A stretch of 64,000 nt of DNA from Bdellovibrionales bacterium. GTDB lineage: Bacteria > Bdellovibrionota > UBA1018. The translations under genes and the position numbers were made by a program. Every line of letters starts with the position of its first letter. Position 1 is the first letter of the stretch. The notes below the pieces were generated by a model. That model saw only the letters and a list, made by a program, of their open reading frames with translations, did not search any database and was not told the DNA's origin. Location: positions 62,001 to 126,000 of the forward strand of contig CANCQK010000006.1 of the NCBI GenBank assembly GCA_947380295.1. Direction: 5' to 3'. Below are positions 1 through 64,000 of this stretch, one piece after another.

Positions 1-283
1 CAGGGTCAACTTCAAGGAGGGCTCGGGCAATGCCGTGCTTCACAGCGCCAGCTTGTCCAGAAAGTCCACCACCATGAACATTGATCGAAATATCAAAGCG
101 ACCTGCAGTTGAGGTCAACTCTAAAGGTTGCATGATCACCATGCGAGAAGTCGGGCGAGGAAAATATTCCTCGAAAGTCCGATCGTTCACGCGGATTACA
201 CCTTCATCTCCGGTTCGGGGGCGAAGATAAACACGAGCAATCGCGTTTTTTCGCTTTCCCACGCGGTGTAACTGTTTTTCCAT
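1..283 (-). CDS. rpsI: 30S ribosomal protein S9 (partial, C-terminus outside window)
   Basis: This is the N-terminal 94 codons of ribosomal protein S9, a small-subunit head protein whose C-terminal tail reaches the P-site tRNA; that tail lies beyond the left edge. The translation begins MEKQLHRVGKRKNAIARVYL and later shows the family's glycine-rich GGGLSGQAGAVKHGIARALL segment. The start is ATG at 283 with the SD AAAGGAG at 294-300, which overlaps the stop codon of rplM. The two genes are therefore coupled in the usual rplM-rpsI order. Confidence 0.95.
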   Translation of the reverse strand, partial: MEKQLHRVGKRKNAIARVYLRPRTGDEGVIRVNDRTFEEYFPRPTSRMVIMQPLELTSTAGRFDISINVHGGGLSGQAGAVKHGIARALLEVDP

Positions 284-297
284 TTCAAATATCTCCT

Positions 298-810
298 TTA
301 AGAAACTTTGGCTTTAGGACGGGAAACAACCGTGTTACGGGCTGCCCCGGCAGGGAGCTGTTGCGGGCCTTGAGCTTGATGAGGATGCTCGTTGCCAGCG
401 AAAATTTTCAATTTTTTCATCTGATGCCGAGCAAGGTTCGACTTGTTGGTCATACCCCAAACAGCACGTCTCAAAATTTCTTCTGGATGCTGAGCCAACA
501 TTTGCTTAGCGGTTTTCGTCTTAAGACCACCGACGTATCCGGAATGATCGCGATACAGTTTGTCGTTCCACTTATTACGAGTGAAAACAACTTGATCTGC
601 ATTGATCACGACCACGAAATCACCGGTATCGGCGTGCTTCGTGAAGGTAGGCTTGTGCTTACCAATAAGAACACGAGCTAAAACCGTAGCGAGACGACCC
701 ACCACTTGGTCTTTTGCATCAACGACATACCACTTTGGCGCATTCTGCCCTTTGGGCTCGAAAAAGTGGGGACCATACTGCTTTGCCTGATAGGACTTTT
801 GCTGAAACAT
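298..810 (-). CDS. rplM: 50S ribosomal protein L13
   Basis: L13 is an early-assembling large-subunit protein. The 170-residue product carries the L13 core from about residue 27 (WYVVDAKDQVVGRLAT) through RAVWGMTNKSNLARHQMKKLKIFAGNEHPH. It is longer than the usual 140-145 residues, with about 16 extra residues at the N-terminus and a short basic tail. The ATG at 810 has no recognisable SD, and a plausible promoter ends only 9 bases upstream, so the mRNA may be leaderless. It is followed immediately by rpsI. Identity is clear; the exact start is slightly less so. Confidence 0.95.
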   Translation of the reverse strand: MFQQKSYQAKQYGPHFFEPKGQNAPKWYVVDAKDQVVGRLATVLARVLIGKHKPTFTKHADTGDFVVVINADQVVFTRNKWNDKLYRDHSGYVGGLKTKTAKQMLAQHPEEILRRAVWGMTNKSNLARHQMKKLKIFAGNEHPHQAQGPQQLPAGAARNTVVSRPKAKVS

Positions 811-819
811 AGGACAGTG

Positions 820-848
820 GAATTACAGGAGCCTAGAGTTGAAGTCAA
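820..848 (-). promoter_or_regulatory. Candidate rplM-rpsI promoter
   Basis: On the minus strand TTGACT (848-843) and TAATTC (825-820) are separated by 17 bases, a good match to a housekeeping sigma promoter. The -10 box ends 9 bases before the rplM ATG at 810, which predicts a 5' leader of only a few bases. Its -35 box overlaps the -35 box of the oppositely directed speB promoter. Confidence 0.5.
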
Positions 849-867
849 CCTATTTCTAGAGTACATT
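839..867 (+). promoter_or_regulatory. Candidate speB promoter
   Basis: TTGAAG (839-844) and TACATT (862-867) lie 17 bases apart on the plus strand. The -10 box ends 8 bases before the speB ATG at 876, and no SD is present, so a leaderless transcript is predicted. The -35 hexamer shares bases with the rplM -35 hexamer on the other strand. Confidence 0.45.
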
Positions 868-875
868 CTTTAGAA

Positions 876-1880
876 ATGTGCCCAAAAACTACGACACCCC
901 CGCAAGAACCCCATTCAGCACGCTACCAGCCGAAGAACCCTTTAAAAAGTCCCCGGTTTGGAGACATAGCCACGTTTAACCGCCTACCCTATGTTCCTGA
1001 TTTCGATGACGAGGATGTAGATGTTGTTCTACTGGGGATTCCATTCGATGGCGGCACTACTTATCGTCCAGGTGCCCGTTTTGCGCCACGAGCAGTTCGT
1101 GAAGCCTCTGCGCTCAACCGTAATTTTAACCCTCACCTAGGCGTCCATGTTTTCGAACGACTCAGCGTAGTCGATGGCGGAGACGTTGGCGTAAATCCCC
1201 TTCAGATTCAAAAGACTTTCAAAAATATTGAGGAGCACATCACTCGAGTTCATGAGGCGGGAGCTCGCTGCATTTCCATTGGTGGGGATCACTCAATTTT
1301 ACTCCCAGACCTGCGAGCCATCCAGAAAAAATTTGGAGAGATCACGCTGATCCAATTTGATGCGCACACCGATACGGCAGATAGCGCTTGGGGCGAAAAG
1401 TACCACCACGGAACACCCATCAGAAGGGCGATTGAAGAAGGACTACTCGTAGGTCCTAAGATTTTCCAAATTGGGATCCGAGGTCCCCTCACCTCACCTA
1501 CGCAGGAAGACTACGTAAAAGAGCAAGGGATTCAGGTGCTCGATATTGAAAGCTTCTACGACCTCTCTAAGCGCTCTGAGTTTTTGTCCAAGATTCGGAA
1601 CGTAGCTGGGGATGGCCCCTGCTATCTGAGTTTTGACGTGGACGGCGTTGATCCGGCCTATGCTCCTGGCACTGGAACCCCGGTAGTCGGTGGTATGACC
1701 AGCTTTGAAGCTCTCCAAACCGTGCGAGGACTTCAAGGGCTCCATTTTGTCGGGGCCGACGTGGTCGAAATTTCCCCTGCGTATGACCATGCCGACATCA
1801 CATCGCTTTTAGGCGCAGCCCTGGTATTTGAGATGCTCAGTCTGATGGCGAAATCGGAAGCAAAGCCGAGTCTCCTCTAA
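876..1880 (+). CDS. speB: Agmatinase/ureohydrolase family protein
   Basis: This is a member of the arginase/agmatinase (ureohydrolase) family of binuclear manganese enzymes that cleave guanidino compounds to urea plus an amine. All three metal-binding motifs are present in the 334-residue product: GGDHS (136-140), DAHTD (162-166) and DVDGVDP (254-260). The long N-terminus with FxxLPY and GIPFDGGTTYRPGARFAP is typical of agmatinases. Guanidinobutyrase or guanidine hydrolase activity cannot be excluded from sequence alone. It stands alone on the plus strand, divergent from rplM, and its last four bases overlap the 3' end of the convergent tamA-like gene. Confidence 0.85.
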   Translation: MCPKTTTPPQEPHSARYQPKNPLKSPRFGDIATFNRLPYVPDFDDEDVDVVLLGIPFDGGTTYRPGARFAPRAVREASALNRNFNPHLGVHVFERLSVVDGGDVGVNPLQIQKTFKNIEEHITRVHEAGARCISIGGDHSILLPDLRAIQKKFGEITLIQFDAHTDTADSAWGEKYHHGTPIRRAIEEGLLVGPKIFQIGIRGPLTSPTQEDYVKEQGIQVLDIESFYDLSKRSEFLSKIRNVAGDGPCYLSFDVDGVDPAYAPGTGTPVVGGMTSFEALQTVRGLQGLHFVGADVVEISPAYDHADITSLLGAALVFEMLSLMAKSEAKPSLL

Positions 1881-4585
1881 ATGACCCCCACCGAAAAGTG
1901 GGCCACCATCTTGTCTTTCGTTCCAGGCGGTGGATTCAGTTTATAACCGTAATCAAAGTTGACCGAGCCAACGGGCGTAAGAAACCGAATCCCAAGACCT
2001 GTCCCATAAAGCATGTACTTAAACCCGTAGTCGTTTATAAGGAGATTAGCTGAATCCAGAAACACGTCGAATTTCAGCGAACCTGTAAGGGGAATATCCA
2101 ACTGAGCTCGATAATTGAGATAAGACAGGCTATTTTGAATGACGTTGGAGCTCAGACCCTGGAGATTCTGACTGGTGAGCGTATTCAGCTCCAGCTCATT
2201 ATAGCCTCTCAAGCTCCCCACCCCACCTAACGAAAACTGCTTAATTAGAGGAATCGAATTAAATGTGGGATCGGAATTCGAGACCAGGCTCTGCTCAAAC
2301 CCCGTGCGGAAGCTAAAATAAAGCCCGAACCGCTTAGGTAAGGGGACATGATAGTCAGCTCTAAACTGAGCCCGATAAAACCCAATGTTACTGCCTGGGC
2401 CTCGCTCTGAGCCCGATCCTAAGAATTGAGGTGAAAAATCAAACCAGGCTGTCGAATAAAATCCAGATGTAGGCATAAGCGAATTATCCCTCAAGTCGAC
2501 AGTCAACCGAGGAGTGACCGTGCCAATCGTCAGAGTCCCATTATCGCTGCTACTACTGACCGCCATAAATTGACGAATGTACTCAAACGAGTAAGTAAAA
2601 CTCCCCAACAGATTGCGTTGGCTCGCAAGCATTTTATCCCAGCTCAGTGAAGTACTCGCATTATCTGCTGCAAATGAGGTTGTTGCAGAATTGGTGGTGA
2701 AATCTAAGTACTGAGTTCGCCCCGCGCTCAGATTGGGACGAAATGTGAGACCCGAAATCCCAAACCAAGGCCAGGTATAATTGACCTGTCCTTGTCCCTC
2801 TAAAAAATTATAAAGAAAAAATCGCCGGTTTACGCTCAAACTGGTTGAAATCGTGTGATTTTTGCCCCAAAGATCTGCATAAGTAAGCTGACCAAACAAT
2901 CGCAGCCCAAGGTCGTAGCGATAGCCAGGACCTCCGACAAAGGTTCCACGATCGCTTTCAACGACCCTCACCACAACTGCCTTTTTCCCGTCTCCTGAGG
3001 GCTCATCAATCGTTTTGACTGTAACCAAAGAAAAGATCCCCAATTTTCTGAGCTGACGTTCGCTGGACATCATCGCTGCCTCACCGAGGAGATCGCCCTC
3101 TCGAAACGCTAACTCACGCAGTACGATCGAAGGCTGCGTATGCTGAAGACCTTCTAATTGGATCTGACTCACGCGATACTGAGGCCCTTCAAGAAGCTCC
3201 AAAGAAATATCGACCTGTCGGTTTTCTTGAAAATATCGAACGAGCCCCTCTTTGCCTTCATTCTGAATTTGAAAATCTAAAAACCCCGCGTCGCGGTAGG
3301 TTTTCTTCAGGGCCTCTACTCCCTCCCCAAAAGCAAAAATATTGAGAGGCTCTCCTTCTTTTACGCCAAGGATACCCTTGATCTCCGCTTCGCTGACAAA
3401 ATTACGTCCAGCAAATCCCACTTTCCTCAGAATCGTTTGATTTCCTTCATAGAGAAAGACCGTTAATCTAACGGTACTCACCCCAGGGGTTGTTCTAGGA
3501 ATCGTCGGATAAACGGTGTTAATGGTCACGACTTTCGCAGACAGAAATCCTCTTTCCTTCATCCATTCAGTCAGAAGTTCGGCCGCCTTTTGCACATCCT
3601 TTTCAACGTAAACCCCATTTTGGACCAATCCCGAAGCCTTTGAAAAAAACTTTGACCTCAATTTTTCAGTCGTAAAACCTAGGTTTCCATCGAAATCGAC
3701 TGAATCAATTTTTACTCGAGGACCCTCTTCAATTGCATAGATCACTTTTCTGCCGCGTCTTTTTGGCTCCTCAACTGTATACGAAGTCACCACTACCCTT
3801 GCGAAACCTGCTGCGCGGTACTCATCCTCAACTTTTTTTCGAATGGCTTGGAGGTAATCCTTTCCAAGACCAGAACTCCTCAGATCCTCTACCCAGGACT
3901 GGAGATCACTCCATGTAAAAAATGAGTTCCCACGAAAACTAAAATAAACTCGATCACCCAGATCGATCTGAAAGCGAACTTTCACCCATCGCGACGAATC
4001 TGTCTCAGCGCGACTGGTCACAGACTCAAAGTCCACCTGACTGACCCCCGCACTGATAAAGTTCTTTGAAAGCAAAGACTCTTGGATCGCCCGCCGAGAC
4101 TCTGAAATCTTGCCCTGATCCAAAACCTCACCGGCCGCAATCTTAAGACTATTTTTAATCTGCCCCTCGTAAAACTTCCAAGTCTCCTTCAAGAATTCGG
4201 GGTCCTGATCGAGAGACACCACCTCGACATCAGCAATCCGAATGGGTCGCCCCTCAGCAACTTCAAACTCTAAAACGTTTTCAACCTTTTTCTGACCCTC
4301 TCCTTCCTCCTTCAACTTTTGTGTCAATCGAGCTTTCACAGTCATTTCGTTGTAACCGTGAAGTCGGTAAAACGACTGCATACTTTCTTCAGAAGTAAGA
4401 AGGAGATGTCGATCAAAAATTTGGCCCGGCAAGACCTCGACAGTTGACTCAATAGTAGCCAACGGAAACACCTTTACCCCTGAAATCAAAACACGATCAA
4501 TCTTGAGATTAGGTGTCGCAGTTAAACCCACCGACTCTATCCAGAGCGCTGCGATTAGTCCTAATAGAATTCGCGTCCACTTCAT
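1877..4585 (-). CDS. tamA: Omp85-family outer membrane protein, TamA-like with six predicted POTRA domains
   Basis: The 902-residue product has a signal peptide (about 1-24), a long N-terminal half that divides into about six POTRA-like repeats (roughly 27-112, 113-207, 209-291, 292-391, 392-481 and 482-560), and a C-terminal 16-strand Omp85 barrel. The barrel carries the family's loop-6 motif as GSLRGY near residues 790-795. E. coli TamA has three POTRAs and BamA five. The gene follows a TamB homologue by a few bases, so a TamA role (inner-to-outer membrane lipid or protein transport with TamB) is more likely than BamA, though BamA is not excluded. I chose ATG 4585; a TTG at 4588 is possible. 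The SD-like AAAGAGG is rather distant. The 3' end overlaps speB by four bases. Confidence 0.8.
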   Translation of the reverse strand: MKWTRILLGLIAALWIESVGLTATPNLKIDRVLISGVKVFPLATIESTVEVLPGQIFDRHLLLTSEESMQSFYRLHGYNEMTVKARLTQKLKEEGEGQKKVENVLEFEVAEGRPIRIADVEVVSLDQDPEFLKETWKFYEGQIKNSLKIAAGEVLDQGKISESRRAIQESLLSKNFISAGVSQVDFESVTSRAETDSSRWVKVRFQIDLGDRVYFSFRGNSFFTWSDLQSWVEDLRSSGLGKDYLQAIRKKVEDEYRAAGFARVVVTSYTVEEPKRRGRKVIYAIEEGPRVKIDSVDFDGNLGFTTEKLRSKFFSKASGLVQNGVYVEKDVQKAAELLTEWMKERGFLSAKVVTINTVYPTIPRTTPGVSTVRLTVFLYEGNQTILRKVGFAGRNFVSEAEIKGILGVKEGEPLNIFAFGEGVEALKKTYRDAGFLDFQIQNEGKEGLVRYFQENRQVDISLELLEGPQYRVSQIQLEGLQHTQPSIVLRELAFREGDLLGEAAMMSSERQLRKLGIFSLVTVKTIDEPSGDGKKAVVVRVVESDRGTFVGGPGYRYDLGLRLFGQLTYADLWGKNHTISTSLSVNRRFFLYNFLEGQGQVNYTWPWFGISGLTFRPNLSAGRTQYLDFTTNSATTSFAADNASTSLSWDKMLASQRNLLGSFTYSFEYIRQFMAVSSSSDNGTLTIGTVTPRLTVDLRDNSLMPTSGFYSTAWFDFSPQFLGSGSERGPGSNIGFYRAQFRADYHVPLPKRFGLYFSFRTGFEQSLVSNSDPTFNSIPLIKQFSLGGVGSLRGYNELELNTLTSQNLQGLSSNVIQNSLSYLNYRAQLDIPLTGSLKFDVFLDSANLLINDYGFKYMLYGTGLGIRFLTPVGSVNFDYGYKLNPPPGTKDKMVAHFSVGVI

Positions 4586-4591
4586 CAAAAT

Positions 4592-7500
4592 TTACTTAAA
4601 CCTCTTTAAAAATTTTAAGTCTAATCCCCATGAATTCTGAATTTGAGCAGCCTGAGCATCGGTTGCACCATATGCTCCACTGCCTCCCGATGTGTTTGCG
4701 CCATAATTATTGTAGATTCCGTTGATCGAGAAATTTGGATTTACATTAAAGTCGAGATTAATTTGATTGGATTTAGTAGATCCCATGCCAATTGTACTTC
4801 CTGCAGAAACACTAAAACGATCACCAAACCTGCGCTTAACTGTAATTTGAGGGGCAGCTTCGTTCTGATTTTGGGCTCTAAATGCGCTCGCTCCTTGCTG
4901 CCGGTTTACCGACTCATCCACCTTGAGCTGAAGGCCCGTCTTATCTTCTAGCTCACGATTAAAATCAAGCGAGTTCAAAACTAAGGAGGCTGCTTCCCCC
5001 TGTTGAATCAATCCCAGATCGGAAGCACTGAGTCGCTTGGTCTCACTGGGGGTCATACCCAAGGCTAGAAGTGAAAAAATCTCAGCCTCTTGCATCGCTG
5101 GACTCGAAGTCATTTCGATTTTCATGTCGGTTTTTCGACCTGATGCAAACATTTGAATCTTAATTCCACTCGCCTCAGTGTTAGCAACCAAGTCGAAAGA
5201 TGGATTCAAGACGGTTGGACTATCAAAAAGTGCGGTTGCACTTTGAATCTGAAATACATGGTCCTTGAAAATGAGTTTTCCCTGCTCAATTTCCAATTTA
5301 CCGAGAACTCGGGGTGTATCCAGCGTATTGACTAAAGTCATTTTACCCTTAGCAACAACATCCCTGAATAGATCATTCTGAATCAAAACCCCCTTAGGCG
5401 CGTCGAGATCAACATTTAAATTAAAAAGTGAAGCTTGGGTATCTCCCGCTGCATTTGACTGAGGCAAATACTGGGCGGCCTTCAATCCCTCGCTGGAACG
5501 CTTTTGATTCAGGATTTTCTCACGAAAAAGTGCAGAGTCCACCGACAGACTTCCATCAATTAAATAGGGAGCGGATGCCCCACTCACTCCGAGTTGACCT
5601 GCCAACTTGACCGATTGAAACGGATAGACCTTCACCTTCGTTTCTTGAATTGCAATTTTGACAGAAACATCAGGAGTTCGCTGCGCATTCAAAAGAACTC
5701 GCCCAGTAAGAAGTACACGCCCCCCTCCCAGATCTGCTCTGACTCCTTTTAAGGTGACTTCGTTTTGATTGAGTCGAACGCTTCCAGTCAAATTCTCAAA
5801 AGGGGACTCTAGGGCTTCCACCCTAAGCTCGCCGCCATTCAAACTGAACTCACCGGCAATGGCCGGATCCTTTTTTGTCCCGGTAATGTTAAAACTGAGT
5901 GAAGAGGCTCCACGAACCTGTGCAATAGACGGAATAAAAAAGTAAAGAAGCGAATCATCCAACTCGCCGGTGACTCGTCCACTCAGAGAATTACTCTTGC
6001 TCGTGAGATCAAGGGTTGCTTTTTTCGACTTTCCGACCAAGGAGAGTTGATTCACGTCAAAATCACCTTCTGCAACTTCAACACTCACAGGGTGATCCAG
6101 CTGAAACCGAACGTCAGACCGAGCTAACAAGAAATCATTAAGTTCAACAAATCCATTTGCCTTGTCAAAATCCCCTGCTCTAAAGGCGAGATCCAACCCT
6201 CCAGAAAATGAGGCGGCAAGCCGTGGATCCTGTAGATTCTTTTTATTGAGCAATAAAAGTAGGGGTGAGAAATCTAACTGATTCAAAGCCATTTGTACTC
6301 GACTCACGTTTTTTGGATTAGAATCGTAGTTAGCGTTGAACTCCGCTTCTCTACCAAAAAATGAACCCTTCAAACTGGCAACACCCAAGTGAGTAGTCAA
6401 TGAGGCCTGACTGGCGGCCATGGGCAAACCTCGAATCGAAAGCCGAGTCAGACTACACTCCGTAGTGGACTCAACTCGATTCAAGTTGCCAATCCCCTCA
6501 CTATGCAGTTGAATGTCCCCGCGCAGGGGAATGTCAGACTGCGCTAGGTGATTAAAATCCAAAACCGACAAGTTTTTTGTATCAAGTGCCCATTGAATTT
6601 TTCCACTCTCCTCATAGGATACACTCCCCTTAATCTGACCCATTTGCTTGACTAGACTAAAATTCTCCAGGTAATAATTCCCTCGATCATACCCGCCAAT
6701 CAGCTGAGCAGACTTGAATCTTTCTCCAAAAATTTCCCAATCCTGCCCTTCAATTTGACTCGAGATCTGCAATTCGGGAAAGCTCACACCACCTCGAACC
6801 TTGAGGTTTCCACTGAAGGGACCATTCAATGTCCGCGGGAACCAATTTAGATTTTGGGTCAAGACTCCAAAAATCTTGATAAAATCTTGGATATTTCCCT
6901 GTGGTACGTGAACATCCAAATTAATTGCGCCACCCGGTCTAGTATCAATCGATCCTTCGACGTTATAATTTGTCTCACCACGATGGAGGTGAGCCTTTGA
7001 AAATATAAGTCGATTGATACGATCCTCCCAAGTGATACGACCCTGAATGGACCCAAGATCCAACTTGAGGTAAGACCCATCCTTCACGTGCAAATCGGTA
7101 TCGACGATCACATCAGATGAAGGTCCATGAACAGATACAGCAACGTCTCCCTTGCCGTGAATTTCATTACCTGAAATTTTTCCAAAATCATCTAAATCAA
7201 CGATTCCATTAGCGCTGAGGTCATAGCCTTTTTTAAAATCAATCTTACCGTTCGCATGCAAAACAGTGTTCGGCAGGCTAATATCAAGATGGTTAGGCCT
7301 GATTCCTGTAGAATCTACAAGCACAAGCCCAGCCAGATTGATTTTTGGAAACTGAAAAATGACGCTGAGAGGCTTATTTTTTCGAAATTGTTGGTTGTCC
7401 AATTGAAAATTCTCAATTGTATTTTTTAAGTTAGCTTGAATCTCCCACGATCTATTTCTACTGGAAGGCCTGTAGGAAATCTGGCTTTCGCCACTCAGCC

Positions 7501-8749
7501 GAAAATTAAGAGGATAGATGGACTCAACTCCAGGAGCTCCCAACCAGTGAATATGGGCGCTCTCAAACCGGACGGGAACATCTACGGGATGCCGAAGACT
7601 TAGATCGATGCGTGTCGGTCCAAACTCAACACGACCTCCCTCACCAGGATGATCCCCTCCCGACCGGGGAGAAATATCTGAGCTAAAAAACCCCTTTTCG
7701 ACCGACAAATCCCCTCCAGACGGAGAAGCAATCCAACTGAATTGGGTCTGAAATGTTTTAACCTTCCATGCCTGGTACTTCAGATCATCCAACTGAAGAG
7801 ATCCGCTTGTTCGCAGAGACGTCATCGGACTCAACAAATCGCCTTGAAGTTGTCCGCTTAACGTGACCTGACCTCGGGGGATCACCATTTTTTTACGTTT
7901 TTCCAGCTCAACAGCAACTAGGCTAAGATCACCTCGCCCCTTGATTTTAAGGTCTGCATCGAGGCTCTTCTTTAAATTTAAAACATCACCCCTCAATTGT
8001 CCTGTAGCCTCCAACTGAAGTCCTAAGTAATCCAACAAAATTCTTTTAAGCTCCACGCCGGCAGAATTTATGGTCGCACTCACACGAAGGAGTTCAGGCG
8101 TACCAGGAATCATGAGCTGATTCAGCCACTGTCCCTGAATTAGTCCGAGATCCACTTCAAGATCATAGGAGATCTCTTTTGATTCTGATCGAACTAATCG
8201 TGCGGATCTCACAAGACCATGAAAAAGCGGAGCCTGAGCAGTGGGTCCCAGGTGGATTTGAACATTCTCTAAAGCAACTCCGTCTGCACGGATATGGACT
8301 AGATCCTCCCAATGAAATCGCTTCATAGATTTAGGCGTTTTTTTTACCGTCTCGCTCACCTGCAAAGCTGATCGACTAGGATCATTCGTCAGCCGTATTT
8401 CTCCATCAGCAATCGTCACTTGTTGGACACGAATGTTTCCAGAAAAAATCTGTAGCGGACGAAAAATAAAATCAATCCGACTCGCTTGAACTAGAGAGCC
8501 ACCAGACAGCCCTAAGAGATTGTGATCACTCACCCAGAGCTTCGGATTTTTGAGTGAAAATCCAGGCGGATAGAACCGGACAGAAATTTCTGAAAAGTCG
8601 CCTGAAATGCCCAGATCTGAGGGAAGGTAGCGAGCAGCGACCGTTTTAAGAGCGGTAGCAAACTGGGAACTTTGAATAAATACCAAAATCCCCAAGACGA
8701 GAGCTGCCACGATGAGATTAAAAAAAATAAAAGACCTTCTCATCTTCAT
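4592..8749 (-). CDS. tamB: TamB/DUF490-family translocation and assembly protein
   Basis: This is a 1385-residue AsmA/TamB-type protein. It has a single N-terminal membrane anchor (about residues 5-24, after MKMRR), a very long repetitive beta-rich region predicted to form the hydrophobic groove that bridges the periplasm, and a C-terminal DUF490 domain (about 1040-1385) ending in a barrel-like segment. The pairing with the adjacent Omp85 gene is the classic tamBA arrangement. The longest frame starts at a TTG (8812) inside the upstream gene. I chose the ATG at 8749 because it forms an ATGA overlap with the upstream stop codon and precedes the charged-then-hydrophobic anchor. Confidence 0.85.
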   Translation of the reverse strand: MKMRRSFIFFNLIVAALVLGILVFIQSSQFATALKTVAARYLPSDLGISGDFSEISVRFYPPGFSLKNPKLWVSDHNLLGLSGGSLVQASRIDFIFRPLQIFSGNIRVQQVTIADGEIRLTNDPSRSALQVSETVKKTPKSMKRFHWEDLVHIRADGVALENVQIHLGPTAQAPLFHGLVRSARLVRSESKEISYDLEVDLGLIQGQWLNQLMIPGTPELLRVSATINSAGVELKRILLDYLGLQLEATGQLRGDVLNLKKSLDADLKIKGRGDLSLVAVELEKRKKMVIPRGQVTLSGQLQGDLLSPMTSLRTSGSLQLDDLKYQAWKVKTFQTQFSWIASPSGGDLSVEKGFFSSDISPRSGGDHPGEGGRVEFGPTRIDLSLRHPVDVPVRFESAHIHWLGAPGVESIYPLNFRLSGESQISYRPSSRNRSWEIQANLKNTIENFQLDNQQFRKNKPLSVIFQFPKINLAGLVLVDSTGIRPNHLDISLPNTVLHANGKIDFKKGYDLSANGIVDLDDFGKISGNEIHGKGDVAVSVHGPSSDVIVDTDLHVKDGSYLKLDLGSIQGRITWEDRINRLIFSKAHLHRGETNYNVEGSIDTRPGGAINLDVHVPQGNIQDFIKIFGVLTQNLNWFPRTLNGPFSGNLKVRGGVSFPELQISSQIEGQDWEIFGERFKSAQLIGGYDRGNYYLENFSLVKQMGQIKGSVSYEESGKIQWALDTKNLSVLDFNHLAQSDIPLRGDIQLHSEGIGNLNRVESTTECSLTRLSIRGLPMAASQASLTTHLGVASLKGSFFGREAEFNANYDSNPKNVSRVQMALNQLDFSPLLLLLNKKNLQDPRLAASFSGGLDLAFRAGDFDKANGFVELNDFLLARSDVRFQLDHPVSVEVAEGDFDVNQLSLVGKSKKATLDLTSKSNSLSGRVTGELDDSLLYFFIPSIAQVRGASSLSFNITGTKKDPAIAGEFSLNGGELRVEALESPFENLTGSVRLNQNEVTLKGVRADLGGGRVLLTGRVLLNAQRTPDVSVKIAIQETKVKVYPFQSVKLAGQLGVSGASAPYLIDGSLSVDSALFREKILNQKRSSEGLKAAQYLPQSNAAGDTQASLFNLNVDLDAPKGVLIQNDLFRDVVAKGKMTLVNTLDTPRVLGKLEIEQGKLIFKDHVFQIQSATALFDSPTVLNPSFDLVANTEASGIKIQMFASGRKTDMKIEMTSSPAMQEAEIFSLLALGMTPSETKRLSASDLGLIQQGEAASLVLNSLDFNRELEDKTGLQLKVDESVNRQQGASAFRAQNQNEAAPQITVKRRFGDRFSVSAGSTIGMGSTKSNQINLDFNVNPNFSINGIYNNYGANTSGGSGAYGATDAQAAQIQNSWGLDLKFLKRFK

Positions 8750-9687
8750 GGCTTTTTTAGTTGCTCCTTTAGGCGAGTCTCGATGTCTCTGTAATTTGGA
8801 ATCAAATTCCAAACTTGAAGATAAAACTCATGTGCCAAATCAGGCTTATTCATTAAATCATAGGCACGCCCCATCAGATAAAACAACTCTACCTTATCCT
8901 CGGTGCGGATTTCAAAACTTCGAATCATAGGCTCTAAGTGAATGAAAGCGTCAAAGGGCTTACCCTGCTGAATTAAGGACAAAGCTAGTAGACAGCATAC
9001 CGAACGAGCCATTAAACCTGCATCGGGGGCTTCGGCATCAATACATCGAGATGCATGAAGAAAAAATTTAGATGCTATCGGATTAATTTCCATTTCGAAA
9101 AATCCAATCCCAAGATCAATCCAGTCTTGAGCAGTCGCATCAGGATTTCGCTGAATGAGGTCATTCACCCAAGCGTCGTCAGCGGGGGCACCCGGATTGC
9201 CTCCGCCGATTTTACCCTGAGAATCTGCAGAAAGCTGCTCATCAAAGAGTCCAAGATCAAAAGTCTGATTTAGATTTCTTATGACATCATCTGGGTTTTC
9301 ATCAACTTGAAAAATGGGTCGTGCGCTCAGCATGACTCGTGGCGAGTGGCGCTCATCAAGAAGGGCTTGCTCTTCAGAGGCTCGGATTTTATTCAGAAAA
9401 ACTTCAGCCTGAATGTTATCCGGCTGCCGAATTAAGACCTGATGAAGTAGTCTCTTTGCGTCTTTTGAAAATCCTTCGTTCAGGAGAATCTCTGCGCTAC
9501 GGAGCCACTCCGCTGGATCTAAACTTTTCGAGGCCTGGATATCCCCTTTAACTGAATCCTGTGGATCTAATGCCTGCTCAAGGCTTTGCGAAGTTGAAAT
9601 AAAGGAAGTATCCCGGAGCAAATCATCTCCGAGATCTACACGAACCCCTCTCGATCCTTGAGACGAAGGCTTGCTTGAATCATCCAT
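8746..9687 (-). CDS. Tetratricopeptide-repeat protein of the acc-tam cluster
   Basis: The product is a 313-residue soluble protein with no signal peptide. An acidic N-terminus is followed by TPR-like helical pairs, seen as AEWLRSAEILLNEGFSKDAK... near residues 58-95 and VELFYLMGRAYDLMNKPDLAHEFY near 270-293. TPR proteins generally act as scaffolds, and no catalytic motif is visible. It lies 14 bases downstream of accC and overlaps tamB by four bases (ATGA), so the three are probably co-translated. The specific function is unknown. Confidence 0.75.
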   Translation of the reverse strand: MDDSSKPSSQGSRGVRVDLGDDLLRDTSFISTSQSLEQALDPQDSVKGDIQASKSLDPAEWLRSAEILLNEGFSKDAKRLLHQVLIRQPDNIQAEVFLNKIRASEEQALLDERHSPRVMLSARPIFQVDENPDDVIRNLNQTFDLGLFDEQLSADSQGKIGGGNPGAPADDAWVNDLIQRNPDATAQDWIDLGIGFFEMEINPIASKFFLHASRCIDAEAPDAGLMARSVCCLLALSLIQQGKPFDAFIHLEPMIRSFEIRTEDKVELFYLMGRAYDLMNKPDLAHEFYLQVWNLIPNYRDIETRLKEQLKKP

Positions 9688-9701
9688 TCAACTTATTAAT
9701 G

Positions 9702-11093
9702 TTACTCGGATTTGGAAAGAAACTCCTCCAAAAAGTGAGTATCATAGTCGGCATCGCGGAACTTTTTACTGGCCAGGATTTTCTTGTGGAATGGGATATT
9801 GGTTTTGATCCCCTCGATCTGAAACTCATCCAAAGCCTGTCTCATCTTAGCAATTGCGTCATGACGATTTCCGGCATGAACAATGAGCTTTCCAATCATA
9901 GAGTCATAAAACGGGACGACTTTGTATTGGTCGTAAACGAACGAATCAACCCGAACTCCAAATCCGCCCGGTAGGTGCAAGCCAGTGATCTTCCCCGGAG
10001 AAGGAGTAAACTTTTCTGAATCTTCAGCATTAATTCGACATTCAATGGAATGAGAGTCAATTTCAATGTCTGACTGCTTTAGTTTTAATGGAATTCCAGC
10101 GGCAGACCGGATTTGCTCCTTAATCAAGTCAATACCGGTCACCATCTCGGTCACCGGATGCTCCACCTGAATCCGAGTATTCATTTCCATAAAATAGAAC
10201 TTCTTATCCCGGTTATCGACCAGAAATTCTACAGTACCTACGTTCTCGTAACTCACTGCGGCGCAGAGCTTTAGTGCTGCATCACCCATCTGCTGACGAA
10301 GATTCGGATCCAAAATCGGAGACGGGCTTTCTTCAAGTAATTTTTGATGTCGTCGTTGAATCGTACAATCACGCTCACCCAATGAAATTCTATTACCGTG
10401 GCGATCACAAAGCACTTGGATCTCGACGTGCCTTGGGCTTTCACAGTACTTCTCTAAGTACATCGCTGCGTTCCCGAATGCCGCACCAGCTTCTGAACTC
10501 ACTCGATCGAACGAACCCTTCAACTGCTCAGCACTATAGACAATATGAATCCCTCGGCCACCGCCACCAGCAGCCGCTTTTAGAATCACGGGGTATCCAA
10601 TTTGATCAGCTTCCCTCAAGGCTGCTGCAATATTAGGAACCGCTGAAACTGTGCCTGGCAAAAGGGGCACCCCAGCTTCTTTAGCAATTTTCCGAGCCAT
10701 GGTCTTTTCACCCATAGCCGCAATATTTGCAGTCGTTGGACCGATAAAGTGAACATTGCACTCTCCACAGAGACGAGCAAATTCAGCATTTTCAGAAAGA
10801 AAACCGTAGCCTGGATGAACTGCATCCGCACCGGTAATATCTGCCGCAGAAAGGATATTAGCGATATTGAGATAGCTGAGCTTTGAATGAGGCGGACCAA
10901 TACAAACCGCTTCGTCAGCTAACTTGACATGGAGAGAGTGCTCGTCCGCTGTAGAATAGACAGCGACGGTTGCGATTCCCAACTCCCGGCATGCTCGAAT
11001 TACTCGAAGAGCAATTTCACCTCGATTCGCAATCAGTACCTTACGAAAGAGCGGCTGCTCGCCCTGATTCACCACACGACCCTGAATGCCCAT
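9702..11093 (-). CDS. accC: Acetyl-CoA carboxylase, biotin carboxylase subunit
   Basis: AccC carries out the ATP-dependent carboxylation of biotin on AccB, the first step of fatty-acid synthesis. The 463-residue product shows the N-terminal KVLIANRGEIALRVIRACRE, the ATP-grasp glycine loop KAAAGGGGRGI, and the catalytic-site MNTRIQVEHPVTE. Length is normal for the family (about 450). The longest frame begins at 11159 inside accB; I chose ATG 11093, which lies 16 bases after the accB stop and about 17 residues before the conserved core. The order accB-accC is the standard one. Confidence 0.95.
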   Translation of the reverse strand: MGIQGRVVNQGEQPLFRKVLIANRGEIALRVIRACRELGIATVAVYSTADEHSLHVKLADEAVCIGPPHSKLSYLNIANILSAADITGADAVHPGYGFLSENAEFARLCGECNVHFIGPTTANIAAMGEKTMARKIAKEAGVPLLPGTVSAVPNIAAALREADQIGYPVILKAAAGGGGRGIHIVYSAEQLKGSFDRVSSEAGAAFGNAAMYLEKYCESPRHVEIQVLCDRHGNRISLGERDCTIQRRHQKLLEESPSPILDPNLRQQMGDAALKLCAAVSYENVGTVEFLVDNRDKKFYFMEMNTRIQVEHPVTEMVTGIDLIKEQIRSAAGIPLKLKQSDIEIDSHSIECRINAEDSEKFTPSPGKITGLHLPGGFGVRVDSFVYDQYKVVPFYDSMIGKLIVHAGNRHDAIAKMRQALDEFQIEGIKTNIPFHKKILASKKFRDADYDTHFLEEFLSKSE

Positions 11094-11109
11094 GTATTTT
11101 GTCTCGCTC

Positions 11110-11700
11110 TCAAGGCTCGACGATAAAGAGGGGTTCGCCAAATTCCACCGGCTGTCCATTTTCGACGAGCACAGATACTACTTTTCCAGGAAACTCTGCT
11201 TCGATTTCATTCATGAGTTTCATCGCTTCAACGATACAAAGCACGTCACCCCGCTTGATTCCCTGTCCTTCTCGAACATAGGGATCAGCCTCGGGAGACG
11301 CTGCTCGATAAAAGGTGCCCACAAAGGGTGATAAGACTTGCTTTCGATTTCCCGCCAACTCTGGCGCTTTAGCTTGCTCGCCCACCGTTGCGGCATGTGA
11401 TCCTGCAGAAGATGAATGAGCACCTCCCCGAGTAGACTCGTGAAGCTCTGCCCTAGGGGCAGTTGCATGAGAGGCATGAACCATAGAGGGCGATACAAAA
11501 TTTGCTAATGACATCTCAGGCTGAGACTGTCTGGTCTTGAACTTGAAACGCTCACCTTCGCGCTCCCATTCAAATTCAGTAATCTCGTGTTTTTCCATCA
11601 GCTCGAAGATTCTCTCCAAGCTCTGAAGGTCTTTTGAATAACCTTCTGGCCCCCGCCTTGAATTCTTTTGCTTAGAATTCGATGATCTCATTTTTGCCAC
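11110..11700 (-). CDS. accB: Acetyl-CoA carboxylase, biotin carboxyl carrier protein
   Basis: AccB carries the biotin that shuttles carboxyl groups between AccC and the carboxyltransferase. The C-terminal biotinyl domain has the EAMKLMNEI motif with the modified lysine near residue 161. It is preceded by an Ala/Ser/His-rich linker and an N-terminal helical region. A GTG at 11700 lies directly after the efp stop codon, with GAGAAGG about 12 bases upstream. An in-frame ATG at 11691 is the alternative, and the longest frame (11736) would overlap efp. The product is about 196 residues. Confidence 0.92.
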   Translation of the reverse strand: MAKMRSSNSKQKNSRRGPEGYSKDLQSLERIFELMEKHEITEFEWEREGERFKFKTRQSQPEMSLANFVSPSMVHASHATAPRAELHESTRGGAHSSSAGSHAATVGEQAKAPELAGNRKQVLSPFVGTFYRAASPEADPYVREGQGIKRGDVLCIVEAMKLMNEIEAEFPGKVVSVLVENGQPVEFGEPLFIVEP

Positions 11701-11701
11701 G

Positions 11702-12265
11702 TTATTTGTTCGCCTTCTCCACGTAAGAGTGATCACGCGTATCGACTTTGATCAAATCCCCTTCTTTTAGGTGGAAGGGTACTGCCACAGTCGCGCCCGT
11801 TTCTAGTTTCGCCGGCTTCGAACCGCCTGTCACTGTATCACCGCGGAAAGAGGGTTCGGTTTCGACGATCTTCAGCACTACAAAAGTAGGTAATTCAACC
11901 CCGATCGGTCGTTCATTAAAATACATGACCTTGATTGTGAGGTTTTCTTGCAAAAAGTCTTTGCCTTGACCAAGCTGCTCATCAGTGAGAGCCACCTGAT
12001 CATAATTGGCTTGATTCATGAAATGATAACCTGCAGCATCTTTGTACAGGAATTGCATTTCTTTTTCTTCAGTATTGGCGCGATCCAGCTTGTCCCCAGA
12101 GGTAATGGTTCGCTCGATTACGTTTTGGTTCAACATGTTCTTAAGTTTAGTTCGAGTAAATGCCCGCCCTTTACCTGGGCTCACATGTTGAAAATCCACG
12201 ATCTCGTAGGGAATGCCTTCGATTTCGACTTTAAGTCCTTTTCGAAATTGATTGGTTGCGTACAT
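11702..12265 (-). CDS. efp: Elongation factor P
   Basis: EF-P relieves ribosome stalling at polyproline stretches. The 187-residue length is typical. The N-terminal KOW-like domain contains the tip loop SPGKGRAF, with the conserved lysine that is modified in many bacteria at position 32, and the C-terminal domain ends GDLIKVDTRDHSYVEKANK. No modification enzyme is encoded nearby. It lies between a TPR gene and accB. The efp-accB-accC linkage is common in bacteria. Confidence 0.96.
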   Translation of the reverse strand: MYATNQFRKGLKVEIEGIPYEIVDFQHVSPGKGRAFTRTKLKNMLNQNVIERTITSGDKLDRANTEEKEMQFLYKDAAGYHFMNQANYDQVALTDEQLGQGKDFLQENLTIKVMYFNERPIGVELPTFVVLKIVETEPSFRGDTVTGGSKPAKLETGATVAVPFHLKEGDLIKVDTRDHSYVEKANK

Positions 12266-12296
12266 TCCTCATAGGTACCCGAGCCGGTAACCGCTG

Positions 12297-12839
12297 TCAA
12301 CCTGCTAACTCGTTTAGAACCCGATATCGTTCGACTTTCTGGAGGAGTCCCTGAAGGGTCTCGATCTTATCGATTCGGCTGAGCCTTTTCTTCTTTCGAT
12401 CGGATCTTAAGACGACAGATCCTGTTTCGTAAGCCTGAACCTCGAGCTCCTGAACCATCTTTGCTACATCAGCATCCCCAGGCGCGAAGAACAAAAGCAA
12501 TTTAAAGGAATCTAGAGCTTCGCCAAGATGACCTAGAAACAGATAGGATTCAGCTAACAGACGCTGCGCAATGAGATTATCTGGAAAATCTTTCACCATC
12601 GGTGCGAGTTCGCTAATGACCTCTTGATAAGATTTTTTATCAAACAAGGCGCGCGCTAAGGCAACCCTCCCACCCATAAACTGAGGGTGAAACTGAAGGC
12701 CTTCGCGAGCAATTCGAATCGCCTCGTCCACCAATCCGGCTTTGCGATAGGCTTCAGTCAATGGCGCAAAAACTCTAGACGACGGATCGTCCTGAAATTT
12801 TTTCAGATACTGGTAAATCACCGGCTGAAACTCCGGCAT
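12297..12839 (-). CDS. TPR-repeat protein downstream of pilQ
   Basis: The product is a 180-residue protein built mainly of TPR helices (for example VFAPLTEAYRKAGLVDEAIR and LIAQRLLAESYLFLGHLGEAL), with a basic C-terminus and no signal peptide. ATG 12839 was chosen because GAGAGG lies 7-8 bases upstream; the longest frame starts at a TTG that overlaps the pilQ stop. Its place directly behind pilQ suggests an accessory role in pilus assembly, by analogy with TPR pilotins. It has no lipobox, however, so this is inference only. Confidence 0.75.
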   Translation of the reverse strand: MPEFQPVIYQYLKKFQDDPSSRVFAPLTEAYRKAGLVDEAIRIAREGLQFHPQFMGGRVALARALFDKKSYQEVISELAPMVKDFPDNLIAQRLLAESYLFLGHLGEALDSFKLLLFFAPGDADVAKMVQELEVQAYETGSVVLRSDRKKKRLSRIDKIETLQGLLQKVERYRVLNELAG

Positions 12840-12850
12840 CGTCTGCCCTC

Positions 12851-14701
12851 TCAACTGGAGCCTCCCGAAATAATCTCCTTGGAGTTCAGGATTCGGGGGG
12901 TCACGAAAATCAGTAATTCAGAACGAGTCTCGCTTGTAGCCTCACTCCCGAAAAGCCACCCAATTACGGGAATATTTCTTAAAACTGGAAAGCCTGTGGC
13001 ATCGTGCTGAGAACTCAGTGAATAGATCCCACCAATCACCAGGGTCGTACCACTGTCTACTAGTACCTGAGTTTGTAAATTTCGTTGAGCTACGGCATTT
13101 CCACTCAGACTCCCACTCGTTACGGGATACGGGAGGTCTTTAGAGACATTCAGGTCCATTAATACGCTGGCATCATTGGTCACAGTCGGGGTGACGACAA
13201 GACTTAGATTTGCCTGAGAAACCTGGAGAGAAGCCTGAGGCCCCATTTGGGTGGAAATCAAAGCGGGAGTCAACATGGGTGTCGAAGATAAGATCGATGC
13301 TTTCTGGCGATTGAGGACTACAGTTTTTGGAGCAGACATCACCTTAACCTGACTTTCACTTTCTCCAATTCCCAGGATTGCATTCAGCCGGAGAGTTGAA
13401 TTAAGAAAAGTAATACTCGGAGAAAATCCAAAAGTCCCATTTGCAGCCCTCGCTGCACCCGAGGCTTGACTGATCGCGCTACCTCCCGAGAAAACACCTG
13501 GACTCCCAACCAAAGCATCAATTGGGTTCGCACCTGCAAAACTCGCAAAAGCGGTGCCCGACGTTCCCCCCACACCCAGACTTCCAGAGAGAGTTTTACC
13601 GAAGCTCTCAGTGACTTCGACTACCTTAGCCTCAATCATGATCTGAGGAGTCGGAGCATCCAGCACTTCGATTAACTTTCTTAACTGATCAATGCTCTTT
13701 GGAATGTCATGAATAATGATACTGTTGGTCCTTGAATCGGGCTGAATTACAACCGGATCATCTTGACCGAGAGAGCTGCCACTCCCACTTGATGTTGAAG
13801 TAAACTTTTGCAACGAAGCGCTTAGCTCATTTAAATTCGCATAATTAATTGGAAATGAACGAGTGATTTTGGGCGTAATTGCGGTGATTGCACGACTCGC
13901 TGCCAATTCCTGTTGTTTTTCGTCAGTCAAGGTCTTGAGAGACATAATTCGTAAGATATTTTCAGATCTCTCAGCACCGAGTCCGGCCATTCGCAAAACA
14001 ATATCTAATGCTTGATCCCAGGGAACTTCCTCCAAAGAAAGAGTAATCTTCCCACTTACATCTTTTCCCAATATCACATTAAATCCACTCGCGTCGCCGA
14101 TGAGTTTAAAGACATCAGAAAGATTCGTATCTCGTAGCTTCAGAGTGACGGGTTTTCCCTTAAATTTTTTAGTCTCCCGACTGGTTAATAATTCATCTAG
14201 CCGATCAGGCTTTGGAGTACCTCCCTGCTTTTGAGGGGTCACAGCAGCTGGGCTTGGAAGGTCTGATGAATCAGCCTTGGCCAGGTTTGGCTCGTCTTTT
14301 TTCACCTTCACGAGCAACGAATTTCCACTAGGAATCAACTCTGGCGTCACGGGCTCTGAAGTTTCAACTAAAATCCGAGCTACCTCAGAATCTTGACCCG
14401 CAACCACGGGACGAATTGATTTGACGATTGTTCCAAATGTCGACGCATCCACCGGCGATGACGCTCCTTCAGAAAAACGACCGCCCTTGATGACGATGAA
14501 AAACTCCTGATTACTACTCCCCTTTTGAGTTTCTGCATCAAGCGCACTATCCGCATCAATTTTAATTTCTGGCGGATCCGAAATCCCGTTAAAATCAATC
14601 ATGTTAATGATCGAAGTTGCCCATGCAGAACTGTGAATTGTAGCAAAAATAAGTCCACTCGACAAACCCCGCCAGAGGTATCTACCTTTAGAGACTCCCA
14701 T
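12851..14701 (-). CDS. pilQ: Type IV pilus secretin PilQ
   Basis: PilQ forms the outer-membrane channel through which the pilus passes. The 616-residue protein has a signal peptide (to about AWA), an AMIN-like beta region, a secretin/TonB short N-terminal domain (VTLKLRDTNLSDVFKLIGDASGFNVI), an N1 domain (SFPINYANLNELSASLQKF...) and the C-terminal secretin domain ending PVIGWLFGSEATSETRSELLIFVTPRIL. It is somewhat shorter than many PilQ proteins, which carry more than one AMIN domain. The ATG at 14701 overlaps the pilP TGA (TGATG) and follows a strong SD, GAGGGGGGG. Confidence 0.95.
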   Translation of the reverse strand: MGVSKGRYLWRGLSSGLIFATIHSSAWATSIINMIDFNGISDPPEIKIDADSALDAETQKGSSNQEFFIVIKGGRFSEGASSPVDASTFGTIVKSIRPVVAGQDSEVARILVETSEPVTPELIPSGNSLLVKVKKDEPNLAKADSSDLPSPAAVTPQKQGGTPKPDRLDELLTSRETKKFKGKPVTLKLRDTNLSDVFKLIGDASGFNVILGKDVSGKITLSLEEVPWDQALDIVLRMAGLGAERSENILRIMSLKTLTDEKQQELAASRAITAITPKITRSFPINYANLNELSASLQKFTSTSSGSGSSLGQDDPVVIQPDSRTNSIIIHDIPKSIDQLRKLIEVLDAPTPQIMIEAKVVEVTESFGKTLSGSLGVGGTSGTAFASFAGANPIDALVGSPGVFSGGSAISQASGAARAANGTFGFSPSITFLNSTLRLNAILGIGESESQVKVMSAPKTVVLNRQKASILSSTPMLTPALISTQMGPQASLQVSQANLSLVVTPTVTNDASVLMDLNVSKDLPYPVTSGSLSGNAVAQRNLQTQVLVDSGTTLVIGGIYSLSSQHDATGFPVLRNIPVIGWLFGSEATSETRSELLIFVTPRILNSKEIISGGSS

Positions 14702-15186
14702 CAACCCCCCCCTCGCGCGTTTGTTTTGCCGTTTTCTTGCTCAGGATTTGCATCCTCCGGAATTAATGGGAGGTCGGTCAGTCTCGATTCGACTTTTCCT
14801 GCTAGATTCTTGGCTTTTTCCTGAATCACTACGCGGTCATCATAGATTTGCTTAACTACTCCGCCAACAGCTCCAATTCGACTCCCACGCCCTACTGAAA
14901 ACGTTCGACCATCAGGAGTTGCAATGAGAGCGCGCAAGTGATCAGCCCCAGTTAAGATGCCAATCACTTTCAAAACATCTAACGAGTATTGCTCCAGGTC
15001 TTCAGCAGATTCTGAAGCTACCCCGCCCTTAAACTCTGGCGATCTAAAAGGATCTCGAGCAATTGAAAGCGTCTCCATCCGAAGAGTTGAAGTACTCTCA
15101 TCAGGATGACTAACAGGAGGCGTTAAAGATGGAACTTCGGCATGAGCTGAAACGATAAAAAAACCTAATAAAAATAGGTCAATCAT
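14701..15186 (-). CDS. pilP: Type IV pilus inner-membrane lipoprotein-like protein PilP
   Basis: PilP links the PilN/PilO inner-membrane platform to the PilQ secretin. The 161-residue product has an N-terminal hydrophobic signal ending AHA, the RDPFRSP motif, and the beta domain LKVIGILTGADHLRALIATPDG...VGRGSRIG. There is no cysteine at the end of the signal, so it is probably periplasmic rather than lipidated, unlike many PilP proteins. Start and stop overlap the neighbouring genes (ATGA with pilO, TGATG with pilQ). An eight-base G tract encodes the C-terminal glycines. Confidence 0.9.
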   Translation of the reverse strand: MIDLFLLGFFIVSAHAEVPSLTPPVSHPDESTSTLRMETLSIARDPFRSPEFKGGVASESAEDLEQYSLDVLKVIGILTGADHLRALIATPDGRTFSVGRGSRIGAVGGVVKQIYDDRVVIQEKAKNLAGKVESRLTDLPLIPEDANPEQENGKTNARGGG

Positions 15187-15806
15187 TTTGAGCCCTCTAA
15201 ATTCGGAGTAGATTTCAAGGCTGAATCGGAAGTCTGATCAGTCGATTTACCGATAGGCTCAGGTTGAAGCCCTAGGTATTTATAACCTTTGATTTCTAAT
15301 ACTGCCGAAAGTTCAACTCGTCCAGCGCCAGTATCGGTCCCTGATGACACGTCAAGCTGCTCTACACGAACTGCCTGATTCACGGCTGCAAGTCTTTCTA
15401 GGAAATACCAAATCTGAGGATATGCTCCCTTCAACTTAAGAGAAAAGGGCTGCTCCAGATAGAGACCCTTTGGCACCTCAGGAAGAGCACTAATTCCGGC
15501 TACAGCTAATCCTACCTTTTTTGCCTCAGTTACGAGCATGCTCATCATCATTGGAGAATCCATACTGGGTGGGATTACGTCTTGAAGGCTCTTGAGCTCA
15601 CTCGCCATCGCTGAGAGCGATTTCAATTTGGTCGCCGCCAACTGTTTACTCTCTCTTACGCTGGAAAGTTCCTTCTTTTTTAAAATAAACTGCGAACTTT
15701 CGCCCACCGTGAAATCATAATAGCCCAAACCTAAATACCCCAAAAATAGAACCACCATCAATCCCAGGGGCAACCGCTCAACTAAAGCTGAAATTCCCGT
15801 ACTCAC
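15183..15806 (-). CDS. pilO: Type IV pilus inner-membrane platform protein PilO
   Basis: PilO is a bitopic membrane protein that dimerises with PilN. The 207-residue product has one N-terminal transmembrane segment (about 11-30), a coiled-coil stretch (KKKELSSVRESKQLAATKLKSL) and a ferredoxin-like periplasmic domain (GLYLEQPFSLKLKGAYPQIWYFLERLAAV). It starts with GTG immediately after the pilN stop, with no gap, so its translation is probably coupled. Confidence 0.92.
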   Translation of the reverse strand: MSTGISALVERLPLGLMVVLFLGYLGLGYYDFTVGESSQFILKKKELSSVRESKQLAATKLKSLSAMASELKSLQDVIPPSMDSPMMMSMLVTEAKKVGLAVAGISALPEVPKGLYLEQPFSLKLKGAYPQIWYFLERLAAVNQAVRVEQLDVSSGTDTGAGRVELSAVLEIKGYKYLGLQPEPIGKSTDQTSDSALKSTPNLEGSK

Positions 15807-16424
15807 TTAATCTACTTTCCTCATTGCTTTAAGCTCAAACCGTGTAACATCGATGCCCTTAAAGCCTTGATTTTGAATACTTTTCGTAAGCTCTACAGTC
15901 TTGAACACTTCATAGTTGTGTAGATTTTTTATAAATTCAGAGATTTGAGAAAACCCAAGCGAAGACCCACTCAGCATCACACGATCTTGCTCCACTTGAA
16001 CTTTGGTCAACCAAACCTCTTTGGGTATCGCAGACGAAAGTGCTGTCATGATCTTAGCTGGCTCATTTCTACTATTCAGTAAAGTCTGTACAGACTTCAA
16101 CTTTGCAGCCATCTCACTCAGACTCGAGTCTGCCTGGGGTTGCCCCAATTCTGAAGAAGCAAACCTCTTAGACTCTTGCTGGATTTTCTCAAGATCCCGT
16201 TTAGTCGTTTGTATCGCGAGATCAATCTTTTTGACTTGTAACTCTTGAAAATAATCGACTCCCTGCGATGCTAGCAAACAGATCAAAAACGAAACTAGGA
16301 TTTTTTTCAACGGCAAATTCTGATCATGACCATCCGAGAAACTACTCACTGAACCATTCCCTACTTCGGGAGACTCTCGAAGTAGCTTTGATTTTTTCTT
16401 TACTGCCAAATTCACTTTAATCAC
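15807..16424 (-). CDS. pilN: Type IV pilus inner-membrane platform protein PilN
   Basis: PilN binds cytoplasmic PilM through its short N-terminal tail and spans the inner membrane once. The tail here begins MIKVNLAVKKK, close to the family's INLLP-type motif. The transmembrane segment lies near residues 39-56, followed by a coiled coil and the periplasmic domain AKIMTALSSAIPKEVWLTKVQ. The 205 residues are normal. It starts with GTG overlapping the pilM stop (GTGA) and has a clear GGAGGTG SD. Confidence 0.92.
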   Translation of the reverse strand: MIKVNLAVKKKSKLLRESPEVGNGSVSSFSDGHDQNLPLKKILVSFLICLLASQGVDYFQELQVKKIDLAIQTTKRDLEKIQQESKRFASSELGQPQADSSLSEMAAKLKSVQTLLNSRNEPAKIMTALSSAIPKEVWLTKVQVEQDRVMLSGSSLGFSQISEFIKNLHNYEVFKTVELTKSIQNQGFKGIDVTRFELKAMRKVD

Positions 16425-17506
16425 GACCGAGCACCTCCAGAACGGATCGCCAATCCGATCGGAACAGCTGCGACTGCACCAATTCGACTTAAATACTCAG
16501 AGGTGAAAACTTCTGGCGAATATGTAATCGCATTAAAGGGATTCAACACTTGCGTCGGAAATCCAATTAAGTCTTCAATCACTTTAGACAACCGAGGAAT
16601 TTTTGCAGACCCTCCAGCAATGAGAATCGAAGAAAGTGGGGGTCCACTCGAAGAAGCTTGGTAGAAATCGAGTCCTTTCTTGATTTCTATCGCAATAGTC
16701 TCGGACACCGAACTCATCAACTCGATCACTTCCTGCGGCATTCCCTCTAAGCCCTCAGACGTTTTGAGCGACTCTGCGTCTGCAAAGGACAAACTGAGAA
16801 CTCTTTGAATTTCCGAGGTGAGCAGGTCTCCGCCAATCGAACTATCCTTGGTAAAAATGGGAACCCCATTCGCTACAATCACTAACTTTAGGGAGGCTGC
16901 TCCAATATCAATCAGGGCGACGGCTTCGGAAGGTTTGACGGGATAATTGACTTCATAAAGATTTTGGAGCGCGAAGAAATCGACATCCATCACGGCAGGG
17001 ACCAGACCTGCCTTAGTAATGCAATCCAGATAGGATTCAAGCACAGTCTTTTTTACCGCAACAACGATCACTTCGGTTCTGCCACCCTTTACATGAGAAA
17101 TGAGGTGGTAATCCATGACGACTTCAGAAACATCAAACGGGAGATATTGCTCTGCCTCCCAGAAGACCTGCTCTTGCAGGTCCTTCAGATCTACCCCATC
17201 TAAAGTCATCTTTTTGACGATCAATGCCGCACCTGAAATCGAACTGCAAACCTTTCGATTTTTCAGCTGCATTTGATTCACTAGGGTTTTAATGCCCTCA
17301 ACCAACCCCACTGGGTTGATGATTTCTCGATTGACGATGATCTCTTCTGGAAGCTGAACCACTCCAAAATGACGAAGATTCCAAAGTTTTCCCTTTTTCG
17401 ATAGCTCTACCAACTTGATCGAAGAAGACCCAATACTCAGTCCGATCGAGGATTGCTCGCCAAACGCAAGGCTTGATGAGATTTTATCTAAAAATCTTTC
17501 AATCAT
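16421..17506 (-). CDS. pilM: Type IV pilus assembly actin-like ATPase PilM
   Basis: PilM is a cytoplasmic actin-fold protein that recruits PilN to the pilus machine. The 361-residue product begins with a phosphate-1-type loop (SIGLSIGSSSIKLVEL), has ALIDIGAASLKLVIVANGVPIFTKDSSIGGDLLT in the middle, and SILIAGGSAKIPRLSKVIEDL near the end, all typical of the family. ATG 17506 is preceded by AGGA about 9 bases upstream. It is the first gene of pilMNOPQ and has its own candidate promoter. Confidence 0.95.
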   Translation of the reverse strand: MIERFLDKISSSLAFGEQSSIGLSIGSSSIKLVELSKKGKLWNLRHFGVVQLPEEIIVNREIINPVGLVEGIKTLVNQMQLKNRKVCSSISGAALIVKKMTLDGVDLKDLQEQVFWEAEQYLPFDVSEVVMDYHLISHVKGGRTEVIVVAVKKTVLESYLDCITKAGLVPAVMDVDFFALQNLYEVNYPVKPSEAVALIDIGAASLKLVIVANGVPIFTKDSSIGGDLLTSEIQRVLSLSFADAESLKTSEGLEGMPQEVIELMSSVSETIAIEIKKGLDFYQASSSGPPLSSILIAGGSAKIPRLSKVIEDLIGFPTQVLNPFNAITYSPEVFTSEYLSRIGAVAAVPIGLAIRSGGARS

Positions 17507-17542
17507 GGACGGTCATCCTATCCGACTCACTTCTCAGCGAGA

Positions 17543-17561
17543 ACCCATCATGGGTACCCAT
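17543..17561. promoter_or_regulatory. Alternating ACCCAT/ATGGGT element at the pilM promoter
   Basis: Three six-base arms lie end to end: ACCCAT (17543-17548), one C, ATGGGT (17550-17555) and ACCCAT (17556-17561). The last two form a perfect 12-base palindrome and the first two a 13-base one. The element begins just beyond the predicted -10 box of the pilM promoter. It could be a repressor operator, or an RNA hairpin at the 5' end of the transcript. Confidence 0.45.
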
Positions 17562-17567
17562 ATTTAA

Positions 17568-17595
17568 ATATTACAGATTTAAATTAAAGATTCAA
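17568..17595 (-). promoter_or_regulatory. Candidate pilMNOPQ promoter
   Basis: On the minus strand TTGAAT (17595-17590) and TAATAT (17573-17568) are separated by 16 bases within an AT-rich gap between the upstream gene's stop and pilM. This predicts transcription starting near 17561, inside an inverted-repeat element, about 55 bases before the pilM ATG. Confidence 0.5.
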
Positions 17596-17609
17596 CCCCC
17601 TGCGATGCA

Positions 17610-18224
17610 CTAATCCATTGAAACTTCAGCTGAGGGACCGGAGAGCAAAAGAATTGACATGCGGTCTAAGCGCTTTTGGTCAAAATCGCGAGATGAAATC
17701 ACCCCAAACCCCACCACCTCTTTACCGTCAGAGGCTGCCGAAAAACCCTCGAGGTGATCATAGCAAAAACTCTCTTGGAGTCCTGGAATTCCAAGTTCGC
17801 TTCCCACCTGAGAACTCAAAAGACGAAAATTGCCAACCTGAGCGGATGTCTCCAAGGTTCCCGATCTTAAAATTTCGCCGGCTTCCCGACTTTTACAGTT
17901 TGGTATTTTTTCTATCTGATAGGTCAGACGATTGGGATCAAGGACTCGAAAACGAAGTGCAGCCCGGTTCGCTCCCGCTTCTCGCTTGATTCGACTCAAT
18001 TCATGAGCCAAATGCCTCAAAACGACCCGTGAGGACCATTTCGGCCAACGATCCATCACGATTGGCAGCGCAGAAAGAAAGACGAACACCACTGCAGTGG
18101 CAAAGATCCACATTCGCCTCTGACGTTTTAAACGAACTTCAACCTTTTCCCAAAGTTCGTAATTTTCCCACTCTTCCTGGGCCCAGCGCTCAGATGCTAC
18201 GTCGGTATCATGAATTGGAACCAT
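17610..18224 (-). CDS. Hypothetical single-pass membrane protein between pilD and pilM
   Basis: I do not recognise this 204-residue protein. The N-terminus is charged (to about residue 37, rich in Trp and Glu), a single transmembrane helix follows (about 38-56), and the remaining 145 residues are soluble and predicted periplasmic, with two cysteines (in IPNCKS and SFCYDH) that could pair. The ATG at 18224 lies within the 3' end of pilD (28-base overlap), so it is co-transcribed with pilD. Its position among the pilus genes suggests a part in pilus or pseudopilus function. Confidence 0.7.
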   Translation of the reverse strand: MVPIHDTDVASERWAQEEWENYELWEKVEVRLKRQRRMWIFATAVVFVFLSALPIVMDRWPKWSSRVVLRHLAHELSRIKREAGANRAALRFRVLDPNRLTYQIEKIPNCKSREAGEILRSGTLETSAQVGNFRLLSSQVGSELGIPGLQESFCYDHLEGFSAASDGKEVVGFGVISSRDFDQKRLDRMSILLLSGPSAEVSMD

Positions 18225-18991
18225 AGTTGATCACTCAAAAAAAGATAATAACACAATGCTCCTAGCACCAAAAACGGACCATATGGAATAGCAAACTTCA
18301 TGAGGTCTTTTTGCGAAGTCCACCTCGCCCATAGCAATCCTACCACACTTCCTAAAACTGAACTGAGCAAGATCGTTACAAACACACCTTGCCAACCGAT
18401 AAACGTCCCAATCATTCCCAGAAGCTTAATGTCACCGCCTCCCATCCCAGATCGACCTCGAAGCTGAAGATAGACTAACGCCATCAGGTAAAAAAAGCCA
18501 AAGCCTACCAAAAAGCCGACGAGCGAACTCCTCCACCCTATTTCGAGACTAAGAAAGCTGGTCAAAAAACCCAAAACCGTCCCACCCAAACTTAATGAGT
18601 CCGGAATAATTCGATGTTCTAAGTCAATAAATGTAACGGCAAGAAGGATAGAAACCAATGGCCAATGCCTCAGAACGAGAGCACTAGAAACCCCCACCTT
18701 AAGCTCGACAGCAACAAACAAAAGAGCCGTCAGGCATTCGATCATGGGATACCTTGAGGAAATGGCTGCCCGACACTGTCGGCACTGACCTCTGAGAAGT
18801 AGGTAACTCAACACCGGGATATTGTCGTACCACCGAATGACCTGATGACAAGAGGGACACGAACTCCTCGGCGCTACAATTGACTTCCCGAGAGGTAGTC
18901 GAACCACAACCACATTCAGAAAGCTGCCTACGATCAGTCCAAGGATGAGACTAATCAGATGAGTCCCCCACTGTGGCAAATATTCAATCAC
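18197..18991 (-). CDS. pilD: Prepilin peptidase / N-methyltransferase
   Basis: PilD cleaves the leader of type IV prepilins and methylates the new N-terminus. The 264-residue polytopic protein has the zinc-binding tetracysteine domain CPSC...CRQC (C45, C48, C70, C73) and the two catalytic aspartates of the aspartyl peptidase, D123 in FIDLEHRIIPD and D187 in GMGGGDIKL. Both activities should therefore be present. The start is GTG at 18991, with AAAGGAGA six bases upstream. No prepilin gene is present in the window. Confidence 0.95.
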   Translation of the reverse strand: MIEYLPQWGTHLISLILGLIVGSFLNVVVVRLPLGKSIVAPRSSCPSCHQVIRWYDNIPVLSYLLLRGQCRQCRAAISSRYPMIECLTALLFVAVELKVGVSSALVLRHWPLVSILLAVTFIDLEHRIIPDSLSLGGTVLGFLTSFLSLEIGWRSSLVGFLVGFGFFYLMALVYLQLRGRSGMGGGDIKLLGMIGTFIGWQGVFVTILLSSVLGSVVGLLWARWTSQKDLMKFAIPYGPFLVLGALCYYLFLSDQLWFQFMIPT

Positions 18992-19073
18992 CCAAATCTC
19001 CTTTGAATCAAGCGAGCAATCCGACCCACCTTTGAAAAGAATAACCGAAACTACTCGAATTCATAAAGCGCAA

Positions 19074-20192
19074 TCAGGCGATTCGGAAAAGAGATAGAAT
19101 CACGACAGCCACGAACCCGCCAATGCAAGCACTCACGGCAATCATCAACACCGGATCGGTCACCCTTCGAGAAACTGTCATGAGCCTTTCAACTTCAGAC
19201 TCATAGAGAGAAGCAACGCTATCCAGCATTTGATCCAGACCACCCGTTGACTCTCCTACTGAAACCATCCGACTTGCCATTTTTGGAAAAATGGCAAGTC
19301 GAGAAATAGCCGCGCCTAAAGTGTATCCGGCGTCTATTTCTCTGCGAATTTTGGTCATTGCTGACTGAAGGACAGTATTGCCAAGCGTCTGCCTACAAAT
19401 ATCGATCGACTCCAAGGCGGGCACTCCTGACGCAGATAAAACCCGAAAGGTTCTAAAAAAAGTCGCTACAGCCACCTTTTTTGAAAGTTCGCGCAAAACC
19501 GGAAGATTAAAAAGCGTATCGGCGACAATACTTCTACCCTCTATCGACTTGAAATATCGGTGAGTCAAATAGATCAAAACCAAACACGTTAAAAAAACTG
19601 GCAATGCACGTTGAGAATAAAACTGAAAAAATCCACTAACAGCAACCGTAAAACCGATGACTAACCCAATCAGCGGGTCGATCACCCCACGCCTCACAGT
19701 CCTGCGCAGACGATCCGATTCACTCAAATAGGCACATAATCGTAGCAGCACTCCGCCTAGGTCACCAGTCAGCTCGCCAGCACGAATTACAGCAACATAA
19801 AATTTCGGAAACACACTCGGATAAATTGCAAATGACTCCCAAAGTGATGCGCCTTGAGAAACTCGATCTTTCACATCTTGAAGAATCACACCAAGCCCTT
19901 TTGGGGATTGTTCAGCCACCAGATCAAGACACTGAGTCATGGGAATGCCAGAATTCGATAAAACTTGAAGCTTTTGTGTCATGAGCAGTAACTGAGCCGA
20001 AGTTATTTGAATCACAGGCTTGTTGAAAAATTTAAGTATTCCCAGACTCAGAAATCCTTGCTGAGAGATTTGAGTAGGCCTAACTCCCTGACTACGAAGA
20101 GCCACACGAGCCTCACCCTCGGTTTGCGCTTCAACCCTCCCGTTGAGTCGCTTTCCGAAGCGATCTATTCCCTGATAAATAAACTCAGGCAT
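19074..20192 (-). CDS. pilC: Type IV pilus / type II secretion inner-membrane protein PilC (GspF family)
   Basis: PilC is the polytopic inner-membrane platform that couples the assembly ATPase to pilin. The 372-residue protein begins MPEFIYQGIDRFGKRLNGRVEA, as expected, and carries two copies of the GspF domain (LRAGELTGDLGGVLLRL near 140 and SVGESTGGLDQMLDSVA near 320) with three hydrophobic segments. It is slightly shorter than the usual 400 residues. The ATPases PilB and PilT are not encoded nearby. It is the most upstream gene of the minus-strand cluster. Confidence 0.9.
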   Translation of the reverse strand: MPEFIYQGIDRFGKRLNGRVEAQTEGEARVALRSQGVRPTQISQQGFLSLGILKFFNKPVIQITSAQLLLMTQKLQVLSNSGIPMTQCLDLVAEQSPKGLGVILQDVKDRVSQGASLWESFAIYPSVFPKFYVAVIRAGELTGDLGGVLLRLCAYLSESDRLRRTVRRGVIDPLIGLVIGFTVAVSGFFQFYSQRALPVFLTCLVLIYLTHRYFKSIEGRSIVADTLFNLPVLRELSKKVAVATFFRTFRVLSASGVPALESIDICRQTLGNTVLQSAMTKIRREIDAGYTLGAAISRLAIFPKMASRMVSVGESTGGLDQMLDSVASLYESEVERLMTVSRRVTDPVLMIAVSACIGGFVAVVILSLFRIA

Positions 20193-20282
20193 AACTTTTT
20201 AGCTCCAAGAGACCAGGCATTAGAATTATGGTGGCTCCTCCAACTTATTTTGTAAACTGTGGAAATCTTGACGGAGTAGGAG

Positions 20283-20311
20283 TTTCATTTGAGGCGAATC
20301 TTAGCTATAAC
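20283..20311 (+). promoter_or_regulatory. Candidate glnN promoter
   Basis: TATAAC (20306-20311) lies 17 bases after a weak TTTCAT (20283-20288), about 80 bases before the chosen glnN start. The 200-base gap between pilC and glnN shows no clear sigma-54 (GG-N10-GC) signature, so this weak match is all I can support. Confidence 0.25.
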
Positions 20312-20392
20312 TCCAATCCGAAGTGTGTGTACTACTCTGATAAAAATCCGAACAGCCGGGTCAGTCACAATCAAAAAGGAGATCTTTCTCTT

Positions 20393-22621
20393 ATGAATTA
20401 TGAAATAGGCGCTTTTGCTCGTTTTCAAGCAATTAGAGACCTCGTAACGAGACAACCCAGAAAATTTGACCCTCCTCGTAATGAACAGGGAAAGCAACTC
20501 CGAGTCTCCGAATACTTCGGAATGAACACGTTTGACTTGCCAAAAATGAAAGAAAAGCTCCCTAAAGAACTTTACATCAAGCTCACCTCAACGATCGAGG
20601 CAGGTAAGCCTCTCGATCGCGAAATTGCAGATTCGGTCGCTCACGCCATTAAAGAATGGTCTCTCGCCCTTGGCGCAACCCACTTTTGTCACTGGTTTCA
20701 GCCTCAAACTGGATTAACTGCTGAAAAACATGACGCTTTTATTAGCTTTGACGGCAATCACCGCACTCTAGAGAAGTTCTCAGGGAGTCAACTCATCCAA
20801 AGCGAGCCTGATGCGTCAAGCTTTCCGTCGGGAGGTATGCGAACAACGTTTGAAGCCCGCGGCTACACAGCATGGGACCCCACAAGCCCAGTGTTCATTA
20901 TGGAGCACACCAATGGCAAGACTCTCTGCATCCCCTCCGTCTTTATCAGCTATCATGGCGACAGCCTGGATGAAAAAACAGGGCTCCTCAGAAGCATGGA
21001 AGTCCTTTCCCAAAAGGCAACCGAGCTATTACAGATCCTCGGCTACTCGGATGTCAAACGAGTCATCCCGACTCTTGGAGTCGAACAAGAGTACTTTCTG
21101 ATTGATCGAGATTTTTATAGCCTCCGACCTGACCTTATTATGGCAGGGCGATCCCTGGTGGGGGGATCTCCACCGAAGGGACAGCAGCTTGAAGACCATT
21201 ACTTTGGAAGTATTCCTTCTAGAATTCAAGCATTCATGAGTGAAGTTGAGTACGAACTCTACAAACTCGGCGTACCAGTAAAAACTCGACACAATGAAGT
21301 AGCTCCAAACCAATTTGAGAGTGCCCCCATTTTCGAGGAGGCCAATATCGCCTCAGATCACAACCAGCTGACGATGGAGATTTTGAGAAAAGTGGCAACG
21401 CGCCACCACCTTGCCGTCTTGCTCCACGAAAAGCCATTTGCAGGGATCAATGGAAGTGGGAAACACAATAATTGGTCGCTGAGCGCAGTATCTAACCACC
21501 TAGATACTGATGGTGAAAATCTTCTCGAACCAGGGCAAACTCCACATCAAAATCTCCGATTTCTTCTGATTTTGGCTGGTATCTTAAAGGGAGTATATAA
21601 ACATGCAGGTCTACTGAGAGCAAGTATTGCATCGTCAGGAAACGATCACCGTCTTGGGGCCAATGAAGCACCCCCTGCAATTATCTCAGTATTCATGGGG
21701 GATTTGCTCAACCAGATCCTCAATGAAATTGAAAAAGGTCGAGAGTCTGGACTCAGCGCCGAGGCAGTCATGATTCAGTTAGGAATCAGTAAGCTCCCTA
21801 CCGTGATGAAGGACAATACGGATCGAAATCGAACGTCACCATTTGCATTTACTGGGAATAAATTTGAATTTAGAGCCGTGGGATCTTCCGCTTCGACTGC
21901 TTTCCCGGTGACAGCCCTCAATGCCGCCGTGGCTGATGGATTTTCAGAGCTGATTGAAGCGATCAAGAAGAGGAGCAAAACGACTCAGACTATTCAAGCC
22001 GCGGTGCTCGAAGCAATTCAGGAAGCACTCATCGCGTCCAAGACCATCCGCTTTGAAGGGAATGGCTATTCAGCGGATTGGGTGGAGGAAGCTGAAAAAC
22101 GCAACCTTCCCCACTTCAAGAAAACACCAGAAGCCCTTGCGCAACTCATCTCGCCCCTCACCCAGGAGTTGTTCTCCAAGCTTGAAATCTTTTCAAAAGC
22201 TGAAATTCAATCTCGATTTCATGTTCGGCTCGAGAGGTACATCAAGAATCTCTGGATTGAAGTAGATACCCTCAAGTCCATGGTAGACACCCAAATTTTA
22301 CCAAGTGTCTTTGCATACCAAGGACAACTGGCACAAGGAGCGGCTGCGAGCCGTGAACTAGGGAGTAAGGCGCCCCAGGCAAAGACTCTCGAGCATCTCG
22401 GTGGTCTGGTCGAAGCACTCCAGAACAAGCGAGCGCAACTCGACGGTGCCCTCCTCATCACTGAAAAGGCATCTTCGGAAGAACAAAAAGCTCAAATATT
22501 AGCAGAACAGGTTGCACCTTCGATGATGGAAGTCCGCAAGGTCTGTGACGACCTGGAAGCGGTTGTGGGTGATAGTTATTGGCCGCTACCTAAGTACCGA
22601 GAAATGCTGTTCTTGCTTTAA
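20393..22621 (+). CDS. glnN: Glutamine synthetase type III
   Basis: The enzyme makes glutamine from glutamate, ammonia and ATP. The size (742 residues) and motifs identify the GSIII class rather than the GlnA type: VSEYFGMNTF near the N-terminus, RHNEVAPNQFE, the ATP-site NGSGKHNNWS, and FTGNKFEFRAVGSS. GSIII forms double hexameric rings and is not adenylylated like GSI-beta. The open frame extends back to 20228. I chose ATG 20393 because AAGGAGA lies ten bases upstream and family homology begins there. It has its own terminator, and no other nitrogen genes are adjacent. Confidence 0.93.
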   Translation: MNYEIGAFARFQAIRDLVTRQPRKFDPPRNEQGKQLRVSEYFGMNTFDLPKMKEKLPKELYIKLTSTIEAGKPLDREIADSVAHAIKEWSLALGATHFCHWFQPQTGLTAEKHDAFISFDGNHRTLEKFSGSQLIQSEPDASSFPSGGMRTTFEARGYTAWDPTSPVFIMEHTNGKTLCIPSVFISYHGDSLDEKTGLLRSMEVLSQKATELLQILGYSDVKRVIPTLGVEQEYFLIDRDFYSLRPDLIMAGRSLVGGSPPKGQQLEDHYFGSIPSRIQAFMSEVEYELYKLGVPVKTRHNEVAPNQFESAPIFEEANIASDHNQLTMEILRKVATRHHLAVLLHEKPFAGINGSGKHNNWSLSAVSNHLDTDGENLLEPGQTPHQNLRFLLILAGILKGVYKHAGLLRASIASSGNDHRLGANEAPPAIISVFMGDLLNQILNEIEKGRESGLSAEAVMIQLGISKLPTVMKDNTDRNRTSPFAFTGNKFEFRAVGSSASTAFPVTALNAAVADGFSELIEAIKKRSKTTQTIQAAVLEAIQEALIASKTIRFEGNGYSADWVEEAEKRNLPHFKKTPEALAQLISPLTQELFSKLEIFSKAEIQSRFHVRLERYIKNLWIEVDTLKSMVDTQILPSVFAYQGQLAQGAAASRELGSKAPQAKTLEHLGGLVEALQNKRAQLDGALLITEKASSEEQKAQILAEQVAPSMMEVRKVCDDLEAVVGDSYWPLPKYREMLFLL

Positions 22622-22630
22622 GGAAAAATT

Positions 22631-22662
22631 AAAGGGCGGGAAACTGTTCTCGCCCTTTTTTA
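22631..22662. terminator. Bidirectional intrinsic terminator
   Basis: AAAGGGCGGGAA (22631-22642) pairs with TTCTCGCCCTTT (22647-22658) around a four-base loop, with one G-U pair, giving a 12-base stem. It is followed by a T run on the plus strand, and by TTT/TTTTT on the minus strand. It would end glnN from the left and the small gene and parA from the right. Confidence 0.85.
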
Positions 22663-22872
22663 CTCTCGCTCGATCAGACTTTTTACTCGCAGAACTGTTT
22701 TCAAAGCAAAAACCACGGACTGAGCTGGAAGCTGAACCAGCGCCCAATCGGAGAAGCCGGACCAGCTCTTCCTGGATTGGGGCTCCTCTGCGGGTCGAGT
22801 CGTTTTGACCCGCTTCGCTTGAACCTTGGGCTTTCTTTTTTCGAACGGATTTCGTCCTAAATGCTTAGACAT
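22660..22872 (-). CDS. Small basic protein coupled to parA
   Basis: This 70-residue protein begins MSKHLGRNPFEKRKPKVQAKRV, strongly basic, and ends in an amphipathic helix (VVFALKTVLRVKSLI). It is real rather than a shadow: GGGAGG lies 5-6 bases before the ATG, the start overlaps the parA stop by eight bases, and the stop codon falls at the base of a terminator. I do not recognise the family. The GRNPFEK segment is reminiscent of ParB-like N-termini, but no ParB domain is present. A DNA-binding or ParA-partner role is only a guess. Confidence 0.65.
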   Translation of the reverse strand: MSKHLGRNPFEKRKPKVQAKRVKTTRPAEEPQSRKSWSGFSDWALVQLPAQSVVFALKTVLRVKSLIERE

Positions 22873-23728
22873 TCATTCCTCCCTTGCACCGACTGAGTAG
22901 TTCGTCGGCTGCCAACAGGTAGTCTTGCGCCCCTCTCGAAGAGCGATCGTATTCCAAAACAGACTGAGCGTGCCCTGAGCTTTCTGCGATTGCTGCATTA
23001 TCGTGAATCACAGCTTCAAAAAGCGTTTCTCCTAACTCACTCTTAAGGGCCTCAACGACCTCATGAGTGAGTCTCCTTCGACTGGAAAACTGGGTAGGCA
23101 GCACGCCGAGGATTGAAATATCGGAGTTCCACCGTCCCCTGACGTCTTCAATTGCTTCGCGAATTTTAACAATCCCCTCTAAACTAAAAAATTCTGTTTG
23201 AACAGGAATCAGCACGTATCGACTGGCACACAAAGAGTTCATGGTCAGGAGATTCAAACTAGGCGGGGTATCAATGATAATAAAGTCGTAATCCTGGTGC
23301 ACGGTGGTAAAAAACCGAGAGAGAATGACCTCTCGATCCGCGTGGGTAAAAAGATAGTACTCAACCCCTGAAAGCGCCTTGTCTGAAGCAATCAAGTCAA
23401 CCCCAGATTGAGTCGGAGTAATGTACAGGTGGCGAGTACGAGCATCGATGGGTCGCTTTGAAAGATAGATCTCATCCAAGGTATGAAGCGACTCGTAGGG
23501 GGGCTCGCCAGGCGTAACCCCAAGATAACTGGTCAAATTCGATTGGGGATCGCCATCGACGAGAAGTACTTTTTTACCTTTTTTGACTAGGGCCACACCC
23601 AAATTCATGACTGTGGTTGTCTTTCCCACGCCCCCTTTTTGGTTGGCCACCGTTATGATGATCGCACCACGAGTGGCTGCCTCTTTAGGCTGCTCTACTT
23701 TTTGATGATCTCGTTTTTTAAAAACCAT
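22865..23728 (-). CDS. parA: ParA/Soj-type partition ATPase
   Basis: The product is a deviant Walker-A ATPase of the ParA/MinD superfamily. The 287-residue product has KGGVGKTTT at about 31-39, the Walker A' DGDPQSNLT, and the Walker B IIIDTPPSLNLLTMN. Such proteins position chromosomes, plasmids or protein complexes on the nucleoid. No parB is adjacent. The only partner is the small basic gene downstream, so this may be an orphan positioning ATPase rather than the chromosomal Soj. I chose ATG 23728 (GGGGGAG SD) over the upstream ATG at 23743. Confidence 0.85.
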   Translation of the reverse strand: MVFKKRDHQKVEQPKEAATRGAIIITVANQKGGVGKTTTVMNLGVALVKKGKKVLLVDGDPQSNLTSYLGVTPGEPPYESLHTLDEIYLSKRPIDARTRHLYITPTQSGVDLIASDKALSGVEYYLFTHADREVILSRFFTTVHQDYDFIIIDTPPSLNLLTMNSLCASRYVLIPVQTEFFSLEGIVKIREAIEDVRGRWNSDISILGVLPTQFSSRRRLTHEVVEALKSELGETLFEAVIHDNAAIAESSGHAQSVLEYDRSSRGAQDYLLAADELLSRCKGGMNV

Positions 23729-23871
23729 AGAACTCCCCCTCATGGAATCTTTCTAGATTGCTCTTTCTGCCCCAAAAAATCAATGTTCGGCTAAAAGAAG
23801 AGGGTCAGCCGCTTCAAACTCTAGGATCTATACTTGACGAATGGGCTGCGGCTGTGGCTTATCATGGAGGA

Positions 23872-24231
23872 ATGAGTTTTAACGCAGTCGTCAATACCTG
23901 GTATCAGTCCAAGATCACCGAACGAACCTTTTTGGGCCAACTCTTAAGAAAACTACGCCGTTCTTATTTGGGCACTTTTAAACCAGAGGTGATTCAAAAA
24001 TCGATTGAGGAGACACGAAAGGGCGACTGCCACCGATGCGGCCTCTGCTGTGAGTTGATTTATAAATGCCCTTTTCTAGGTAAAGATCATCAAAACTTGC
24101 CTTACTGCCGAATTTACGGCGATTTAAGACCCGCGAACTGTAAAAACTACCCCTTTGACGAGACCGACTCTGAAATCGACCAGTGCGGGTTCACGTTCAA
24201 GGAGTCAACCTCAAAGACTTCTTCGCAATAA
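23872..24231 (+). CDS. YkgJ-like cysteine-cluster protein
   Basis: The protein belongs to the YkgJ-type (putative zinc/iron-chelating) family, seen in the cysteine pattern GDCHRCGLCCELIYKCPFL...LPYCRIYGDLRPANCKNYP...QCGF. The biochemical role of this family is not firmly established. ATG 23872 gives about 119 residues, but its GGAGG lies very close to the start codon. An in-frame GTG (23854) or a TTG (23758) would lengthen the N-terminus, so the start is uncertain. It lies six bases upstream of ribF and is probably co-transcribed. Confidence 0.75.
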   Translation: MSFNAVVNTWYQSKITERTFLGQLLRKLRRSYLGTFKPEVIQKSIEETRKGDCHRCGLCCELIYKCPFLGKDHQNLPYCRIYGDLRPANCKNYPFDETDSEIDQCGFTFKESTSKTSSQ

Positions 24232-24237
24232 CTCAGC

Positions 24238-25194
24238 ATGGTTCTACTTCACGGAGTTAAAACTCTCGATCAAGAACTCACTCACCCGGTAGTCACTATT
24301 GGTAATTTTGACGGTGTCCACGTCGGGCACCAGAAAATTATATCCCTAGCCATGGATCTGGCAAAGTCGCGCGGAGGTCACAGCATTGCTTTGACCTTCA
24401 AACCTCACCCACAAGCAGCACTTAACCCCCAAAAAGAGATGCAGCTCCTCACCACGTACGAGGAAAAGATTCAAATCTTCAAGGGGTTAGGGATCGATTT
24501 CGCAATTGAAGAGCCATTTAGCCGGGAATTTTCAGAGATCGAGCCCATCGAATTTTTCAATGAGTTCCTGCTCAAGCGTCTCGGCGCAGAGTGCATCGTA
24601 GTCGGCTACGACTTTGGTTTTGGCAAAAATCGGGGCGGTCACCTCGATGTTTTAAAAGATCTGTGCCAGAACGCTCAGGTTGAGCTCATTGTCGTACCTC
24701 CAATGCGTCTAGAGGGTGAGATTATTTCCAGCTCGCGAATTCGAAACTACCTGATGCACGGACAAATCCAAGAAGCCAACCAGCTTTTGGGGCGTCGATT
24801 TTCTTATCAAGGGATTGTCTCTCATGGCGACGGAAGAGGCAAAAAGATCGGATTTCCCACAGCAAATTTGAAGATGGAAAATAAGCTCGTTTTACCCTAC
24901 GGCGTCTATGCCACCTACGCAGTATTTGGTGATCAGCTTTATCCAAGTGTCACTAATATTGGCGTTCGACCCACGTTTCAGCAAGGAAGGCCTGCACTAG
25001 TCGCATCCCCCCTCGTTGAAACCCACTTTTTGGATCAAACCTTGGATCTTTATGGCTACCGTTTAGAGATCCTTTTTGAGGAGCACATTCGGGCTGAGCA
25101 AAAGTTTAAAGATCTCGAGTCACTCAAAACTCAGATTCAACTGGATATTAAGACCGCTCGAAAGTGCCTAGGCTTCGTTCAAGACCCGAAGTGA
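24238..25194 (+). CDS. ribF: Bifunctional riboflavin kinase / FAD synthetase
   Basis: RibF phosphorylates riboflavin to FMN and adenylylates it to FAD. The 318-residue length fits. The N-terminal nucleotidyltransferase domain has IGNFDGVHVGH (21-31) and ISSSRIR (163-169), and the C-terminal kinase domain has GRGKKIGFPTAN (199-210) and PYGVYA. Both domains appear intact. It follows the YkgJ-like gene closely. Its last 27 bases overlap the 3' end of batD on the other strand. Confidence 0.95.
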   Translation: MVLLHGVKTLDQELTHPVVTIGNFDGVHVGHQKIISLAMDLAKSRGGHSIALTFKPHPQAALNPQKEMQLLTTYEEKIQIFKGLGIDFAIEEPFSREFSEIEPIEFFNEFLLKRLGAECIVVGYDFGFGKNRGGHLDVLKDLCQNAQVELIVVPPMRLEGEIISSSRIRNYLMHGQIQEANQLLGRRFSYQGIVSHGDGRGKKIGFPTANLKMENKLVLPYGVYATYAVFGDQLYPSVTNIGVRPTFQQGRPALVASPLVETHFLDQTLDLYGYRLEILFEEHIRAEQKFKDLESLKTQIQLDIKTARKCLGFVQDPK

Positions 25195-27189
25195 ACCTTT
25201 CCTCTTCGGGTTCGCACGCATTTCCTTCATCAATACCTGCGTTTCAGAAACTAGCTCTATTAGGTCTTGCTGAACTTTAAGGTCGTTTACAGCCCCTGAT
25301 TGGCCGGCAAAACGGACGAGATCTGCAAAGTCCAGAACTCGATTTAAGCGGACCCAAAGCTCCTGTGAAAACCCCGGCATTGCGAGTAAAATTCCTTGCA
25401 GATCTGAGCGTGAAGTCGCCCGAGCACTGGTTGCGTAGACTTCATCAATCGTCTGCAGCAGGGCGTCGTTGAGAATTTCATAATATCGAACCAGCTCTGA
25501 ATACTTGGCTTTCGCGATTTCATCCGATCCCAGGTTCTGCAACTTACTCCACTCTTTAAGAACCAAAGACGAGGCACTCGACTTGCGCTGCACCAGATCC
25601 CAAACTACCCAACCGGCGAAATACACGAGAGCAATGAGGCTCGCCCAATACAAATACCTCCAAAAGGGGAGAGGAACCGAATCAGCAGAGTGTCTTTCAG
25701 GCGGAAGCCAACCGCGAAGCTGCTCTTTTTTGCCACCCAAATTTTCCACTGCGCTGGTCTGATCGGCCTGTTCAGAGGCGTTAACGGCAGACGGTTTAGC
25801 TTCAGAAGCCTTCGGAGGCAAAGATGTAGAGCCCGGCAACGGATCCAGGACACGGATTTCAATGGGCTCGGTTGTTTTAGTATAAAAAGATTTTTTTTCA
25901 GGGTCAAAAAAAGCGAGCTGTAACGAAGGTAACACCAACTGTCCAGGGCTTCGAGGAATCAACAAAAACTCGAAAACCTTAGCTCCAGAATCGCCCTGAC
26001 TAGGCAGTGATCGTCCATGAGTATCATAAAGCTCAACTTGTGATGGCCATTTTCCCTGAGGAGCCTGCAAGGAGGAAAGATTTCCGTTGCCCTCAACTTT
26101 CAGAGTCAAAGTCATCGCCTCATTTGCTCTCACTTCATATTTATCCACCATTGAAATGAGATTAAACTGCCCGACTCCCCCTGAGAAATCTGTAGGACGC
26201 CCCTCCTGAGGGAGTGGAACAACGGTCACAGTGAGGGGTTCACTCTTGCCTTTACCCATTTTTTCAATCGGCTGACTAAAAAATCCAAAAAATGGATCTT
26301 CGTCCTCTCCCCATCCGAGTGGGTTACGACGTCTCCCTTCGAGGTAGACGTATTTCACGGCAACCGGCTCAACAGTAAGCTGACCCTCTGTCACCGGATA
26401 AGCTGCATAGCGAGCCAAAAGCGAACGTTCGAAAACCTCTCCGTTGAACTTCACCTCTTGGCTCTCGAGTGCTTGCCCCAACGCCATGGGAGAAAGATCC
26501 TCACGCAAAAAGCCGGTCAGCGTCGGAAACTGTTCTATCTGGACGCTAGAAATCCTAGGCTGATGATAAATATAATAGCTCACTAAAACTTTTTGGCCTT
26601 TGTAGGCTGTAGTCCGATCCACTTCAGCACGAACGAAAATCTTTGAGCCTGCACTCGATCGGGTATCACGTGCCCGGGGATCTCGCGGTCGAAGTCCTCG
26701 CCCCCGAAACGTCAATTGGCCTTGCGGGTAGCCCTGAGCCGACTTGGAGGACTGGCCAGACGCACCCACCGTTACGAAAACATCAGGAGCCTTAAAAATC
26801 TGATTCCCAGATTTCATCTGGATGTGACTAATCTTAACCTGGCCCTGTTTTTTGGGGCGCAAAAGAACCTGAACTGCCCGCTCGGTAACCGAGACCATCT
26901 GACTGGTGTTGTAATCATAGTGAGCGCTCATGGACATCGAGTTCGATTGCTGACCTATTTCAAAATCAGGAGCATCAAAACTCGGCTCACCGGCTCCCGT
27001 ATCACCTTCGGACTTCACAGAAAGTGTCAAAACGAGAGAATCATTGATCGATATCGATCGGGAATCTGTCGTTGCTGAAAACTGGATCGACGGGGATTGC
27101 GCCCAAACATCAGACAGAATAAGGCCCCAGAACAGGAGCATCCACTCCAGTTTTTTACCAATCCTTGGCTTGAGCTTGTTGGTTTCCAT
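25168..27189 (-). CDS. batD: BatD-like membrane protein of the MoxR-Bat operon
   Basis: BatD proteins are large periplasmic proteins anchored by a C-terminal helix; they accompany the VWA proteins BatA and BatB. The roughly 673-residue product has a signal peptide ending DVWAQ, Ig-like beta domains (SIQFSATTDSRSISINDSLVLTLSV... and YEVRANEAMTLTLKVEGNGN), a transmembrane helix near 540-558 and a cytoplasmic helical tail. ATG 27189 overlaps the upstream fusion gene by 35 bases and supplies a basic n-region. An ATG at 27141 is possible but would leave the signal peptide without positive charge. Confidence 0.85.
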   Translation of the reverse strand: METNKLKPRIGKKLEWMLLFWGLILSDVWAQSPSIQFSATTDSRSISINDSLVLTLSVKSEGDTGAGEPSFDAPDFEIGQQSNSMSMSAHYDYNTSQMVSVTERAVQVLLRPKKQGQVKISHIQMKSGNQIFKAPDVFVTVGASGQSSKSAQGYPQGQLTFRGRGLRPRDPRARDTRSSAGSKIFVRAEVDRTTAYKGQKVLVSYYIYHQPRISSVQIEQFPTLTGFLREDLSPMALGQALESQEVKFNGEVFERSLLARYAAYPVTEGQLTVEPVAVKYVYLEGRRRNPLGWGEDEDPFFGFFSQPIEKMGKGKSEPLTVTVVPLPQEGRPTDFSGGVGQFNLISMVDKYEVRANEAMTLTLKVEGNGNLSSLQAPQGKWPSQVELYDTHGRSLPSQGDSGAKVFEFLLIPRSPGQLVLPSLQLAFFDPEKKSFYTKTTEPIEIRVLDPLPGSTSLPPKASEAKPSAVNASEQADQTSAVENLGGKKEQLRGWLPPERHSADSVPLPFWRYLYWASLIALVYFAGWVVWDLVQRKSSASSLVLKEWSKLQNLGSDEIAKAKYSELVRYYEILNDALLQTIDEVYATSARATSRSDLQGILLAMPGFSQELWVRLNRVLDFADLVRFAGQSGAVNDLKVQQDLIELVSETQVLMKEMRANPKRKGSLRVLNEA

Positions 27190-29002
27190 TTTTTTTCTGT
27201 AATTTCTCCTGAAGTTCCCGCTCACGAGCTTTGAGTTCACTCAAAACCCGATTCGCGTCTTCAGATGTCATTTTTTGGGATTTAAAATCATCCTTCTTCT
27301 TCCCAGGTTGGGTCTCTTGATACCGCTTCTCTTCATCTGATTGCTGATGAGTCGAAGCTTGCTTTTGAGACTCCTGTGAAGAATTTTCCTTTTGTTTCTG
27401 TTCCTCACCTGATTTTTGTTTTTGATTTTCCGCGGACTGATTCTTTTGATCCTGGTTCTGCTGCGCTTGCTTCTCCTGCTCCTTCTTTTTTTGGTCGCGC
27501 TTTTTCATTTCATTGAGAACGAGCTGGAGATTCTTTCGCGCTTTTTCTTCTAGTTTTGGATCTTTAGATGCCATCGCCGACTTGATCGCATCGAGATAGG
27601 ATCGAATCGCCTCTTTGGCTTCGCCCTTCTTCTCAAGCGCATTGGCCAAATTGAAAAGAGCCTGATCTCTGAGCTCGGATTGTTTAGACTTCTCAGCCAG
27701 CTTAGCTGCTCGATCAAATGATTGAACCGCTCGATCGACATCCCCTTGTCGAAGTTGAATTACACCCTGGTTAAACTCAAGCTCTGGACTGTAGGGATCG
27801 AGAGCTTGAGCTGAGTTAAATCGTCGCTTAGCCTCGTCAAAATCGCCTCGCTGATAGGCCCTCAAGCCACGTTGAGTCTCTAAGTAACCTTCGATCGGAG
27901 CAGGCGCGCTCAAAACCGCATCTGCCCGCACAGGAACAGAGACGAAGAAAGTTGAGATCAAGAAAACAGCTAGGATCAAATTTCTGACTGGAAGTGATAT
28001 CTCAAGAATGAGCAAAATCACAGCAATGGCGAGAGGGAATTGAAATCGATCTTCATAGACTAAGAAACGTCGCTCCGAGTAATCTCCTCGCACTAAGCCA
28101 CTCATTTGCTTTTTGAGCTCCGAAATTTCTGATTCCTGCTGAGACAAAGACCAGTATTTCCCACCCGCTCGAGAAGCTAAACTCGTGAGATAATCCGAAT
28201 GAAAGGCACTCACGATCGGATTTCCCTTCCGATCCCTCTTAAATCCCAGAACATGTCCTGCATCGTCTCGAACGGGAATAGGCCCCCCTTTTTCAGTACC
28301 CACGCCGAAGGCATAAAACTGAATCCCTTTTTTCTTAATGAGGTCAGCCTCAACTAAGGCCTGATTTTCGTGATCCTCCCCATCTGACACCAAGATCACT
28401 ACGCGAGAGGCTACCGGAGCCTGACTACCACTCAAGACCTCTTCGGCCCCTCGCTCAATCGCTTGAGTCGCAGTTTGTAAGGCTAGGCCGATATCAGTTC
28501 CCTGATTCTGCATGAACTTGGGATCAAGAATTTGAACCGTGTCCCAAACATGATCTAAATCACTGGTCAGAGGACTCACTACAGCGGTGCTGGCGGCAAA
28601 TGCAACCACCCCGACTCGATCCCCATTTAAGGTCGAAAGCAGAGTTTTCACCCAATGTTTCATGGCCTGAAGACGGCTAGGCACGACGTCCTCAGCCCAC
28701 ATGCTATTGGAAATATCGAGCACCAAAACGACGTCCAAACCAGAGACTTTAATCGACTCCTCATGGCTTCCCCATTGCGGACGAGCAAGCGCTAAGAAAC
28801 CGAAAGCTAAAGCCAAAAGTCCAATCAGCGATTTTCTGAATCGAAGTTTGAAATTCAACTCAGGTGAGAGAAATTGCCAAAGCTTGGGTTGCGCAAATCG
28901 GGCAAACTGTTTCCTCCTCCGGCCCTCATCAAAATAGATCCAGCCTAACCAAAAAGGAAGAATCAGGAGTCCCCACAGCCACTGGGGTTCTAGGAACTTC
29001 AT
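27155..29002 (-). CDS. BatB-BatC fusion: VWA-domain membrane protein with TPR and Q/K/E-rich tail
   Basis: The 615-residue protein joins two Bat components. Residues 1-340 form a BatB-type membrane-anchored von Willebrand A domain with an intact MIDAS start (DISNS, 96-100) and flanking transmembrane segments (about 8-24, 58-74 and 322-340). A second hydrophobic segment (346-362) leads into TPR repeats (about 370-490, GLRAYQRGDFDEAKRRFNSA...), as in BatC. Residues about 500-570 are a low-complexity Gln/Lys/Glu tail. In Bacteroides these two parts are separate genes. The start overlaps the batA stop (ATGA). Confidence 0.88.
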   Translation of the reverse strand: MKFLEPQWLWGLLILPFWLGWIYFDEGRRRKQFARFAQPKLWQFLSPELNFKLRFRKSLIGLLALAFGFLALARPQWGSHEESIKVSGLDVVLVLDISNSMWAEDVVPSRLQAMKHWVKTLLSTLNGDRVGVVAFAASTAVVSPLTSDLDHVWDTVQILDPKFMQNQGTDIGLALQTATQAIERGAEEVLSGSQAPVASRVVILVSDGEDHENQALVEADLIKKKGIQFYAFGVGTEKGGPIPVRDDAGHVLGFKRDRKGNPIVSAFHSDYLTSLASRAGGKYWSLSQQESEISELKKQMSGLVRGDYSERRFLVYEDRFQFPLAIAVILLILEISLPVRNLILAVFLISTFFVSVPVRADAVLSAPAPIEGYLETQRGLRAYQRGDFDEAKRRFNSAQALDPYSPELEFNQGVIQLRQGDVDRAVQSFDRAAKLAEKSKQSELRDQALFNLANALEKKGEAKEAIRSYLDAIKSAMASKDPKLEEKARKNLQLVLNEMKKRDQKKKEQEKQAQQNQDQKNQSAENQKQKSGEEQKQKENSSQESQKQASTHQQSDEEKRYQETQPGKKKDDFKSQKMTSEDANRVLSELKARERELQEKLQKKNGNQQAQAKDW

Positions 29003-29982
29003 GGTAAAAACCTCCAGGCCAAACGCTCCAGAAGCTGAACTAAAACCAGCAAGACCAGACCCACCCTCAAAGGAAATTGAAAGTTCTCATCATAACGAAC
29101 TTTTTCTTTCGCTTTGACCACACTTTTTTCAAGTTGGTTGATTTCTCGGAAAACTTTTTCAAGTGTACTCTCGTCTGTCACTCGATAAAACTTACCCTGA
29201 GTTTCCTTCGCAATGAGTTTGAGAAGTTCAGGGTTGAGGGCATTTTCCACCTGCTGATAGGTTACGACTTCGCCCCCCAACAGACTTCGCCGCTTAATCG
29301 GGATATTCACGCGTCCCTCACGACCGACGGCGATCGTATACACGCGAATCCCAAAGCCTTGGGCCAGCTCACCAGCCGTTGCTGGATCAATTTGGCCCAG
29401 ATTATTATCCCCGTCCGTCAGTAAAATGATCACCTTGCTTTTGGCTTTCGAGCTTTTGAGATGCCCGATCGCAAGAGCTAAACCATCACCAATTGCCGTC
29501 CCATCCTTCAATACACCGATACTCGCCTGACGCAGTGCCTTGAGCAGAAGTCCATAGTCCAAGGTCGGAGGAGAAAGGGTGAGTGGTTCGCCACTAAACA
29601 TCACAAATCCGATTCGGTCGTTCTGGCGCCCCTTAATAAAGCTTTCCATCGTATCTTTGGCAACTTCGATTCGAGAGCGCTCACCAAGATCTACGATATT
29701 CATGCTGGCAGAAAAATCTAAAATCATCATGATATCAATGCCGTTGGTGTTTCTCTCCATCTGACGATAACTCGTCTGAGGCCTTGCTAAGGCCAAGATA
29801 AAAAGAATCAAAGCCAGATACTTGAGACTCATCCAGATTCTAAATGGACTTTTTGATGTGACTTCATCTGGAATGGGCATTGAAAACCTGACCCTTGCAG
29901 GACGGTTTCGATGCAGCCACCACCTATGCAAAACAGGAAGGAGAGCAAATAAGATGAGAAAACCCCAACTAGCGAATCGCAT
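28999..29982 (-). CDS. batA: BatA: VWA-domain inner-membrane protein
   Basis: The 327-residue protein has two N-terminal membrane helices, a VWA domain with the MIDAS motif DFSAS (89-93), DGTAIGDGLA and LLTDGDNN, and a C-terminal transmembrane helix (about 302-322). BatA-type proteins act with a MoxR AAA+ ATPase. Proposed roles include aerotolerance and envelope stress, but the molecular mechanism is not settled. It overlaps the neighbouring genes at both ends, so it is part of one tightly coupled operon. Confidence 0.9.
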   Translation of the reverse strand: MRFASWGFLILFALLPVLHRWWLHRNRPARVRFSMPIPDEVTSKSPFRIWMSLKYLALILFILALARPQTSYRQMERNTNGIDIMMILDFSASMNIVDLGERSRIEVAKDTMESFIKGRQNDRIGFVMFSGEPLTLSPPTLDYGLLLKALRQASIGVLKDGTAIGDGLALAIGHLKSSKAKSKVIILLTDGDNNLGQIDPATAGELAQGFGIRVYTIAVGREGRVNIPIKRRSLLGGEVVTYQQVENALNPELLKLIAKETQGKFYRVTDESTLEKVFREINQLEKSVVKAKEKVRYDENFQFPLRVGLVLLVLVQLLERLAWRFLP

Positions 29983-31084
29983 GGCCTGCCCATTCTCCTG
30001 AGATTGACGGTGTTTTTGATTCGATCACCTCAGATTTTCTTCGAGTCAGCTCTACCCACTCGCGTGCGGCCTTTAAAACCTCGAGCGCCTCACTTGCCTC
30101 TGGTTGGTAATCAGTGAATTTTACTCGATCCAGCGAACCAAACAATTTCCTGAGCTCTCCAACTTGTGAATCGCTCAGTTCGTTTGAAAATGGCGGCCCC
30201 AACTGGATTAAGTCACTCAAGGCCGTGAGCATTTCCCGGGTCGTTGCCTCGGGGGCATCGATTCGAAAACGGATTCCCACATAGACCTTCAGAATTTCAG
30301 AAATACCGAAGTAATACTTTTTAAACTCACCTCGAAGGGGATAGTTCATCTGCTCCAACTCTAACAGGCTTCGAAGAGCAATCTGATGCTCTGGCAAAAT
30401 AGGTTCCTTTTTCACCTCAAGCTGAGGATGTCGCAGGCGCCAGCGCCGCCACACAAAATAAATGAGCCCCGCAACTGCACAGGCTGCAACCAAACCTAGA
30501 CCGATGACCCAAAAGATCGGAAACTTCAAACCGACCGGAGGCTCCAGGTCATAGGGCTGGTCGGGCTCGGGGTCTTGCGGAGAAATTGCAGAGCGGACTT
30601 CAATCTGAAGCGGCACTGAACGAGCCACTTCTTTTCCTGCCGGGTCTTTGAGTGCAAACGCTGGCAAAACCAGCGTGCCTGGCTTAATCGCCGCTACCCA
30701 GAATCGAAACTCATCTGAGGCCGAAGCGCCAGGCATTTTGTCTAACCAATCAAAACCAATCTCACCTAAATTGGTCTGAGGTTCAAGCCACTCCACCTTG
30801 AGATCTTGCACCCGAACCTTGGAATCTCCCAGCTTGATTCCTTGGATCCTCATCTGAAGTTGATCGCCCACTCGCGGAGCTTCATGAGGCTGCAAATGAT
30901 CGAGTCGCTCGATCGTATAGGATTGTGTTGGTACGGCGCTGACCTCTGCTACTGGCTGGGAGGCCGCCTGAGCGAAACTCAAGATGCCTAAGCCTGACAT
31001 GCTCAACCACAGAACAACGGTCAAACCGAGCTTATTACCTTCGCCGCGAACGGGCGCGGAAAAATCGGACCACAGCCTCGCCAT
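29969..31084 (-). CDS. Bat-operon membrane protein (DUF4381-like accessory)
   Basis: The product has about 371 residues: a signal peptide ending AQAAS, a periplasmic beta domain, a single transmembrane helix near 188-212 (FWVIGLGLVAACAVAGLIYFVW) and a cytoplasmic helical domain (RSLLELEQMNYPLRGEFKKYYFGISEILKVYVGIRF). This layout matches the accessory membrane proteins found between DUF58 and VWA genes in MoxR operons. ATG 31084 has GAAGG six bases upstream and overlaps the DUF58 gene by about 50 bases. The family assignment is tentative. Confidence 0.7.
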   Translation of the reverse strand: MARLWSDFSAPVRGEGNKLGLTVVLWLSMSGLGILSFAQAASQPVAEVSAVPTQSYTIERLDHLQPHEAPRVGDQLQMRIQGIKLGDSKVRVQDLKVEWLEPQTNLGEIGFDWLDKMPGASASDEFRFWVAAIKPGTLVLPAFALKDPAGKEVARSVPLQIEVRSAISPQDPEPDQPYDLEPPVGLKFPIFWVIGLGLVAACAVAGLIYFVWRRWRLRHPQLEVKKEPILPEHQIALRSLLELEQMNYPLRGEFKKYYFGISEILKVYVGIRFRIDAPEATTREMLTALSDLIQLGPPFSNELSDSQVGELRKLFGSLDRVKFTDYQPEASEALEVLKAAREWVELTRRKSEVIESKTPSISGEWAGHAIR

Positions 31085-31910
31085 AATCATCCTTCGTAAG
31101 AATATTCAAAACCTCAATTCGGCCACCACTGAAGGCCGAGTGCTGATCTTGTTCTAGTTTCTTTTGATATTCCTTGAACCACTTCTGAAAACTGTAGGAG
31201 GAAGTATTCACCAATCGCTCCGCACCTGTCTCCGGATCTAAGAGGAGAATTTGTCCCAATTCCGGAATATTCTGCTCTCGCTCATCACCGATCCGAATCA
31301 CTACCACATCATGTCGTCGAGCCAGTCGTTTGAGCGCTCTTTCGTAGCCGGTAGCTAGAAAGTCACTCATGACGAAAACTACCCCACTGTGCTTCATCAC
31401 ACGACCAGTCGCATCGAGAGCACGTCCCAGGGCTGTACCCTGAGTTTTAGGCTGAAAACTAAGAAGATCTCGAATGATCCGCATGACGTGCTGTTTGCCT
31501 TTTTTCGGCGGAATGATCTTCTCCACTTCATCCGCAAAGATCAATGCTCCAATTCGGTCGCCCGTGTGGCTGACAGCAGAGGCGATCATTGCGCCGAGTT
31601 CTGCAATAATTTCAGACTTCAACCGAGCAGAAGATCCAAATCCTGCAGACCCAGAACTATCAATGACTAAAAAGACAGTGAGCTGACGCTCTTCTTCAAA
31701 TTTTTTAATCAGAGGATCTCGAGTTCGAGCACTCACTTTCCAGTCAATATGCCGGACGTCATCGCCAGGAACATAAGGACGATGCTCAGAAAACTGCACC
31801 CCTTGACCCTTAAAATGGCTTCGATACTGCCCCGAAAGGACGTCATCCACCACTTTGCGAGTTGTGATTTCAATCCACTTTACCTTTTTAAGTAATTCAT
31901 CGGGTAACAT
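31035..31910 (-). CDS. DUF58 domain protein of the MoxR-Bat operon
   Basis: The 291-residue soluble protein has the DUF58 signature RHIDWKVSARTRDPLIKKFEEER (starting near residue 53) followed by a VWA-like fold with a degenerate MIDAS start (DSSGSAGFG). Such proteins sit next to MoxR in most MoxR operons and are thought to act with the ATPase, though their biochemical function is not known. It starts at ATG 31910, 17 bases after moxR, and overlaps the next gene. Confidence 0.9.
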   Translation of the reverse strand: MLPDELLKKVKWIEITTRKVVDDVLSGQYRSHFKGQGVQFSEHRPYVPGDDVRHIDWKVSARTRDPLIKKFEEERQLTVFLVIDSSGSAGFGSSARLKSEIIAELGAMIASAVSHTGDRIGALIFADEVEKIIPPKKGKQHVMRIIRDLLSFQPKTQGTALGRALDATGRVMKHSGVVFVMSDFLATGYERALKRLARRHDVVVIRIGDEREQNIPELGQILLLDPETGAERLVNTSSYSFQKWFKEYQKKLEQDQHSAFSGGRIEVLNILTKDDYGEAVVRFFRARSRRR

Positions 31911-31927
31911 AGAGTTGGGGCGATCCT

Positions 31928-32920
31928 TTAAGGAACTTCAACACGTTCCAGAATCATTTTAACTATTTGCTCGCTGTCGACTCCCTCGGCTTCAGCCTCG
32001 TAGGAAACCATGACACGATGTCTGAGCACATCATAGGCAATCGCTTTAACATCCTCAGGAGTGACGTAACCTCGATGCTGAATAAAAGCGTGAGCCCGAC
32101 TTGCCTTAGCCAAAGCCAATGTGGCTCGAGGAGAAGCCCCCACTTGGATTTGATTCTTAAGATCCTTCAACCCATATTTTTCAGGGAAGCGAGTCGCAAA
32201 AACCACGGACAAAATATAATCTTTGAGCTTTTCGTCCATGTAAATCTTTGAACAAATTTTCCGTGCTTCAAGAATCGTTGCGGGATGACAAATACGGTTT
32301 GGCTTCGGGGGAAGCGCACCAGACATTCGATTCAAAATAGCTTTTTCTTCAGTCAAGGTCGGATAGGTGACTCGGATCTTAAATAAAAATCGATCGAGTT
32401 GGGCCTCTGGTAAAGGATAGGTCCCTTCCTGCTCGATTGGGTTTTGAGTCGCCAATACGATGAAAAGTTCCTGCATCGGGTAGGTGGTTTCACCAATCGT
32501 GACTTGGTGCTCACCCATCGCCTCAAGCAAAGCACTCTGCACTTTTGCAGGGGCACGATTGATTTCATCTGCCAACACGAGGTTCGTAAAGATGGGGCCC
32601 TTTTTAGGAGAAAAATCCCCGGTTTTTTGATTAAAAATCATGGTCCCAACTAAGTCAGCAGGGAGCAAATCGGGCGTGAATTGTATCCGTTGAAAATCAG
32701 CATGAATGACCTCAGCCATCGTTTTGATGGTTAAGGTCTTAGCCAACCCCGGCAATCCCTCAAGTAGAACGTGTCCCTCACAAAGAAGTGCGAGTAAGAG
32801 ACGCTCCAAAAGAGTCTGTTGACCCACCACGACTTGAGAAATCTCATTCATGATCGAATCGACGAATTGACTTTTTGCTCTAATTTCTTCCGTTATTGCA
32901 TTTACATCAATTGAGGACAT
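31928..32920 (-). CDS. moxR: MoxR-family AAA+ ATPase
   Basis: MoxR ATPases are chaperone-like AAA+ proteins that act on VWA-domain clients. The 330-residue product has Walker A GLPGLAKT (55-62), Walker B LVLADE (114-119) with the family NRAPAKVQSALLEAM, and a C-terminal lid (DVLRHRVMVSYEAEAEGV). It is the second gene of the operon, 24 bases downstream of the giant lipoprotein gene. Confidence 0.95.
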   Translation of the reverse strand: MSSIDVNAITEEIRAKSQFVDSIMNEISQVVVGQQTLLERLLLALLCEGHVLLEGLPGLAKTLTIKTMAEVIHADFQRIQFTPDLLPADLVGTMIFNQKTGDFSPKKGPIFTNLVLADEINRAPAKVQSALLEAMGEHQVTIGETTYPMQELFIVLATQNPIEQEGTYPLPEAQLDRFLFKIRVTYPTLTEEKAILNRMSGALPPKPNRICHPATILEARKICSKIYMDEKLKDYILSVVFATRFPEKYGLKDLKNQIQVGASPRATLALAKASRAHAFIQHRGYVTPEDVKAIAYDVLRHRVMVSYEAEAEGVDSEQIVKMILERVEVP

Positions 32921-32944
32921 AGTACGATCAGTATAACCCTAAAC

Positions 32945-35900
32945 TCAGTTTTCAGGAAGACTCCTACGAATGAGTCTTAAAAATTCTACCATCTGACCGT
33001 CCTCGATTAATTGATTCAGAATGTCGAGTAATAAGTCCGCGTTTGTTAAATGAGAAGTCGAACTTCCCACGTGAGCTCGTCTTTCCTTTAAAGAAAACTT
33101 GACTAGTTCGTTCAACTCAGAAGATCTACCGTCTTGCTTAAAGGTCAAAAAATGAGCAAGACTCTCCCTTAATGCCTGAGCTGCGGCCACTCTCTGTTTT
33201 AGATCCACTTCAACACCTGTTTGTGGAGATTTCTCCTCAAGAAAATCTAACAAAGGCCGAAGTACATCCTCAAGCTTCAAGGCTTTAAAACTTGGGTCTT
33301 CCTGAAGGCGCTGAACTCCTCGGGCCAAATTCTCCAAGGAATGCCAAGCGCTCGAATCTTTCCAGACTTCGTGAGTCAAGTACAGTCCCTCGCAAAGACG
33401 ACTCTCTCTGGGCTCACTCTGAGTTTTTCTCAGATCGATGGCAGACAAAGAAGAGAGCGCCTCTTTCAATCGCCTGTTCCACCGATCAGGACAACCCGGA
33501 TCATTCTGTGTTTCCCCAGTCACTTGATCAAGGGCCTGAGCAAAAGAGGATGCCCAACCCGAATCGAGAATTTTTTTAGCGAGAACGGAAATGTCCCCAT
33601 CCCGATTCTTGGTATGTCCGCTCAACCAAAAGTAGAAATGAGCCAATACCTCTTCAGCGCGATCGAGCGCCAGATTAACCACTCCAGGAGGAGGTAGCTC
33701 CTGACCCAACTGAGCACCCCAGGGATCGACTCGATCGACAGCACTCAAAAGATAAAACGAAGCCCGATTTAATTCATCGATTTGAGCAGGTTTTGCATTG
33801 AGTAGCCCCTCTAAACCGTGCCAGATCAGATCGTTGTGAGAATCTTCCTCAAGGAGAGTCTTGGTCAACTTAAGCATTTCGGGCGCACTACCACCTCGAA
33901 TCAAAGTCCGAAATGCAGCCTCAAGTCTTGAATCCCCTAACTCAAAGTGCTGGAGCAATTGCCCCACTCGATGCATCGCTCCAAGTCGAACCACATGCCC
34001 CATGAGACTCAGCTGATTCTCGCTTTGAAGGGTGGCAGGAAATGGTTTAGATCGAACTGACTCAGGGTTTGAATAGTAAACCTCGAAGAAAAAATCCCTC
34101 ATGACAGGCAACAATCCGCCATCATCATTTCCAGAACTGCCAGGAACATTTTCCCGTAGAGAATCAACCGACTGCCAGAGATTGAAAAGCATCCCCTGCA
34201 TATCTTTTAATTCTCTCTGGCCTCTCGCCGTATTCAGGCCCCCTTTGAATCGAATTAATCCCTCCTTAATTAAGGGATGCCCCTCGCTCATCGCAGGAGC
34301 TGGAGGCTGTTGGTACTGAGGACTATCTAACGAGGGAGGCAACTCGACTATGCGAAATACCTCGGTCCCGAACTCCTCGGAATGAAACGACCTGCGCTCC
34401 TTCGGACGTCTCGCAATATTATCCTGAATGCACTGAGGCAAGGGAGGAAGTCCCGCCGCATTCTCAGTCAAAAGCCGAATATCCTCTAACCCGTGATAGC
34501 GTGAATAATCAAACTGAGGTCGATAAACGCCTAACTTCCAGCCCGCAATCTGTGCACCAATCGTCCACGGATTAAACTTCTGGTCGTGTTGAGCCGGACG
34601 ATGCAAAATGCCCTCTACAGCTTCATGAAGGGTCCTAGGCCGATTCTGTTCATAACTGTGGCGAGCAACCTCTTCACTCCAGTCTGAGACATTTTTGAAA
34701 TCATTCTTCAGAGCCAAATCATAGGCAACTTGATATTTCTTAATGATGATTTCTGGCCACTGATCGGCGGGCAAATCGCCCCAGGCATCAGCGATCTCTT
34801 GGGAAAACTGAAGGGCAAGATTCTTACCCGGAGGCACATCAAGCGCAAGGTTAACGTTATAAAGCGTCTTTTCCAACAAATCTAAGTCACTATCTAAAAC
34901 CACATAGGGCTGATCATGCCCCCTGTAATACTGAATTCTGGGCCTCACTCGGAGGGCGCGTTTATGAAAAAGTTTTAAGAGCTTCTCAGGAGTATACCTT
35001 CGCCCAGGAGCTCCCACCGGGCCTAACGCACTTTTTACAAAGCTGAGAGTCGAATCCAATAGCGGGTGTTTTGGATCACTCAGCTTCTGGTCGCGCATTC
35101 GCACCAAAACGGGTTCAATTTCACTTCTCATCGATTCGAAATCCCAAGAGCGATGAACCTGAGGAGACTGAGGAGACCCAACCAAACTGTGAGTCGTCAC
35201 TCGTTCTTTAGATTCCTGAATAATCTCCTCAACGCGCTTTGCAACGTCCAAGTGAGGACCACGCCAGCACTCGACCGATTGTACCCAGTGAGCTAACACT
35301 TCGCGAATTTCGGGGGTATACACTCGGTCCAAAGCCATTTTTTTATGAGATTGTTCTTGCTGTTGAGGTTCCTCAGTCGCTTGTTGGGAATGAACTGACT
35401 GTGCCCGCTTCAACAAAACCTCAGCGTCAGAGAGAAGCTTTGGAAACTCTGGCCCTTTTAAAACATCAGCAATCCAATCCTCAAGATCCTCTGCCCGTTT
35501 CAGCGAAGAACCTTCCCGGACTACTGGCTCCATCGCAAGGAGCAGGGACTTCAACAGAGGATCAGTCTCCATTTCGCTCTCGGATCCTTTTTTTGTAAAA
35601 AATGGAATCGCCTGAAGTGACCTGAACCATGAATTTTGAGACAGTGCATTCGCCTCTGCATCTCGATCGATTCCAGTAAACTTAAAATCATCCATCCAGC
35701 CTTGAATCAGATATTTCAAACTAGGAGACTCCAACCCACCGAAGGCCCCATTGAGAGCATTGACTTGATATGACAAAAAACCATGACTTTCACTGTTATC
35801 AAAATTCGATCGATCAAATAGATCCCAAATCTTTCGATCCAACGGGGAATCACTTTTCTGCTTGCAGGCTAGGAAATAGTCTAGCTGAGCAGAGAATCTC

Positions 35901-38008
35901 TTCTCATTCTGAGTATCTGCGAGGGAGAAATTCAAATCCATTTGTCGACACGCTAAATACTTACTAGAATTAAATGAAGCAGCGGGTGATGGTGCAGGGA
36001 CTACTTTTAATGAATGGCTCGATACCAGATTGAAAGTAGGCTCATCAGTCTCACGAATCGTAATTTTATCGGGCCCTTCTTGCGCCTTGATGGCGTACTT
36101 ATGAAAGAGCTGAAACATAGACTCAGTAATCGCCTTCATCTCGCCATTGCTCGAAAGCACAGACCACTCACTCAAAGCATCTACTAACAATTCAGACATG
36201 GGCCTACCGCGACCGCCCGCATCAGGTGACTGACGATCTACGATAGAAAACAACGCTTCAAAAAGTTTTCTATTCTCGGATTCAGAAGCTTGGGACCCCA
36301 ATCTCCTCATCAGACTCAGAAAAGGTGTGACGTCGTTGACGTAATGAATCTTGCGGCCTGTCTCCATCAGAGACTGGACTAATTTACCGTCTCGCTCGGC
36401 AAGAAGTCCACCAATCCCCTTAAAGACATTAAAAACATCCTGCAAACTAGCTCGTGCCGCTGCACCTGAGAAAACCTCAGTCAAACTTTGATTCCCCAGC
36501 TCAGGCCTCAACTCAGTAGCAAAGGTCAAGACAGAGCTCAGATCACTCCTCTGCTGATCACCATAAATTGTAGCCAAAAGCAGAGCATCCGTAAGCAGCC
36601 CCCGCGAAAGGGCATCCTGAAGCACAGGAGACAAATGATGAATTCCACCCTGCCCACTTGGTCCACCATCCGCGAAGGAATGCATCACAAAGTCGATCCA
36701 TGGTCTAAAAGACTCACCAGCATAAGCAGTCTGCAGAGGGCACAAAGCATCCTTTGCCACATCTGAATCGACAGCAAACTGCTTGTCATTCAAAGTTCGC
36801 AAGAGCTCAATCATAGGAACAGTGACACCACTATCCACCAATGCATGGAGCGCCTGGTAGTGATCTGTCAGCTGATCAGGAAAGTTGCAAAACGGTCTCA
36901 ATGCCATCAGCGTAAGAGGAGCCTCGTGACTAATGTATTCTTCCACCTTCAATTGAGGCCGAAGCATCTCACGAATCAGATACCGCGTAGCATCAGGAAT
37001 CGACTTTACCCCCTTCATACAGGCAATAGGCGGCGAATGATCCGGACTCAGAGCATAGAATGAAGAAGCGAGCTGATCCAATAGAAGAGGACTCTGATTG
37101 GGTTGAGATAACAATCCCTGAAACAAATGGTTAACCTTGGGGAGCTTCGTTTCGATTTCACTCGTGTTGGAGCCCAAAAGCTCAACAAGAACAGGAAAAA
37201 TAAGATTATGACGAGCCAACCATCCGAGCTCTCTCCCCAGAGTCTCTCGACGCGAGCCGCATTGAAACGTATGATCTTCTCGAAGGTAACTCAGGAGTTC
37301 ACCGACTAACCGCTGATTTGCCTCGTCTCGCTTCTCTTTTGTCTCACCTGGAAATCGTGCTTCAAGAAGATGCGCCCGCAAAGACCCAAAGGAAGGAGCC
37401 CTGACGGCTAATATACCCAAATCAAGAGCCTGCCTTAATTTTGTGTCATCCAAGGCTTGAACGACCAGTTGAATTGCCTTTAGGATATTCTGATCCGCGA
37501 CTAAGGCAGAATTCGCATTTTTATCTTTAATATAATACCCAGACCTCAGAACCTTAAGAACACTCACGATCAGCTCAGGCTGCTTTAAGAGATCCGCAGT
37601 CAATGCAAAGACATCATCATGCAATCCAGTCTGAGCTAAGGACTGATAAGTCATTTCAAATTCATAAAGACGCTTTGGATCATTCAATATCGCCTGATTA
37701 AGAAATCGTATCAGTGGATCAAGCTCCGAGTTTTCAACTCGATCAAACAGGGCCTGCGTCTTTTCCAATGCGCCTGAGGAATTAAAGCAGGAAATCAGAC
37801 CTCTCACAGTTTGAGCATTTAACTCAGAGCTCTTCAAATCCATCCCACCACAATTGCGATTAATCTGACGATATTGCCTTTGGTTTAGAACCGCTCGGTC
37901 TTTTCCATTTTCAAAAAAACTAGATAAAGAACAACTGGAATTCATGACCATCAGGAAAAAGATCCAAACGGCTCCGAAATTTTCTAGGCGCTTTTTCAAT
38001 TGAATCAC
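32945..38008 (-). CDS. Giant putative lipoprotein (1687 residues) heading the MoxR-Bat operon
   Basis: I do not recognise this protein as a named family. It has a basic N-terminus, a hydrophobic signal (FGAVWIFFLMVM) and a possible but non-canonical lipobox with Cys at position 26 (VMNSSC). The remaining 1660 residues look almost entirely alpha-helical, with recurring short helical pairs reminiscent of HEAT/ARM or TPR solenoids. There is no obvious catalytic motif and no transmembrane helix beyond the signal. The start is GTG 38008 with TAGGAG seven bases upstream. MoxR follows after 24 bases, which suggests a function tied to the Bat complex in the periplasm or at the outer membrane. Confidence 0.8.
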   Translation of the reverse strand: MIQLKKRLENFGAVWIFFLMVMNSSCSLSSFFENGKDRAVLNQRQYRQINRNCGGMDLKSSELNAQTVRGLISCFNSSGALEKTQALFDRVENSELDPLIRFLNQAILNDPKRLYEFEMTYQSLAQTGLHDDVFALTADLLKQPELIVSVLKVLRSGYYIKDKNANSALVADQNILKAIQLVVQALDDTKLRQALDLGILAVRAPSFGSLRAHLLEARFPGETKEKRDEANQRLVGELLSYLREDHTFQCGSRRETLGRELGWLARHNLIFPVLVELLGSNTSEIETKLPKVNHLFQGLLSQPNQSPLLLDQLASSFYALSPDHSPPIACMKGVKSIPDATRYLIREMLRPQLKVEEYISHEAPLTLMALRPFCNFPDQLTDHYQALHALVDSGVTVPMIELLRTLNDKQFAVDSDVAKDALCPLQTAYAGESFRPWIDFVMHSFADGGPSGQGGIHHLSPVLQDALSRGLLTDALLLATIYGDQQRSDLSSVLTFATELRPELGNQSLTEVFSGAAARASLQDVFNVFKGIGGLLAERDGKLVQSLMETGRKIHYVNDVTPFLSLMRRLGSQASESENRKLFEALFSIVDRQSPDAGGRGRPMSELLVDALSEWSVLSSNGEMKAITESMFQLFHKYAIKAQEGPDKITIRETDEPTFNLVSSHSLKVVPAPSPAASFNSSKYLACRQMDLNFSLADTQNEKRFSAQLDYFLACKQKSDSPLDRKIWDLFDRSNFDNSESHGFLSYQVNALNGAFGGLESPSLKYLIQGWMDDFKFTGIDRDAEANALSQNSWFRSLQAIPFFTKKGSESEMETDPLLKSLLLAMEPVVREGSSLKRAEDLEDWIADVLKGPEFPKLLSDAEVLLKRAQSVHSQQATEEPQQQEQSHKKMALDRVYTPEIREVLAHWVQSVECWRGPHLDVAKRVEEIIQESKERVTTHSLVGSPQSPQVHRSWDFESMRSEIEPVLVRMRDQKLSDPKHPLLDSTLSFVKSALGPVGAPGRRYTPEKLLKLFHKRALRVRPRIQYYRGHDQPYVVLDSDLDLLEKTLYNVNLALDVPPGKNLALQFSQEIADAWGDLPADQWPEIIIKKYQVAYDLALKNDFKNVSDWSEEVARHSYEQNRPRTLHEAVEGILHRPAQHDQKFNPWTIGAQIAGWKLGVYRPQFDYSRYHGLEDIRLLTENAAGLPPLPQCIQDNIARRPKERRSFHSEEFGTEVFRIVELPPSLDSPQYQQPPAPAMSEGHPLIKEGLIRFKGGLNTARGQRELKDMQGMLFNLWQSVDSLRENVPGSSGNDDGGLLPVMRDFFFEVYYSNPESVRSKPFPATLQSENQLSLMGHVVRLGAMHRVGQLLQHFELGDSRLEAAFRTLIRGGSAPEMLKLTKTLLEEDSHNDLIWHGLEGLLNAKPAQIDELNRASFYLLSAVDRVDPWGAQLGQELPPPGVVNLALDRAEEVLAHFYFWLSGHTKNRDGDISVLAKKILDSGWASSFAQALDQVTGETQNDPGCPDRWNRRLKEALSSLSAIDLRKTQSEPRESRLCEGLYLTHEVWKDSSAWHSLENLARGVQRLQEDPSFKALKLEDVLRPLLDFLEEKSPQTGVEVDLKQRVAAAQALRESLAHFLTFKQDGRSSELNELVKFSLKERRAHVGSSTSHLTNADLLLDILNQLIEDGQMVEFLRLIRRSLPEN

Positions 38009-38130
38009 CAGACGCTCCTATTTAAATACAAGAAGTTAAAACAGCTCCTCTGGGGTACCAAAATTCACCGAACGAGTCAACCTTGTTTAATTTATATAAC
38101 TACCTGATATTAATAGTCTTTATGCGTCAA

Positions 38131-38136
38131 TATAAT
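38131..38136 (+). promoter_or_regulatory. Candidate -10 box upstream of the M28 peptidase gene
   Basis: The 186-base gap between the divergent giant-lipoprotein and M28 peptidase genes is AT-rich. It holds a perfect TATAAT at 38131-38136 on the plus strand, about 58 bases before the chosen ATG. No good -35 hexamer lies at the right distance, so this is weak evidence. I see no clear promoter for the lipoprotein beyond a TTGACT with a poor -10. Confidence 0.25.
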
Positions 38137-38194
38137 ATCTCTTGATGAAAAAGCCTGTAACAATCAAAAATGGTAACTATCTGTGCGAAAAAAG

Positions 38195-39946
38195 ATGAAA
38201 TTTCCTTCATTTTCACCCTGGACGATCTTGATTCGCTCGTCCCTGATTTGCGGTCTCTTAGCCGCAATCCTGCTCTCCATGAATTTAAATCGAGTTGAGC
38301 CTCTTCCTCTCGATCTAAGCCCCCTTCAATTTGATGCAAACCGCGCACATGAAAAGATGTTCAGTCTGTCTAAAAAATTTCCAAGCCGCGTGACATGGGG
38401 CGAAAATCGAAAAAAAGCTGCAAACTGGCTAAAAGAGGAGTTCAGAGAACTTGGATACACACCTCGATCTCTTCAGTTCTCAGAGGTCATTGCTGGAAAA
38501 CAGTATAATCAGCTTGAGAATATTTATGTTGAAAAGAAGGGCTCTCAACACCCGGATGAAATCATTGTGGCCATGGCGCACTACGACATTACTGATACAA
38601 CCACCGAAGGCGCTATGGACGATGCCTCGGGAGTCGGCACGGTGCTTGAACTGGCTCGCCTCTTTGCAAAAACGCAGCCGAATCGGACTCTAGTTTTTCT
38701 ACTCACTGATAGTGAGGAATTTGGTGCGTTCTGGGGCGCTCGGGCATTTGCAAAATCGTTTGAACGGGCTGACAAAATTGTAGCTGCTCTCAATTTTGAT
38801 TTTATTTCACCTGGGAAAATCACTAAAATACTCACTCTCTGCGACGGACTAAAAACCGGGTACACACCTCTTTGGTTTCGCGAAATCGCATTGAACTCCA
38901 TTCGTTCCTTAAATGAAGTTGAGGCCAAAGACCTGGATGGAATTGAGGAATTCGTCGAGCGAGCTATGCTCATCCCACCAGCGGATCATGGCGCATTTCT
39001 TCAAGCAGGCATCCCAGCCCTCAATTGGGTAGGTCAGCCCGAAAATTTTAGCTATGTCATGGCTCATTACCACCACACTCAGGCCGACGTAGCAGAGGCT
39101 CTTGAGCCTCGATCGTTTCGAGTCGTGGGTCAGGCAGCCGAACGAGTCTTGAGAAGCATCGATCAACTCCCGAGACTCCCAGAGAATTGGCGCGATGCAT
39201 CGTACTGGAAACTCTCAGAGAGCTACTACCTCCCAGGCTGGACCGTGACTCTACTTCATATTTTGATTTTTGTACCCTTCGTCGCATTTAGCTTGGTTAA
39301 GTTTGCACTTTCTGCAAAGGCATCAAGAAAAGAGCGGATTTTATCCATCGTAAAAAATGAACTAACTCAAACTGCTATTCTGTTTACCTCGATGCTCTCA
39401 GGCTATGGTTTCATGCTGATCCTCCCAGTACTCCACCTCCTCACACAGTACGAGACATTTCCTGCAACACAAAAATCCTTAATTCTCTATTCGCCTAATT
39501 TTCTAGTCATGCTTTCGGTTTTCGGCACAATCGGGACTGTTTTCACGATTTTGAGGGCTTGGGTCGCACACCCGTTGGATCAAGCCCATCACCCTAAGAT
39601 CCGACACACCGTGCTTACAGCACTACTCGCACTGATCATCGCCCTTGCCTTCTTAAAAAATAGCTACCTAGGAACCCTCCTCCTGTTACCACCAGCCTAC
39701 TTTTGGATGGCCATTGATTGCAGAAAGGATCACGAGGGGCGAGCCGTCAATACACTTCTGATCCTGGGAGGAGCAGTCACTTTTCTTGCGATTGCAATCG
39801 TGCTCAATACGGTTTTTCACGTCGGTGTTTTTTATTGGTACTTATTTCTTTCCGTTACATACGGACTCATATCGACGTATGCAGTTATTCTTTTCTTTTT
39901 GTCGATTACAGTAATGATCAGACTATTTAGATCTTTTGTGCTTTGA
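38195..39946 (+). CDS. Membrane-bound M28-family zinc metallopeptidase
   Basis: The 583-residue protein has an N-terminal membrane anchor (about 11-29), an M28 aminopeptidase domain and a C-terminal half with about six or seven transmembrane helices (from about 315). The co-catalytic zinc ligands are visible: H129 in AHYD, D142 in GAMDDASG, E174/E175 in TDSEEFG, D202 in NFDF, and H294 in HHTQAD. Such architecture resembles the Fxna/ERMP1 type, with a periplasmic peptidase and polytopic tail. ATG 38195 was chosen over a GTG at 38183; neither has a strong SD. Its substrate is unknown. Confidence 0.82.
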   Translation: MKFPSFSPWTILIRSSLICGLLAAILLSMNLNRVEPLPLDLSPLQFDANRAHEKMFSLSKKFPSRVTWGENRKKAANWLKEEFRELGYTPRSLQFSEVIAGKQYNQLENIYVEKKGSQHPDEIIVAMAHYDITDTTTEGAMDDASGVGTVLELARLFAKTQPNRTLVFLLTDSEEFGAFWGARAFAKSFERADKIVAALNFDFISPGKITKILTLCDGLKTGYTPLWFREIALNSIRSLNEVEAKDLDGIEEFVERAMLIPPADHGAFLQAGIPALNWVGQPENFSYVMAHYHHTQADVAEALEPRSFRVVGQAAERVLRSIDQLPRLPENWRDASYWKLSESYYLPGWTVTLLHILIFVPFVAFSLVKFALSAKASRKERILSIVKNELTQTAILFTSMLSGYGFMLILPVLHLLTQYETFPATQKSLILYSPNFLVMLSVFGTIGTVFTILRAWVAHPLDQAHHPKIRHTVLTALLALIIALAFLKNSYLGTLLLLPPAYFWMAIDCRKDHEGRAVNTLLILGGAVTFLAIAIVLNTVFHVGVFYWYLFLSVTYGLISTYAVILFFLSITVMIRLFRSFVL

Positions 39947-40025
39947 TTTATCTAAAACTTTAGGTCATGATCATTTTATAAAATCACAAATAGAATTTTT
40001 TAATTAAACAGAAGGCATTCCTAAA

Positions 40026-40367
40026 ATGAATAAAAAATCAAAAAACTCAACCAAGAATAACGCAACCCTTGTGCTCTCAGAGTCAGTAAAGCGAGTATTT
40101 AAGGCAATAAAAAGACCGTCACCTCATCATTTTTCTATGAGAGCCTCCAAGTTGATCGAACTTTTTGATCAGAAAAATCTAAAAAAACTAAGAGCCTGGA
40201 CAAAAATCCCAAATGCAGAGGAAAGAAAGCGCCTCACTAATGAGCGCATCCTCGCAAGTCTTCAGGGAATTGGTGTCGCCCCTCAAAGCGAGGTGGATGA
40301 ACTCCGATCAAAACTTGAAAAACTCGAGGCCGCCTCTAGCAAGCGCCGATCTCACTCTAGAGTCTAA
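40026..40367 (+). CDS. Small basic helical protein, phasin-like C-terminus
   Basis: The product is a 113-residue basic protein with no signal peptide. The last third, RILASLQGIGVAPQSEVDELRSKLEKLEA, resembles the C-terminal helix of phasin-like (PhaF-type) granule proteins, which typically read as a gly/val turn followed by a coiled-coil EVDEL-x-L. The N-terminal part is Lys-rich and could bind nucleic acid. No polyhydroxyalkanoate genes are nearby, so the link is weak. GAAGG lies about 11 bases before the ATG. Confidence 0.6.
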   Translation: MNKKSKNSTKNNATLVLSESVKRVFKAIKRPSPHHFSMRASKLIELFDQKNLKKLRAWTKIPNAEERKRLTNERILASLQGIGVAPQSEVDELRSKLEKLEAASSKRRSHSRV

Positions 40368-40456
40368 GTCCGTCTCAAAAATGCAGCCCTATTTTTTTTA
40401 CTTGACCCACTCGAATAAGGCGCATAGAAATTCCTCCCGAACGGGAAGTGACACGA

Positions 40457-40936
40457 ATGAATAAAAGACAGTTTGGAATCGTGACTGGTTTTTTGTGGGG
40501 TTTTCTTTTTGGGTCCTTTGAGAATGCTCAAGCCTTTATCCTAGCTAATCAATGCGGACATCGAGTCATCGCCTTTGTTAGTATTCAAAGACTTTCAGAA
40601 AATACTGAAGGAACAACAAAAGTCGGACACTACCCCCTCTTGACCTATAGGAATCTAGAAAACAGTCAGTTCTTGAATCTAGACTTCCTGCCAACTATTC
40701 GTCCCAGCGACGAGGTTCATATCCGAATTTATAACTCCGCGAAGACGGCCGAAATTAAGGAAATCTTAAAACTTCGACTGGAAGCTCAAGCAGCCTTTGA
40801 CTTGCCACGGGATTCCGAACTCAAAGAAAGCCTGAATCAATTCGCACTAGTTAAAGCGAAAACACCCCGAGAAACGCTTCCAAGCGGCAGAGCGATCATC
40901 ATTAAGCGAGAAGCCGAACACTACACCTTAAACTAA
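40457..40936 (+). CDS. Hypothetical secreted protein
   Basis: The 159-residue product has a signal peptide (MNKRQFGIVTGFLWGFLFGSFENAQA) and a small mature domain of mixed alpha/beta character, with one cysteine (NQCGHRV) and no recognised motif. ATG 40457 has GGGAAG about nine bases upstream; an ATG-like GTG at 40448 is the alternative. Its last four bases overlap the end of convergent dnaB. Function unknown. Confidence 0.65.
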   Translation: MNKRQFGIVTGFLWGFLFGSFENAQAFILANQCGHRVIAFVSIQRLSENTEGTTKVGHYPLLTYRNLENSQFLNLDFLPTIRPSDEVHIRIYNSAKTAEIKEILKLRLEAQAAFDLPRDSELKESLNQFALVKAKTPRETLPSGRAIIIKREAEHYTLN

Positions 40937-42354
40937 AAACCTGGAGAGAAATCACCCTTATCAGGTCGTGCTGGATTGATAGGTGTACCGGGAGCGTCAT
41001 TACTCAGATTAGCAAAAAGCGTGTACTCAGCTAACCAAGCCAATCGAATCGTGTCTGTCTCACCTGCTCGATGCTTGGCTACAATTAATTCAGCAATGCC
41101 TTTATCTTCAGTTTCTTTATTATAAACTTCATCTCGATAAATGAAGCAAACCATATCGGCATCCTGCTCGATGGCTCCTGACTCTCTCAAATCTGAAAGC
41201 ATAGGGCGCTTATTAGGACGACTCTCGACACCTCGGTTGAGCTGAGAAAGAGCAATAATTGGAACCTTAAGCTCCTTGGACAAGCTCTTGAGACCACGAC
41301 TAATTTCTGAAATCTCCCGCTCTCGTGACGACTCTCCCTTTTGGGAGGCTCGTGAACCCTTCATTAACTGAAGGTAGTCAACAACGATGAGATCAAGACG
41401 CTTCTCCGTACTCAGGAGTCGGCGACACCGTGAACGGATATCCATGACTGTCAAATCACCGGAGTCATCGATAAAAATTTTAGACTTAGAAAGTTGATCG
41501 GCTGCTTGTGCAAGCCTTGGCCAATCACGATCGGCCAACTTTCCAATCTTAAGACGCTTGGCTTCAATTTTGGTCATCCCAGACAAAAAGCGAAATCCCA
41601 ATTCATCCTTCGACATTTCGAGTGAGAAGATAGCGACTACACCCTTGCCAGTGGTGGCGATATTCTGCGCCATGGAAAGAAAAAGACTGGTTTTACCCAT
41701 GGCGGGTCGGGCAGCAATAATAATCAATTGTCCCGGACGTAAACCACCGGTCAGACGATCATAGCCAATGAAACCGGTACCAAGCCCAATGACCTCGGCC
41801 TTTTTAGCAGCAAGTTCCTCAATGCTATGCATATTACTGACGAGGATTTCTTGCATACTCGAGAACTGTTTATTTGTCTTAGAGTCAGAAACCTGGAAGA
41901 CTTGGCGCTGAGCCTCGTCCAAAAAGCCTTCGACGTTTTCAACTCCTTCGAAGGCTTCTGAGGCGATATCGCCCGTAATCTGGATCATTCGCCGCAAGAT
42001 CGCTTTGTCCCGAACAATCCGAGCGTAGTAGGCTACGTTCGCGACTCCAAAAGTGTCCTCGAAAAGACCCGTCAACGTCGTAATGCCACCCACCTGCTCG
42101 AGGGTACCCCGATCTCTTAGCAATGTCTGAACCGTGACTAAGTCAGCAGGCTCCCCACGCTCTGATAAGGAAAGAACGGCTTCAAAAATTTTCTGGTGAG
42201 ATTCACGGTAAAAATCGCGCGCTTCAAGGCCCACCTCTAGAACGCGATGGACCGATTCATTATTGATGAGAATTGCGCCCAGAATGGACCGCTCTGCTTC
42301 ATTGTGATGCGGAGGAACGCGGGTTCCCGGCAAAGTAACGGTCCGATCACTCAC
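40933..42354 (-). CDS. dnaB: Replicative DNA helicase
   Basis: DnaB is the hexameric 5'-3' helicase of the replication fork. The 473-residue protein has the N-terminal DnaB domain (NEAERSILGAILINNESVHRVLE), the RecA-like core with Walker A (ARPAMGKTSL), IVVDYLQLMKG, and the C-terminal RAGETDTIRLAWLAEYTLFANL. I chose GTG 42354 because AAGGAG sits six bases upstream; the longest frame starts at a TTG at 42369. A terminator separates it from rplI, the usual linked gene. Confidence 0.96.
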   Translation of the reverse strand: MSDRTVTLPGTRVPPHHNEAERSILGAILINNESVHRVLEVGLEARDFYRESHQKIFEAVLSLSERGEPADLVTVQTLLRDRGTLEQVGGITTLTGLFEDTFGVANVAYYARIVRDKAILRRMIQITGDIASEAFEGVENVEGFLDEAQRQVFQVSDSKTNKQFSSMQEILVSNMHSIEELAAKKAEVIGLGTGFIGYDRLTGGLRPGQLIIIAARPAMGKTSLFLSMAQNIATTGKGVVAIFSLEMSKDELGFRFLSGMTKIEAKRLKIGKLADRDWPRLAQAADQLSKSKIFIDDSGDLTVMDIRSRCRRLLSTEKRLDLIVVDYLQLMKGSRASQKGESSREREISEISRGLKSLSKELKVPIIALSQLNRGVESRPNKRPMLSDLRESGAIEQDADMVCFIYRDEVYNKETEDKGIAELIVAKHRAGETDTIRLAWLAEYTLFANLSNDAPGTPINPARPDKGDFSPGF

Positions 42355-42398
42355 GCAAAACTCCTTCAAGACTCATATTGGTCTCGGCGCAAGTTCTT

Positions 42399-42440
42399 AA
42401 AAAAGCAAAGAAGCTCTAAGGTATCTCAGAACTTCTTTGC
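42399..42440 (-). terminator. Intrinsic terminator after rplI
   Basis: On the minus strand a nine-base stem, GCAAAGAAG (42440-42432) with CTTCTTTGC (42413-42405), is followed at once by six T residues (42404-42399). Partial pairing inside the loop (CTGAG with CTTAG) extends it. It should end the rpsF-rpsR-DUF2232-rplI transcript before dnaB. Confidence 0.8.
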
Positions 42441-42467
42441 AAGAACCAATCAAATTCAAACTAACTT

Positions 42468-42914
42468 TTACTCTTCTTTTACTACCCAGACCTTCAAGGC
42501 TGCAGACACTTCAGGTTGCAGTTTGAGGGTTACGGTATGAACGCCTAAGGCTTTGATAGGGGCATCCAAAGAGATCATACGCTTGTCGACTACGTATCCG
42601 CCAGTTTTCAATGCAGCTGCAATATCAGTTGCGCTGACAGATCCGAAAAGACGGTCCTGATCGCCCACTTTTCTGGAAATGGTGCAAGAGAACTGCTCAA
42701 GCTGCTTTGCCAAGGCTTGTGAATCAGCCATTTGGGCAACGCGCTTCTTTTCTAAGAGACGCTTGTTATGCTCGATTGTAGCGACGTTTTTCTCGTCTGC
42801 AACCAAGACCAGCTTACGAGGCAAGAGAAAGTTCCTCGCATAGCCGTCGGAAACTTTTACTAGGTCTCCGGTAATTCCTAAATTCTCAACATTTTCACGC
42901 AAAATGACCAACAT
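42468..42914 (-). CDS. rplI: 50S ribosomal protein L9
   Basis: L9 binds 23S rRNA near the L1 stalk base and extends a long helix that limits frameshifting. The 148 residues include the N-terminal RNA-binding domain (MLVILRENVENLGITGDLVKVSDGYARNFLLPRKL), a connecting helix and the C-terminal domain with DQDRLFGSVSATDIAAAL. Normal length. It is the last gene of the rpsF operon. Confidence 0.97.
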   Translation of the reverse strand: MLVILRENVENLGITGDLVKVSDGYARNFLLPRKLVLVADEKNVATIEHNKRLLEKKRVAQMADSQALAKQLEQFSCTISRKVGDQDRLFGSVSATDIAAALKTGGYVVDKRMISLDAPIKALGVHTVTLKLQPEVSAALKVWVVKEE

Positions 42915-42945
42915 GGTTCACTCCTTCAATTCAAACTAGGGACAG

Positions 42946-43905
42946 TTACGATTGCCTAAACTTGCCTCTAAAGTCAAACCACAGGTCAAAAAAACCTAGG
43001 ATCAGAACTAAAGGGATCATCAGGCCCAAAGAAATAGAATATCCGATCACCCTAAGCCAACCTCGGATACCCCAAAGATCAAAAACCGCACTCAAAATAC
43101 TCAGCCCTTGAATGGCATAGATTGCCATCAACGCATTAAAAACCACCCGACTCACGTCAGTCGCCAAGCCGCAATCCCAGATCAGAAAAAATCCTGATAC
43201 AATGGTTGGCCAAACGAGTAATTCAGGGGCTTTCCAATGACTGAGGAACGCAGGGGCAAGTTCAAGACGCTCACGGATTTTCCCCGGATTGGCCTTAACA
43301 ACCAAAACCAGGTTAACCCAAATCATCAAGACTAGCATCACACCAACAGAGGGGAAGAACTCAACCCAAAGGCTTTGCTTCCACTCGTTGAAGTCCGTGA
43401 CACTAAAAAGCTTCGAATCAGAGACCAGAGGCTGTCCGGACTTTTCTATCCACTCCTTGGACACCGCCATAATCTGAGTGTGAAACTGCTGAAGCAGATC
43501 AATCTGATAAACTCGGATCAATACAGCTCCCACGAGAAAACCGAGGAGAACTGTTGACAGTAGAGCCAAAAAGGCAGCCTTCTCTAAAGAAAACTTTTTA
43601 TTAAGCGACTCGCCCAAAACCCACGAGATCCCAAGAACTGTGACCGAATAGATTAGTAAACTCGTTGGACCCGCCAGCCATGCAACCAAGACTGCATTCA
43701 CTAACGAAGCCAAAAGAGCCCAAGTCCTACCTCTTTTAAAATAGCTAAGTAAGAGAGGAAGTGGCGCCAAAAGCGCAAACAAGGTAGTCAAATAAAATGC
43801 TGCGCTCAAAAACAACGGAGACACAAAGCCCCAGCTGTTTTGCCGTGCAGTCACTTTTGGCCCACTTAAACTTTCGGTAGACTGATCTTCGCTCAACGCG
43901 TTCAA
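42946..43905 (-). CDS. DUF2232 polytopic membrane protein
   Basis: A polytopic protein of up to 319 residues with about eight hydrophobic segments, placed between rpsR and rplI. A DUF2232/YybS-like membrane protein is often found at exactly this place, which supports the assignment more than sequence motifs do. No ATG is available near the start. TTG 43905 has GGAAGG only two bases upstream, while TTG 43896 has it eleven bases away, so the start is uncertain. The function of the family is not known. Confidence 0.75.
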   Translation of the reverse strand: MNALSEDQSTESLSGPKVTARQNSWGFVSPLFLSAAFYLTTLFALLAPLPLLLSYFKRGRTWALLASLVNAVLVAWLAGPTSLLIYSVTVLGISWVLGESLNKKFSLEKAAFLALLSTVLLGFLVGAVLIRVYQIDLLQQFHTQIMAVSKEWIEKSGQPLVSDSKLFSVTDFNEWKQSLWVEFFPSVGVMLVLMIWVNLVLVVKANPGKIRERLELAPAFLSHWKAPELLVWPTIVSGFFLIWDCGLATDVSRVVFNALMAIYAIQGLSILSAVFDLWGIRGWLRVIGYSISLGLMIPLVLILGFFDLWFDFRGKFRQS

Positions 43906-43915
43906 ACCCTTCCGG

Positions 43916-44239
43916 TTAGACGCCCATCGAGACGTAGCCGACTAAAGCGAGATTTCGAGCTCGCTTTACTGCGGTCGTCAACTGGCGCTGATGCAATGCA
44001 CAGCTGCCAGAGATGCGGCGTGGAACGATTTTTCCGTGCTCAGTCACAAAGGACTGCATCATTCGAATATCTTTGTAGTCCAGGATGAAATCTTGGTCAG
44101 AACAAAAACGGCAGACTTTCTTGCGATGAAAGCCTCCCTTACGACCTCGGTCATCACCGTCTTTATCCATTCCCCGATCGTCTCGGCTGGAACGATCCGA
44201 TTTCTCACGCATATCAGCTCTTAAATTAGTAGTTGCCAT
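43916..44239 (-). CDS. rpsR: 30S ribosomal protein S18 (zinc-binding type, N-terminal extension)
   Basis: S18 pairs with S6 on the platform of the small subunit. The 107-residue protein is longer than the usual 75-80 because of a charged N-terminal extension of about 35 residues rich in Asp, Arg and Lys. The core KVCRFCSDQDFILDYKDIRMMQSFVTEHGKI is clear. C43, C46, C80 and H83 form a possible zinc site, as in other cysteine-containing S18 variants. Confidence 0.95.
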   Translation of the reverse strand: MATTNLRADMREKSDRSSRDDRGMDKDGDDRGRKGGFHRKKVCRFCSDQDFILDYKDIRMMQSFVTEHGKIVPRRISGSCALHQRQLTTAVKRARNLALVGYVSMGV

Positions 44240-44270
44240 GGAATTCTCCGTGTAAATTTAGATATTAATC

Positions 44271-44774
44271 TTACTCTTCGTCAGATGAAGCGCCGGACAA
44301 ATCTTCTGGATCGTCCATTTCAGCTCTGCGATAGTCGCTGCGATCTTCGTAGCCGCGACGCTCAGCATTTCTTTCTTCACGGCGAGCTTCGCGCTCTTCT
44401 TCTCTTCTCTTCGCTGCGGCGTGGATTTCAGCGCGGCGTTTTTTGAACTCGTCAGCGTCGAATTCTTCTTCGAGATTCACAGTCAAAAAGCGAAGAACGT
44501 GGTCATGCAAGCGAAGGTTTCGCTCGATTTCATGAACAACGCCTGGCTTGCCGCTGTAAACTAAATAAGTATACTGACCGCGGGATTCCTTCTGAATTGG
44601 GTATGCGAGTTTACGCTTGCCCCAATCTTCAGTCAAAACAACTTCACCTTGGAACGAGCTCACCACTTGGTGGACTCGATCTTGAAGGGTTTTCAAGCCC
44701 TCATCGGAAAGCTCGGATCGGGTGATCCATGTGGTTTCATATCCTGCTAATTTATCGATCGTTGGATTTGCCAT
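44271..44774 (-). CDS. rpsF: 30S ribosomal protein S6 (C-terminal extension)
   Basis: S6 binds S18 and 16S rRNA helices 22-23. The 167-residue product has the S6 core from MANPTIDKLAGYETTWI to HDHVLRFLTVNLEEE, followed by a strongly charged Arg/Glu tail of about 60 residues. Such tails occur in several deltaproteobacterial S6 proteins. ATG 44774 has an ideal SD, AAGGAGGAATT, so the longer frame from 44843 is rejected. It is first in the operon and is preceded by a structured leader. Confidence 0.96.
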   Translation of the reverse strand: MANPTIDKLAGYETTWITRSELSDEGLKTLQDRVHQVVSSFQGEVVLTEDWGKRKLAYPIQKESRGQYTYLVYSGKPGVVHEIERNLRLHDHVLRFLTVNLEEEFDADEFKKRRAEIHAAAKRREEEREARREERNAERRGYEDRSDYRRAEMDDPEDLSGASSDEE

Positions 44775-44792
44775 AATTCCTCCTTGTGGATG

Positions 44793-44906
44793 ATGGACTT
44801 TGTCCATAAGCCTGAAACTCAAGAAAAACTCGTTAAGCCTCAAGCAAGGGATCCGGCCCTTCTAGCACAGTTAGGTCTGAGGTGCAACGGCATGCACCTA
44901 ACTCAG
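44793..44906 (-). promoter_or_regulatory. Structured rpsF leader, candidate S6:S18 autoregulatory RNA
   Basis: The 128-base gap between tatC and rpsF folds into three hairpins on the minus strand. First, GGTGCA/TGCACC (inside arms 44880-44886 and 44893-44899) has the loop TGCCGT. An alternative pairing of AGTTAGGT (44903-44896) with ACCTAACT (44876-44869) excludes it. Second, AAGGG/CCCTT (44861-44846) has a six-base loop. Third, ATGGAC/GTCCAT (44807-44793) has the loop AAA, just before the SD. S6:S18 repression through a leader hairpin displaying CCG is known in other bacteria; equivalence here is inferred. Confidence 0.5.
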
Positions 44907-45718
44907 GTCGAGCGACCGGTCCAGGGATGGACGGCAGGCTGGGACTCCTCGCTGTTAGCTCCAGGAGTAGACCCGGGCGAGGCCCCCTTACGCGGCCCAA
45001 ATGAATGAACTACCCAAATTGCCATTTCATACAAAAAGACCAAGGGGATACCCAAAATCAACATGGATACGGCATCAGGTGGAGCAAACAATGCAGACAG
45101 AACGGTGATAATTAGAATCGCCGAACGTCTCTGTTCTCTCAAAAACTTAGAATCCACGACGCCCAGAGCCCCAAGTAAAACCACCAAAACAGGCAACTCA
45201 AAAGCGATTCCAAAAAGAAGGAGCAACTTCAAACAGGTCGAGTAGTAAGAGTCGATCGTAATCATGGGCACATCTGACGGAGCGCCATAGCTGATGAAAT
45301 ATTTAAATCCTACTGGAAAAAGAACATAGTAAGCAAAGCATGCACCACCTACGAAAAACAAAGTCGCAGCAAAGACAAACGGGAGAACAAGCTTGCGCTC
45401 TTTCGGGTAAAGACCTGGAGCAATAAATCCCCAGACTTGGTAAAAATAAAAGGGGGAAAAAAGAAAAACTGATGAATACCCCGCAATTTTAAGATGAGTC
45501 AAAAAGTTCTCAAAAAGACTCGTAAAATAAAGCTTTTTTTGGTCGACGGGTAGAGCATCAAAGAGCGGGCGCCTCAGCCACTCTAATACCGGCTCCGACA
45601 CGAAGTAGCAGACGATGAAGCCTACAAAAAATAGACCCAAACACCTCATGAAACGAACTCGAAGTTCATCAAAGTGCTGGTAAAAACTCATGGATCGATC
45701 AGAATTTACTTGTGACAT
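44903..45718 (-). CDS. tatC: Sec-independent protein translocase TatC
   Basis: TatC recognises twin-arginine signal peptides and forms the core of the Tat translocase. The 271-residue protein starts MSQVNSDRSMSFYQHFDELRVRFM, with the conserved cytoplasmic HFDELR, and has six predicted membrane helices, including FSPFYFYQVWGFIAPGLYPKERK. The C-terminal tail of about 30 residues (GPRKGASPGSTPG...) is longer and more GC-rich than the rest. No tatA or tatB is adjacent. It is divergent from the cyclophilin gene. Confidence 0.95.
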   Translation of the reverse strand: MSQVNSDRSMSFYQHFDELRVRFMRCLGLFFVGFIVCYFVSEPVLEWLRRPLFDALPVDQKKLYFTSLFENFLTHLKIAGYSSVFLFSPFYFYQVWGFIAPGLYPKERKLVLPFVFAATLFFVGGACFAYYVLFPVGFKYFISYGAPSDVPMITIDSYYSTCLKLLLLFGIAFELPVLVVLLGALGVVDSKFLREQRRSAILIITVLSALFAPPDAVSMLILGIPLVFLYEMAIWVVHSFGPRKGASPGSTPGANSEESQPAVHPWTGRST

Positions 45719-45732
45719 CTTTTTAACCGGGT

Positions 45733-45762
45733 AGTATCCAATGACTCAAAAGGAGATGTCAA
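45733..45762 (-). promoter_or_regulatory. Candidate tatC promoter
   Basis: TTGACA (45762-45757), a perfect -35, is followed after 18 bases by GATACT (45738-45733) on the minus strand. The predicted start is about eight bases before the tatC ATG at 45718, which has no SD, so a very short leader is likely. The promoter lies within the 47 bases between the two divergent start codons. Confidence 0.45.
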
Positions 45763-45765
45763 CTT

Positions 45766-46434
45766 ATGCGTTCTTGGACATTAGTAGCTTTTGGACTCAT
45801 TCTCTCAGGGCTCATCGTTACAGCGCTCATTTATAGTAAATCCCTTACGCCATCGGGAACCGATAGCCATACCACTCTTGTGAGTCCAAGTCCAACCGCG
45901 ACAGCTTCTCCTCAACCTGAACTTTCAGGTTCGCCGGCCGCCCAAGGCCAAAAGGGCCCCGCGGGAGTCTCTTCAAACCCTGACCTCACGACCGACGCCA
46001 ACGGACTTTCGAAGGCAACCGTCACCATGACCACCACTCAGGGCGTGATCAAATTTAAGTTTTATCCTCAAGACGCACCGAAAACTGTGCATCGCTTCAT
46101 CGAACTGATCCAGCAAGGATTTTACAACAACCTTTCGTTCCATCGAGTTGTCCCAGGATTTGTAATCCAGGGTGGAGACCCGCAAGGAAACGGAACCGGA
46201 GGAAGTGGCCAAAAACTAGACGCTGAGTTCAATAGTCGCCATCATGTCGAGGGCACCGTCGCTATGGCCCGCGCCCAAGACCCTAACTCAGCAGACTCCC
46301 AGTTTTACATCTGCCTCGGTACCATCCCACACCTCGACCGCAACTACACCGTATTTGGGCAGGTAGTTGAGGGCATGGATGTCGTCAAGGCCATCAAAAT
46401 TGGCGACAAGATGACATCAGTCACCATTCAGTAA
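45766..46434 (+). CDS. Membrane-anchored or periplasmic cyclophilin-type peptidyl-prolyl isomerase
   Basis: The 222-residue protein has an N-terminal hydrophobic signal or anchor (about 4-24), a Ser/Thr/Pro linker (25-75) and a cyclophilin domain. Conserved segments are SFHRVVPGFVIQGGDPQGNGTGGSG, GTVAMARAQDPNSADSQFYI and LDRNYTVFGQVVEGMDVV, with the catalytic Arg in SFHRV and the FxxQ-like QFYI. It should speed proline isomerisation of exported proteins. AAGGAG lies about 11 bases before the ATG. Confidence 0.9.
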   Translation: MRSWTLVAFGLILSGLIVTALIYSKSLTPSGTDSHTTLVSPSPTATASPQPELSGSPAAQGQKGPAGVSSNPDLTTDANGLSKATVTMTTTQGVIKFKFYPQDAPKTVHRFIELIQQGFYNNLSFHRVVPGFVIQGGDPQGNGTGGSGQKLDAEFNSRHHVEGTVAMARAQDPNSADSQFYICLGTIPHLDRNYTVFGQVVEGMDVVKAIKIGDKMTSVTIQ

Positions 46435-46454
46435 GAGACACGCTCGTGGCGTTG

Positions 46455-47063
46455 TTACTGCCAATCTTTTTTAAGTGTCTTGTTAGGCACAATCCCAGCT
46501 TCCTGCAACGCCTTAGCTGCTCGGCCGCTCCGAGTTTTGATCCAAAGTTCATAAATACGAAGGATGTCTTTTTCTGCACGAGGTGATGTTTTGTCACTGA
46601 TTTCGGCTAGCACTTCGACCAGGGCTGCAAATTTATGAGCTAGTTCCCCAAATAGAGATCGCAGCGTGCCTTCATTCGACTGAGCCGCAGCATGCTGATA
46701 AGCGGTTCCTCCCATGCCGATGTAATAATCAACGTCGACCAGTTTGCGATTTAGACTTGCTTGAAAAAAGCCCGCTGTATAAAGAGAAACGTCACCCAAA
46801 TGTTTAAAATAAGTTCCCTGCCTAGCCTTGGGCTGCTCGAGGGCTTCTTTAAGCAAAAGAGCCAAAGGCTCATCTTTGACGCCTCCCTCGGCATCAGGTG
46901 CGTAAAGTGATTCAGTGGCCATAAAGCGGTTGAGCAAATTGACCAGATAAAATTCGGTTTCAGGCTGGGTAGTAACCTTTTGCTTGCCTAAGGCCTCGGT
47001 CACCAATTCGCGAAAAAAATCCTGGGGCTGTGCAACTAGTGTAAGACTTGAGTTCTCTTTCAT
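46455..47063 (-). CDS. Hypothetical conserved-looking cytoplasmic protein
   Basis: I do not recognise this 202-residue soluble protein. It is mostly helical with no signal peptide. The middle (TYFKHLGDVSLYTAGFFQASLNRKLVDVDYYIGMGGTAYQHAA) is rich in aromatic residues and looks like a conserved core, and the end is basic. It starts at ATG 47063 and is convergent with the cyclophilin gene, 20 bases apart. The 211-base gap on its other side, shared with the next gene, shows no clear promoter. Confidence 0.7.
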   Translation of the reverse strand: MKENSSLTLVAQPQDFFRELVTEALGKQKVTTQPETEFYLVNLLNRFMATESLYAPDAEGGVKDEPLALLLKEALEQPKARQGTYFKHLGDVSLYTAGFFQASLNRKLVDVDYYIGMGGTAYQHAAAQSNEGTLRSLFGELAHKFAALVEVLAEISDKTSPRAEKDILRIYELWIKTRSGRAAKALQEAGIVPNKTLKKDWQ

Positions 47064-47274
47064 CAGACAAAACCCTCCATAGGTCCTTCAGAAGGGGTTC
47101 AAAATCTTTGCCCACAATGGTGTTTCACTCCAGAGAAGGATCGAACAAAGACTCCCCCCTATTTACTAGTTTAAACTGATCTTTTTTCCTGTCAAATGAA
47201 GGGATGTCATAGACGACACAGGCAAACTTTGGGTAGACTGCCTCTTGCAGAGATCCAACTCAAAGAGGCGCATC

Positions 47275-47910
47275 ATGAGACACCCTAGGCTTCTGATTTT
47301 ACTAGCCAATTACTTTTCACTTCATCTCATTCTCCTGACTAGCTCAGGGCAAATCGCCCATGCTTCCGAAATTCACGTAATCCTCCTAGGACAGCCTTGT
47401 TTACTCGCAGGTCCTTTTGACAATACAACCTTGGAACTCGTACACTCGGTCGGTCCGGCCCAAATTTATCCGAACTTCACAAACCTCAACCAGCCAGGCA
47501 CCCGAGACCAAGTCTCCAGAGCACTCCTCAAGATTCAAAATGCAAAAAAGCTCCCAAATCTTCTCGATCGCTACCGGGAGCGACTGACATCACGCCTTCA
47601 AAGACAGTTGAGATTTATCCAAGCCCTTCAAGGACAATCGAAAATCGACGCCCTCCTCAAGCTCGGCAGAGGAACTATCCAAGGGCCCGAGATCAAGAAA
47701 TTTGAATCCATCCTCAAACCTAAAAGGGGACCGGGAGAAGAGAACACCGTACGGCCTGAAGTTGCGGAGCAGCTATTTGAACTTTATACCGATGCCATTG
47801 AGCCTGACCCTGAGTCCGAATTTCATCGTGCAATCAAAAAACTTCAGATCCAATACCATTGCTCTTTCGAAGAAAGTGAACCTGAGAGCCCAAACTCACA
47901 AAAGCGTTGA
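47275..47910 (+). CDS. Hypothetical secreted protein upstream of ctaA
   Basis: The 211-residue product has a signal peptide (MRHPRLLILLANYFSLHLILLTSSGQIAHA) and a mature region that begins EIHVILLGQPCLLAGPFDNTTLELVHSVGPAQIYP, followed by helical, basic sequence. Two cysteines are present. I chose ATG 47275 (AAGAGGCG upstream) over the TTG at 47245. Its stop lies about 35 bases before ctaA, so the two may be co-transcribed. Function unknown. Confidence 0.65.
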   Translation: MRHPRLLILLANYFSLHLILLTSSGQIAHASEIHVILLGQPCLLAGPFDNTTLELVHSVGPAQIYPNFTNLNQPGTRDQVSRALLKIQNAKKLPNLLDRYRERLTSRLQRQLRFIQALQGQSKIDALLKLGRGTIQGPEIKKFESILKPKRGPGEENTVRPEVAEQLFELYTDAIEPDPESEFHRAIKKLQIQYHCSFEESEPESPNSQKR

Positions 47911-47945
47911 ACTCGGGTTTTCAGAGGAGTAGAAGGGAGCCTCAC

Positions 47946-48869
47946 ATGAATCCCAAAAAACTTCAATCGTGGGTCTATTTCGTACTTTTCTATACTGTTC
48001 TCGTAATCCTCTGGGGGGCTTACGTTCGAGCGACCGGCTCAGGAGCCGGCTGCGGGAGCCATTGGCCGCTCTGTAATGGCCAGGTTCTGCCCACCGAGGC
48101 AACAGTAAAGACTCAGATTGAATTTTTTCATCGCTTGACCTCGGGCCTCAGCCTTGTGCTCGTGCTGGGAGTTGGATTTTTGAGTTTTAAAACTTTTCCA
48201 AAAAATTCTTTTACCCGCAAGGCCGCGGCCATCGCATGCATTTCCATTCTCCTTGAGGCACTGATCGGCGCAGGCTTGGTCTTATTTGAACTGGTCTACA
48301 AAGATCAGTCCATGAAGCGAACTCTTTCCGTCTCTTTGCACTTCTCCAACACCCTAGTCCTCGTCGGCTCGCTAGTACTCATCGCAGCGAGTGCTGGGCG
48401 CGGCGGCAAAGGATGGATTTCAACTCCTTCGCGCATTCGCACACAATCACTCCTTTTTTGTGTGTTCTTTTTCTGCGTCGGAATGGCCGGAGCAATCACT
48501 GCTTTAGGAGATACGCTATTTCCAGCAGAGAGCTTACTTCAAGGGATTCATCAAGACTTGAGCGCTGCGAGCCACTTCTTGGTCAAACTCAGGATCATTC
48601 ATCCGATTTTAGCAGTATCTTTTGCTGCATTTTTGAGTACTTGGGTATTCTCGATTTCTCGTACAGACCAGGGAAAACTTCGCAGTTATGGCAATCTTCT
48701 CTTAGGTGGACTGGCAACCAATATCGCACTTGGAGTGCTCAACTTAATCCAACTTGCGCCGGTTACGCTCCAGATCGTCCACTTGCTTTTTGGTATGAGC
48801 CTTTGGATTCTCTTTGTCCTCTTTATTGACCAATTGAGAGCGCATGCTCCAGCAAGCCATACTCCTTGA
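47946..48869 (+). CDS. ctaA: Heme A synthase (COX15/CtaA)
   Basis: CtaA oxidises the methyl group of heme O to make heme A for aa3-type cytochrome oxidase. The 307-residue protein has about eight membrane helices, the GAYVRATGSGAGCGSHWPLC segment with the C36/C43 pair, E59 and H62 (EFFHRLTSG), and further helix histidines (SLHFSNTLV, IHPILAV, IVHLLFG) that bind heme. ATG 47946 has GGGAGCC 6-8 bases upstream. Oxidase subunits and ctaB are not in the window. The 3' end overlaps marC by 47 bases. Confidence 0.93.
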   Translation: MNPKKLQSWVYFVLFYTVLVILWGAYVRATGSGAGCGSHWPLCNGQVLPTEATVKTQIEFFHRLTSGLSLVLVLGVGFLSFKTFPKNSFTRKAAAIACISILLEALIGAGLVLFELVYKDQSMKRTLSVSLHFSNTLVLVGSLVLIAASAGRGGKGWISTPSRIRTQSLLFCVFFFCVGMAGAITALGDTLFPAESLLQGIHQDLSAASHFLVKLRIIHPILAVSFAAFLSTWVFSISRTDQGKLRSYGNLLLGGLATNIALGVLNLIQLAPVTLQIVHLLFGMSLWILFVLFIDQLRAHAPASHTP

Positions 48870-49440
48870 TGGCACCAAAAACTCCACTCCGGATCATAGC
48901 CACTGCAATCGCAGCAAGAAGCAGGGCGACCACTTTCGAGATCACCACGGTACCGTCTTTGCCGATCGCATCAGTGACTTTTTGAGAGTTCTTGAGCACT
49001 ACCCAAGCAATGAGATAGTTTCCTAGCAAAGCCCCTACAGTAAGGACATAGCCCACGTTATTGACCTGATACACCAAGGTCGCAATCATCGCAGGCCCAG
49101 TAATCAGAGGAACTGCCAGCGGCACTATACCGGTAGAACCCGTTGCACGATTCGTAGGCTCGGGGCTCCCTACAAGATCAACGAGTGAAACCAGGAGAAG
49201 CACAAGCCCCCCCGCAATTTTGAAATCAAAGATTGCGATCCCCAAATATCGAAAGACGGCCTCACCGACGAAAACAAACGCCACGGCGACGCTAAGCGCC
49301 ACCAGCATGGACGTATCCACGATCTCATTTCGCTTAGAAGCTGAGAGTCGGTGGGTCATCGAAACAAACAAAGGCAAGGTTCCGATCACGTCTAAGGCAA
49401 CAAAAATTGCTACAAAAGTAGTCCCAAATTGATAAAGCAT
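48823..49440 (-). CDS. MarC/UPF0056 family integral membrane protein
   Basis: The 205-residue protein has about six hydrophobic helices and the family features ALDVIGTLPLFVSMTHRLSASKRNEI, FKIAGGLVLLLVSLVDLVG, GIVPLAVPLITGPAMIATLV and KVVALLLAAIAVAMIRSGV. The MarC family was once linked to multiple antibiotic resistance, but its real function is unknown. It lies alone on the minus strand, convergent and overlapping with ctaA. Confidence 0.9.
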   Translation of the reverse strand: MLYQFGTTFVAIFVALDVIGTLPLFVSMTHRLSASKRNEIVDTSMLVALSVAVAFVFVGEAVFRYLGIAIFDFKIAGGLVLLLVSLVDLVGSPEPTNRATGSTGIVPLAVPLITGPAMIATLVYQVNNVGYVLTVGALLGNYLIAWVVLKNSQKVTDAIGKDGTVVISKVVALLLAAIAVAMIRSGVFGAIKEYGLLEHALSIGQ

Positions 49441-49488
49441 AAAACTTATTTCTAGTGTGTCTGAATATTCATTTTTTTACCAGCAAGA

Positions 49489-52176
49489 TCAGCCAACCTG
49501 ACAGGTCACCTGGAACGGCTCAACCCAGTATTTTCTGCATACTTTCTGCAGATCTTTGGCAGTGATTGCTCTAATCTTCTTGGTCAATTGAAGCTCACTC
49601 AAATAAGGAATCTGATACAATGACTCCAATCCAAAATGAGTCGACAGTGACGAGTCACTTTGAAGATCCATCGCACGACGTCCGAGATAAAATTCCTTAG
49701 CTCGGTTCATCTCCTGGGCCGTCGGAGGTTTGCGAAGCAGATCTTCGAGGACTTTACGCATCCCATCAATGGCTTCCTGCTTTTTCTGCGGGGCACAAGC
49801 AATATAGGTTCCGCAATAGCCGCGCTCAATCCCTTCAAAACTCACGGGTGAGACCGTATAGGCTAGGCTCTTTTTCTCTCTCAACTCGATAAACAGCCTG
49901 CCGCTTTGTCCGCCCAAGAGAGTCTGCAGAATCCGCATAGCATGACGATCATCAGCTGTAATTCGGGTACCCAAGCCGCCCACCATGATATGAGCTTGTT
50001 CTCGCCCCAAGGTTCGCTCTACCCAACGAGGTGCCTGAAGAGGCGCTTCATCTTCCAGCTTTTCCGGCAAAACAAGGCCTGAAGCAGTTTGCTTAAAAGA
50101 TTTCAATCTCTGATCGAGTTCATGAACCCAAGCCTCTAAGGCATTTCTTTTCACGTTACCACTCACGGAGAGTACCAGTCGTTCAGGCTGAACCCAGCCG
50201 CGATGAAACGCACGCAACTTCGCCGAGTCGATCGTTTTTAAGCTGTCCAGCGAGCCATGGCTCATTTTACCATAAGGGTGCTTTTCAAAAAGAGTCTCTA
50301 AGAAGAGCTTCGAACACAGCTGGGAAGTGTGATCCTCGATCGACCTGACGGAATCTTCGGCAATTCGGCGGGCGTGATCCACTTCATCATTCGGAAAAGT
50401 TGGATCCACTAAAACTTCCGTAAATAACTCAGAGAGACTATTCCAATCTCGAGCCAAACCGGTAGCTTGGAGCCCCACGCTGTTTCGACCCGAAAATCCA
50501 TCCAAGCTTGAGGCTTTACCCTCCGTAAGGGCGGAAATGGATCGAGCATCCCGGACGGACGTACCTTTGGTCCAGGCAAGCGCCATCATTGCGCTCGAGC
50601 CCCAATCCTTTTCAGCGCTGTCAACAGGATGCGCCAGCTCAAGCCTCACTCCACCTAAGACTGAGGCATACACACTGAACACCTGTGAGCTAGGCCGAGG
50701 CAAGTAGCAGATTTTGACACCCGACGAGAGCTGAGCAAATTCAACAGGTAACTCACCACTCTTCACTCCCTTGGAGCCTTTCAACTCCCGAGAAAGAATA
50801 GGAGGCAACTGGGTCTCGACCGCTTCGACATGGGTCGAGAGCATCTCCTTGGCCCACTTTTCCATTTCCCAAGCTTCAAACTGTGCATCGGTTTTGGGCA
50901 CCAAAATAACGCCGCTCAAACGTCGCTCATCGAAGTACTTTTTTGCAACTTCTTTAATCTTGAGCGAATCCACCTGACGGAGCTGCTCGAGGTATTCACG
51001 ATCAAACTCCAGATCGCCCATGATGAACTTGAGAAACCCTAAACGCCCTGCCATCCCATCTGCAGTCTGAGTCGCATAAAGGCGTTCACTTTCGGCATTC
51101 ACCAAAACCCGAGAAATCTCTTCAGCGGTCGGCCCCTCTTCGCTGATGCGTTTGATCTCTTCAAAAATCGCCTTAGCTACGGGTTTGATTTTATCGAGTG
51201 AATCCGTCTCGGCTTGGAAATAAAGCATACCGGGATCTTTAGGCACATACATTCCACCCGATGCATCGGTCACCAGCGAATCCTTATAAAATAGCCGCTG
51301 GTAGAGTCTCGATAACTCACCCGCACCCAAAATACTTCCCAGCAAATCCAGGGCTGGAATGTCTTCGTGCTCAAGACCAGGCACCCGAAAGGACAGACTC
51401 AAAGTCGGCGTCTTCACATCAAATGGCTGAACCTTCCAACGCGACTTACTTTGTAACTCGGCCTCAACCACTCGTGACTGAGGAGCAGCGGTCTTGCGCT
51501 TGAGCACGCGATTTCCAAAGTGTTTCTCCAAATATCGGATCAACTCCTTTTTTCGTGCCCCTTTCACATCCTGGATGGGGCCAACCAACACGATTCCCAT
51601 TTTTCCTGAGATATAATTTCTACGATAAAAAGCTTCAAGCTGAGCCGTTTTTGCAGCCTTCAAAGTTTCAACAAATCCGATCACCGGCTTGCCGTAAGGG
51701 TGCTTGGAAAAGGTCAGACTAAAAAGATTTTGAAAGAGCTGCCTACCTGGGGAGTCTTCATTTTTTCTCAGCTCTTCTAAAATGACTTCTCGCTCTCTAG
51801 AAAAGTCTTCTGCCAAAAATTTCTGAGGTTTGGCGATCCCGCCAAACGCATCGAGCACCTTCTCCCAATGCTGGGCGGCGCAGGTGACGTGATAAACAGT
51901 CTGATCAAATGAGGTATAGGCATTGATATCCCCCCCCAATGACTCAATGGTCCGAGCCATCTTGCCCGTGGATGCCCGACCCGTTTCCTTAGCAGACGCA
52001 TCTTTGAAGAGCATGTGCTCCAAGAAGTGGGCGAACCCTGCCTCTTTAGGCGCTTCATCTGCACTCCCGGTTTTCACCCACCAATAGCTTGCTGCAACAG
52101 GGCTGTCTGTATGCTGCAAAATCACTGGAATTCCGTTGGAAAGTTCAATCTGCTCGGGCTGGTAAGTTTTAATCAT
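49489..52176 (-). CDS. M16-family zinc metallopeptidase, double-length
   Basis: The 895-residue protein contains two full M16 (pitrilysin/PqqL-type) halves. The first half is catalytic: HFLEH (H50, E53, H54), with E130 as the third zinc ligand in REREVILEE. The second half lacks the zinc motif but has the substrate-positioning LREKKSLAYTV, so it is the usual inactive partner. No signal peptide is evident at the N-terminus (MIKTYQPEQIELSNGI), which suggests a cytoplasmic location or a non-classical route. It stands alone on the minus strand. Confidence 0.9.
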   Translation of the reverse strand: MIKTYQPEQIELSNGIPVILQHTDSPVAASYWWVKTGSADEAPKEAGFAHFLEHMLFKDASAKETGRASTGKMARTIESLGGDINAYTSFDQTVYHVTCAAQHWEKVLDAFGGIAKPQKFLAEDFSREREVILEELRKNEDSPGRQLFQNLFSLTFSKHPYGKPVIGFVETLKAAKTAQLEAFYRRNYISGKMGIVLVGPIQDVKGARKKELIRYLEKHFGNRVLKRKTAAPQSRVVEAELQSKSRWKVQPFDVKTPTLSLSFRVPGLEHEDIPALDLLGSILGAGELSRLYQRLFYKDSLVTDASGGMYVPKDPGMLYFQAETDSLDKIKPVAKAIFEEIKRISEEGPTAEEISRVLVNAESERLYATQTADGMAGRLGFLKFIMGDLEFDREYLEQLRQVDSLKIKEVAKKYFDERRLSGVILVPKTDAQFEAWEMEKWAKEMLSTHVEAVETQLPPILSRELKGSKGVKSGELPVEFAQLSSGVKICYLPRPSSQVFSVYASVLGGVRLELAHPVDSAEKDWGSSAMMALAWTKGTSVRDARSISALTEGKASSLDGFSGRNSVGLQATGLARDWNSLSELFTEVLVDPTFPNDEVDHARRIAEDSVRSIEDHTSQLCSKLFLETLFEKHPYGKMSHGSLDSLKTIDSAKLRAFHRGWVQPERLVLSVSGNVKRNALEAWVHELDQRLKSFKQTASGLVLPEKLEDEAPLQAPRWVERTLGREQAHIMVGGLGTRITADDRHAMRILQTLLGGQSGRLFIELREKKSLAYTVSPVSFEGIERGYCGTYIACAPQKKQEAIDGMRKVLEDLLRKPPTAQEMNRAKEFYLGRRAMDLQSDSSLSTHFGLESLYQIPYLSELQLTKKIRAITAKDLQKVCRKYWVEPFQVTCQVG

Positions 52177-52278
52177 ACTGAAGAGTAACCTATGCTCAGT
52201 GTCCGGCTAAATCCACTTCTTTTTAGGCGGTCCCTGGGTTGGGCTCGAGACCGTTCGAGGCGATTGTCTTAAGCGCTA

Positions 52279-52307
52279 TAGACATTACAAAACTCCTTCG
52301 CTAAAAT
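52279..52307 (+). promoter_or_regulatory. Promoter of the RRM protein gene
   Basis: TAGACA (52279-52284) and TAAAAT (52302-52307) are 17 bases apart on the plus strand, a close match to the housekeeping consensus. Transcription would start near 52314, giving a leader of about 27 bases that holds AAAGGAG (52319-52325). Confidence 0.55.
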
Positions 52308-52340
52308 GCGCCCACGACTGAAAGGAGTCGAATCCGATTT

Positions 52341-52736
52341 ATGAACAAGAAGCTTTACGTAGGTAACCTCCCCTTTTCCGCAGAAGAAGCCCAATTGCAG
52401 GCTCTTTTCTCAAACGACGGTCGACAAGTCGTATCCGTTCGCCTCCTCAATGACAAAATTACAGGCCGATCCAGAGGATTTGGCTTTGTCGAGATGGCAA
52501 CTCCAGGCGATGCCGAGAAAGCCATTCAGGCTCTCCATGGCCATGATTTCATGGGCAGACCGCTCACCGTGAGCGAAGCCAAGGAAACAGAGCCCCGAAG
52601 TCACGAAGGTAGCGGGGGACGTAGCGGCTTCGGCGGTGGTTCAGGTCGTGGCGGACGCGGTGGCTTCGGTGGCAGCAGTGGTGGTGGAGGACGTGGTGGC
52701 TTCGGTGGCGGCTCAGGTCGCGGCGGACGCTACTAA
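52341..52736 (+). CDS. RRM-type RNA-binding protein with glycine-rich tail
   Basis: The 131-residue protein has one RNA recognition motif (residues 1-80) with RNP2 LYVGNL and RNP1 RGFGFVEM. A tail of about 45 residues made almost only of Gly, Ser, Arg and Phe follows, with RGG- and GFGG-type repeats. This is the layout of cyanobacterial and deltaproteobacterial cold-inducible Rbp proteins, which bind RNA or act as cold-shock chaperones. The tail is typical of low-complexity, phase-separating sequences. A long hairpin lies just downstream. Confidence 0.92.
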   Translation: MNKKLYVGNLPFSAEEAQLQALFSNDGRQVVSVRLLNDKITGRSRGFGFVEMATPGDAEKAIQALHGHDFMGRPLTVSEAKETEPRSHEGSGGRSGFGGGSGRGGRGGFGGSSGGGGRGGFGGGSGRGGRY

Positions 52737-52777
52737 GGCCTTAATTTTCTTTATAACCCACCTTTTGATTAACTCAC

Positions 52778-52810
52778 CAGTCCGATCGGCGACTTTCGCG
52801 GATCGGACTG
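52778..52810. terminator. Long hairpin between the RRM gene and hemW
   Basis: CAGTCCGATC (52778-52787) is perfectly complementary to GATCGGACTG (52801-52810), and the loop itself contains GCGA/TCGC (52789-52799). Together they make a 14-base stem with one G-G mismatch. No T run follows, so it may be a weak or Rho-assisted terminator, an RNA stabiliser at the 3' end of the RRM transcript, or a protein-binding site. Confidence 0.5.
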
Positions 52811-52843
52811 AATGACCTTTCCCTCAGAATCGATACTCAATTC

Positions 52844-53950
52844 ATGCAATCGTTGTACGTCCACTTCCCGTTTTGCGAGTCAAAATGTCACTACTGCGAC
52901 TTTTACTCGCTGGGCAGAGAAAAAACTCGAGAAACTGACCCACAGCGGTTTGAACTGGCCCTCAAAAAAGAGGCTGGCCAAAAAGCCCATCTGCTCTCCA
53001 ATCAGCTCGATACGATTTTTTTTGGGGGTGGAACTCCAAGCATGACTCCTCCTGACTCGATGCGCCGGGCACTAGAGCCTCTTGAACTCTCTCAACGGAT
53101 CACTCCAAATACCGAATGGACCATGGAAGCTAACCCCTCGTCCATTGAGTTAGAAGCGATGCGTGAATATCGCTCTCTGGGGGTGAATCGAATCAGCATG
53201 GGAGTTCAAGCCATGCGGTCGGACTTCTTAAAGGCTCTTGGTCGGGTTCACTCGCGAGAAGCCGTTCCAAAGGCTCTAGAAGCCGTTTTTCAAGCAGGGT
53301 TTGAAAATGTTTCTGTCGATCTGCTGTGCGGAGTACCAGAACAAACCGAGAACGATCTAAAAGAGGCACTAGAGATTCTGACCCAGTTTCCCATCACTCA
53401 CCTCAGCTGCTACCTACTCACCCTGCCCAAGCAAAACCCAATGAGCAAGCTTTTGCCTGACGAAGAAACTCAGCTCCAGCACCTCCTCTGGGTGCACGAA
53501 TGGATGACTTCCCACGGGTTTGACCATTACGAGATTTCCAATTTTGCCAAGCCAGGGAAAAAAGCCCGCCATAATCTCAACTACTGGCAAGGACGCTCCT
53601 ACCTAGGACTTGGCCCTTCTGCTCACTCTTACGACGCTCAAAATTCCCTCCGCTGGAAAAACATCTCCTCGCTCCATCGGTATTCGGCGCTCCTCGAGAA
53701 AAATGAAAGCGTCATGGAGAACGAAGAAGTCCTGGGAGACGCAGAAAAACAATTAGAAAAGTGGATGCTAGCCCTACGACTCGACACAGGCTTTCCAACC
53801 GATTGGCTTGAAACTCAACTTCAGCAAAAGCGCGTTGAAATTTTCGAAAATGAGGGTTTAATCGAAAAACATCCGACCGACCCAACCCGAAAACGCCTGA
53901 CAGCACGTGGGTTTGCGCTCTCTGACCAAATCATTCGCGCATTGGCTTGA
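52844..53950 (+). CDS. hemW: Radical SAM heme chaperone HemW
   Basis: HemW is related to oxygen-independent coproporphyrinogen oxidase but acts as a heme-insertion chaperone. The 368-residue product has the radical SAM motif CESKCHYCDF (C11, C15, C18) at the N-terminus, FFGGGTPSM, SMGVQAM, and the C-terminal HNLNYWQGRSYLGLGPSAHSY. It lacks the long N-terminal extension that distinguishes HemN. It starts 34 bases after the hairpin and precedes grpE, a common linkage. Confidence 0.92.
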   Translation: MQSLYVHFPFCESKCHYCDFYSLGREKTRETDPQRFELALKKEAGQKAHLLSNQLDTIFFGGGTPSMTPPDSMRRALEPLELSQRITPNTEWTMEANPSSIELEAMREYRSLGVNRISMGVQAMRSDFLKALGRVHSREAVPKALEAVFQAGFENVSVDLLCGVPEQTENDLKEALEILTQFPITHLSCYLLTLPKQNPMSKLLPDEETQLQHLLWVHEWMTSHGFDHYEISNFAKPGKKARHNLNYWQGRSYLGLGPSAHSYDAQNSLRWKNISSLHRYSALLEKNESVMENEEVLGDAEKQLEKWMLALRLDTGFPTDWLETQLQQKRVEIFENEGLIEKHPTDPTRKRLTARGFALSDQIIRALA

Positions 53951-54013
53951 CTCTGGCATTTGACTTCAGAGATTCCATACCCATACTACCTAGCAGCATT
54001 GGAGGATAGAGAA

Positions 54014-54565
54014 GTGAACGAGCAGAATGACATCCATCTACAAAACTCTGAAAACCCGACCCCAGGAACCCATGAGGGTGCAGAGGGCAGCTCAGAGATA
54101 CAAAAGTTACAAAAGCAAATCCAAGACCTAGAAGCCCAGGCGAAGGAGAAAGAGGGTAAGTACCTCTACCTCTACGCCGAGTTTGAGAACTTCAAAAAGC
54201 GCTCCATCAAAGAACGCTCAGACCTGATCAAGTTTGGTTGGGAATCTGTCGCTCGCGACCTTCTTCAAACTGCCGACAATCTAGACCGAGCCATCGCTCA
54301 CGTACCAGCTGGAACCGATAAAAACTTCATGAACGGGCTCACGATGATCCTGAATGAGTTCAGATCCTCCCTTCAAAAGCAAGGCGTAGAAGTCATCGAG
54401 ACCTCAGCAAAACCCTTTGACCCGAACTTCCATGAAGCGGTAGGACAAATGCCTTCTGAACTTCCTGAAGGATCCGTCGCTCAAGAACATACTCGAGGCT
54501 ACACCCTGTATGGACGGCTCCTCCGCCCTGCTCGTGTCGTACTGAGTAGCGGAAGCACAAAATAA
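54014..54565 (+). CDS. grpE: Nucleotide exchange factor GrpE
   Basis: GrpE releases ADP from DnaK. The 183-residue product has an acidic N-terminus, a long coiled coil (EIQKLQKQIQDLEAQAKEKEGKYLYLYAEFENFKKRS) and the C-terminal beta domain (FDPNFHEAVGQMPSELPEGSVAQEHTRGYTLYGRLLRPARVVLS). GTG 54014 is preferred because GGAGGA sits seven bases upstream; the longer frame begins with a TTG at 53960. It is first in the grpE-dnaK-dnaJ cluster. Confidence 0.95.
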   Translation: MNEQNDIHLQNSENPTPGTHEGAEGSSEIQKLQKQIQDLEAQAKEKEGKYLYLYAEFENFKKRSIKERSDLIKFGWESVARDLLQTADNLDRAIAHVPAGTDKNFMNGLTMILNEFRSSLQKQGVEVIETSAKPFDPNFHEAVGQMPSELPEGSVAQEHTRGYTLYGRLLRPARVVLSSGSTK

Positions 54566-54568
54566 CTA

Positions 54569-54597
54569 TTTGACGGCGCCATTTTTAGGCCCATTTT
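54569..54597 (+). promoter_or_regulatory. Candidate heat-shock (RpoH-type) promoter of dnaK
   Basis: TTTGACG (54569-54575) and CCCATTTT (54590-54597, within GCCCATTT) are 14 bases apart. The second element matches the sigma-32 -10 consensus CCCCATNT at seven of eight positions, while the -35 keeps the core TTGA. It lies about 42 bases before the dnaK start. No CIRCE-type inverted repeat is seen. Confidence 0.35.
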
Positions 54598-54638
54598 GTA
54601 ATTAAGAGACTTTAAATAAAAAGAAAGACGAGGATTTT

Positions 54639-56579
54639 ATGGGAAAAATTATCGGAATCGACTTAGGAACAACTAACTCATGTGTATCGGTTTTGGAAGG
54701 TGGCGAACCTAAGGTCATCCCAAACGCCGAAGGCGCAAACACCACCCCATCGGTGGCAGCATTCACTACCTCTGGCGAAAAGATCGTCGGTCAGGCAGCT
54801 AAACGCCAAGCCATTACCAATCCAGAAAAAACCATTTTCGAAGCTAAGCGACTCATCGGTCGTAAATTCACTTCTCGCGAAGTTCAGGAATTCATCAAAG
54901 TGGCTCCGTTCAAAATCGTGGAAGCCAAAAATGGCGATGCTTGGGTAAAAATTGACGACCGTGAGTACTCCCCTCAAGAAATCTCCGCTCTCGTTCTTCA
55001 AAAAATGAAGAAGACTGCCGAAGACTACTTGGGCGAACCCGTCACTGAAGCAGTCGTTACTGTCCCTGCTTACTTCAACGATGCTCAACGTCAAGCCACC
55101 AAAGATGCTGGCCGGATCGCAGGTCTCGAAGTCAAGCGTATCATCAACGAGCCCACCTCAGCTGCTCTAGCTTACGGTTTGGACAAGCAAGGCAAAGAAC
55201 ACACCGTAGCTGTATTCGACCTGGGTGGCGGTACTTTTGATATCTCCATCCTCGAACTCGGCGATGGCGTTTTTGAAGTGAAAGCAACCAATGGTGACAC
55301 TTTCTTGGGCGGTGGTAACTTTGACCAACGCATCATTGACTGGCTTGCAGATGAGTTCAAAAAAGAAAGCGGAATTGACCTTCGCAAAGACAAGATGGCT
55401 CTTCAACGTTTGAAAGAAGCTGCTGAAAAAGCCAAACACGAACTCTCCAGCACCACTGAAACTGATATCAACCTGCCTTTCGTGACCGCAGATGCTTCGG
55501 GCCCAAAACACTTGAACATCAAGCTCTCTCGAGCCAAGTTGGAAGCCCTCGTTGCTGACCTCATCGAGAAGCTCACTGCTCCTTGCGAAACTTGCATCCG
55601 TGACTCTGGTCTTGCCAAGACCAAAATTGACGAAGTCATCCTGGTCGGCGGCATGACCCGTATGCCCCGCGTTCAGCAGAAGGTGAAAGAAATCTTCGGC
55701 AAAGAACCTCACAAAGGCGTTAACCCAGACGAAGTGGTCGCAGTCGGTGCCGCAATCCAAGGCGGCGTGCTGAAAGGCGACGTGAAGGATGTTCTCCTTC
55801 TCGATGTCACTCCATTGTCCTTGGGGATTGAAACTCTTGGCGGAGTATTCACCAAGCTGATCGAGAAGAACACCACCATCCCTTCGAAGAAGTCTCAAAC
55901 CTTTTCGACCGCAGCTGACAACCAGAACGCAGTGACCATTCACGTTCTCCAAGGAGAGCGAGAATTCGCAGAACACAACAAGTCACTCGGACGATTTGAT
56001 TTGGTTGGTCTCCCTCCTGCTCCTCGCGGCGTCCCACAAATCGAAGTCACTTTCGACATCGATGCGAACGGACTCGTCCACGTCGGAGCTAAGGACCTGG
56101 GTACCGGCAAAGAGCAGTCTATCCGGATCACTGCTTCAGGCGGGTTGAGCGAAGAAGAAATCAAGAGAATGCAGAAAGAAGCTGAGACCCACCGCGCTGA
56201 AGACGAGAAGAGAAAAGAACTCGTCAACGCACGAAACTCTCTCGATGGCCTGATCTACACGATCGAAAAAACCGTGAAAGAAAACGGCGAGAAAATCGCT
56301 GCCGACACCAAGAAGTCTGTGGAAGAAGCATTGGTCGAGGCACGTAAGCACCTGGACAGCAAGGACGCAGAAGAAATCACCAAGGCCACTGAAGCCCTCA
56401 CCTCTGCTTCTAATAAAATGGCTGAAGAGATGTACAAAACTGCAGGACCTCAAGCGGGAGCAGCTTCAGCTGAAGGCGCTCACGCTCACACCGAGGGTGC
56501 TGGCGATCAACACGCTTCTCAGGATGCAAAAAAGCATGGCGGAGAAGATGTGATTGATGCAGACTACAAGGAAGTTTAA
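54639..56579 (+). CDS. dnaK: Molecular chaperone DnaK (Hsp70)
   Basis: DnaK binds unfolded proteins in ATP-controlled cycles. The 646-residue protein begins [21 protein letters not shown] and has [20 protein letters not shown], the phosphate loop [26 protein letters not shown], and the substrate-binding domain with [17 protein letters not shown]. The C-terminal tail has an Ala/Gly/His-rich linker and ends [10 protein letters not shown], the usual EEVD-like end of bacterial DnaK. GACGAGGA precedes the ATG. Confidence 0.98.
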
Positions 56580-56604
56580 CCTCTTATCGGTCTGATCGGA
56601 AATT

Positions 56605-57756
56605 ATGGCTACTCAGCGCGACTACTATGAAGTTCTAGGTGTTGGACGAACAGCTTCCAGCGAAGATCTTAAAAAAGCTTACCGGAAGCTGGCGATCCAA
56701 TTCCACCCGGATAAAAATCCGGGCGATAAGAAAGCAGAAGAGAACTTCAAAGAACTCTCCCAGGCTTATGAAATCCTCTCGGATCCGCAAAAGCGACAAG
56801 CGTATGATCAATTTGGTCACGCTGCCGCTGGTGCGGGCCCAGGAGGACCTGGTGGATTCGACTTCCAGGGCTTTGGAGGTGGAGGAGCTTCGATCAATGA
56901 TATCTTTGGTGATATCTTCGGAGACATCTTTGGAGCCCAGGCGGGGGGTCGCGCTCGAGGAGGCCGTAGACGCGCAGGAGGCCGTCCTGGTGACGACCTC
57001 AGAACTTCAGTCGATATTACTTTCGAAGAAGCTGCCTTCGGCGCCGAAAAGGTCATTACTATCCTTAAATCGGTCCGATGCGAAACCTGCACCGGAACCG
57101 GAGCAAAACCCGGCACCCAGCCTGAGACTTGCGCTCAATGTGGTGGCCGCGGTGAGGTCAGCTTTCAACAGGGATTTTTCGCCATCACTCGTCCTTGCCC
57201 GCGCTGTAACGGCGCTGGACAGACGATCCCTAGCCCATGCGTAGGATGCGGTGGATCGGGACAAACTAAAAAACGCTCACAAATTGCGGTCAAGATCCCT
57301 GCCGGGGTTGACACCGGTCAGCGACTCAAACTCACTGGAGAAGGCGAAGCAGGCGAGCGCGGCGGACCTCCTGGTGATCTTTACGTTTCAGTCAGTATTC
57401 TACCCCACGACTTTTTCACTCGTGATGAGTTTGATGTGATCTGCGAAGTCCCAGTGACATTCGTCCACGCTGCCCTCGGAGCTGAGATTGAAGTCCCTAC
57501 CCTAGAGGGTAAAGTCAAAATCAAGATTCCGTCCGGAACCCAATCGCATAAAATCTTCCGCCTCAAAAATAAGGGTTTGGCAAGACTCGGTTCCTACGGT
57601 CGCGGAGACCAACTCGTACGCATCATTGTAGAAGTCCCCACAAAGCTCACTGCTGAACAACGCGATTTACTCAAGAAGTTCTCAGAAAGCGGCGCAGACG
57701 CAGCGCATCCCATGCACCATAGCTTTTTTGAAAAAGTAAAAAACCTATTTGGCTAA
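56605..57756 (+). CDS. dnaJ: Chaperone protein DnaJ (Hsp40)
   Basis: DnaJ stimulates the DnaK ATPase and hands over clients. The 383-residue class A protein has the J domain with HPD at 34-36, a Gly/Phe-rich linker (about 75-115), four CxxCxGxG-type zinc repeats (C159/C162, C176/C179, C198/C201, C212/C215) and the C-terminal beta domain. All parts are intact. It starts 25 bases after dnaK and shares its transcript. Confidence 0.97.
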
Positions 57757-57783
57757 ACTCAGACCTCGGCTAAAACTAAGGAT

Positions 57784-59778
57784 ATGAGCTTATCAATTGG
57801 TTTGGACCGGACGGGGCGGCTGCTAGGTAAAAATCTTCGGACTGGAATGATTCTCGCTGGGCTAACCCTCAGCGCAGGGACTCTTTCTTGGGCTGAAGAA
57901 TTTCGTCCTGTGGAACAGCGGGATCTCAAGACCATTGAAGCCGCCTTTGGATCTAACGACCTAGAAACTGCCGAAAAGCAGACCACCGTTTTCATCCGCT
58001 CCTACCCAAAAAGCCCTCTCCTGGGCTCCGTCGAGAATATTCGTGGACTGATCTTTCTCAAACAAAGACGAACAGCACAGGCGATCCAAGCCTTTACCAA
58101 GGCCCTCGACTATGCTCCCACTGCCGCTTTTCAACAATATATTCTATACAACCTGGCTTCAGCACAACTCGAGGGACGGGCAGCAGAAGAAGCCGAAGAA
58201 ACGCTGCGTCAAATCCATCCAGAACTTCTCGACGCCGCCAACCAACTCAAGTTAATCACGTTACAAGCCTCCGTTTACGAACGAAAAAAGCAACCCATCG
58301 AGGCAGCAAACTACCTCTCCGGCATTGCTCGACAAAAGCCTGACACAGAAAATAAAGAGCAAGGCCAGCTCATCGCCAAGCTTTTTTACCAGGCCATGCA
58401 AAATATCTCAGACCTTGCCACTTTGGAAAAACTCCTCCAAGACCCCGACCACCAAGTTCTCGCGGATGCCATCCTTCTCCGACTTTCGGCGCTGGAGATG
58501 ACCTCAGGCACACCCACTGCTGCAACACTCCATCTTAAAAAATTGATCGATACCTACCCCAAAAGCCCTCACCTGACTCAGGCTCGGGAATGGATCAGCC
58601 AAATCCAAGAGTCCTCCACGGTCGATCGAACCGCAATTGGCGTACTGCTTCCCCTCAAAGGTAGGCTAGCCAAATTTGGTACCAAAAGCCTCCAAGGCAT
58701 CGAACTTGCTCTCGGGGTATTTGACTCCAAAGGTGAACCCCAGACTCCGCTCAAGCTCATCCTAGAGGACGCTGGAGAGGAACCCGAAACCGCTGTCCAA
58801 GCCCTCAACCGCCTGGCCCTGAAGCATCATGTCGTTGCCGTCATCGGCCCCATGATGAGTAAGGGCGTTGAACTCGTGACAAAACGAGCCCAGGAACTGG
58901 GAGTACCCCTCCTCTCCCTCTCCCGCAGAGCAAACAGCACCCCTCTGGACTTTGTATTTCAGTCCGGATTGACGCAACAACTCCAATCTTACGAAATTGC
59001 CCGCCACGCCATAGTCAACCTTGGACTCAAGAAGTTTGCGATCCTCTCACCCAACGACAAGCTGGGCAGCGAGTCGAGCCAAGCCTTCTGGGATGCAGTT
59101 GAGTCTCTAGGCGGTGAAATTGTCGGTTTTGAATCCTATGCAACCAGTGAAAACGATTTCAGACTCCCCGTCGATAAGCTCTCTGGCCTTTTTTACACCG
59201 AGGCACGGCAAGACGAACTCGACCGCCTTGCCAAAGAACGCGCCACCAATAATGTGACCAAGCGCACCCGCAAAACAGAGCAATTTTTTGCACTTAAGCC
59301 CATCGTGGATTACCAAGCCGTTTTCATCCCAGATGACGCTAAGCGCCTAGGACAGATCATGCCCACATTCTCCTATAGAGACGTCGAGGGGATAAAATTT
59401 CTGGGAACCTCTGAGTGGAACTCGGCTGACTTTGTGAGTCGCGCTCAGACCTACGGAGAAAGCGCCTACTTTGTGGACGCATTCTTCCAAGACACCGCCT
59501 CCGGTCAGGCTAAGAAATTTCTAGAGGATTATCGCGCAACATTTAATCAGGAACCCAGCTCACTAGAGGCACTCGCCTATGACGCTGCAAAAATCCTAAC
59601 ATCCCTTCTCGACACCTCTTCGAACGGACTCACACGGACTGAAATCAAAGACCGACTCACTCAAATTCGTGAATTTCCTGGGGCCACCGGTAGAATCACC
59701 TACAAAAATGGCCAATTCACGCGAGAACTCAAAGTCCTGACCGTGAAGGGTGGACTGATCAAGGACACGAAGATCTAA
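57784..59778 (+). CDS. LpoA-like periplasmic protein: TPR domain plus type 1 periplasmic binding fold
   Basis: The 664-residue product has a signal peptide (ending SWAEEF), an N-terminal TPR region (about 45-270, including IRGLIFLKQRRTAQAIQAFTKAL) and a C-terminal branched-chain amino acid receptor-like domain (about 283-660, starting TAIGVLLPLKGRLAKFGTKSLQGIELAL). This arrangement matches LpoA, the outer-membrane activator of penicillin-binding protein 1A, but there is no lipobox cysteine. It follows dnaJ by 27 bases and may be co-transcribed. A solute-binding role is the alternative. Confidence 0.75.
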   Translation: MSLSIGLDRTGRLLGKNLRTGMILAGLTLSAGTLSWAEEFRPVEQRDLKTIEAAFGSNDLETAEKQTTVFIRSYPKSPLLGSVENIRGLIFLKQRRTAQAIQAFTKALDYAPTAAFQQYILYNLASAQLEGRAAEEAEETLRQIHPELLDAANQLKLITLQASVYERKKQPIEAANYLSGIARQKPDTENKEQGQLIAKLFYQAMQNISDLATLEKLLQDPDHQVLADAILLRLSALEMTSGTPTAATLHLKKLIDTYPKSPHLTQAREWISQIQESSTVDRTAIGVLLPLKGRLAKFGTKSLQGIELALGVFDSKGEPQTPLKLILEDAGEEPETAVQALNRLALKHHVVAVIGPMMSKGVELVTKRAQELGVPLLSLSRRANSTPLDFVFQSGLTQQLQSYEIARHAIVNLGLKKFAILSPNDKLGSESSQAFWDAVESLGGEIVGFESYATSENDFRLPVDKLSGLFYTEARQDELDRLAKERATNNVTKRTRKTEQFFALKPIVDYQAVFIPDDAKRLGQIMPTFSYRDVEGIKFLGTSEWNSADFVSRAQTYGESAYFVDAFFQDTASGQAKKFLEDYRATFNQEPSSLEALAYDAAKILTSLLDTSSNGLTRTEIKDRLTQIREFPGATGRITYKNGQFTRELKVLTVKGGLIKDTKI

Positions 59779-59822
59779 GCAATTCTACTGCATAACTGCC
59801 ATTCTTATGCTTTAATTAAATA

Positions 59823-60821
59823 ATGAAGGGTGCTCCCTACTTCAATCGATTAGGCTGGAATGAACTGAGGAGAGTTCTAGCTTTTTCACTGGCGCTCGCA
59901 CCCATGTTCACGTTCAACCTACAGGCAGGCGGCTGGGTAGAAGCCACTCTCGCAAACCCCAACGGGGGTAAAATCTATCGCGAAGCTAATGACCAGAGTG
60001 AGCAACTCGGAGTCTACCCCAAAGCTACGCGCATGAAGGTTTACGCCCCTCCAAAGAATGGATTTTATTCAATCTATTTAAAAGAAGCTTGGAAAGGGAC
60101 CCAATACATTTGGATTTCAGAGCAGGACATTCGACTTAAAAATGCGGCCGGAGCGTTCCAGCGAAAACCCCAAAACACCTCAACTGAGGACCTCACCCGC
60201 AATCAAGATACAAAAAAAGATGAAAAGCCAAAAAACTGGTCAATTGAACCCATGATCGGCTACTCGACATCACAACTGCTACAGACAGGATTGAACACCA
60301 CGTACAGCATGACTGCAGTGACAGGTCAGCTCAATCTCAGGTACCAATTCCCGGAATCACCCCTGGAAATTGCCGCCGATGGAAACTACACCCTTAACGC
60401 TCTCTCCTCGAGCCTGCCGGGCATTACAGCTCGCTATTTAAGAATCAATGGTAAGGGGGGCCTTGGTTTTGACATGGGTCCATTCAGAATAGACATTCTA
60501 GCAGGCCTGTGTTTGGACTCCCTGAGTGTCAATAATGACGGTTTTGGATACAAACCTTTTATTCTATCTGGAGTTTATCCATCAGCTACCCTGAACTTGG
60601 GGAAAAAATTCGCACTCTTAGCTCAAGCCCGGTACTTTCCCGACTTCAATAACCAGATGACCAGCCTAGAGCTAGTCTGGAGCGTAGGCCTTTGGTTTCG
60701 AACGACTGTGAATCAAAAGATTACAGTCCTTTATACTTCCTCGAAACTTGCATACGGCACCCTCGCCACTGCCGGAATGGCTCTTCAATCAAACGAATTC
60801 AGCCTGGGATACTCGTTCTAA
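59823..60821 (+). CDS. Outer-membrane beta-barrel protein with SH3-like domain
   Basis: The 332-residue product has a signal peptide (ending LQAGG), an SH3b-like domain (about 38-110: GGKIYREANDQSEQLGVYPKATRMKVYAPPKNGFYSIYL...WISEQDIRL), a charged linker (112-140) and a C-terminal region of alternating amphipathic strands ending in Phe, typical of outer-membrane barrels. The SH3b part may bind peptidoglycan. I do not recognise a specific family. It precedes the S74 lipoprotein gene across a 232-base AT-rich gap. Confidence 0.72.
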   Translation: MKGAPYFNRLGWNELRRVLAFSLALAPMFTFNLQAGGWVEATLANPNGGKIYREANDQSEQLGVYPKATRMKVYAPPKNGFYSIYLKEAWKGTQYIWISEQDIRLKNAAGAFQRKPQNTSTEDLTRNQDTKKDEKPKNWSIEPMIGYSTSQLLQTGLNTTYSMTAVTGQLNLRYQFPESPLEIAADGNYTLNALSSSLPGITARYLRINGKGGLGFDMGPFRIDILAGLCLDSLSVNNDGFGYKPFILSGVYPSATLNLGKKFALLAQARYFPDFNNQMTSLELVWSVGLWFRTTVNQKITVLYTSSKLAYGTLATAGMALQSNEFSLGYSF

Positions 60822-60875
60822 CTTCTATTCTCTATTCAGTATTCGTGTGATTTTCCAGGCTGGAAATCAAGCTGT

Positions 60876-60926
60876 TTTAGTTACTATTTAAAATAATAAA
60901 ATTACTTTAGTTACGACTTTAAATAA
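60876..60926. repeat. Imperfect direct repeat in the 60822-61053 intergenic region
   Basis: The nine bases TTTAGTTAC occur at 60876-60884 and 60906-60914, 30 bases apart. Each is followed by an AT-rich run (TATTTAAAATAA or GACTTTAAATAA). The spacing of about three helical turns would suit two bound regulator dimers. The rest of this AT-rich gap holds no other structure that I can support, apart from the -10 box below. Confidence 0.35.
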
Positions 60927-60995
60927 GTCAATTCGGTTAACACTCGAAAACGCAGTGTGTCTTAATCTACACATTTTTAAACTTATTTTTAATCA

Positions 60996-61001
60996 TATAA
61001 T
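60996..61001 (+). promoter_or_regulatory. Candidate -10 box of the S74 lipoprotein gene
   Basis: A perfect TATAAT at 60996-61001 lies 52 bases before the ATG at 61054. The hexamer 17 bases upstream (ATTTTT) is a poor -35, so an activator may be needed. The direct repeats at 60876 and 60906 lie too far upstream to overlap the -35. Confidence 0.3.
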
Positions 61002-61053
61002 TTAAGGTAATGACACTAAATGTCGAAGGTTAAAAAAAGAGAGACAAGTTCCT

Positions 61054-62424
61054 ATGACGCGAACCCTAAAAGTCTTTAAAACTAGTCATTACTTTACTTG
61101 CCTCAACTTACTCTTGATCACACTGGCGGGCCAGAGTTGCACTCTTGGCGGAGAGCTCATCTCCAAAAATAGCGAGCCTTTGATCACCGCAGCCTCAGTT
61201 ACCAGCAACAGCATTCAGCTCACAGGAAACAATTTAGACCAAATCAATAATCTCACCCTAAGCGGTCCAAATTTTAGTCGGACAACGATTGCTAACCCAT
61301 TTACGATCACATCTAAAACAGCGACAAGACTCACTGCAGTTTTAATTTCTTCGGCTGAAATTGTAGCGACCCAAATGTATTCTTTGTTAATTTCAACGGC
61401 TCAAGCTAGTGGGACCCCAGCCATTTTTAACTTCCAAATTTCAGGACCTTCGACCCTCACCAACGGTGTTACAATTTCATCCGGAAATCTGAGTGTCAGC
61501 TCTGGGAGCATCACTTCCTCTGGCGCAGTCACTGCCGGGAGCATCACTTCCTCTGGCGCAGTCAACGCCCAGGGCATCACATCCTCTAATAATCCAGTGA
61601 ATGTAATTACTACGGAAGATCCGACCTTCCCCTTTGGCGCCATTTTGAATTTAACTAACAAACCTACTGGCCCTGACGCCCCGTCTAGCAACGGGGCACT
61701 GAGACTCGTTGCACTCCAAAAAACAGCTGCTTTCGGAAACCAACCTGCTGCATGGCTCCAGTTTGGTTCAAACGCAAGCAGCGGACTCGAAGGGGGAGGT
61801 AAATTCTACATTTCAGCTTTGAATGACACAGGATCCGAATACTTCAGCATTATCGGACCTGCTGATCCAGTCCATAATGGACCAAAAGTAGGGATTGGCG
61901 AATACGATCCTCAAAAGCTGTTGCACGTAAGAGATTATTTTAGCAGCGGAAGCGTTGCGAGGTTTGAGAATACCTCAGGTCGTTGCGATCTAACCCCGTC
62001 CGCAGGAGCAGCCACTTGGAGTTGCTCCTCGGATGAACGACTCAAACGTGACATCCGCACCGTTGGAGGCGACGAGGTACTCGGAAAGCTTCAGAGTCTC
62101 CAGGCTGTCACGTACGCGCTAAAAAAAGAGCCGTCTGGGGCCCGTCATACGGGGTATTTAGCTCAACAGGTTCAAAAGATTGCTCCAGAGTTCGTTAGCC
62201 AAGGAGAGGATGGATTTCTTTCCGTCAGCTACACGGGCTTTATTCCCTGGATCACCGAAGCAGTTAAGGAGCTGACTCTACGGATCCAGCACCTCAGCGA
62301 CTCAAAAAATGAAGAACTGAGAAAAATTAAGGAACTCGAAACAAAAATTAACCGACTTGAAATCGAACTCAAGAAGCTTCAATTCAGGCCTGTGAGTGAT
62401 CAGCCCGAAACACATGCTAGATAA
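61054..62424 (+). CDS. Putative surface lipoprotein with S74 intramolecular chaperone domain (trimeric fibre-like)
   Basis: The 456-residue protein has a signal peptide with a lipobox-like end (LAGQSC, C29), an IPT/TIG-like beta domain (about 43-130), a short SGSITSSGAVTAG repeat (147-175), a tail-fibre-like beta region (180-315) and a C-terminal S74 endosialidase-type chaperone domain (SDERLKRDI, 326-334) followed by a coiled coil. In this family the chaperone trimerises and then cuts itself off at the conserved Ser, using the Lys of the same motif. Similar trimeric fibres in Bdellovibrio mediate prey recognition. Confidence 0.8.
   Translation: MTRTLKVFKTSHYFTCLNLLLITLAGQSCTLGGELISKNSEPLITAASVTSNSIQLTGNNLDQINNLTLSGPNFSRTTIANPFTITSKTATRLTAVLISSAEIVATQMYSLLISTAQASGTPAIFNFQISGPSTLTNGVTISSGNLSVSSGSITSSGAVTAGSITSSGAVNAQGITSSNNPVNVITTEDPTFPFGAILNLTNKPTGPDAPSSNGALRLVALQKTAAFGNQPAAWLQFGSNASSGLEGGGKFYISALNDTGSEYFSIIGPADPVHNGPKVGIGEYDPQKLLHVRDYFSSGSVARFENTSGRCDLTPSAGAATWSCSSDERLKRDIRTVGGDEVLGKLQSLQAVTYALKKEPSGARHTGYLAQQVQKIAPEFVSQGEDGFLSVSYTGFIPWITEAVKELTLRIQHLSDSKNEELRKIKELETKINRLEIELKKLQFRPVSDQPETHAR
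61504..61569 (+). repeat. Tandem 33-base repeat in the S74 gene
   Basis: Two nearly identical 33-base units (61504-61536 and 61537-61569) begin GGGAGCATCACTTCCTC and differ only at two bases near the end. Each encodes GSITSSGAV-type residues. A third, degenerate unit follows. In-frame copy-number change would lengthen or shorten the stalk without disrupting the reading frame. Confidence 0.85.
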
Positions 62425-62441
62425 TGCGAGGGGAACTTTTT

Positions 62442-64000
62442 ATGAGGTTCAAACCGGCACATTCACTAATAAAAATCACGCAATGGGTTCTGGTTGCTTT
62501 AATCTTTTTCCAAACACCAAGCGCTCAGGCGGACTGTTATAACAGCAGAAATGGGCTCGGCACCTGCTTACCCATCGCTCTTCAGTTTGCAGCTCAGGGG
62601 ACCGCATGCCCAAATGAGAATATGTTAATTGCTGATCCACATGCCCTAGATTCGGCGCAATTAGTCAGCCCCTTTCGAGGGTTATCCACGCCCCCCTCAA
62701 GCGGACCACTGACTTCGATAGTTGGTGGAAAACCCTACATACTTTGCGACAAGTCACTTGAATTTTTAAACTATCTAGACGCTGGCCGCGAACTCCCAAT
62801 CGAGGTCGTAATCTACCTCACAAACTTTCGGCAAAAGAGTTGTGACATGGGTTCAAATTACCCTTCATTAGAATGTAGAGGGGAAGGGTTTGTCACTGGT
62901 GACTTCAAAAATCCCCGTGGACTCGCCACAGACATCACGGGAAATTTATATATCGCGGATACAGACAATCACCGAATCTTAAGAATTGAAAACCCTGGAA
63001 GTCCGACCCAGGTAATCCGGGTGCTTGCAGGCTCTGGCACCCCAGGATACAGAGACTCGCGAGGGGTTGATGCGCAATTTAACTTTCCTGCCGCCCTTAC
63101 GGTTGATCCAGCCGGAACTATTTATGTGGCTGATTCGCGTAATAATATGATTCGCAAAATCACACAATCTGGCGTCGTCACCACGGTTGCCGGTACTTTA
63201 AAATTTGGGTATGGACAGGATGGTCCTGGTGATCAAGCCACCTTCAGCAATCCTCAAGGAATTGTGGCCGATGGCGCAGGGAATGTCTTTGTAGCAGACA
63301 CCGATAACCATAAGATTCGCTTGATCTCACCTGTTGGCATCGTTTCCACCCTAGCAGGTTCATTAAATGTTACAGAGGAATTCCGCGGTAATGTTGATGC
63401 AAGGGGAGCTGATGCACGGTTTTGGTGGCCCCGAGGGATCGCAGTCGATTCATTGGGAAACATCTATGTCACCGACGAAGGTAACTTCGCAATTCGAAAA
63501 ATTGACAATACAGGAGCAGTGACCACTATCGCTCGTGATAGCACCATTGGTCGCCCTGAAGGGATCGCAATCGACTCACTTGGGAGACTCTACGTCTCGG
63601 GAGAGGTACGAGGAGGCGTCAGAACCATGACCCCAGATGATCCAGATTCCTTTTCCACTCCCGTTTGGACAACCGGCACAATCAATTCGGCCACCCAAGG
63701 AATTGCTCTCGGACAAAATGGGAGTACCTATGTGATTCAGCCCCGTACCAATCGGGTCATTTTCCTTACTCGATCGAATGCTGAAATTTACGCCCAATCG
63801 ATTGACCTTAAATTTTCAGGAATTGATGGCGACGGTGCACCCGCACCTGGTGTTCCAGAAAACCATACTTTTTCCACTCAAGCAACGATCTCCTGGGAAA
63901 AGCCAATAGCTGGTACAGTCTTGAGATACTCAGTCTGTGGCCCACCCACTGCGACGTCCCCTAGCTTAAGAGCAGGGGACCAACTGACATTCCGGCAATC
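62442..64000 (+). CDS. Secreted NHL-repeat beta-propeller protein (partial, 3' end outside window)
   Basis: An open frame runs from ATG 62442 (GAGGGG nine bases upstream) to the right edge with no stop: 519 codons. A signal peptide (ending PSAQA) is followed by a cysteine-containing domain with DCYN...GTCLP, and then by NHL-type repeats near 62897-62990, 63070-63160, 63240-63330, 63420-63500 and 63555-63610, such as NPRGLATDITGNLYIADTDNHR. These build a propeller used for protein or ligand binding. The last 60 residues look like the start of an Ig-like domain (TISWEKPIAGTVLRYSVC). It follows the S74 gene by 17 bases and is probably co-transcribed. Confidence 0.85.
   Translation, partial: MRFKPAHSLIKITQWVLVALIFFQTPSAQADCYNSRNGLGTCLPIALQFAAQGTACPNENMLIADPHALDSAQLVSPFRGLSTPPSSGPLTSIVGGKPYILCDKSLEFLNYLDAGRELPIEVVIYLTNFRQKSCDMGSNYPSLECRGEGFVTGDFKNPRGLATDITGNLYIADTDNHRILRIENPGSPTQVIRVLAGSGTPGYRDSRGVDAQFNFPAALTVDPAGTIYVADSRNNMIRKITQSGVVTTVAGTLKFGYGQDGPGDQATFSNPQGIVADGAGNVFVADTDNHKIRLISPVGIVSTLAGSLNVTEEFRGNVDARGADARFWWPRGIAVDSLGNIYVTDEGNFAIRKIDNTGAVTTIARDSTIGRPEGIAIDSLGRLYVSGEVRGGVRTMTPDDPDSFSTPVWTTGTINSATQGIALGQNGSTYVIQPRTNRVIFLTRSNAEIYAQSIDLKFSGIDGDGAPAPGVPENHTFSTQATISWEKPIAGTVLRYSVCGPPTATSPSLRAGDQLTFRQ

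Follow-up and report, generated by a model that had tools for sequence, protein, structure and literature searches.

The giant putative lipoprotein gene and the predicted operon behind it

The window, a 64,000-nucleotide stretch from a Bdellovibrionales bacterium, carries on its minus strand a gene (32945-38008) for a giant putative lipoprotein of 1687 aa. The ORF is the biggest in the window; it begins with a GTG codon that has AGGAG just 5' of it, its translation runs without an internal stop, and it ends 24 nt before the start of moxR (32920). The size, the rank and the position on the same strand as moxR that the initial annotation had given are thereby confirmed. The ORF is not a chance one, since it shares 91% and 42-47% identity with same-genus copies and has homologues in 41/58 relatives by protein search (42/58 by profile search).

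The six genes that follow on the same strand have the content of a MoxR-Bat operon. The first is moxR (31928-32920), encoding an AAA+ ATPase with AAA_3 (8.6e-65) and AAA_lid_2 (7.5e-23) domains, followed by a gene for a DUF58/VWA-like protein recognized by domain search (31035-31910) and one for a 373 aa protein with two hydrophobic segments and a weak DUF4381-like match (E 0.11; 29969-31090). Domain search and hydrophobic segments identify a BatA-like VWA membrane protein (28999-29982) and a BatB/BatC-like VWA plus TPR membrane protein (27155-29002), and BatD, identified by domain search, closes the run (25168-27240). BatD, as called from a GTG codon, overlaps the VWA-TPR gene by 86 nt (27155-27240), and its true start probably lies further downstream. 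The 24 nt between the lipoprotein gene and moxR are followed by a spacing of 17 nt and thereafter by overlaps.

The 174 bp between the lipoprotein gene and an M28 peptidase gene (38009-38182) are the probable promoter region of the operon; a promoter scan of this region gave a match on the minus strand (38161-38132) that is no better than chance. No promoter- or terminator-like site above chance was found at the operon, and none on the coding strand of the 24-nt gap, where a promoter separating the lipoprotein gene from moxR had been considered at the outset. Rfam features were not found in the operon region. The M28 peptidase (38183-39946, plus strand) is divergently encoded and has a membrane part; the same divergent M28-lipoprotein gene pair is found in L027, L029, L037, L038 and L042.

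A divergent family of putative secreted lipoproteins

Thirty full-length homologues of 1247-1688 aa, with identities down to 16-19%, were aligned (alignment A1). The signal peptide (residues 1-25) and lipobox of the window copy (MIQLKKRLENFGAVWIFFLMVMNSS followed by Cys; 37931-38008, minus strand) precede the putative lipid-acceptor Cys26. The Cys26 column is Cys in 30/30 homologues (the N-terminus of L003 being doubtful), with a hydrophobic stretch before it; 24/30 homologues pass a PROSITE-type lipobox pattern and the +2 residue is Ser in 28 of the 30. The lipobox of the window copy, VMNSSC, has an atypical Asn at -3 and fails this pattern, while the family is canonical and Cys26 still aligns; the lipidation of the window copy is thus predicted from the family. 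No further hydrophobic segment of the protein reached the threshold used. Family-level signals support the assignment of the window protein as a putative secreted lipoprotein, as first annotated. Its placement in the outer membrane is probable, by analogy with the E. coli sorting rule for Ser at +2.

Cysteines 330, 374, 687 and 715 are invariant and cysteines 53 and 74 nearly so, giving the pairs 53/74, 330/374 and 687/715. A fourth pair, 914/1193, is probable: Cys914 is absent in six members, Cys1193 in five and both in four (hypergeometric p 0.003, kinship ignored), and this joint loss fits a disulphide. We infer that the paired cysteines fit an oxidising compartment. In the same-genus homologue of G001, the N-terminal part (L003:284-581) does not align and is without Cys53/74, probably because this fragmented MAG contains a frame error.

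Pfam gave no match for the window protein even at E<=1, and searches of NCBIfam and PDB sequences gave no significant family apart from designed helical repeats; among the homologues, Pfam and NCBIfam returned just scattered weak matches to single members. A known characterised family was therefore rejected, Foldseek being equally empty (see below), and the description of the protein as unknown stands. By these searches, the lipoprotein belongs to a divergent protein family for which we found no description.

Predicted structure

Two overlapping AlphaFold models, of residues 27-1110 (pLDDT 76, pTM 0.63) and 890-1687 (pLDDT 80.6, pTM 0.79), together contain about 62% helix and 5% strand. The expectation of a wholly alpha-helical protein thus holds for most of the chain and not for its strands. 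The N-terminal helical module spans residues about 45-220, and conserved blocks lie at about 1000-1090 and, towards the C-terminus, about 1265-1435. The most conserved internal block according to the alignment and the AlphaFold model (residues about 1025-1089; 34742-34936, minus strand) carries an L(D/E)R(L/I)E motif, D1043, E1046, N1063, G1077 and D1078, and a beta hairpin is predicted there.

The segment-wise prediction and structure-database search called for by the initial annotation yielded these helical models and no Foldseek match against the PDB at E<=0.001; the top matches, LeuT-type transporters with TM up to 0.13, are meaningless. A profile of the N-terminal about 100 residues matched designed PPR and solenoid chains (2.3e-10), which can be read as "helical repeat-like" at most and is probably driven by composition. 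No PPR or TPR repeat scored above the curated threshold in the family (TPR_2 appeared in one member only, 0.029), and no enzyme signature was found in the lipoprotein.

Linkage to moxR within the order

Of 35 homologous genes examined, 28 share the strand of moxR and end no more than 145 nt before it. The order rplI-dnaB-(lipoprotein)-moxR is conserved in part of the order and appears to be the older neighbourhood. At 10 loci a different gene (for M28, Lon, an FAD/Rieske protein or a YkuD protein, among others) takes the upstream place of dnaB and moxR is still adjacent, while no locus with dnaB kept and moxR lost was found among those with both flanks available (sign test p 0.002, for loci that are not phylogenetically independent). 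Hitchhiking with dnaB is disfavoured by this asymmetry.

On a MoxR-DUF58-VWA tree, the presence of the lipoprotein needs several changes inside the order. This patchiness is consistent with repeated loss, on a tree that cannot separate gain from loss. Where the lipoprotein is absent, the Bat operon persists and dnaB or another gene abuts moxR. A 920 aa gene upstream of moxR in L071 was rejected as a diverged homologue (profile E 0.5).

The same arrangement in a second class

An N-terminal profile (A5), built from weak profile matches outside the order and holding no operon information, was run against 241 genomes of the phylum and recovered lipoproteins of 1270-1490 aa in family f15, which belongs to a different class and contributed no protein to A5. 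In 12/12 f15 loci opened, the lipoprotein gene directly precedes a co-directional moxR-DUF58-VWA run, a single SAM-methyltransferase gene intervening before moxR in half of them. The upstream flank is wholly different, with lepB, MutS2, NFACT and a 269-aa secreted protein. Alignment of A1 with the f15 alignment (A6) by hhalign gave a probability of 98.6 and, over 1008 columns, E 7.5e-16. The lipobox and the first Cys pairs coincide: C19, C41/C62, C276/C326 and C574/C599 of f15 mirror C26, C53/C74, C330/C374 and C687/C715. The two groups thus have in common full-length homology, the lipobox Cys, three Cys pairs and a place immediately upstream of moxR. A6 matches 37 genomes, 36/37 of them in f15.

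Judged from gene order and homology, the lipoprotein-moxR linkage extends to two classes of Bdellovibrionota. The fact that it is kept despite a changing upstream flank, and in a second class as well, makes positional hitchhiking unlikely. The phylogenetic profile beside moxR that had been suggested (28/35 copies moxR-linked, and the 12/12 f15 loci) and the differing upstream flanks bear out the proposal of the initial annotation, and support the giant lipoprotein gene as the putative leading component of the MoxR-Bat operon.

Twenty f15 loci have no A6 match; there the lipoprotein gene is missing from its place after the 269-aa gene and before moxR, and the rest of the gene order is similar apart from occasional rearrangements. 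The 269-aa protein (fam3; e.g. L111:5826-6635; L111-L123 except L121), precedes the lipoprotein in 12/12 f15 loci, and its gene mostly remains where the lipoprotein is absent. One f15 genome with a lipoprotein homologue, G064, is that of the cultured predator Halobacteriovorax marinus SJ (PMC5760749), which makes the question of the role of the lipoprotein directly testable. Its lipoprotein gene occupies about 110.6-114.7 kb on the chromosome. No such lipoprotein gene stands before moxR in the loci examined of f13. Family f13 is presumably Bdellovibrio.

Proposed role of the lipoprotein

The Bat operon is near-universal in the phylum (217/241 genomes) and many genomes keep it without the lipoprotein. 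Conversely, f11 and f19, two families in which a search at E<=1e-20 returned no BatA-type gene, hold N-terminal relatives of 820-940 aa. These two facts speak against an obligate partnership and indicate that the lipoprotein is an accessory part. Some paralogues lie far from moxR, and relatives in f10, f11, f19, f24 and f25 stand away from it, beside other secreted proteins. A weak match in G168 contains stop codons and was discarded.

We propose, giving this reading about an even chance, that the MoxR-Bat envelope system has in the lipoprotein an accessory, lineage-specific subunit that is anchored to a membrane and serves the VWA proteins in the periplasm as a scaffold or adaptor, much as the initial annotation had suggested. 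The helical models, together with the lack of an enzyme family and of a fold match, lead us to a scaffold. After export the protein would be lipidated at Cys26 and, given Ser at +2 and E. coli rules, would probably reach the outer membrane. Folded with three or four disulphides, it would form a long alpha-helical scaffold within the periplasm and would bind BatD and/or the periplasmic VWA domains of BatA/BatB. The cytoplasmic MoxR ATPase could thereby work, via the inner-membrane Bat complex, on a periplasmic partner that is anchored to a membrane. That partner would be optional, since the Bat core is kept in many relatives that lack it. The VWA domain of the BatA-type protein BB0173 of Borrelia was shown to be exposed to the periplasm (PMC5700661), which implies that a periplasmic partner can reach such a domain. 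In its furthest form, which we put forward tentatively as possible, a giant outer-membrane-anchored helical lipoprotein would couple the ATP-driven cytoplasmic MoxR ring, via the inner-membrane VWA proteins, to the outer membrane in at least two classes of Bdellovibrionota, as an undescribed trans-envelope machine.

Other readings of the same locus have to be weighed. The lipoprotein may have a function of its own, e.g. in lipid or outer-membrane upkeep, and be merely co-transcribed with the Bat genes after recruitment beside moxR. The relatives away from moxR beside secreted proteins, some of them weakly Polyketide_cyc/START-like, and the repeated absences without loss of Bat genes point this way; we nevertheless think it rather doubtful, in view of full-length homologues that are mostly moxR-linked and of a linkage that outlasts upstream-flank changes both in the order and in f15. 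Alternatively, MoxR and the VWA proteins may serve as a chaperone for the export, folding or assembly of the lipoprotein as their dedicated client. In two classes the gene directly precedes moxR and points the same way, and MoxR ATPases are described as chaperone-like for dedicated complexes (PMC3893208). However, the lipoprotein cannot be the sole client of an operon that is kept in so many lipoprotein-less genomes of a phylum where 217/241 have it, and some genomes in which no Bat operon turned up do hold relatives, hence we regard this reading as unlikely.

It is very improbable that the ORF is a chance or mis-called one, or that the gene simply hitchhikes in a conserved neighbourhood. Conservation over more than 1000 columns across classes refutes the former, and although part of the order shares the arrangement rplI-dnaB-(lipoprotein)-moxR, moxR is retained where dnaB is replaced and in f15 with a different flank.

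Comparison with known systems

Outer-membrane TPR/solenoid lipoproteins that dock on other machines, such as BamD and LpoA, are helical and lipid-anchored, features that are predicted for the giant lipoprotein too. The giant lipoprotein has neither sequence nor fold match to them, is several times longer and has conserved Cys pairs. It likewise differs from PPR and designed alpha-solenoid repeats, which its N-terminal about 100 residues resemble by profile, in being secreted and without a Pfam PPR match.

The operon resembles the MoxR-Bat (Bacteroides aerotolerance) operons of Bacteroides, Leptospira and Borrelia in its single co-directional run of moxR, DUF58, BatA-type VWA, VWA-TPR and BatD genes, and differs from them in that a gene for a secreted lipoprotein of 1.3-1.7 kilo-residues precedes moxR. 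The Bat literature searched describes no giant leading lipoprotein gene, the Leptospira Bat paper (PMC3557215) nowhere mentions a lipoprotein, and the literature searched held nothing on MoxR-Bat in Bdellovibrionota. Similarly to the BatA-like protein of the window, BB0173 is an inner-membrane VWA protein encoded beside a MoxR gene, with a periplasmic VWA domain; the part of that report consulted mentions no giant lipoprotein (PMC5700661). The function of Bat proteins is elusive, Leptospira mutants having shown no protective role against oxidative stress (PMC3557215), and a conserved periplasmic partner gene would help to find the envelope component that the MoxR-Bat machine acts on.

Neighbours of the relatives away from moxR

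Relatives not linked to moxR (L093:5916-10971, L094:5670-10275, L121:4751-8594, L045:2083-7470 and L032:8375-12409) often stand beside secreted proteins that are weakly START/Polyketide_cyc-like, at a frequency for which the background is uncontrolled; the neighbour at L032:11717-12409 matches PF03364 at 4.9e-4, below the gathering score. Such neighbours might hint at a lipid-related role. Behind the f24 and f25 relatives of 1287-1347 aa (L091:4202-8982, L098:3715-8462) come secreted proteins, homologous to each other and 246-295 aa long, which have by eye the look of outer-membrane beta-barrels (C-terminal aromatic residue, alternating pattern). The f10 relative of about 820 aa (L095:4130-9864) lies between a patatin-like gene and the gene of a secreted 322-aa protein, after which come purB and purC.
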